Below are positions 1 to 34,342 of a stretch of DNA of 34,342 bases, one piece after another. Source of the stretch: Nitrospirota bacterium (GTDB taxonomy: Bacteria > Nitrospirota > UBA9217); contig JAOUEV010000037.1 of the NCBI GenBank assembly GCA_029858565.1, positions 1 to 34,342 of the forward strand, written 5' to 3'. Every line of letters begins with the position of its first letter. Position 1 is the first letter of the stretch. The translations under genes were made by a program, and so were the position numbers. The notes under the pieces were generated by a model. It worked only from the letters and a program-made list of their open reading frames with translations. It searched no databases and was not told the origin of the DNA.

Positions 1-53
1 CGGGGACATTGAACAGCGTTCTCAAGCAGGCGAAACTGAAGGAGGTCACGTAG
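1..53 (+). CDS. hicA: HicA-type mRNA interferase toxin, C-terminal end only
   Basis: The window opens inside this gene. The frame starting at position 3 reads GTLNSVLKQAKLKEVT and stops at TAG 51-53. That tail resembles the end of HicA toxins, where a PGT-L-x-x-I-L-x-Q-A-x-L segment closes the double-stranded RNA-binding-like fold. The stop lies two bases before the ATG of a clear HicB antitoxin, which is the usual hicA-hicB order. HicA cleaves mRNA and is neutralised by its partner. The catalytic His lies upstream of the window, so activity cannot be judged. The identification leans on the partner and the short tail. Confidence 0.6.
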   Translation, partial: GTLNSVLKQAKLKEVT

Positions 54-55
54 CC

Positions 56-268
56 ATGAGGCGATTTCTCATCGTAATAGAAAAAGCCGGTGATAACTTT
101 TCGGCATATTCGCCGGACTTGCCGGGCTGCGTTGCGACCGGGTCCACGCGTGAAGACACCGAGAAAAACATGTATGAGGCCATCGAAATGCATGTCAAGG
201 GTCTTCGGGAAGACAATCTTCCGATCCCCGAATCCACGTCATTCGCTGAGTTCGTGGCAGTGCCTTGA
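56..268 (+). CDS. hicB: HicB-family antitoxin
   Basis: This 70-residue protein has the partial RNase-H-like fold signature of HicB antitoxins: an N-terminal strand (RRFLIVIEKAGDNFSAYSPD), the conserved DLPGCVATGST turn at about residues 21-31, then a helix with EAIEMHVKGLREDNLPIPEP-like sequence. It should bind and neutralise the HicA toxin encoded just upstream. The ATG follows the hicA stop by two bases, so the two are probably co-translated; GGAGG at 41-45 inside the end of hicA can serve as ribosome site. It lacks a C-terminal ribbon-helix-helix or HTH extension, so autoregulatory DNA binding may need another part. Family assignment is firm. Confidence 0.88.
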   Translation: MRRFLIVIEKAGDNFSAYSPDLPGCVATGSTREDTEKNMYEAIEMHVKGLREDNLPIPESTSFAEFVAVP

Positions 269-325
269 ATTCCGGTAGTAATGCTTTCCTGTCACTAGCT
301 GATTGCAAAAATAGCGATTATTGTG

Positions 326-355
326 TTTACAATACTGTCTTGCCTCTGCTATACG
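326..355 (+). promoter_or_regulatory. Candidate sigma70-type promoter upstream of the mrr remnant
   Basis: TTTACA at 326-331 and TATACG at 350-355 are separated by 18 bp. It lies in the 136-bp gap after hicB and upstream of the AAGGTG ribosome site (393-398) of the truncated mrr gene. It would now drive the stub and the HTH gene behind it. Pattern match only. Confidence 0.4.
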
Positions 356-404
356 CTCGCAGCTTCCTCTTCAACTATGAATAAACAGCTTAAGGTGAAC
401 GATC

Positions 405-557
405 ATGGCGGTTCCTGATTTTCAGTCTTTCTTCAAGCCTCTATTGGATGTTGCCGCTGACGGCAAGGAACATTCAATGAAAGAAGCGCGGCGAACCGTC
501 CTCACTCGATGCGATGTGATCAATTTACCAGGCATTCCCCGCTTCCTCTGTTTCTGA
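405..557 (+). pseudogene. Remnant of an Mrr-type restriction endonuclease (N-terminal winged helix only)
   Basis: A 50-codon frame starts at ATG 405, behind a good ribosome site (AAGGTG, 7 bases upstream), and stops at TGA 555-557. Its first 30 residues (MAVPDFQSFFKPLLDVAADG, then KEHSMKEARR) match the start of the Mrr_N winged-helix domain of type IV restriction enzymes, which cut methylated DNA. After about residue 30 the similarity ends, and the catalytic Mrr_cat domain (a D-QAK nuclease core about 200 residues further on) is missing entirely. The homology break near 495 therefore looks like a deletion endpoint or an insertion junction with the next module. A stand-alone 50-residue product is unlikely to work as a nuclease. 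Confidence 0.65.
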
Positions 558-565
558 TATCCTCT

Positions 566-757
566 ATGACTAAGCTTCATACAACCGAAAGTGCGGCGGC
601 GTATCTCAATGTGACACCGGCGAGAGTACGCCAACTGATAATTGAAAAGCGCATCAAGTCGGAGAAGTACGGGCGAGACCATCTGATTTCTGAGAGCGAA
701 TTAAAACAATATGCGGTGAACGGCAAAAAGAAGGCGGGCAGGCCGCCCAAGAAATAA
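566..757 (+). CDS. Small helix-turn-helix (excisionase/MerR-like) DNA-binding protein with AT-hook-like tail
   Basis: This 63-residue protein starts at ATG 566, and TTESAAAYLNVTPARVRQLI is a typical HTH_17/excisionase winged helix-turn-helix. A basic tail (KKKAGRPPKK) resembles an AT-hook and should grip the minor groove. The frame is also open further upstream, but that part lies in the mrr junction and is not conserved-looking. It sits 36 bp before an adenine methyltransferase, and HTH proteins of this size often accompany such methyltransferases. A role as controller of the restriction-modification genes is plausible but inferred. No good ribosome site is seen before 566, as expected if the original 5' region was lost at the junction. 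Confidence 0.75.
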   Translation: MTKLHTTESAAAYLNVTPARVRQLIIEKRIKSEKYGRDHLISESELKQYAVNGKKKAGRPPKK

Positions 758-758
758 C

Positions 759-787
759 TTGCGCTTGCGTTAGCAATATCGTATAAT
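759..787 (+). promoter_or_regulatory. Strong promoter placed for a leaderless methyltransferase mRNA
   Basis: TTGCGC at 759-764 and a perfect TATAAT at 782-787 are 17 bp apart. The methyltransferase ATG is at 794, seven bases past the -10 box, which is where transcription would begin. No ribosome site precedes the ATG. The arrangement predicts a leaderless transcript. Confidence 0.65.
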
Positions 788-793
788 CTTTCG

Positions 794-1702
794 ATGAAAA
801 CCAAGAGAAAATCGCCATCCGGAAAAGCAACGACGGAACTCGTGCTTTCCGCGTATAACGGCGACAACAGCGAGGTATTCCCCCATGTGCTTCGGCTGCA
901 TGTTCCTGCAGGCGCAAAGGTGGCGGACGTGACCTACGGCAAGGGGGTGTTTTGGAAGAATATACCTGCAGCTGAATACAAGCTGCTGGCGTCTGACTTA
1001 AAATCCGGCGTGGATTGCCGCCATCTTCCCTATGGTGATGGAGAGATTGACTGTGTTGTACTCGATCCTCCTTATATGGAGGGTCTTTTCCGAAGTGATA
1101 ATTCCTTTGCCGGCAATGGGACACATTCCTCGTTCCGCGACCATTACTCGAACGGCGACAGGCCGTCAGCGCTGGCCAACAAGTGGCATGACGCGGTGCT
1201 TGAGTTATACATAAGAGCGGCCATCGAAGCAAAGCGGGTGCTGAAGCGCCACGGCGTGCTTATTGTGAAGTGCCAGGACGAAGTGAGCGCGGGCATCCAG
1301 CGTATGACCCACATCGAGATCATCCTGAACCTCATGCGCATGGGCTTCTATGCAAAGGATATTTTCGTCATGATGCGGCGAAACAAGCCGGGGGTTACCA
1401 GGGTGATCAAACAATTACACGCAAGAAAGAACCACTCGTACTTCCTGGTCTTCCAACTCGGAGCGACAAAGTCCAAACTGAACTCGATCAACATTATGCG
1501 CGATTTAACAGACGTTCAAGAAGGGGAATTGGGCTTGCAATATACGGAGGCTGCAACGGCCACGACACCGGCATTAGTGTTGCGAGAAGCTTCCGCTGAA
1601 TGGAGGGAGGGTAGTTCCGGAAAGTGCTGCGCGGAAGGTCGTCGTTCAGCGCGAAAGCGAAGCGCCACTTCTCTTCGAAAGAAAAAAGGTTTACCGCGAT
1701 GA
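794..1702 (+). CDS. Adenine-specific DNA methyltransferase (DPPY type)
   Basis: The protein has 302 residues. [12 protein letters not shown] (about 43-54) fits the SAM-binding motif I position and DPPY (91-94) is the catalytic motif IV of N6-adenine or N4-cytosine methyltransferases; with this order and DPPY, N6-adenine is more likely. The fold continues to SYFLVFQLG near residue 225. The last 75 residues are Arg/Lys/Ser-rich, unlike a methyltransferase, and lie antisense to the convergent restriction gene, so the conserved protein may once have ended earlier. It should protect host DNA from the nuclease encoded at 1494-2093. A small HTH gene precedes it, and its promoter suggests a leaderless message. 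Recognition sequence is unknown. Confidence 0.88.
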
Positions 1703-2093
1703 TGTCAAACTCGCCAACGAGCAGGCAGGTAGTCTCGACGGTCTTGCCGCCGACTTTGATCTTACGGCGGTCGCTCGCGTCGCATTGATACTTGCCGACG
1801 TATCCATCTTCGGTCTTTTTGATGCTGTTTGTCTGAAGGGATTTGCACTCTATCGTGAAATTTATTCCTTTGTAAGTGACGATGAGATCGCCTTTTCGGC
1901 TTCGGTCATGATCGTCGGCTTTGTGCACATTCTCATAACGCGGTCCGGTAAAGTGCATCTTCCGCAATTTGTATTCGGCTATATAGCCGAGCATGAGACC
2001 TCGCATACTCGGATTCTGCTGGATGATCTCGGTAAGTTCCTTCTCCGTCAGGTCCCACCGTTTAAGTATGCTTTTACGTTCACCTGGTGACAT
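1494..2093 (-). CDS. Probable type II restriction endonuclease (PD-(D/E)xK fold)
   Basis: This 199-residue protein contains [20 protein letters not shown] (about residues 67-86), a classic D-x(n)-E-C-K nuclease core: Asp in GDLI and Glu-x-Lys in IECKS. Start at ATG 2093 is backed by AGGAGA six bases upstream and a strong promoter further up. The C-terminus ([21 protein letters not shown]) still reads like folded protein, although it overlaps the methyltransferase 3' end by 209 bp on the opposite strand. Convergent orientation with a methyltransferase is a common restriction-modification layout, so the two are inferred to be cognate. I do not recognise the exact family or cut site. Confidence 0.7.
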
Positions 2094-2169
2094 GCCGTCT
2101 CCTGTTCCTTCTCTGTATTCCCCGGTTGTTTGGCGCGAAGCATTTTAGCCGCTGGAAATGTTATCGGGG

Positions 2170-2197
2170 ATTCTAACAGATTTTAGCTTTATGTCAA
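2170..2197 (-). promoter_or_regulatory. Promoter of the restriction endonuclease gene
   Basis: On the minus strand TTGACA (2197-2192) and TAGAAT (2175-2170) are 16 bp apart. The message would have a leader of about 70 bases ending in an AGGAGA ribosome site before ATG 2093. Unlike the methyltransferase, the nuclease is thus a conventional leadered gene. Confidence 0.65.
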
Positions 2198-2364
2198 GCA
2201 GGAGCGCTCCATGACATGACTTTGCATGTTTTTTTTGTCCGATAAGCAGCAGCTAGCTGTTTGCGTGCTCAATCTAATAAAGAAGACGCAATTTCCTTCA
2301 ACAATGCTGATATCTCTATTGAGCTTTCGGTGTGATGATGTCACATCGGTTGCCAGAGTTGACG

Positions 2365-3057
2365 ATGTCCCTATATCTTTCCAACTATAAAACAAAAGTC
2401 CGCTCTGCAATCAAGTTGTTTTGGAGCAAGAGGGGAACGGGCAATGCCAAGAAACCGCCCACAAGCGAGATGGATGGTTTCAAGGATCTCGTGGTTGATA
2501 TTGTATGCGCCAACGGGCTGACAAGAGGAAATGTCTTGTCGCCGGATCAATCGGTCACGCTGCCGGGGCATTATTCCGCGACCCAATCATGGGATGTTGT
2601 TGTGGTAAACGAAGGCCGGTTGATCACGGCTATCAAGTTTGATTTTCTGCTCGGCCCATCGCTTGCCACGGGTATGAATGGCATGTGCAATGAAATCCTC
2701 GGCAGGGCTATGGAACTGCGGGGCACATTCAGCAGAAAAGCTTTTGGGGGAATCCGAAAACCTTTCGTGGGCTACTTGTTGCTGCTTGAGGATGCCCCGG
2801 CATCCCGCGCGCCAGTCCGGAATGTTTCTCCTCATTTCCGGCTGTTTCCCGAATTTCGCGAGACTTCCTATGCCGAACGTTACGATCACCTGTGCTGGAA
2901 ACTGATGGCCGAGAATCTCTATTCATCCGCTGCTGTTATCGTTTCGCCGCGATCCGCTTCCAAGTCAGGCTCTTATTCCGAAATGAGCGAACTGACCGGC
3001 CTGAAATCGTTTGTCACGACGTTGGCGGGACATATTGCAGCCGAGGCCGCTATGTGA
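2365..3057 (+). CDS. XhoI/PaeR7I-family restriction protein with an altered active site
   Basis: This 230-residue protein aligns by eye with XhoI along its length: the LSNYKTKVRSAIKLFW start, EMDGF (family NMDGF), VTLPGHYSATQSWDVVV (family LTLPGYYRPTKLWDVLV), GPS, VGYLLLLED, SPHFRLFPEF, SYAERYDHLC. The start at 2365 was chosen because it matches the family N-terminus; an ATG at 2332 is in frame but adds unmatched residues. In XhoI the strand after WDV ends in A-V-E-L-K-S, which supplies the catalytic Glu-x-Lys. Here the same place reads A-I-K-F-D-F, so Glu is Lys91 and Lys is Asp93; the Asp of WDV (Asp77) remains. No cognate adenine methyltransferase adjoins it. Cleavage is therefore doubtful, and a decayed or repurposed protein is likely. 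Confidence 0.75.
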   Translation: MSLYLSNYKTKVRSAIKLFWSKRGTGNAKKPPTSEMDGFKDLVVDIVCANGLTRGNVLSPDQSVTLPGHYSATQSWDVVVVNEGRLITAIKFDFLLGPSLATGMNGMCNEILGRAMELRGTFSRKAFGGIRKPFVGYLLLLEDAPASRAPVRNVSPHFRLFPEFRETSYAERYDHLCWKLMAENLYSSAAVIVSPRSASKSGSYSEMSELTGLKSFVTTLAGHIAAEAAM

Positions 3058-3099
3058 CGCGCAGGGGCCTTCAACCGGCTTTACACCTGCCAAAACTAC

Positions 3100-3127
3100 G
3101 AGATTGCTTCGATTCGCTCGCAAAGAC
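3100..3127 (+). repeat. Short dispersed palindrome-like repeat (GAGATTGCTTCG...CGCAAAGAC type)
   Basis: The gap between the XhoI-like gene and the convergent cytochrome gene holds a GAGATTGCTTC...GCTCGCAAAGAC element whose TTGC and GCAA ends can pair. Elements of this wording recur widely between genes in environmental bacterial genomes. Only one copy is seen here, so the call rests on general familiarity. Confidence 0.35.
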
Positions 3128-3151
3128 AACAACGGTTATCTTCCTAAACTC

Positions 3152-4462
3152 TTATAACCCTCGCTCATCCAGCAGCTTCTTCTTCCGCTTCTCGAATTCC
3201 CGCTCGCTGATCTCGCCTTTGAGCTTCTGATCCGTCAACGCCCGCAGTTGTATTCTCAAATCATCGGCATCGGACGCTGTGCTTCCCGTGACCGCAGAGA
3301 CAAGTTCGATGCGCTTCTTGAGATTATCGATCTTCCGCAGCAGTGCCGCCTCGCTTTTGATTTCCGAGAGTGCGAGCTTCATCGGCGCGTTTCCGTACCA
3401 GTGAGTGTAATCCGGATTCTGGTGAAAGGCGCCCTTGAATGCGATCAGGGCGTAGAACTGCTTCAGCTTGAAGAAACTACTCTCGACTGACGAGAGGTTT
3501 TCGTACAGCATATGGGGTCCGATGACGAAGGTCGCGCCGAAGAGGGGATGCGGCGGACGGTCGGAAGGCGCAGGAACTAGCAGGCCGTCCCTGTGCAGTC
3601 CCTCGACGATCGCCAGTGCCTCGGCAACGATTTTTTCGCTCTGCTCCGCGACGCCGTCCGCGTCAGCCAGGCTCCGCGCCGCGAACTCCCGGGTATGGCA
3701 TTTGCTGCAGAGGGCGATCATCCGGTCCCGCTCCTGCTTCCGCAGAGCCGAGGTCGCTGACAGGCCCGTGGCGATTCCCCGGCTTACGTTGTGCGAACCG
3801 CCTTCCATGTGGCAGTCGACGCAGGAAGGTCCGGATTTCCCGCCGGACTGCTTGTACAGTACGCCGTGTTGCGACGTTTCCCACGCCTCCAGCTGCGGGT
3901 GGTCCGGGCCCATGTGGCAGACGCCGCAGGTGCCGGGGTTCCGGGCAGTTGCCTGGTCCGTTCCGTGCTTGGTATGGCAGGTATCGCAGGAGGTCTCCAC
4001 GCGATGGCAGGAACCGCATCCCTGGCGCTGCATCTCCGGCGTTTGGGCAAGGAACATCGCGCATTCGGTTTTCACGAGCGGGGCCGCGGACCCGTCCTTG
4101 TGGCAGAAGGCGCAGCTCTTGTCCCGCTCCGCGCCCGGAGGCAGGTTCCGGGTGCACGCCTGGCCGGACTTCAGGCCGACGGCATGCTTGCTCAGGCGGT
4201 GGCTTGCCAAGGCGTCCTTGTGGCAGGAGCCGCAGACCTCGGCAGTTACCGGTCTTTTCCGTCCGTGGCTCGCTTCCACGTTTCCGCCGTGGCAGTCAGC
4301 GCATGCCACGTTCTTCCGGAAATGGACGCTTTCTTTCCAGTAGGCCACGATGCCGGGTGTTTTCCGCTCATGGCAGGAGAGGCAGGGATCGTCGGCCTGG
4401 GCAGGCGCGGCGGCGCAGACCGGGATGAGCAGGGACAACAGGGCGATACGCGTGAGCTTCAT
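3152..4462 (-). CDS. HAO-like multiheme cytochrome c with C-terminal SHOCT-like segment
   Basis: The protein has 436 residues and a signal peptide ending near AQA (21-23), so it is periplasmic or exported. Nine CxxCH haem sites begin at residues 27, 54, 77, 117, 149, 159, 179, 214 and 252. The run CHMGPDHPQLEAWETSQHG (about 182-200) and the later YTHWYGNAPMKLALSEIK are hallmarks of the hydroxylamine oxidoreductase family, whose canonical members carry eight haems; the count here is one more. The last 40 residues (IQLRALTDQKLKGEISEREF onward) look like a SHOCT domain, unusual on a cytochrome. Its ATG overlaps the stop of the propeller gene (4459-4462). Substrate is unknown: hydroxylamine, nitrite or plain electron transfer are all possible. 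Confidence 0.85.
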   Translation of the reverse strand: MKLTRIALLSLLIPVCAAAPAQADDPCLSCHERKTPGIVAYWKESVHFRKNVACADCHGGNVEASHGRKRPVTAEVCGSCHKDALASHRLSKHAVGLKSGQACTRNLPPGAERDKSCAFCHKDGSAAPLVKTECAMFLAQTPEMQRQGCGSCHRVETSCDTCHTKHGTDQATARNPGTCGVCHMGPDHPQLEAWETSQHGVLYKQSGGKSGPSCVDCHMEGGSHNVSRGIATGLSATSALRKQERDRMIALCSKCHTREFAARSLADADGVAEQSEKIVAEALAIVEGLHRDGLLVPAPSDRPPHPLFGATFVIGPHMLYENLSSVESSFFKLKQFYALIAFKGAFHQNPDYTHWYGNAPMKLALSEIKSEAALLRKIDNLKKRIELVSAVTGSTASDADDLRIQLRALTDQKLKGEISEREFEKRKKKLLDERGL

Positions 4463-5694
4463 GGATGTTCCTCCGTTTCCCGCAGCAGACCGGCGCGCCG
4501 GTCATCATACTCCTGCCGGGAGATCAGTTCTTCCGCAAGAAGGTTTTGGAGTCGTGCCAGTTTTGACGCAAGCACGCGGTCCAAAGGACGGTCTGCGCCG
4601 GAAAATGACGGAGTGAAATTCCTGAAGAGCAGAAGCCGGCCGTCCGTTGCCACCGCGAGCCGGGTCCCGTCAGGAGACCAGGAGCCGATGCTGCGCGGGG
4701 AATGCGAAAGCAGGGGCTCCCCTCCCGATCCATCGGTCCTGACGAGCGATCCGCCCAAGTAGATGATGCTTCCCCGGGGATTCCAGGAAGGGTACAGGCC
4801 GGCGGGAGCGGCGACCGGCGTCGCATCGTCATTTCGCAGGGTCTGGAGTTCGAGCCTGCCGTTCCCATCCGCCAGGGCAACGCGCGTTCCGTCAGGAGAC
4901 CAGCCTGCGGAAGCATACAGGGTTTCGCGCCCGCTTCCCGGGATGTCGACTGCGGTCCCGGTCAGCGTGTCAATGCGGGTCACCCGGGAATAGGCAGGCA
5001 CGACCGGCGGTTTCAGATGCTCCATGACGAGGAACGACCCATCGAGCGGATTGACGCCTGCGTGCCGCCAGGCAAGGAGCAATTCTCCGTCCGGGTCTTT
5101 CCAGGGGTAGATCTTGCTGAACGTGGAGAGAGTTTTCGCTCTTCCTGTCGCGACGGCATACCGCGAGATCTGGCGGGAGATCTCGGACCCGATGCGGGTT
5201 GCGCTTATGCGGGCCGATACCAGGATCAGGCTGTCCGCATCTAAGGAATAGAGCATGTCCGCCTGCCGGTCGAGGGGCAGCCGAGTCGCACTGAGCCGGT
5301 CCGGATCGACGGCGAATAATGCTGTCTTGTCAGCCTCCCGGGAGAGCGCATACAGCGTGTTGTTTTCCGACCAGGCCAGGGAAGAAGCGCGCGGGATGTC
5401 CGTTTGTTTCTGTTCAAGCGAGTCCGTGTCCACGATGGTCACGGTCTTGCTGATGAACGCGAGACGTTTGCTGTCAGGCGACCAGGCCAGGGCGCCGGGA
5501 CCAGCGGGCACGCCTTTTGCGATCCTCACCGGATGGTAGAACGACGCTGCTGCGGTCAGGGGATCATGCCGGAGGGGGACACAGGCAGGAACGAACAATA
5601 AGAGCGATAGGGCGAGGAACATTCCCGGCGACGGCACAATAATCGTAAAACAGCGGGATCGGCAAATACGCGGGGTGCTGTTCGGAAATTTCAT
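4459..5694 (-). CDS. Beta-propeller (TolB/WD40-like) lipoprotein with C-terminal SHOCT-like segment
   Basis: With the start at ATG 5694 the protein has 411 residues; the frame is open much further upstream, but that part is antisense to nadB. The ATG overlaps the nadB stop (ATGA, 5691-5694) and has AAGAAG just upstream. A hydrophobic stretch ends in the lipobox-like VPAC, predicting a lipoprotein. Repeated W-S-P-D-G-T/S-K/R-L/V-A-like blades (AWSPDSKRLAF, GWSPDGTRVAL, SWNPRGS, SWSPDGTRLAV) indicate a six- to eight-blade propeller. The end (LASKLARLQNLLAEELISRQ, then EYDDRR) matches the SHOCT-like tail of the downstream cytochrome. A scaffold or partner for that cytochrome is inferred from coupling and the shared tail. 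Confidence 0.75.
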   Translation of the reverse strand: MKFPNSTPRICRSRCFTIIVPSPGMFLALSLLLFVPACVPLRHDPLTAAASFYHPVRIAKGVPAGPGALAWSPDSKRLAFISKTVTIVDTDSLEQKQTDIPRASSLAWSENNTLYALSREADKTALFAVDPDRLSATRLPLDRQADMLYSLDADSLILVSARISATRIGSEISRQISRYAVATGRAKTLSTFSKIYPWKDPDGELLLAWRHAGVNPLDGSFLVMEHLKPPVVPAYSRVTRIDTLTGTAVDIPGSGRETLYASAGWSPDGTRVALADGNGRLELQTLRNDDATPVAAPAGLYPSWNPRGSIIYLGGSLVRTDGSGGEPLLSHSPRSIGSWSPDGTRLAVATDGRLLLFRNFTPSFSGADRPLDRVLASKLARLQNLLAEELISRQEYDDRRAGLLRETEEHP

Positions 5695-7280
5695 CTTCTT
5701 GATCTCGTATGTTCCAATACGATCCTCTTCCGCCAGTTCTTCCCCTTCGCGGGAAAATCCGTCCGATAGTGGCCGCCCACGCTGCCTTCGCGCAGCAGCG
5801 CCGCGCGCGTGATCAGGTGAGCCACCTCGATCATGTTCTTGAGTTCCAGGGCCTGTCGCTCGAGCGGCGGGTTTTTGATCATGCGGTACCATTCCCGCAG
5901 TTTCTTTGTTGCCGCCTGGAGTCCTTTCCGGGTGCGCAGGATTCCTGCGTTTTCCCACATGATCTTCCGAAGCGACGTCCTGACAAAATCAATGTCCGAG
6001 GCTGTATTAACGCCGGAATGACGTTTTTCGAGGTCCTTCAGGAACCTGCCGGAGGGGGCTTCCGGCCGTTCTCGGCGCGCGGCGTAGCGGGCGGCCCCCA
6101 GACCGGCCCGTTCGCCGAAGACCAGACCTTCGAGGAGCGAGTTGCTCGCAAGGCGGTTAGCGCCGTGCACGCCGGTGCACGCGGTCTCACCTGCCGCGAA
6201 AAGGCCCGGAACGGTAGTCGCGCCCCAGAGGTCGGTCTTGACGCCGCCCATGATGTAGTGGGCAGCGGGCGAGACCGGGATCTGCTGCCGGGAGATGTCG
6301 ATGCCAAGCTCTTTGCAGGTCCGGTAGATGCGGGGGAAACGCCACATCAAATATTTGTCGAACATATGGGTCATGTCAAGGTAGACGTGGTCCGCGCCGG
6401 TCCGGATCATCTCGGAATGGATTGCCCGGGTGACCACGTCGCGCGGGGCCAGCTCGCGCGCGGGATGGTAGCGGTCCATGAACCGGAGACCGTCGGTGTT
6501 CCGGAGCATGCCGCCTTCGCCGCGCATGGCCTCGGACAGCAGGAATTGGGGCGCGCCCGGCAGGAACAGCGCAGTTGGATGGAACTGGATGAATTCCATG
6601 TCCACGAGCGCTGCGCCGGCGCGCCAAGCCATGGCCATGCCGTCCGCGGTGGATACCGGCGGATTCGTCGTTCTTTCGAAGAGCCGTCCTGCGCCGCCGG
6701 CAGCCAGCAGCACGGCCCGGGCCGAGATCACGAGCACCTTGCCTAAACGTTGCTGGACAACGACCGCGCCGGTGCATCGGCCCTTTTCAATGATCAGGTC
6801 CGCGGTAAAGGCAAAGTCGATCTTCGATGCGCGCTGCGTTGTACGCACCTTGTCGATCAGCACCCGCAGGATCTCATGGCCCGTGGAGTCTCCTTGGGCG
6901 TGCAGGATGCGGCGCTTGGTGTGGGCGGCTTCCTGGGTAAAGGCGAGTTTGCTTCCTTCCTTGTCGAACTCCGCTCCCCATGCGATCAGCTCCCGGATGC
7001 GCGTCGGGCCCTCTTCAACGAGGGTGCCCACGGATTTCCGGGTACAGAGACCGTCGCCCGCCTTGATCGTATCGTCGAAATGGATCGAGATCTCATCCTC
7101 GTCGGAAAGGGCGACCGCAATGCCGCCCTGGGCGTACTCAGTGCTGCTTTCCGACGGCGCGTCCTTGGTCACTACGAGCACGTCGCCGTTGCGAGCAAGT
7201 TCGATCGCGGCACGGAGGCCTGCCACGCCGCCGCCGATGATCAGGAAGTCTGTTGCTAGATGTTCGATGGTGTAGGACAT
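5691..7280 (-). CDS. nadB: L-aspartate oxidase
   Basis: This 529-residue flavoprotein oxidises L-aspartate to iminoaspartate, the first step of de novo NAD synthesis. It shows the N-terminal FAD dinucleotide motif IIGGGVAGLRAA (about 14-25), EYAQGGIAVAL, the active-site region FIQFHPTALF, REL-PRDVVTRAI and the C-terminal FAD-binding GVHGANRLASNSLLEG. Length matches the family. In anaerobes the enzyme passes electrons to fumarate or another acceptor rather than oxygen. The gene is translationally coupled to the propeller lipoprotein and cytochrome behind it. No nadA or nadC lies nearby. Directly upstream is a heptamer repeat instead of a recognisable ribosome site. Confidence 0.97.
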   Translation of the reverse strand: MSYTIEHLATDFLIIGGGVAGLRAAIELARNGDVLVVTKDAPSESSTEYAQGGIAVALSDEDEISIHFDDTIKAGDGLCTRKSVGTLVEEGPTRIRELIAWGAEFDKEGSKLAFTQEAAHTKRRILHAQGDSTGHEILRVLIDKVRTTQRASKIDFAFTADLIIEKGRCTGAVVVQQRLGKVLVISARAVLLAAGGAGRLFERTTNPPVSTADGMAMAWRAGAALVDMEFIQFHPTALFLPGAPQFLLSEAMRGEGGMLRNTDGLRFMDRYHPARELAPRDVVTRAIHSEMIRTGADHVYLDMTHMFDKYLMWRFPRIYRTCKELGIDISRQQIPVSPAAHYIMGGVKTDLWGATTVPGLFAAGETACTGVHGANRLASNSLLEGLVFGERAGLGAARYAARRERPEAPSGRFLKDLEKRHSGVNTASDIDFVRTSLRKIMWENAGILRTRKGLQAATKKLREWYRMIKNPPLERQALELKNMIEVAHLITRAALLREGSVGGHYRTDFPAKGKNWRKRIVLEHTRSRR

Positions 7281-7288
7281 AGGTATTT

Positions 7289-7359
7289 CGGATTGCGGAT
7301 TGTAGATTGCGGATTGAAGTTGCTAGGGATTTACTAATCCGCATTCTGCAATCCGCAAT
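7289..7359. repeat. Mirrored heptamer array (CGGATTG family)
   Basis: Positions 7289-7316 are four exact-length 7-mers: CGGATTG, CGGATTG, TAGATTG, CGGATTG. After a short spacer, 7334-7359 carries the same family on the other strand (reverse complement ATTGCGG, ATTGCAG, AATGCGG, ATTAG). The two halves can pair into a long hairpin. It fills the 82-bp gap between the lipoprotein gene and nadB, just upstream of the nadB start. Confidence 0.75.
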
Positions 7360-7362
7360 GTA

Positions 7363-7833
7363 TCACTTCACCGGCATGGCCGACTCCGTCGGCACATAGG
7401 GATTCTTGCCTTCGACAGCGAGGACCTTGTACGTCGAAGGGTCGTGGACCACGGTGACCCTTCCTCCGTCCTTCAGGATCTTTCCGCCGCTGGTCTGCCA
7501 CTCAGCGGACCAGGTGAATACCGTTTTGACATTTCCCTGGTACTGGACCATGACGAGCATCCGGGTGTCCTGGACCGTGAACTGTATGGTCTGATAGACA
7601 GCGAAGGTTTTTTCAACGGACCCGCGAAATTTGTCGCGATCCGGATAAGCGGAGGCGATCCTGTCCATGAAGGCTTCGATGTCCCGTTTTTCATAGGCCT
7701 TCGTCAGATCGCGAACCGCTGTCAACGCACCTTCGCCCAGGATCGCCGCTTGCTTCGGCGGATTGGACGCGCAGGATGCCGTGACGAACAAACTGATTAC
7801 CGCAATGAGAACGAGCAGCTGTTTCCGAACCAT
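7363..7833 (-). CDS. Small lipoprotein with SnoaL/NTF2-like domain
   Basis: This 156-residue protein has a signal peptide with lipobox TASC (Cys about 21), so it should be lipidated and membrane-attached. The mature part, with LTKAYEKRDIEAFMDRIASA followed by strands such as QFTVQDTRMLVMVQYQG and VFTWSAEWQTSGGKILKDGG, has the helix-then-curved-sheet pattern of NTF2-like nuclear-transport/SnoaL folds, which serve as binding or assembly domains. AGGAGG stands six bases before ATG 7833. It precedes nadB on the same strand, separated by the heptamer hairpin, so co-transcription is possible. Substrate and role are unknown. Confidence 0.75.
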   Translation of the reverse strand: MVRKQLLVLIAVISLFVTASCASNPPKQAAILGEGALTAVRDLTKAYEKRDIEAFMDRIASAYPDRDKFRGSVEKTFAVYQTIQFTVQDTRMLVMVQYQGNVKTVFTWSAEWQTSGGKILKDGGRVTVVHDPSTYKVLAVEGKNPYVPTESAMPVK

Positions 7834-8012
7834 GATGCCTCCTGGTAGTTAACGATGTTTGACCCTGTATTTTGGATAATCAATCAACGGCCGGACGAAC
7901 ATTTGACAGGATCACAGGAGAAGAATCCGATAACGGAAGACCCTTTCCTCCTGTCAGAAACCGCAGTTCTCGGCCTTCAGTACTCGCAATCGCACGCCAA
8001 TATACAGCGCCT

Positions 8013-10805
<2,793 letters not shown>

Positions 10806-10821
10806 GAAATCCAAGTGTTAC

Positions 10822-10843
10822 AGTAATAAGCAGTAGAGTAATA
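10822..10843. repeat. Short heptamer array (AGTAATA/AGCAGTA family)
   Basis: AGTAATA (10822-10828), AGCAGTA (10829-10835), one extra G, then AGTAATA (10837-10843). The wording matches the array at 28466-28501 in the atp operon. It lies in the uvrA leader and touches the predicted -10 box. Confidence 0.5.
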
Positions 10844-10866
10844 AAGCAAGTTGAACTAGGGTCAAC
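10838..10866 (-). promoter_or_regulatory. Candidate uvrA promoter with overlapping palindrome
   Basis: On the minus strand TTGACC (10865-10860) and TATTAC (10843-10838) are 16 bp apart, placing the start about 25 bases before ATG 10805. A perfect inverted repeat, GTTGA-N7-TCAAC (10850-10866), covers the -35 box and could bind a repressor. In many bacteria uvrA is under LexA control, but this palindrome is not a LexA box I know. Confidence 0.4.
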
Positions 10867-11035
10867 AACCTTTTCTGAACTAGCTTGCCTACAATAGAGG
10901 CTGGATAGAAATTATACTCCCCGGAGAGGAGGGGAGTAAAGGCTTTTGTACTTTTGGGGCGCTGCTTCTCATTGAAAAGACAGGACATCTATGCTATGGT
11001 TGAATGGATTTTTTACAATGATATGAGGATGAACC

Positions 11036-14000
11036 ATGACCATCCGTAACAAACTGATGTTGTCGTTCTTTAGCGTTGCCCTGCTGATCGGGATGCTGGG
11101 GGCCTACGCCGTTTACCGGTCCATTGACCAGACCGAGCATGCAGCGCTGCACGAATCCACGGCCGTTGCGCAGACCATTGCCGCGCTCGTGAGCGAATAC
11201 CTGGATGACGGCGGCAAGCCGGTTCCTGGAGATCGGGTTGAAGTGCAGGATCATATCGAGAGGCTCAAGGAGCTTCACCAGCGCGACATTGTGATCGTAG
11301 ACCTGCAGAAGAAAATCATTGCGGACGCCGTGCCCGGAGAGATCGGGACGGTCTTTAATCATGATGCGGGGGACGAGGTCGGAAAGACGATCGCCGATGG
11401 AAAACTCCGGACCTTTCGGGAGATCAGCGCGGCCTATCCCGCGGGCATCAGGCAGATCGTTCTGCCGCTGGACAATGACAGGGGAAAGCGCGCCGGGGCG
11501 GTGATCCTGGAATACACACCGCTGTATGACGAAATCCTGCAGATGAACAAGCGTTCCGCGGGGTCATACCTGCTCTTGTATGTTTTCGCCCTCGGCCTCT
11601 CCCTGTTCATCGGATACCGCATTTCCCGGGAAATTTCCCGGCCTCTTGCAGAACTGCAAAATGCCGCGCTCAAGGTCGCTGCCGGGGACCTGTCGGTGAC
11701 CGTGGAACCGCGGTCGCAGGATGAGCTGGGCTCCCTTGCAGACAGCTTCAATAAGATGACCAACGGTCTGAGTTGGGCGCGGGACCGGCAGATGCGGGCA
11801 CATGAGGAGCTTCTGGCCGAGAGCACGCTGCGGAAGAAGACCGATGAGGCGCTGCTGCAGAGCGAGGTAAAGTTCCGGACCCTGTTCGAGGATGCGGCTG
11901 ATGCGATCTTCGTCATGGATCTGGAAGGGAATTTCATCGATGTGAACCGGACAGCCTACACGCGCCTGGGGTATGCCAAGGAGGAGATGCTGTCCCTCCA
12001 CATTTCGCAGCTGAACGATCCGCAGTTCAATCCGGCGCTGCGCGAACGGTTCAGCAGGATCAAGAGCGAAGGTCAGGCGGTGTTCGAGTCCGGACACCGG
12101 AGAAAAGACGGGTCCTTCATGCCCGTGGAAGTGAACGCCCGCATCGTGGATTTCGGCGGCAGGACGGTGTTCTTCAGCGTGATCCGGGACATCACGGACC
12201 GCAAGCGGGCTGATGACGTGATCAGGAAGGCGAACACCCGGCTCCGGTCCCTGATCCAGGCCATTCCCGACATGGTCATATTCAAGGACCGTGATGGCCG
12301 GCATTTGCTGGTGAACAGGACCGTCGAGGAAATGACCGGCCATGCCGCCGAGGAGATCATCGGCAGGACCGCGGAAGAGATCATGCCGCCTGCTGCCGCG
12401 GAAGCCTGCAGAAAGAGCGATGAAGCGGCGCTGGAGGGCCCTGTGCCTATCCATAGGGATGAACGCATGATCTTGCAGGACGGTTCGGTCAGGTACATCG
12501 ACATGGTCAAAGCGGCCATGGTGGATGACCGGGACCAGGTCATCGGACTGGTGGCGATCGGCCGCGACGTCACGGACCGTAAACGCGCCGAGGCGATCCT
12601 GCGCGAGAGCGAGGAAAAGTACCGCGAACTGGTGGAGAGCGTGAACAGCATCGTACTCCGCTGGTCGGCCGACGGCGTTATCGAGTTCATCAACTCCTTC
12701 GGGGCCCGGTTCTTCGGCTACGCGTCCGGAGAGCTCGCGGGACAACCGGTGCTCGGTACGATCGTTCCCGAGAGCGAGTCAACAGGACGGGACCTGGCAT
12801 CCATGACCCGGGACATCTGTCAATATCCCGACCGGTACCTTAATAATGTGAATGAGAACATGCGCAGGAACGGACGGCGCGTCTGGGTCTCCTGGACGAA
12901 CAAACCGGTGGTGGACGATGAAGGCCGGCTGGTAGAGATCCTGAGCATCGGCAATGATATCACCGAGCGGATGCATGTGCAGGATGAACTGCGCAGGCAT
13001 CGTGAGGAGTTGATGCGGCTGGTGGACGAGCGGACGCGCGAGCTGCAGGAGACGAACAACCATCTGCGCAGGGAAATCGCTGATCGCGAGCGGATGGAGC
13101 AGGAACTGGTCAAGGCCCAGAAGCTCGAATCCCTCGGTGTGCTAGCCGGCGGCATTGCCCATGATTTCAACAACCTGCTGACCACGGTCATGGGAAACAT
13201 CTCCATGGCGCTCCTGGATGTCGACGCCCGCCATCCGGCATACAAGGAGCTTGCTCGGGCCGAGCGCGCCATCCTGCGCGCCCAGGACCTGACCCAGCAG
13301 TTACTCACCTTTTCCAAGGGCGGCGCGCCGGTCAGAAAGACGGCGTCGATTAGCGATCTTATCAGGGAGACAGCGGGTTTTGCCGTGCGGGGCGGAAGGG
13401 TAAAGTGCGAATCCCGTTTGCCCGATGATCTGCGGCTCGTGGACATGGACGGGGGGCAGATGAGCCAGGTCATCCACAACCTGATCATCAATGCCGATCA
13501 TGCCATGCCCGACGGCGGAACCATTACCGTGCGCGGAGAGAACGTCCGCCTTCCTGTGAGCGGCGGGCCCTCCCTGCCTCCGGGAGATTATGTCCGGGTC
13601 TCGGTAGAGGACCACGGCATGGGCATCCCTGCCGAGTATTTGCCGAAGATATTTGATCCCTATTTCACCACAAAACAGCGGGGGAGCGGCCTTGGCCTGG
13701 CAACCAGCTACTCGATCATCCAGAAGCACGGCGGCAGCATTACCGTCCGATCCGTGCTGGGCAGGGGCACGACCTTTGAGCTCTACCTTCCTGCCAGCAG
13801 CGCATCAGCCCTGGCAGCGGGCGCGGATACTGCCACTCTGCAGGCCGCCGCGGGCCGGGTGCTGGTCATGGACGACGAGGAGGATGTACGGGAAACTGCC
13901 GGCAGTGTTCTCAAGCGGCTCGGCTATTCCGTTGCGCTGGCCGAGGATGGCAATCAGACGATAACGATGTACCGCGAGGCCATGGAACGAGGAGAACCCT

Positions 14001-14257
14001 TTGACGCGGTGATCATTGACCTGACGGTCCCGGGCGGAATGGGCGGCAGGGAGGCGGTCAGGCTCCTGCGAGAGATCGATCCCTCGGTCAGGGCGATCGT
14101 GTCAAGCGGCTATTCGAACGATCCGGTGATGGCGGAGTATGAGGACTACGGTTTTGCCGGCATGGTCTCCAAGCCCTACCGGATGAAAGACCTCGGCTTG
14201 GCAGTGCAACGGGTCCTTGCGAACGACCGGCCGGAAGGGGTAAGGAGCGAACCCTGA
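11036..14257 (+). CDS. Membrane hybrid sensor histidine kinase (sensor, HAMP, three PAS, HisKA, HATPase, REC)
   Basis: This 1073-residue kinase starts at ATG 11036 behind GAGGAT. Domains in order: transmembrane helix about 7-27; a periplasmic sensor of some 145 residues; transmembrane helix about 173-193; HAMP (about 193-245, ISREISRPLAEL); three PAS domains near 275-390, 398-515 and 525-645, each ending in an I-x-D-I/V-T-D/E-R-like motif; coiled coil; HisKA with GGIAHDFNNLL and phospho-acceptor His709; HATPase with N-box NLIINADHAM and G-boxes DHGMGIP and GSGLGLA; and a receiver with acidic pocket MDDEED and acceptor Asp995 (IIDLTVPG). It is an orphan with no response regulator or output gene beside it, so its phosphate probably goes to a partner elsewhere. 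The signal is unknown. Confidence 0.95.
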   Translation: MTIRNKLMLSFFSVALLIGMLGAYAVYRSIDQTEHAALHESTAVAQTIAALVSEYLDDGGKPVPGDRVEVQDHIERLKELHQRDIVIVDLQKKIIADAVPGEIGTVFNHDAGDEVGKTIADGKLRTFREISAAYPAGIRQIVLPLDNDRGKRAGAVILEYTPLYDEILQMNKRSAGSYLLLYVFALGLSLFIGYRISREISRPLAELQNAALKVAAGDLSVTVEPRSQDELGSLADSFNKMTNGLSWARDRQMRAHEELLAESTLRKKTDEALLQSEVKFRTLFEDAADAIFVMDLEGNFIDVNRTAYTRLGYAKEEMLSLHISQLNDPQFNPALRERFSRIKSEGQAVFESGHRRKDGSFMPVEVNARIVDFGGRTVFFSVIRDITDRKRADDVIRKANTRLRSLIQAIPDMVIFKDRDGRHLLVNRTVEEMTGHAAEEIIGRTAEEIMPPAAAEACRKSDEAALEGPVPIHRDERMILQDGSVRYIDMVKAAMVDDRDQVIGLVAIGRDVTDRKRAEAILRESEEKYRELVESVNSIVLRWSADGVIEFINSFGARFFGYASGELAGQPVLGTIVPESESTGRDLASMTRDICQYPDRYLNNVNENMRRNGRRVWVSWTNKPVVDDEGRLVEILSIGNDITERMHVQDELRRHREELMRLVDERTRELQETNNHLRREIADRERMEQELVKAQKLESLGVLAGGIAHDFNNLLTTVMGNISMALLDVDARHPAYKELARAERAILRAQDLTQQLLTFSKGGAPVRKTASISDLIRETAGFAVRGGRVKCESRLPDDLRLVDMDGGQMSQVIHNLIINADHAMPDGGTITVRGENVRLPVSGGPSLPPGDYVRVSVEDHGMGIPAEYLPKIFDPYFTTKQRGSGLGLATSYSIIQKHGGSITVRSVLGRGTTFELYLPASSASALAAGADTATLQAAAGRVLVMDDEEDVRETAGSVLKRLGYSVALAEDGNQTITMYREAMERGEPFDAVIIDLTVPGGMGGREAVRLLREIDPSVRAIVSSGYSNDPVMAEYEDYGFAGMVSKPYRMKDLGLAVQRVLANDRPEGVRSEP

Positions 14258-14266
14258 CCGCGTAAC

Positions 14267-14321
14267 GGGACCGGAGCTGGTCCCTCAAGACACAACGGGC
14301 TTTGAGCTGAACTCAGCTCAA
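14267..14321. terminator. Two hairpins between convergent genes
   Basis: GGGACC-GGAGCT-GGTCCC (14267-14284) and TTGAGCTG-AACT-CAGCTCAA (14302-14321) lie between the ends of the kinase (+) and the SEC-C gene (-). Neither is followed by a clear T-run, so they may slow polymerase or simply be structural. Weak terminator call. Confidence 0.35.
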
Positions 14322-14329
14322 CGAGCATT

Positions 14330-14521
14330 TCATGTGGGACCGCAGTTCAGGCCGCAGGCCTTTTCCGCGGCCCGGTCCTGCTCATCAGGGAGATGGCATT
14401 TCTTGTATTTCCTGCCGCTGCCGCACCAGCAGGGGTCGTTCCTGCCCGGTTTGGCAGCAGGCGCCTGCGGCTCCTGTCTTGTTGTTGCGAACAAGCCCCT
14501 GGCACGGTCTAGCAGACCCAT
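14330..14521 (-). CDS. SEC-C motif zinc-binding mini-protein
   Basis: The 63-residue product consists of a short helix ([16 protein letters not shown]), a flexible linker and [19 protein letters not shown], the SEC-C zinc motif with Cys31, Cys33, Cys42 and His43. In SecA this tail binds SecB and ribosomes; free-standing versions are common and mostly uncharacterised. GGAGG precedes ATG 14521. It lies antisense and convergent to the sensor kinase. Confidence 0.88.
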
Positions 14522-14809
14522 GGTACCTCCGGTGGATGTCTATGGCGTTCACTACGCGCCATCCGTCTCACAAGTCAATAGTACCACAGTGAGCGTTCAA
14601 AACGAATACCCGCGTGCGGGGGAACCCTTCGTTGCCCGAAAGCCGTGCTGTCCTGAGTGCTGTTTCTGCGCCAATGTAATGATGGACATCAGTGCTGCAA
14701 TGTGCAATAATTTCCAGCTGAATGATCAGCCGGTCGTAATTCCGAAAAGTAAGCTCTTGCGGTCTGGTCGCCCGCGGATCGCGACACGGCTGCTGTGGAA
14801 GGAGCAGGC
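14522..14809. other. Divergent intergenic region, no gene found
   Basis: These 288 bp separate the SEC-C gene from the TonB receptor. They hold a CCCGC-GTGC-GGGG-like hairpin near 14611-14625, GCTGA-ATGA-TCAGC at 14717-14730, and GGAAGGAG directly before the receptor ATG. I looked for cobalamin, c-di-GMP and other known riboswitch cores because receptors of this type often carry them, and saw none. Confidence 0.5.
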
Positions 14810-16813
14810 ATGGGGAAGAGGGTCCTTGTTATCGTATGCCTGTCAATGGTCCTCCTGGGCGCATCGGCAGGAAATTCACTGTCTGAGCCCCCTCCGGTCA
14901 TGACCGCTTCCCTGGGCGACGAGACACTGCTGTTCCAGGAGATCCCCACGGTCACGGGCGCATCAAAGTATGAACAGAAGGTGATCGAGGCGCCGTCTGC
15001 CGTGACCATCGTGACCGCAGCGGACATCAGCAGGCACGGCTACCGTACCCTGGCGGACCTTCTCCGGAGCGTGCGGGGCTTCTACGTGACCTATGACCGC
15101 AACTACAGTTATGTGGGCGTGCGCGGTTTCGGACGGCCCTCTGACTACAACACCCGCGTCCTGCTTCTTTTTGACGGCCACCGGGCGAACGATAATGTCT
15201 ATGACGGGGCCTATTTCGGCACCGAGTCGATCATCGATATCGACCTCATCGACCGCGTCGAGATCATACGGGGACCGGGCTCGTCGCTGTACGGCAGCAA
15301 CGCCCTGTTCGCCGTTGTGAACGTCATCGCCAAGCGGGGCAGGGACCTGAAGAGCGCCGAACTGGCGGCAGAGGCAGGCAGCCAGGGGACGGCCAAAGGC
15401 AGGGCAAGCTACGGCGACCGGTTCTCGAACGGTGTCGAAGCGCTTATCTCCGCCTCGGCCTATGACAGCACCGGGCAGCGGCTGTACTATCCGGAATACG
15501 ACTCGCCGGCGACCAATAATGGCGTTACTGAACGGACCGATTATGACAGAACCGAGAACTATTATCTCAAGCTTTCCCACCACGACCTGACCTTCTCGGG
15601 CGCCTATCTCGCCCGGACCAAGGGCATCCCGACCGGCGCCTTCGGCACGGATTTCAACGAACAACAGAACAAGACCCGCGATGAGCGCGCTTACGCGGAC
15701 CTGAAATTCGAGCGGAGCCTGAGCAGCATCACGGACATCACGGCACGCCTTTATTACGACCGCTACCGGTACGAGGGGGACTACGCGTACTTCCAGGATC
15801 CCTTCACGTCAGCACTGAACAAGGACCTGGGCTCCGGAGACTGGTGGGGGAGCGAACTCCGCCTCATCCGGAAAGCCGGGGACCTGCACCGCCTGATCTT
15901 CGGCGCCGAGTACCAGGGCAACCTGCGCCAGGACCAGGAAAGCTTTTATGCCGATCCCTATGGGTCGATCATGCCCAAGGATGAGCGGCGGTCCAGCGTG
16001 GCCGCGGCCTATGTGCAGGACGAGATCACGTTCTCGTCGTCCTTACTGCTGAACGCCGGTGTGCGGTATGACCGGTACTCGACCTTCGGCGGTACGACGA
16101 ATCCGCGGCTCGCCCTGATCTGCAATACCGTGGGCAAGGGCACGGTCAAGGCCCTCTACGGCAGCGCCTTCCGCACGCCGAACGCTTTCGAGCTGTACTG
16201 GCAGTCGACGACAACGGACGCGAATCCGGACCTGAAGCCCGAGCAGGTCCGGACCTATGAACTGATCTACGAGCAATATCTGGGGGACCGTCTCCACGGG
16301 AGCCTTTCGGGCTACTATTACCGCATCAATGACCTGATCACCCAGGTCACGGTCGCATCGGGCAACACCATGTTCGAGAACATCGACAGTGTTGCCGCGC
16401 GGGGCGGGGAAGTGGAACTTGACGCCAAGTGGCGCGGCGGGATCGAGGGCCGCCTCAGTTTTGCGCTCCAGCGGGCCGAGGACCAGCGGACCGGACAGCC
16501 GCTCACGAACTCTCCGGCGCAGATGGCGAAGCTTGCGGTCACCGCGCCCCTTGTTGCTGACCGCGTCTTTGCGGGCATTGACGAGCAGTACCTCGGCAGG
16601 CGCAGGACCGAGGCCGGGAACTTCACTCCCGGTTTCGGGATCACGAACATCACGGTTTACGGCCAGACGCTGAGGAAACGGTTCGAGGTCTCGGCAAGTG
16701 TCTACAATCTCTTTGACCGCAGGTTCGGGGACCCGGTGTCCCGGGACTTTCTTCAGGACACGATCCTGCAGGACGGCAGGAGCTTCCGCGTGAAGCTCGG
16801 CTGCGCATTCTGA
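14810..16813 (+). CDS. TonB-dependent outer-membrane receptor
   Basis: This 667-residue protein starts at ATG 14810 with GGAAGGAG upstream. A signal peptide (about 1-22) is followed by the plug domain: APSAVTIVTAADISRHGYRT, LADLLRSVRGFYV, the VGVRGFG strand, and VEIIRGPGSSLYGSNALFAVVNVI (about 130-155). A 22-strand barrel with aromatic-edged strands follows, ending in VKLGCAF, a typical barrel terminus apart from the unusual Cys. Such receptors import metal chelates, cobalamin or other large solutes using TonB energy. The binding-protein gene starts within its stop codon, so both probably serve one uptake or sensing pathway. The ligand cannot be read from sequence. Confidence 0.93.
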   Translation: MGKRVLVIVCLSMVLLGASAGNSLSEPPPVMTASLGDETLLFQEIPTVTGASKYEQKVIEAPSAVTIVTAADISRHGYRTLADLLRSVRGFYVTYDRNYSYVGVRGFGRPSDYNTRVLLLFDGHRANDNVYDGAYFGTESIIDIDLIDRVEIIRGPGSSLYGSNALFAVVNVIAKRGRDLKSAELAAEAGSQGTAKGRASYGDRFSNGVEALISASAYDSTGQRLYYPEYDSPATNNGVTERTDYDRTENYYLKLSHHDLTFSGAYLARTKGIPTGAFGTDFNEQQNKTRDERAYADLKFERSLSSITDITARLYYDRYRYEGDYAYFQDPFTSALNKDLGSGDWWGSELRLIRKAGDLHRLIFGAEYQGNLRQDQESFYADPYGSIMPKDERRSSVAAAYVQDEITFSSSLLLNAGVRYDRYSTFGGTTNPRLALICNTVGKGTVKALYGSAFRTPNAFELYWQSTTTDANPDLKPEQVRTYELIYEQYLGDRLHGSLSGYYYRINDLITQVTVASGNTMFENIDSVAARGGEVELDAKWRGGIEGRLSFALQRAEDQRTGQPLTNSPAQMAKLAVTAPLVADRVFAGIDEQYLGRRRTEAGNFTPGFGITNITVYGQTLRKRFEVSASVYNLFDRRFGDPVSRDFLQDTILQDGRSFRVKLGCAF

Positions 16814-17757
16814 TGAGGACCCTATTGATGATCAAGAAGCCGCTCATCGCGATCTTGCTGTTCCTGCTGTGGTTCCTTCCCGGCGGGAGGATCACTGCCG
16901 CTGACGACCGGATCGTCATCCTGGTCAGCTCCAATGAGGACCCCTTCGCGCAGACGGTAGAGGGATTCTCGACCGCCCTGTCCAGGAGCCGCAACGGCTC
17001 CGGCGTGGAGATCATCCGCCTGGACGGCGACGCCGCAAAGGCCGGTCCCTCGGCACGGAAGATCAGGGCCGGGGGCGCGCGGCTCGTCTTCACCGTGGGG
17101 GCGCTCGCAACAGACGCCGCAGCGCGGGAACTGTCCGACATCCCCGTGGTCTCGTGCCTGGTCCTGCGCACCGATGCGCTGCAGCAGTCCCCGAACATGA
17201 CCGGCGTGGGACTCGAGTATCCCGCCGAGGTTCAGTTCGCATGGATGCAGCGCCTGCTGCCCCGGGCAAAGAACATCGGGATCCTCTACAACGCAGGCGA
17301 GAACCAGCGGACCGTTGATGCGGCAAAAGAGGCGGCGAAGCAGGCAGGCATCAGGCTGGAGACGGAACAGGTGCGGTCGCCCCAGGACGTGCCCGCGGCG
17401 CTGAACAACCTTTCACGGCGCGTTGACGCCATCTGGGGGATCCCGGACAGCATCGTGCTCTCTCCGCTCATCGCCAAGAACATCCTGCTCTTCTCGTTCC
17501 GGAACAGCATTCCCGTCATTGGTCCGTCTTCCACCTGGGTCAAGGCCGGCGCGCTCTATGCCCTGGACTGGGACTATCGCGACCTGGGCGGCCAGTGCGG
17601 CGAAATGGCGATCCGTATCCTCGAAGGCGCGACGCCGAAGTCCATTCCCACGGCCGGTCCGCGCAAGGTGAACTATTCGATCAATCTGGTCACGGCACGG
17701 CAGATGAAGCTCGAACTGCCCGGCCAGCTGGTCCAGGGCGCGCGTCAGACGTATTAA
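16813..17757 (+). CDS. ABC-type periplasmic substrate-binding protein (ABC_sub_bind family)
   Basis: This 314-residue protein begins at ATG 16813, inside the receptor's TGA; a second ATG at 16828 is an alternative. A signal peptide (PLIAILLFLLWFLPGGRITA) is followed by a two-lobe binding fold: RIVILVSSNEDPF, FTVGALATDAAAREL, IPVVSCLVLR, TGVGLEYPAEVQFAWMQRLL, KNIGILYNAG, VDAIWGIPDS and IPVIGPSSTWVKAGALYALD, with the family spacing. No permease or ATPase gene follows. In related operons such proteins act as sensory partners of a membrane GGDEF/EAL or kinase protein. Here such a gene once followed but is broken, so binding may no longer be signalled. Confidence 0.88.
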   Translation: MRTLLMIKKPLIAILLFLLWFLPGGRITAADDRIVILVSSNEDPFAQTVEGFSTALSRSRNGSGVEIIRLDGDAAKAGPSARKIRAGGARLVFTVGALATDAAARELSDIPVVSCLVLRTDALQQSPNMTGVGLEYPAEVQFAWMQRLLPRAKNIGILYNAGENQRTVDAAKEAAKQAGIRLETEQVRSPQDVPAALNNLSRRVDAIWGIPDSIVLSPLIAKNILLFSFRNSIPVIGPSSTWVKAGALYALDWDYRDLGGQCGEMAIRILEGATPKSIPTAGPRKVNYSINLVTARQMKLELPGQLVQGARQTY

Positions 17758-17766
17758 GGAACGACG

Positions 17767-17836
17767 ATGGGAATCCGGAACGATCAACGAAGAGGCGGTC
17801 TCCGTAGCGGGCCATGATGTCTTTGTCACGTGCAGC
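17767..17836 (+). pseudogene. 5' stub and deletion junction of a sensor-GGDEF-EAL gene
   Basis: ATG 17767, with AAGGA before it, opens MGIRND and then ends after 16 codons at TGA 17815-17817. MGIRN is how membrane sensors often begin; the kinase in this window starts MTIRN. In another frame, from about 17783, the sequence reads NEEAVSVAGHDVFVTCSMG, the C-terminal part of a GGDEF domain. The start codon and the GGDEF tail are thus joined out of frame, as expected after deletion of the sensor part and most of GGDEF. Confidence 0.6.
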
Positions 17837-18748
17837 ATGGGGATCGCCCTGAGTTCGAGCGGGTACGAGTTCCCGGAACAGGTGCTGCGCGACGCGGACA
17901 CGGCAATGTACAAGGCAAAATCCCGCAGCCGGTCGGACGTCGCGATCTTCGAGCCGACCATGCACGCCCATGCTTTGGAGCGGCTCCTGCTCGAGACCGA
18001 CCTGCGGCTGGCCCTGGACCGCAGGGAATTCGCGACCTATTACCAGCCGATCCTGTCGGTCAGCAGGAAATGCATCGTCGGGTTCGAAGCGTTGGCGCGC
18101 TGGAACCAGGCTGAGCGCGGGCTCATTCAGCCGGCCCACTTCATCCCGCTTGCCGAGGAAACGGGCCTTATCGTCTCGATCGAACGGATGATCCTGAGGC
18201 AGGCGTGCATGCAGATGAAGACAGGGAATGACCTGTTCCCGGACGACAACCGCAGGTTCGTGATCGTGAACCTGGCGCACAAACAGATCCTGCAGCCCGA
18301 CCTGGTGGAGTATGTCGCCGCGGCGCTGAAGGAGTCCGGCCTGCGTCCGGACCAGCTGAAACTGGAGATCACCGAGAACGTGCTGTTCGAGAATCCCGCG
18401 TCCGCCGCAGCGCTGCTTTCAAAACTGCGCGACCTGGGCGTGCAGCTCTACATCGATGACTTCGGGACCGGCTACTCGTCGCTCAGCTACCTGCACCGCC
18501 TGCCGATCAACGGCCTCAAGATCGACCGTTCCTTCATCAAGCGGATAGACGACATTGATGAGAACAAGGCGATCGTCAGGACCATCCTGACACTTGCACG
18601 GGACATGCACATGGATGTGGTCGCCGAGGGCGTGGAAACAGCGAACCAGCTCGCGCACATCGCGGCGCTGGACTGCACCTGCTGGCAGGGCTTCTTTTAT
18701 TCCAAGCCCGTGGACAGCGGTGCGGCGCAGTCGATGCTGGAAGGCTAG
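17837..18748 (+). CDS. EAL-domain c-di-GMP phosphodiesterase, N-terminally truncated
   Basis: From the first in-frame ATG the product has 303 residues. Residues 1-40 are the end of a GGDEF domain (LRDADTAMYKAKSRSRSDV); the GGDEF catalytic loop itself is gone. A complete EAL domain follows: EALARW, NLAHKQ, the ITENVL glutamate, DDFGTGYSSL, the LKIDRSFI lysine and VVAEGVET, the residues that bind metal and open c-di-GMP to pGpG. NLAHKQ replaces the common N-x-S. No ribosome site precedes 17837, and the original start is out of frame, so expression is doubtful. If made, it would be a soluble phosphodiesterase without its sensor. Treat as a probable pseudogene with an intact catalytic domain. Confidence 0.8.
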   Translation: MGIALSSSGYEFPEQVLRDADTAMYKAKSRSRSDVAIFEPTMHAHALERLLLETDLRLALDRREFATYYQPILSVSRKCIVGFEALARWNQAERGLIQPAHFIPLAEETGLIVSIERMILRQACMQMKTGNDLFPDDNRRFVIVNLAHKQILQPDLVEYVAAALKESGLRPDQLKLEITENVLFENPASAAALLSKLRDLGVQLYIDDFGTGYSSLSYLHRLPINGLKIDRSFIKRIDDIDENKAIVRTILTLARDMHMDVVAEGVETANQLAHIAALDCTCWQGFFYSKPVDSGAAQSMLEG

Positions 18749-18837
18749 GTCCTTTAGCCACGTTGATCCTCTTTCCTGATCTGCATCATAGTTATACCGC
18801 TTCGCGGGGCGTACCATGCATCCCAGCGAGGTGCGCC

Positions 18838-18993
18838 ATGCTGACCTGCCCCTTTTGTGAACGAACCCTTGAGCAGCGAACGCCCGACGGCTGGATCTGC
18901 TCCTGCGGAGAGACCGTCCCGACGGGGTTCGAACGGGACGATGACGAGAATTGCGAAGCCTGCCCCATGAAGGACTGCCCGCGCAGGAAGTAG
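18838..18993 (+). CDS. Small cysteine-rich zinc-ribbon-like protein
   Basis: The 51-residue protein starts at ATG 18838 (GAGGTG nearby); an upstream in-frame ATG at 18763 adds an unlikely leader. CPFC at 4-7 and CSC at 21-23 make a zinc-ribbon pattern, and CEACPMKDC (39-47) adds a second cysteine group. It could bind zinc or an iron-sulfur cluster. I do not recognise a family; the compact length, ribosome site and cysteine spacing suggest it is real. Confidence 0.6.
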   Translation: MLTCPFCERTLEQRTPDGWICSCGETVPTGFERDDDENCEACPMKDCPRRK

Positions 18994-19157
18994 CTGCCGA
19001 AGCCCCACCCTTTCAGGTGGCGTCGTCATCTTCTCTCTTGCCATTTCCCCGCAATTGTACTAATCTCATGTTCATGAGCGAACAAAAGGACCCAACCCGT
19101 ATTCCCTGCCCGCCTTAGGTATTTGCCACTGCTAAACCGGGATGCCGTCATTGAGGC

Positions 19158-19186
19158 TTTACGCGGGAATTCTCTTTGGGTAATAT
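19158..19186 (+). promoter_or_regulatory. Candidate promoter of the methyltransferase-vsr-HNH operon
   Basis: TTTACG (19158-19163) and TAATAT (19181-19186) are 17 bp apart, leaving a leader of about 17 bases with AGGTG before ATG 19210. Four of six matches in each box, so the call is modest. Confidence 0.4.
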
Positions 19187-19209
19187 GAAGTCAACGATAG
19201 GTGTTTTTT

Positions 19210-20505
19210 ATGGCAAAGAATAAGAAATATGAAAAAATGAAAAAAGACATTCCCCTTGTTGCAGAGGAAGAAGCCGTGTACCTTGCACGGGTTGATGGCT
19301 CGCTGCAGGATGTAAAGCTGCGACCTAAACTTATCGACTTGTTCGCAGGTGCAGGGGGGATGACGCTTGGCTTCACAAAGTTTACCGGACACGGATATAT
19401 ACCTGTGTGGGCGAATGATTTTAATGATTATGCCGCACGTACCTATAATGCAAATTTCGGGGAGCATTGTAGGGTCGGTGATATCGTCGATATCCTCGAA
19501 AATCCGAAAACCAAAATCCCTAAAGCTGATGTTGTGATCGGAGGCCCTCCCTGTCAGGGATTTAGTTTGCTCAACAGAAATCGCGATAACGATCCAAGGA
19601 AGCAGCTTTGGCGGCCGTATATGGACATCGTAGAGCGCTCCGGAGCGTCCGTTTTCGTCATGGAGAACGTACCTCAGCTGCTCGATTCCTTTGAGCATGG
19701 TGAAATTATCGGTGTAGCTGAGGCAATGGGATTTAAATTGAGATGGGCGAAACTATGCGCAGCCGATTACGGTGTTCCTCAAGTAAGGTGGCGTGCTTTT
19801 ATCGTAGGATGTAAATTTGCCGATCCTGCCGGCGTTTTTCCTCCTAGAAAAACAAACTTCAACGTCAATAACGGCCACCGTAGGGCTTTTAACGAAGAAT
19901 TCGATGAATACATTACGAATCCATCGCCATGGAAAACGGTTCGTGATGCTATTGGTGATTTACCGCCGCCAATTGGGACAGACATACGCAATGAGAACCC
20001 GCCGTTAGATTTGCATTTCGGGCGGACACCGACGGGAATGAGTATGAAACGCTACCGGTCAATACCGAAAGAAGGTATGAACCGATTCGATCTTCAAAAA
20101 CGAGCACCGGAATTGACTCCGGCTTGCTGGATTCGTAAAACATCTGGAGGAACCGATTTGTTCGGAAGGTTATGGTGGGGTAGACCTTCGGTAACGATAC
20201 GAACGGAATTTTTCAAGCCGGAGAAGGGGCGCTATCTGCACCCTGAGCAGCATCGCCCGATTACACACAGAGAGGCGGCGAGATTACAGTCTTTCCCGGA
20301 CGATTTTCAGTTTGTCGGGACAAAGACGGAAATAGCAAAGCAGATTGGAAATGCGGTACCGCCGGTTTTAGCAGCTCGTATTGCAGATTGCGTTTACACG
20401 TTGTTGCTGTCGAAGGAAGTCAATAAATGCCGGATGTCTTCAGCAGGAAGAAAAGAAGCTGGATTATGGCGCGAATTTCAGGCTGCAACACAAAACCTGA
20501 AATGA
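19210..20505 (+). CDS. C5-cytosine DNA methyltransferase
   Basis: From ATG 19210 (AGGTG upstream; a GTG at 19201 is in frame) the protein has 431 residues. It shows the ordered C5-methyltransferase motifs: I LIDLFAGAGGMTLGF, IV GGPPCQGFS with catalytic Cys115, VI VFVMENVP, VIII VRWRAFIVG, IX REAARLQSFPD and X AKQIGNAVPP. The stretch between VIII and IX holds the target-recognition region. It methylates cytosine and protects against the partner nuclease; the overlapping vsr gene repairs T:G mismatches that arise when 5-methylcytosine deaminates. The region is AT-richer than flanking genes, which suggests horizontal arrival. Target sequence is unknown. Confidence 0.95.
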   Translation: MAKNKKYEKMKKDIPLVAEEEAVYLARVDGSLQDVKLRPKLIDLFAGAGGMTLGFTKFTGHGYIPVWANDFNDYAARTYNANFGEHCRVGDIVDILENPKTKIPKADVVIGGPPCQGFSLLNRNRDNDPRKQLWRPYMDIVERSGASVFVMENVPQLLDSFEHGEIIGVAEAMGFKLRWAKLCAADYGVPQVRWRAFIVGCKFADPAGVFPPRKTNFNVNNGHRRAFNEEFDEYITNPSPWKTVRDAIGDLPPPIGTDIRNENPPLDLHFGRTPTGMSMKRYRSIPKEGMNRFDLQKRAPELTPACWIRKTSGGTDLFGRLWWGRPSVTIRTEFFKPEKGRYLHPEQHRPITHREAARLQSFPDDFQFVGTKTEIAKQIGNAVPPVLAARIADCVYTLLLSKEVNKCRMSSAGRKEAGLWREFQAATQNLK

Positions 20506-20846
20506 TCGTCCGTAAAATACTTTACAAAATGGGGTACCGTTATCGGCTGCACGACAAGAAACTGCCGGGAACGCCTGACATCGTGCTAACGAGGCATCAA
20601 AAAGTTGTTTTTGTGCATGGATGTTTCTGGCACGGACATAAGGTATGTCGAAAGGGTGTCCTGCCGAGTAGTAATAAAGCCTTCTGGGCGGAGAAGATAG
20701 CGAAGAACCAGGAACGAGATCGTCGCGCAGTGAGATTGCTAAGAAAAACAGGATGGCGGCTGTTGGTTGTTTGGGAATGCACTACCGGCGATATTGAAAA
20801 GCTTGGGGCCAGATTAAATCGGTTTCTGAAAACAAAGCGGAGCTGA
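20427..20846 (+). CDS. vsr: Very short patch repair endonuclease
   Basis: This 139-residue protein nicks DNA 5' of the T in T:G mismatches created by deamination of 5-methylcytosine. The residues that bind metal and catalyse in E. coli Vsr fall at identical numbers here: Glu25, Asp51 (TPDIV), His64, His69 and His71 (VHGCFWHGH). Cys66, Cys74 and Cys118 can complete the structural zinc site. Its 5' end overlaps the methyltransferase 3' end by 79 bp in another frame, echoing the dcm-vsr overlap. The short gap to the HNH gene (3 bp) implies one operon. Confidence 0.96.
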   Translation: MPDVFSRKKRSWIMARISGCNTKPEMIVRKILYKMGYRYRLHDKKLPGTPDIVLTRHQKVVFVHGCFWHGHKVCRKGVLPSSNKAFWAEKIAKNQERDRRAVRLLRKTGWRLLVVWECTTGDIEKLGARLNRFLKTKRS

Positions 20847-20849
20847 GAA

Positions 20850-21788
20850 TTGCCAAGACGACCGAGTGAAACAAAGCCGGAAACGATACGTGTACAACTT
20901 ATCGAGCTTCTTGCACACTTTGAGGATCAGCTCAGGAAGGGTGATCTTCGGAGAAAAGTACTGTCACTGATTTCCGCTTTTCATCTTCTGCGTGATCTTG
21001 GAAGTTCTTTGATTCCCCGCGAAGAGGCTTCTGCAGCCCGAGATAGAATCCTCGCCTATTTCCGTAAATATCCCTTGTTGGTAATTCATGGAGATGAGTT
21101 GATGGTGGTCTCGGGTATTCAGGATTGGCCAAGGAGGATAAGAGAACTGAGGCGGGAGTATGGTTGGGCAATTGCATCAGGTGTCACGGTCCAAGAGATG
21201 ATCGCGGAGGATGAAATCAACGTAAAAGGGCTGGTTGAAGCATCGTTAAAGCCTGAGGAATATATATTGCTCGATAAAGAACAAGATCGCGAAGCGGCGC
21301 ATCGATGGAAAATTGCCAACGATATTCGCAAAAAGTCAGGCGGTGTGCATGCAAAGATTCTTGAGTTTTTACGCAGCAACGTCGGGAGACCTGTAACGGG
21401 AGAGGAACTTCGGTATGTAACAAATGACAAGAGCGAGTGGGCACGTCGTGTGCGTGAATTGAGAACAGAACAAGGCTGGCCGATTCTCACGCGTAACACT
21501 GGCCGGCCGGACTTGCCCATAGGTTCCTACTTACTTGAGAAAGATAGACAAAGTCCTGCACATGATAGAAAGATTCCCGATCCTGTTCGGCGAGCAGTGC
21601 TCGTTAAAGACAAATATACATGTCAGAAATGCCGCTGGACTCACGAGCAGTGGAACCCTTCTGATCCACGGCATCTTGAACTCCACCACAAAGAACACCA
21701 CGCGAAGGGTGGCGAGAACACGAAAGAGAACTTGATCACATTGTGCGTGGTTTGTCATGACGCAGTTCATCGTAAGGACAAATCATAA
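20850..21788 (+). CDS. HNH restriction endonuclease with two tandem winged-helix repeats
   Basis: Translation appears to start at TTG 20850, three bases after the vsr stop, with GGAG seven bases upstream; 312 residues. Two homologous winged-helix units lie in tandem: one ending DWPRRIRELRREYGWAI (about residues 91-107) and one ending EWARRVRELRTEQGWPI (about 196-212). The C-terminal HNH domain has CQKC, LELHHKEHHAKGGENTKENL and LCVVCHDAVH, i.e. the beta-beta-alpha metal site with a four-Cys zinc frame. With a C5 methyltransferase and vsr directly upstream it is most simply the restriction partner. The winged helices may read the target. The protein is not one I can tie to a named enzyme. Confidence 0.82.
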   Translation: MPRRPSETKPETIRVQLIELLAHFEDQLRKGDLRRKVLSLISAFHLLRDLGSSLIPREEASAARDRILAYFRKYPLLVIHGDELMVVSGIQDWPRRIRELRREYGWAIASGVTVQEMIAEDEINVKGLVEASLKPEEYILLDKEQDREAAHRWKIANDIRKKSGGVHAKILEFLRSNVGRPVTGEELRYVTNDKSEWARRVRELRTEQGWPILTRNTGRPDLPIGSYLLEKDRQSPAHDRKIPDPVRRAVLVKDKYTCQKCRWTHEQWNPSDPRHLELHHKEHHAKGGENTKENLITLCVVCHDAVHRKDKS

Positions 21789-21994
21789 TCGCCACCCTCG
21801 TCGATCAGATGCTTTCCCTCAACAAGCAACTGCCTACGACCAAGACCGACCACGAAACAACCGCCCTCCAGCGCCGGATCAATGCCGCTGACCAACAGAT
21901 CGATCAGCTGGTGTATGAGCTGTACGGATTGACGGAGGAAGAGATCGGGATCGTGGAGGGGAAGGAAGAAGGAAAGGCAGAGTCAAGAAAATAG
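21788..21994 (+). pseudogene. C-terminal remnant of an Eco57I-type (IIG) restriction-modification enzyme
   Basis: The frame from 21788 reads IATLVDQMLSLNKQL, then ALQRRINAADQQIDQLVYEL and YGLTEEEIGIVEG. This is the standard closing helix pair of large Eco57I-like methyltransferase-nuclease fusions and of many target-recognition tails. Nothing upstream continues it: it abuts the HNH stop within one base. The remaining 1000 or so residues are absent. An ATG at 21809 is available, but a 61-residue tail is unlikely to function. It marks replacement of an earlier restriction system by the present cassette. Confidence 0.7.
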
Positions 21995-22011
21995 GGCTGA
22001 TAAGACCTATG
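21991..22011. repeat. Nonamer repeat pair overlapping a start codon
   Basis: ATAGGGCTG (21991-21999) and ATAAGACCT (22000-22008) followed by ATG belong to the same 9-bp family as the array inside the next gene (22397-22423). ATAAGACCTAT occurs at both places. Confidence 0.55.
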
Positions 22012-22596
22012 GACAGCAACGAGGATAAGAAAAAAGCAAAAGCTTCGCCCGGCCTGATTCCCGCTCACGGCGGCTACCGCAATCTGAAATCCTATCAGAT
22101 GTCGGAGATCGTCTATGACGCGGCGACCGCGTTCTGCGACCGGTTCATCGACCGCAGGTCGCGCACCCACGACCAGATGGTCCAGGCGGCGCGGAGCGGG
22201 AAGCAGAACATCGCCGAGGGGAGCATGGCCTCGGGCACATCGCGCAAGACCGAACTGAAGCTCGTAGGCGTGGCGAGGGCGAGTCTTGAGGAGCTTTTGC
22301 TCGACGGTGAGGATTTTCTGCGGCAGAAAGGGCTGGTTCTGTGGGGCAAGGATGATACTGGGGCGCAAGCCGTGAGGCGGCTTGCGTACAGCAAAGATAG
22401 GTCCTATAAGACCTATAGGGCCTATATTGAAGTTGAAGACCCTGAAACCGCGGCCAACACGCTGGCCTGCCTGATCCACCAGACCAACTACCTGCTGGAC
22501 CAGCAGCTGAAGCAGCTGGAAGAGCGTTTTCTGAAAGAAGGCGGTTTCGCGGAACGGCTTTACAGCAAGCGACAGGAGATCCGAAGAACGAGGTAA
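22009..22596 (+). CDS. Four-helix-bundle protein with suffix domain (23S rRNA IVP-like family)
   Basis: This 195-residue protein contains YRNLKSYQMSEIVYDAATAF, DRRSRTHDQMVQAARSGKQN followed by IAEGS, and a LKLVGVARASLEELLLDGED stretch. These are helices of the small bundle proteins first noted as products of intervening sequences in 23S rRNA genes; the longer C-terminal form is the four-helix-bundle suffix type. Function is unknown. The loop DRSYKTYRAY (about residues 130-139) is encoded by three in-frame nonamers, so a repeat has expanded inside the gene. No good ribosome site precedes ATG 22009, which itself sits at a copy of the repeat. Confidence 0.85.
   Translation: MDSNEDKKKAKASPGLIPAHGGYRNLKSYQMSEIVYDAATAFCDRFIDRRSRTHDQMVQAARSGKQNIAEGSMASGTSRKTELKLVGVARASLEELLLDGEDFLRQKGLVLWGKDDTGAQAVRRLAYSKDRSYKTYRAYIEVEDPETAANTLACLIHQTNYLLDQQLKQLEERFLKEGGFAERLYSKRQEIRRTR
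22397..22423. repeat. In-frame nonamer array inside the four-helix-bundle gene
   Basis: ATAGGTCCT, ATAAGACCT and ATAGGGCCT follow one another without gaps. Read in the gene's frame they give RSY, KTY, RAY. Each unit is close to self-complementary, so the mRNA may fold here. Confidence 0.7.
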
Positions 22597-22618
22597 ACTC
22601 GCTTTTCCAACAACGTTC

Positions 22619-23251
22619 ATGCGCCCGAATACCCGCACAAAAACTAAACTGAAACGCCCGCCGCAGCATCAGCGCGCCAGCGTGGATGTGGACATCGAGT
22701 CGCTTCTCTCGATCGAGAACCGCTGCGGAGGCTGCGCACAGGGCGAGCGGTGCTGCTGTTCGTCCTTCGATGTCTGCGTCACTCCTGCTGAGATGAAGCG
22801 GATCATCAAGGTCCTGCCCTCGGCCGCTAAATTCGCTTCCCATCTGCGGACGGACGGGGGCTATGACAATGTGTTTGACGAAGAGGAGCAGGGGCTCCAT
22901 TCCATTGATACCACCGAGGACGGTCTCTGCCTCTTTGCCTACCGGTCGAAGCGGCGGATACACTGTTCCCTTCATTCCGCGGCCGCGGCCCTCGGCCTGC
23001 CCCTTGCGCGGGTGAAGCCGAAAGTATGCCTGCTCTGGCCCCTGCACTTCTCCGAGGGAGAGGAGGTCCTGTCCATACACGACGATGCCCTTGTGTTTGC
23101 CTGTAATTCCGGGACAGAGAAAGGTTCGCGCGAGCTGTGCCGGGGATTCGTCGACGCGATCGAGCTGGTGTACGGCGCGGGATGCGGGGACCAGGTGCGG
23201 CAGGCAGCGGAGCGCGGGGAACGGCGCACGCGGCTGGCGCCCCGGCATTGA
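22619..23251 (+). CDS. Cysteine-cluster protein (YkgJ/DUF3109-like)
   Basis: The 210-residue protein has an early cysteine cluster, CGGCAQGERCCCSSFDVCVT (about 36-55), followed by an EMKRII helix and later cysteines (CLFAY, HCSLH, VCLLWPL, CRGF). Clusters of this type mark putative zinc- or iron-chelating domains (YkgJ-like), and HCSLHSAAAALGLPLARVKP resembles the family's second half. Function in such proteins is not established. The ATG at 22619 lacks an obvious ribosome site. It precedes a [2Fe-2S] mini-protein by 26 bp, hinting at a metal-related cluster. Confidence 0.7.
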   Translation: MRPNTRTKTKLKRPPQHQRASVDVDIESLLSIENRCGGCAQGERCCCSSFDVCVTPAEMKRIIKVLPSAAKFASHLRTDGGYDNVFDEEEQGLHSIDTTEDGLCLFAYRSKRRIHCSLHSAAAALGLPLARVKPKVCLLWPLHFSEGEEVLSIHDDALVFACNSGTEKGSRELCRGFVDAIELVYGAGCGDQVRQAAERGERRTRLAPRH

Positions 23252-23277
23252 GCAGTCCGGGGTCACGGAGCTGAACA

Positions 23278-23517
23278 ATGAGCGACCAGGAGATCATCGA
23301 GGGCCTGAAGCCTGTCTGTCTTTGCAAGGGGATCCGGAAGAGCGTGTTCCTGAAGCACATCCGTGCGGGCATCAGGACCGTGGATGGCCTCAGGAAAGCG
23401 ACCGGCGCTGGAAGCGGCTCCTGCGGAGGCAAACGCTGCAAGGAGCGGATCGAGGAATTGCTGCGGGAACTGTCGGGAACAGGCGGGCCCGGCGCAAGGA
23501 AGGGCGGCGGGGCGTGA
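23278..23517 (+). CDS. BFD-like [2Fe-2S]-binding protein
   Basis: This 79-residue protein is a bacterioferritin-associated-ferredoxin-type domain: PVCLCKGIRKSVFLKHIRAG, then DGLRKATGAG and SCGGKRCKERI. Four cysteines (CLC at 14-16; C-x4-C near 49-54) can hold one [2Fe-2S] cluster; the C-x4-C spacing differs from the common C-x2-C. BFD domains pass electrons to bacterioferritin or act within larger redox enzymes. GGAG lies upstream of ATG 23278. Its stop overlaps the GTG of the membrane protein behind it. The Gly-rich tail is probably disordered. Confidence 0.82.
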   Translation: MSDQEIIEGLKPVCLCKGIRKSVFLKHIRAGIRTVDGLRKATGAGSGSCGGKRCKERIEELLRELSGTGGPGARKGGGA

Positions 23518-24110
23518 AGAAAGACCGGTTCGTGCATATGATCAAGCACCGCTTTTTCCTGCGGTTTCACATGGCGCTGATTCTGATCGCGACAGGTCTT
23601 TCCGGGCTTGCAGTCTCCAAACTTCTGCTCCTCGTCGACCTGGACAACATCGTCATCCGTTATCCTCTTGCCGTTTTGCTTTCCTACGGCATGTTCTTTC
23701 TCTTCATCAAGCTGTGGCTCGTCTATCTTCGCTCAACGGCCCTGGAGCGGATCGGGAAGCTTGTCGACACCGCAGGAGACGTCATCCCCGATGTTCCTGA
23801 CGTGATCGGAAATGCGGCAGCGCGCGCCGGGGAGGTATTCCGGGGCGCGGGCGGCGGATCGGGCGGCGGAGGAGCATCAGGCTTGTTCAGCGCTTCCACT
23901 GCCGAGGCGGCATTTCAGTGCGTACTCGCCGGAAGTCTTCTCAAGAGCGCCCGAAGGATGGACGCGCCAGACTGGATCGGCGGGGTCTTTCGCGCGACCT
24001 GGATACCCCTTGCCGTCGTGCTCGGCATCACCTGGATCGGCGCCGCGGTCATCCATGCGTACTATCCCAACCTCGTCAAGATTTCCGATATCTTATCATC
24101 CGGCCGGTGA
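23514..24110 (+). CDS. Membrane protein of unknown function
   Basis: The likely start is GTG 23514, which overlaps the TGA of the preceding gene (GTGA) and has GGAAGG upstream; the frame is open far upstream, but that stretch is antisense-like. The 198-residue product has hydrophobic helices at about 20-40 (MALILIATGLSGLAVSKLLL), 45-70 (IRYPLAVLLSYGMFFLFIKL) and 160-185 (WIPLAVVLGITWIGAAVIHA), with a Gly-rich loop (FRGAGGGSGGGGASGLFSAS) between, recalling proteins with a low-complexity cytoplasmic loop. I do not recognise the family. Confidence 0.65.
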   Translation: MKKDRFVHMIKHRFFLRFHMALILIATGLSGLAVSKLLLLVDLDNIVIRYPLAVLLSYGMFFLFIKLWLVYLRSTALERIGKLVDTAGDVIPDVPDVIGNAAARAGEVFRGAGGGSGGGGASGLFSASTAEAAFQCVLAGSLLKSARRMDAPDWIGGVFRATWIPLAVVLGITWIGAAVIHAYYPNLVKISDILSSGR

Positions 24111-24131
24111 TAGGACTGCCGTCAGGGGGGA

Positions 24132-24160
24132 TTGACATCGCTGAAAAATACTCCTATACT
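24132..24160 (+). promoter_or_regulatory. Strong sigma70-type promoter of the lipoprotein gene
   Basis: TTGACA (24132-24137, all six bases) and TATACT (24155-24160) are 17 bp apart, the consensus spacing. The start would be near 24167, about 30 bases before ATG 24197, and GGGGAGG follows as ribosome site. Confidence 0.8.
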
Positions 24161-24196
24161 GATCCTGTATTCAAACTGCTTCAGGGGAGGTTGAGC

Positions 24197-25063
24197 ATGC
24201 GGAAAAAGAGGAGGGGGTTTCGGAAGGCGGGCGTAGTCGCGGTTTCGCTGCTGTTACTCTGGGCAACCGGCTGCGCTACGGTGCGCGGGCCGGAGCCGAT
24301 GACCGCGCAGCAGACCGATGCGCTGAAAGCGCGGCTCGGGAAGATCGGTGTGGTCGCGGCGCGGTACGTGCCCAAGGCGGAGATTCAGGTCCCGGCGAAA
24401 GGCGCAGGGCAGGGGGCGGCAAAGGGGGCCGCGGTCGGGGCCATGGCGCCGCTCGAAATGCTAAAAGGCGGCGCGTCCGGCTGCAATAGTCTTGGCTGTG
24501 CACTCCTTCCCGCCATTGCAGTCATGCTTATGCCGGTCGGCGCAGTGGTTGGGACGGTGGGCGGCGCGATCACCGCTGATTCCGCGGAAGCGGTAAACGA
24601 GCGGGAAACGAAGATCAACGATGCCATGACAAGCCTGCGCATGCAGGAGGCGATGCGCGACCGTTTTTCCGCGCGGGTGGTGGATATGAAAACCTTTGAT
24701 GTATCAACCATTCAGGACGCCGGTCCTGCGATGGAAGGTCAGAATGCGGATTATCGGCAGATGAAGTCGACGGGGATCGATACGGTAAATGAAATCATTG
24801 TCCAGAAGCTGACGCTCAAGGGTGAGGGCAAGGTGCGGCCCGATCTGGCGCTGCATCTGGCGGTGAAAGCACGGGTGGTTTCTGCCGCAGAGAATGCGGA
24901 ACTCTATGCAAAGGACTATACCTGCGCGAGCAATAAGGACAAGTTTGAGGCCTGGGCGGAGCAGAATGCCCGGAAATTCCAGGACGAGATCGACCGGTGC
25001 TACAACGACATCGCCATGCAGGTAGTAAAAGACGTTTATGTGAACGATACGCTGTTGCGGTGA
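24197..25063 (+). CDS. Lipoprotein of unknown function with central glycine/alanine-rich hydrophobic region
   Basis: From ATG 24197 (GGGGAGG upstream) the protein has 288 residues. A signal peptide ends in the lipobox ATGC (Cys about 26). A Gly/Ala-rich hydrophobic segment (KGAGQGAAKGAAVGAMAPLE through GAVVGTVGGAITADS, about 68-128) resembles glycine-zipper membrane segments. The C-terminal half (residues about 140-288) is a mixed alpha/beta domain with paired cysteines near TCASNKDKF and DRCYND. Its own strong promoter makes it a separate transcription unit. I cannot name a family; an envelope role follows from the signal alone. Confidence 0.75.
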   Translation: MRKKRRGFRKAGVVAVSLLLLWATGCATVRGPEPMTAQQTDALKARLGKIGVVAARYVPKAEIQVPAKGAGQGAAKGAAVGAMAPLEMLKGGASGCNSLGCALLPAIAVMLMPVGAVVGTVGGAITADSAEAVNERETKINDAMTSLRMQEAMRDRFSARVVDMKTFDVSTIQDAGPAMEGQNADYRQMKSTGIDTVNEIIVQKLTLKGEGKVRPDLALHLAVKARVVSAAENAELYAKDYTCASNKDKFEAWAEQNARKFQDEIDRCYNDIAMQVVKDVYVNDTLLR

Positions 25064-25081
25064 TCATCAATGCCTTTGCTA

Positions 25082-25108
25082 CGGTCGGGGTTTGCATATC
25101 CCCGGCCG
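25082..25108. terminator. Hairpin between convergent genes
   Basis: CGGTCGGGG (25082-25090) pairs with CCCCGGCCG (25100-25108), one U-G wobble, loop of nine. It lies between the ends of the lipoprotein gene (+) and prfC (-). No long T-run on either side, so termination strength is uncertain. Confidence 0.4.
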
Positions 25109-25155
25109 CATATTTCCCGCTTGCCATTCACAAACGGCGCGAAGCCCGCTAATCC

Positions 25156-26754
<1,599 letters not shown>

Positions 26755-26766
26755 GGTCTTCCTTTG

Positions 26767-26792
26767 TTCGAGGGGCAATTTACAGCCCCGAA
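26767..26792 (-). promoter_or_regulatory. Leader hairpin just before the prfC ribosome site
   Basis: TTCG(A)GGGGC at 26767-26776 pairs with GCCCCGAA at 26785-26792 around an eight-base loop. It ends a few bases before AAGGAAG and could modulate access of ribosomes. Structure by inspection only. Confidence 0.35.
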
Positions 26793-26800
26793 AGCCCGCT

Positions 26801-26830
26801 ACAATAACAGCTTTGGATTGGTCAAGTCAA
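26801..26830 (-). promoter_or_regulatory. Candidate prfC promoter
   Basis: On the minus strand TTGACT (26830-26825) and TATTGT (26806-26801) are 18 bp apart. The transcript would start about 40 bases before ATG 26754 and include the leader hairpin. Confidence 0.5.
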
Positions 26831-26897
26831 GGAGAGAATAAAACACCGATGCGGATGTAGTGGCTCTGTGCAGCAGAAAATCAAATACGCGATATTT

Positions 26898-26967
26898 ACC
26901 ACGGAGCCACGGAGGTTACGGAGAAACCGCAGCTCGGTTTTTCTCGGTGTCTCCGTGCCTCCGTGGT
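26898..26967. repeat. Long imperfect palindrome built from CCACGGAG units
   Basis: ACCACGGAGCCACGGAG (26898-26914) is matched with one mismatch by CTCCGTGCCTCCGTGGT (26951-26967). Between them a further ACGGAGAAACCG / CGGTTTTTCTCGGTGT pairing extends the stem. Both arms contain repeated 8- to 9-base units. It lies between prfC and lemA and could act as a transcription barrier or be a dispersed repeat. Confidence 0.7.
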
Positions 26968-26995
26968 GAAATCCTTCCCGATTTTATCGACAACG

Positions 26996-27589
26996 TCAGA
27001 ACTTCACCTTCGGCGCCTTGTCCGCGCCTTCCTCGGCCTTGAAGGGTTCCTTCAGCTTCAGGTGCAGGAGCCAGTTGTTGGTAAGGTTGTTCGGGAAGAT
27101 CCTGATCGAGGTGTTGAAGGTCTCCACCGCCTTGTTGTAGCGCTGTCGTGCTACATTGATGCGGTTCTCACTGCCTTCAAGCTGGCTCTGGAGGTCCTGG
27201 AATCCCTGGTTCGCCTTGAGGTCCGGGTATTTCTCCAGCACCACCAGGAGGCGGGACAGGGATGAGCCCAGCGTTGCCTGGGCCTGCTGGAACTTCGCCA
27301 GCGCCTGGGGGTCCTCGAGCATTTGAGGCGTTACTTTGATCTCTCCCGCGCGAGATCGGGCTTCGGTCACAGCTGTCAGGGTCTCGCGCTCGTGTTTCGC
27401 GTAGGCCTTTACGGTCTCCACCAGGTTGGGGATCAGATCTGCCCTGCGTTGATAGGATGACTCCACATCGCCCCACGCGGCCTTAACAGCCTCTTCATTT
27501 GCCTGCATCGTATTGTATCCGCACCCCTGCAGTAGTGTGCCTACCGCCAGCAGTACTAACAATGGAAGGATCGTCAGGAACCGTTTCAT
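26996..27589 (-). CDS. lemA: LemA family protein
   Basis: The 197-residue protein begins at ATG 27589 with AAGGAGG upstream. A signal sequence ends in LLQGC, so lipidation is likely. LemA hallmarks follow: [40 protein letters not shown], and [20 protein letters not shown], then [20 protein letters not shown]. LemA proteins are membrane-tethered helical bundles of uncertain function, often paired with a TPM-domain protein; no such gene is seen beside it here. A good promoter precedes it. Confidence 0.95.
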
Positions 27590-27645
27590 TTATGCCTCCT
27601 TGGGATAGTCATTCGGTCCTGGCCCGCAACCGACTGTGTTCTTAA

Positions 27646-27674
27646 ATTATAGGGTATTTCAGCTCTGATGAAAA
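27646..27674 (-). promoter_or_regulatory. lemA promoter
   Basis: On the minus strand TTTTCA (27674-27669) and a perfect TATAAT (27651-27646) are 17 bp apart. The start falls about 50 bases before ATG 27589. Confidence 0.65.
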
Positions 27675-27944
27675 TAGCATACTTTTCCTGGTCAGGCAAG
27701 AACCTCGTCCGGCCAGCAAAAGACCGCTTTGTCAGGAGCAGGGAGGGAACCGGCATGAGCACGATCAGTGGCCGAATCATATCCGGTCATTATGATAAAA
27801 GATCAGGAAGGACATCCCGGGGGATGAGGAGAAGGCGTGTAAACCGGAGAAAATGAGGGGCGCAAGGACCGTAACAAATTTTCCCCTCCCTGTTACCATA
27901 ACCAAAACCTTTACACTCATTTATATATTTAATAGGCAAAATTA
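27675..27944. other. Divergent spacer between lemA and the atp operon, nothing identified
   Basis: An open frame at 27668-27856 exists but has no ribosome site and an Arg-rich, non-protein-like end. No hairpin with T-run, repeat array or RNA motif was recognised. The right half becomes AT-rich toward the atp promoter. Confidence 0.4.
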
Positions 27945-27974
27945 TTGACTTTGCCGTGGGGAGTGTGCTAGTTT
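27945..27974 (+). promoter_or_regulatory. Candidate atp operon promoter (extended -10)
   Basis: TTGACT (27945-27950) is followed after 18 bp by TAGTTT (27969-27974), preceded by TG at 27966-27967 as in extended -10 promoters. An AT-rich stretch (TTATATATTTAATA, 27921-27934) lies just upstream like an UP element. The start would be about 48 bases before the first atp gene. Confidence 0.5.
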
Positions 27975-28028
27975 CATCAAGCTTAAAACAGTAACTTTGG
28001 TTTTTCTACTTCTGAGGCGGTCTCGGCC

Positions 28029-28454
28029 ATGGTTGATATCAACATTTCTTTCCTCATCCAGCTGATCAACTTTATCGTACTTCTCGTCGCCCTGAACTAT
28101 ATCCTGTTCAAGCCGATCCGCGGGATCATGGCTGAGCGCGCTCAGTCGATCAGCGGCGCCTTTGCCGACGCGAAGACGGCCCAGGACCGGATGCAGTCCC
28201 TTCTCGAACAATATAACACCTCGCTGGCCGAAGCAAAGCAGAAGTCAGCGGCCGCCTACGGCACGCTGTACCAGCAGGGGCTTGACGCGCAGCGCGACAT
28301 GATCTCCGCCGAGCGGAGCAAGGCAAGCGAACTTCTCGACAAGGCACGCGCCGAGATCGCCGCTGCATCGGGATCGGCCCGGACCGAACTCAGGACCGAG
28401 TCGGAAAAACTTTCCAAGGACATTTCCTCGAAACTGCTCGGCAGGGCAGTGTAG
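28029..28454 (+). CDS. atpF': ATP synthase F0 subunit b'
   Basis: This 141-residue protein has one N-terminal membrane helix (FLIQLINFIVLLVALNYILF) followed by a long charged coiled coil, the form of peripheral-stalk b-type subunits. The presence of a second, different b gene directly behind makes this the b' copy. Together they tie F1 to the a subunit so that rotation makes ATP. GAGG stands 11 bases before the ATG. In Desulfuromonadota this gene is sometimes called atpX. It is the first gene of the operon. Confidence 0.9.
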   Translation: MVDINISFLIQLINFIVLLVALNYILFKPIRGIMAERAQSISGAFADAKTAQDRMQSLLEQYNTSLAEAKQKSAAAYGTLYQQGLDAQRDMISAERSKASELLDKARAEIAAASGSARTELRTESEKLSKDISSKLLGRAV

Positions 28455-28465
28455 CCAGATAAAAA

Positions 28466-28501
28466 AGTAGTAAGTGGTAAGGGCTAAAGTGGTAAGCAAT
28501 A
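28466..28501. repeat. Heptamer array (AGTGGTA family)
   Basis: AGTAGTA, AGTGGTA, AGGGCTA, one extra A, AGTGGTA, AGCAATA: five 7-mers in the 113-bp gap between the b' and b genes. The same family stands in the uvrA leader at 10822-10843. Confidence 0.65.
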
Positions 28502-28567
28502 TCTGAAGCAAGGCAAGAACAGAAAAACAGCGGAAATTTTCAGAACAATAAAGCCTGATCGGATGCC

Positions 28568-29161
28568 ATGATGACCACGAAGAAAAACATAACTGCAATT
28601 CTCATCACCCTGGCTGGAATGCTGGTGCTGGCCACCGGCTCCGCGCCGGCGTCCAGCGGCGGAGGGGGCAACGCCGAGATCACCTTCTGGGGCGACTGGT
28701 TCCCCCGCCTTGTCAATTTCGCGATCATCAGCATTGTGCTCGTATACTTCCTTCGAAAACCCACCCGCGACTTCTTCAAGAACCGCACCATAGAGATCCA
28801 GAATTCCATCAAGCAGTCCCAGGAAGCGCGCGAGCAGGCTATGAAGGCCCTTGCGGATATGGAGCGGAAGGTGCGGGAGACCGAGGCCGAGGCACGGTCC
28901 CTGGTCGCGGATGCCCAGGCCCGGGGCGAGAAGGACAAGCAGGCGCTTGTCGAGGAAGGCAAGCGGCTGGCCAAGGACATCCAGGAGCAGGTGAAGGTCG
29001 GAATTGAGCTTGAAGTGCAGAAGGCCAAGGCCGATCTTGCGATGGAAGCAGCGCTCCTGTCCGTGGAACTTGCCGAGGGAACGATCAAGAAGACGATCAG
29101 CAAGCAGGACCATGAGCGGATCGTGAAGGAATATATCTCGAAGGTGGGAGGCCGGGCTTGA
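28568..29161 (+). CDS. atpF: ATP synthase F0 subunit b
   Basis: The 197-residue protein starts with a signal-peptide-like stretch (ITAILITLAGMLVLATGSAP) ending in APASS, then the true membrane helix (about 47-65, FAIISIVLVYFLRKP), then a long charged coiled coil (RDFFKNRTIEIQNSIKQSQE onward) that forms the peripheral stalk with b'. The double hydrophobic start is familiar from Desulfuromonadota-type b subunits and suggests cleavage, leaving a mature protein with one helix. No clear ribosome site precedes ATG 28568; an ATG one codon later is equally possible. The stop overlaps the TTG of the delta gene. Confidence 0.93.
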   Translation: MMTTKKNITAILITLAGMLVLATGSAPASSGGGGNAEITFWGDWFPRLVNFAIISIVLVYFLRKPTRDFFKNRTIEIQNSIKQSQEAREQAMKALADMERKVRETEAEARSLVADAQARGEKDKQALVEEGKRLAKDIQEQVKVGIELEVQKAKADLAMEAALLSVELAEGTIKKTISKQDHERIVKEYISKVGGRA

Positions 29162-29694
29162 TCAAGATCGTCGCGAAACGGTACGCCAAGGCCCTCGTCG
29201 AACTCGCTCACGAGAAGAAGATCGTGGACCAGACCAAGGCCGATCTCGCAGCCTTTGCGGCTGCGGTGGACGGGCAGGCTTCCCTGCAGAAGCTTTTTTC
29301 GAGCCCTGCCTTCACCCCTGATGCTAAAAAAATGGTGATCGCGGAACTTTCCGCCAAGCTTGGGCTCCAGAAGACCACGAAGCGGTTCATCGAGCTCCTG
29401 GCCGAGACCGGAAGGATCCGGTATGTGCGCGAGGTCTGCGCGGCTTTCGAGGAGATCCTGGCGGAGCGCCAGAACCGGGCGATCGCCCGCGTGACGACCG
29501 CGTCTGACCTGGCTCCGGCCGAGACCGCAGAGATCAAGAAGAAGCTCGAGGGCATCACGGGCAAGCAGGTGGAGATCGACGGCAAGGTGGATGCAGCGGT
29601 CATCGGCGGCGCTCACGCCCAGATCGGGAGCGTGGTGTACGACGGAACGATCCGGAACCAGCTGTCCAAGATGCGCGACCGGCTGATGAGATAA
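29158..29694 (+). CDS. atpH: ATP synthase F1 subunit delta
   Basis: This 178-residue subunit links the peripheral stalk to the top of F1. KRYAKALVELA at the N-terminus, KKTTKRFIELLAETGRIRYV-like helices in the middle and the C-terminal GAHAQIGSVVYDGTIRNQLSK are family landmarks. Translation starts at TTG 29158, sharing TTGA with the end of atpF, and GGGAGG lies eight bases upstream. The overlap means its synthesis depends on that of subunit b. Confidence 0.95.
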   Translation: MIKIVAKRYAKALVELAHEKKIVDQTKADLAAFAAAVDGQASLQKLFSSPAFTPDAKKMVIAELSAKLGLQKTTKRFIELLAETGRIRYVREVCAAFEEILAERQNRAIARVTTASDLAPAETAEIKKKLEGITGKQVEIDGKVDAAVIGGAHAQIGSVVYDGTIRNQLSKMRDRLMR

Positions 29695-29720
29695 TAAAAC
29701 ATCAGGAGACGGAAGGATAC

Positions 29721-31262
<1,542 letters not shown>

Positions 31263-31266
31263 CACT

Positions 31267-31301
31267 GAATTGCGGATTGCGGAATGCGGATTGCGGATTG
31301 A
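31267..31301. repeat. Heptamer array (GGATTGC family)
   Basis: Five 7-mers: GAATTGC, GGATTGC, GGAATGC, GGATTGC, GGATTGA. It starts four bases after the atpA stop. It belongs to the same family as the mirrored array before nadB at 7289-7359. Confidence 0.75.
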
Positions 31302-31345
31302 TTGACCGCACGCTTCCCTGATACCAGATCGGCCGGGGACAACCG

Positions 31346-32212
31346 ATGCCAAGTTTAAGAGACATTAAAAGAAAAATAACGAGCGTCAAGAAGACGCAGC
31401 AGATCACCAAGGCCATGAAGATGGTGGCGGCGGCGAAGCTCCGGCGCGCCCAGGACCGGGTGATCTCGGCCCGGCCCTATTCGCGGAAGATGTTCGCGGT
31501 GATCGCCAACCTCGCGTCCCGGGTGGAGCGGGCCCAGCACGCGTTGCTGGCCAAGCGGGAGCCGAAGAAGGTGAAACTTGTGGTGCTCACGTCGGACCGC
31601 GGCCTCTGCGGCGCCTACAATACCAATATCCTGCGCAAGGCGGTTGAGGCCGCGCGGGAGTTCCAGGCCCAGGGCAAAGAGGTCCGGATCAACGTGGTCG
31701 GCAGAAAGGGCCGTGATTTCTTCCGCAAGCGCGCGCAGTTCAGCGTCGGCCAGGTATGGTCCGATCTCGGCATGATCGATTACGACAAAGCCGCGGTCAT
31801 CGGCAAGAACATCGTGGACCGCTTCTCCGCGGGAGAGACCGACGAGGTCTATCTCCTGTACAACGAGTTCAAGAGCGTGATCCAGCAGAAAGTGACCCTG
31901 GAGAAACTGCTTCCCGTGGAGCCGCCGACGGAGACCGATCCTTTCATGTCGTCGGTGGATTATCTCTATGAACCGTCGGCAGAGGCGATCCTTTCCTCGA
32001 TCCTGCCGAAGCACATTGAAGTACAGGTCTACCGTTCGATGCTGGAATCGCAGGCATCAGAAATGGGCGCGCGCATGACGGCCATGGACTCGGCCACGCG
32101 CAACGCCAAGGACCTGATCGGCAAGCTGACGCTCAAGTTCAACAAGCAGCGCCAGGCCGCGATCACCAAGGAAATTTCCGAGATCGTGGGCGGCGCGGAA
32201 GCCTTGAAGTAA
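31346..32212 (+). CDS. atpG: ATP synthase F1 subunit gamma
   Basis: This 288-residue subunit is the rotating central shaft. The N-terminal RDIKRKITSVKKTQQITKAM with KMVAAAKLRRAQ, the SDRGLCGAYNTNI motif, and the C-terminal MTAMDSATRNAKDLIGKLTL-to-QAAITKEISEIVGGAEAL segment are diagnostic. Length is normal. It lies between alpha and beta, as in nearly all bacterial atp operons, but the 83-bp gap before it is filled by a heptamer array. Confidence 0.98.
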   Translation: MPSLRDIKRKITSVKKTQQITKAMKMVAAAKLRRAQDRVISARPYSRKMFAVIANLASRVERAQHALLAKREPKKVKLVVLTSDRGLCGAYNTNILRKAVEAAREFQAQGKEVRINVVGRKGRDFFRKRAQFSVGQVWSDLGMIDYDKAAVIGKNIVDRFSAGETDEVYLLYNEFKSVIQQKVTLEKLLPVEPPTETDPFMSSVDYLYEPSAEAILSSILPKHIEVQVYRSMLESQASEMGARMTAMDSATRNAKDLIGKLTLKFNKQRQAAITKEISEIVGGAEALK

Positions 32213-32276
32213 ACGCAAAAGTATCAGCGCAACAGGTAGCATAGCCGTACCTTTATTTTTCATTTCCCAATTTTGA

Positions 32277-33725
<1,449 letters not shown>

Positions 33726-33733
33726 CATGCCGG

Positions 33734-33793
33734 TAGGCGGCAGGTGATAGGCGATGATTATCATCCTAACGCCTCACGCCTAACCCCTGACGG
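33734..33793. repeat. Mirrored heptamer array (TAGGCGT family)
   Basis: TAGGCGG, CAGGTGA, TAGGCGA (33734-33754), an 11-base spacer, then CTAACGC, CTCACGC, CTAACCC, CTGACGG (33766-33793), which is the same family on the other strand. It can fold into an imperfect hairpin between atpD and atpC. Confidence 0.75.
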
Positions 33794-33810
33794 GTTCATT
33801 TTTGAGTAAA

Positions 33811-34263
33811 ATGAGCGCCGAAGATTGGAAAAAGAAAATGGTCGCTGAAAAAGGAAAAATGCTCCTCGAGATCGTCGCTCCGAGCCGCCAGGTCGTCCGC
33901 TCGGAGCGTGTCGATGAAGTGATCGCTCCCGGCAGCGAAGGCGAGTTCGGTGTGCTTCCCGGCCATACGCCTTTCCTGGCCACGCTGAAAGTCGGCATGC
34001 TCTCGTACCGCGAAGGCACGGAATGGCACCATATCGCCGTGGACTGGGGATACGCCGAGGTTGGCGCGGACCGGGTGATCATCCTGGCCGAAGGCGCGGA
34101 CCGTGCCGCGGATATCGACATCGCTGAAGCGCGGCTTGCCAAGGAACGGGCCGAGCAGCTTCTGGGCGGCAAGCTCGATATCAAGGATTACGAAAAGACC
34201 CGGATTGAGCTGTTGCGCGCCATGATCCGCATCCAGGTGGCCGAGAGGCACAGCCAGAAGTAG
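33811..34263 (+). CDS. atpC: ATP synthase F1 subunit epsilon
   Basis: Epsilon sits at the foot of gamma and can inhibit ATP hydrolysis. LLEIVAPSRQVVRSERVDEV, the EGEFGVLPGHTPFLATLKVG loop and a C-terminal helix pair (EARLAKERAEQLLGG, then RIELLRAMIRIQVAER) identify it. From ATG 33811 the product has 150 residues. TTG 33802 lies three codons earlier, and ATG 33859 would give 134 residues, closer to the family norm, with AAGGA but only three bases spacing. The start is therefore uncertain. It is the last gene before the terminator. Confidence 0.93.
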   Translation: MSAEDWKKKMVAEKGKMLLEIVAPSRQVVRSERVDEVIAPGSEGEFGVLPGHTPFLATLKVGMLSYREGTEWHHIAVDWGYAEVGADRVIILAEGADRAADIDIAEARLAKERAEQLLGGKLDIKDYEKTRIELLRAMIRIQVAERHSQK

Positions 34264-34299
34264 CATACAACCTCTATCGTGATCCATCAACCTACGCGA

Positions 34300-34333
34300 A
34301 AGCGGTCCTGTGAAAACAGGACCGCTTTTTTTT
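34300..34333 (+). terminator. Rho-independent terminator of the atp operon
   Basis: A perfect 12-bp stem, AAGCGGTCCTGT / ACAGGACCGCTT, closes on a GAAA tetraloop and runs into eight T residues. It lies 37 bases after the atpC stop. Confidence 0.97.
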
Positions 34334-34342
34334 GGATTCGCA

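Follow-up and report, generated by a model that had tools for sequence, protein, structure and literature searches.

An HAO-family cytochrome with nine haem sites and its beta-propeller partner share SHOCT-like C-terminal tails in a conserved gene pair

An HAO-family cytochrome with nine predicted haem sites and an exported beta-propeller protein, each ending in a SHOCT-like hairpin, are encoded by overlapping genes in a Nitrospirota bacterium, and the two genes, with both tails, are found side by side in two phyla, Nitrospirota and Desulfobacterota. The two genes form a conserved module for which functional linkage is strong, and the persistence of the tailed pair suggests that the tails join the cytochrome and the propeller into a previously undescribed nitrogen-oxide-handling complex. 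New within the HAO family are the nine-haem branch, the SHOCT-like tail and the propeller partner.

The gene pair and its distribution

The pair lies on the reverse strand of the window, by which we mean the whole stretch of 34,342 nucleotides that was analysed (contig JAOUEV010000037.1):

3152-4462, minus strand: gene of the nonahaem HAO-family (PF13447) cytochrome, 436 amino acids, signal peptide at residues 1-23
4459-5694, minus strand: gene of the exported beta-propeller protein (PD40/WD40-like), 411 amino acids, upstream partner of the cytochrome gene
4459-4462, minus strand: ATGA shared by the propeller stop and the cytochrome start, an overlap of four bases
5691-5694, minus strand: ATGA shared by the nadB stop and the propeller start, an overlap of the same type as at 4459-4462

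The gene upstream of the propeller gene, nadB, encodes L-aspartate oxidase. A first reading made from the letters alone (the sequence-only reading) had described two coupled genes for exported proteins, and the ATGA overlap and the export of both products confirm this description.

Nitrospirota were sampled by an even draw of 396 genomes, in which the cytochrome was counted at an E-value of at most 1e-70. It is present in 12 of these genomes, and the same 12 encode the propeller, each time adjacent on the same contig. The 12 genomes span eight families and the distribution is therefore patchy; the pair is missing from the one other genome of the same genus as the window and from the further members of that family covered by the search. 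A scan of species representatives gave five Nitrospirota contigs with a tailed cytochrome and the propeller directly upstream (L031, L032, L033, L034 and L035) and one in which the pair is truncated at the contig end (L040), and a further pair (L002) was found in a search of relatives. Moreover, in three Desulfobacterota contigs (L037, L038 and L039) a propeller lipoprotein with a SHOCT-like tail, at an identity of only 18-21%, overlaps or abuts the cytochrome, and in a fourth (L036) the contig edge leaves only the final 49 codons of a propeller of this kind beside the cytochrome. The sequence-only reading depended on the pair being conserved beyond this one genome, and it is conserved, in all 12 of the sampled Nitrospirota genomes that have the cytochrome and at four Desulfobacterota loci. 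The question that it had raised, whether the tails always co-occur, can be answered with yes for every pair whose two gene ends are readable. A fragment in a UBA6905 contig (L048, 5001-5279), consisting of the last 93 cytochrome codons directly after unrelated sequence, was not counted; it is either a gene remnant or an assembly join.

A nine-haem branch of the HAO family

The cytochrome scores 89.7 bits against PF13447 (cut-off 21.9), which places it in the HAO family, and all 11 of its 11 orthologues match the same model. Profile matches in the PDB are HAO-family proteins, with E-values of 4e-48 to 3e-39 and with Asp267/His268 kept. All the sequence tests that characterise the family in general thus agree on the membership of the cytochrome. 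Hydrazine dehydrogenase was rejected as a more specific identity (NF052343; 99.7 bits against an equivalog threshold of at least 900 bits). Structure prediction with AlphaFold2 (without haems, 11 sequences) gave a poor body with a pLDDT of 59.9 and a weak haem core, and HAO proteins are the only significant fold matches of this poor model, on which no structural argument is built here.

For residue mapping, a profile of the 11 orthologues was aligned to HAO of N. europaea (NeHAO; 4fas). The following sites are used below:

4061-4156, minus strand: insertion between HAO haems 3 and 4, with invariant Cys103, CAFCH and invariant Cys134
4100-4114, minus strand: ninth haem site CAFCH, residues 117-121, fourth in order, no HAO counterpart
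4004-4018, minus strand: CGSCH, residues 149-153; C149-H153 aligns with NeHAO C229-H233, haem 4 (Cys229/Cys232)
3899-3904, minus strand: Asp187-His188, equivalent of NeHAO Asp267-His268, invariant in 11 sequences
3392-3406, minus strand: motif THWYG, residues 353-357, where HAO has its cross-linking Tyr

The window cytochrome has nine CxxCH motifs, which start at residues 27, 54, 77, 117, 149, 159, 179, 214 and 252. All eight HAO haem sites align in HAO order, including haem 4, and one site is extra. The count of nine rather than eight haem sites given by the sequence-only reading was therefore borne out, with the additional one located in the insertion between HAO haems 3 and 4. This CxxCH is a predicted haem site that would hold a ninth haem. 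The insertion is missing from an eight-haem sister family and from a paralogue (L042) described below; its two invariant non-haem cysteines, Cys103 and Cys134, perhaps form a disulphide. We take NeHAO C229-H233 to be the catalytic P460 haem 4 and D267-H268 to be the active-site pair, and on this mapping the window protein keeps both the haem-4 site and the Asp-His pair, with an extra haem site between haems 3 and 4. Within THWYG, His354 aligns with NeHAO Tyr467 and Tyr356 with the Tyr of the TYGN motif of kustc1061, in an alignment that is ambiguous by one to two residues; both His354 and Tyr356 (WYGN) are invariant among the orthologues.

Compared with HAO itself (N. europaea 4fas; kustc1061 HOX 4n4j), the eight haem sites, the haem-4 position, Asp267/His268 and the C-terminal helices are alike, whereas the window cytochrome has the ninth-haem insertion, a shorter N-terminus, a SHOCT tail, an uncertain or absent cross-link Tyr and a propeller partner. 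Nine haems in an HAO/NrfA-like architecture are also found in OcwA of Thermincola, which acts on nitrite and hydroxylamine (PMC6703420). However, the OcwA haem that is absent from HAO is haem 2 (PMC6703420), whereas it is the fourth in order here, and OcwA was not among the matches of the cytochrome in the PDB sequence searches.

The propeller protein and its lipid anchor

Profile matches identify PD40/WD40 repeats in the partner protein, and its AlphaFold2 model (12 sequences; pLDDT 81.7, pTM 0.80) has a confident propeller of the WD40 type followed by a C-terminal two-helix hairpin. PD40 repeats and the fold are shared with TolB/PD40 propellers, from which the protein differs by the SHOCT tail and by failing the TolB model (TIGR02800; 16.5 bits against an equivalog cut-off of 343), so that TolB was rejected as its identity. 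The Foldseek matches were unspecific WD40 propellers, for the most part beta subunits of G proteins with a TM of about 0.5-0.6, and are uninformative for function. One propeller match in another genome (L061; G229:C61:43260-44393) has an in-frame TAA near its N-terminal end, so either the start is misplaced or the gene is broken.

The possible anchor of the window protein is a weak one:

5581-5592, minus strand: weak lipobox VPAC, residues 35-38 (Cys38), not conserved

The lipobox is canonical in L037-L039, plausible in L002, G313, G359, G371 and the window, and missing from at least four propellers of Nitrospirota (L032, L035, L040 and L042). The sequence-only reading had let the propeller dock the cytochrome at a membrane by its lipid. 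This part of the proposal holds up weakly: a clear or plausible lipobox is present in about half of the propellers, but the anchor is not conserved. Judged from the lipobox, docking by a lipid is possible only where the propeller carries this motif.

SHOCT-like tails on both proteins

Both AlphaFold2 models end in a two-helix hairpin as in SHOCT, and both tails are confidently modelled, that of the cytochrome with a pLDDT of 87-94 for the block and about 77 for the last residues:

3170-3250, minus strand: SHOCT-like hairpin at the cytochrome C-terminus, residues 405-431 (helices in the model at 399-414 and 420-433)
4483-4563, minus strand: SHOCT-like hairpin at the propeller C-terminus, residues 378-404 (helices in the model at 373-387 and 393-409)

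Searched in isolation against SHOCT (PF09851; cut-off 27), the window tails of the cytochrome and the propeller reach 23.5 bits (E 4.5e-5) and 20.2 bits (E 4.7e-4), respectively. Across the whole 3.9-Mb genome the two best SHOCT matches are the tails of these adjacent genes, and the third has an E-value of 0.29. The cytochrome orthologues in genomes G359 and G371 exceed the cut-off with 31.9 and 32.1 bits, which speaks for a real SHOCT assignment in the cytochrome family; the best propeller tail reaches 25.8 bits and none is over the cut-off. BLASTP of the cytochrome against the propeller did not align the tails, and pairwise similarity alone could therefore not prove their likeness. A profile of the cytochrome tails matches a profile of the propeller tails with an E-value of 2e-5, at an HH-suite probability of only 52%. 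Furthermore, alignment scores of tails within a pair have a mean of 40 against 23 (sd 5) for shuffled tails, and conservation in the cytochrome is 0.54 in the tail columns against 0.34 in the preceding linker. Genome ranking, profile match, shuffled-tail scores and orthologue scores all indicate a SHOCT likeness above chance. The claim of the sequence-only reading that both tails are SHOCT-like is thereby supported, with the window tails just below the cut-off of the HMM search and cytochrome orthologues above it. The gas vesicle protein GvpG was considered as a name for the cytochrome tail, as it scores better than SHOCT in the window (28.6 bits, cut-off 30.6), and was rejected: of the 11 orthologues, 8 match SHOCT but only 5 match GvpG, and the GvpG matches have weaker E-values. 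The tail charge shows a suggestive change of sign between the phyla, but charge complementarity within pairs is not significant (Spearman -0.51, p 0.053; p 0.47 for Nitrospirota alone).

Three groups of relatives point to a tail that tracks the partner and not the fold. Genome G361, which also contains L034, has a second propeller-cytochrome pair (L042/L067; L042:3607-6035) in which both tails were kept although the cytochrome no longer has the insert with the ninth haem site, the WYGN motif or the His of Asp-His; this second pair may have a role in electron transfer or a structural one. In G092 and G235, which belong to one genus and so to one lineage, the propellers have no cytochrome partner and end before the tail. 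The sister HAO-like cytochromes have eight haems and are tail-less, among them the one of the window genome itself (G000:C14:38590-39828; L025, L080:5124-6413; motif NPDYMHWYGWAPMK). Repeat arrays of CRISPR-like appearance were noticed upstream of the tail-less propeller of G092 (L076:213-2491; translation GVGKQSPLKYN / LGLENNRRSST).

With the SHOCT proteins (PF09851) the tails share the short C-terminal helical hairpin, and the cytochrome orthologues share it above the Pfam cut-off. The paper that defined SHOCT mentions neither cytochromes nor propellers nor adjacent genes and has no paired tails on neighbours (PMC3581485). SHOCT on a multihaem cytochrome, a nonahaem HAO or a pair of this kind was not described in the literature searched, which lay mostly outside the subscription journals.

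Nitrogen-oxide context

In all four Desulfobacterota loci (L036-L039) the cytochrome gene is followed by a YgbA_NO gene (PF11756; 67-73 bits, cut-off 25), whose family is associated with regulons for NO stress. Moreover, L037-L039 have a ferredoxin gene before the propeller gene, with a conserved terminator between the two, and downstream of the terminator, 48 bp before the propeller start, a dyad (TTGATTTTTGTCAA, TTGACTTTTATCAA, TTGATTTATGTCAT) of the pattern TTGAY-N4-RTCAA, with one mismatch in L039, whose sequence resembles FNR and delta-proteobacterial HcpR sites:

L037:3735-3906: terminator, then FNR/HcpR-like dyad
L038:3608-3825: terminator, then FNR/HcpR-like dyad
L039:3687-3822: terminator, then FNR/HcpR-like dyad

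Both hcp and frdX, a ferredoxin-like gene, are under the control of HcpR (PMC1274295), and we infer that the ferredoxin gene of L037-L039 is frdX. Close before the window pair there is no HcpR-like site, and the window genome has no YgbA_NO; the Desulfobacterota context is therefore not simply transferable to the window pair. The window genome encodes an NrfA-like protein, two Hcp proteins and a further Hcp fragment. The Nitrospirota neighbourhoods of the pair vary, with no constant third gene. An NrfA-like (PF02335) match in the window genome (G000:C6:13202-14662) contains one in-frame TAA and is a possible pseudogene or split gene.

Among solved structures the best match of the cytochrome is Kustc0457/Kustc0458 of Kuenenia stuttgartiensis (PDB 6h5l, E 3.8e-48), an HAO-family octahaem protein with a separate partner protein. 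This reductive HAO-like complex is implicated in the reduction of nitrite to NO (PMC6423088); it differs from the window pair in its dihaem cytochrome partner, its eight haems and the lack of SHOCT tails in the match. Because 6h5l is the best structural relative, and because of the Desulfobacterota gene context, a reductive reading is favoured, and the cytochrome probably works on NO, nitrite or hydroxylamine in this direction.

Proposed mechanism and alternatives

We propose that the cytochrome and the propeller act as a conserved two-protein module in the cell envelope, in which a periplasmic HAO-family enzyme, probably a reductase of NO, nitrite or hydroxylamine, would be held to the propeller by heterotypic SHOCT hairpins; we consider the chances of this reading to be about even. 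The exported WD40-type propeller would be the docking or scaffold subunit, lipid-anchored in some species, and the hairpins, each on a variable linker, would pair across the two proteins. The module may serve in defence against nitrosative stress or take part in reactions on the side of nitrite ammonification. A more general idea, that SHOCT is a heterotypic pairing tag by which divergent hairpins on unrelated folds bind each other and nothing else, is put forward tentatively and with some doubt. A pull-down of such a cytochrome with such a propeller was not found in the literature.

That SHOCT domains are oligomerisation modules, as the sequence-only reading took for granted, is not established: the one published test, by size exclusion, gave no support for self-oligomerisation of one SHOCT domain, which may bind something else (PMC3581485). 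This negative outcome speaks against homotypic pairing but has no bearing on a heterotypic one. It thus counts against an assembly in which each tail strengthens the oligomer of its own protein, for example a cytochrome trimer that may lack the Tyr-haem cross-link, and in which the two proteins cooperate without tail-tail contact. HAO-family enzymes are trimers or multiples thereof (PMC12758564) and the cytochrome tail directly follows the C-terminal HAO helices, as such an assembly would have it; yet the tail tracks the partner, and neither the sister cytochromes nor the unpartnered propellers have one, so that we regard homotypic assembly as unlikely. The paper that defined SHOCT proposed that the domain binds other proteins or serves as a short C-terminal tag (PMC3581485), which would fit two tails that bind a common third component, such as a membrane protein, a maturation or sorting factor or peptidoglycan, instead of each other. 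However, the window genome has no other convincing SHOCT protein, a general sorting tag would be expected on more exported proteins, and the Nitrospirota surroundings offer no constant third gene; we find little probability in a common third component either. Heterotypic pairing of the two tails is kept as the preferred reading, being the most economical one.

With regard to the chemistry, the cytochrome might instead be an oxidative enzyme in which a Tyr cross-links haem 4, hydroxylamine or hydrazine is oxidised and the propeller is a docking platform. In oxidative HAOs a Tyr is cross-linked to haem 4, and in reductive ones His or another residue stands at this place (PMC12758564). The invariant Tyr356 of WYGN, which aligns with the TYGN Tyr of kustc1061, speaks for oxidation, but in the NeHAO alignment His354 takes the place of Tyr467, as in the reductive state (PMC12758564), and the operon context in Desulfobacterota is one of nitrosative stress. 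We consider an oxidative enzyme quite improbable and keep to the reductive one.

If the idea of a heterotypic pairing tag is true, the pair stands for a new class of HAO-family complex, a nonahaem enzyme on a propeller scaffold, and a function of SHOCT would be demonstrated for the first time. SHOCT is widespread, and a pair that keeps both tails despite decay of the enzyme is a clean test system for the joining of different proteins. The HAO family, which is central to the nitrogen cycle, gains in Nitrospirota and Desulfobacterota a branch that has nine haem sites and a partner other than a cytochrome, and that could handle NO, nitrite or hydroxylamine.

Elsewhere in the window, an ORF resembling a cytosine DNA methyltransferase (19201-20505) is followed by an HNH-like ORF (20850-21788), and the two are probably a restriction-modification unit.
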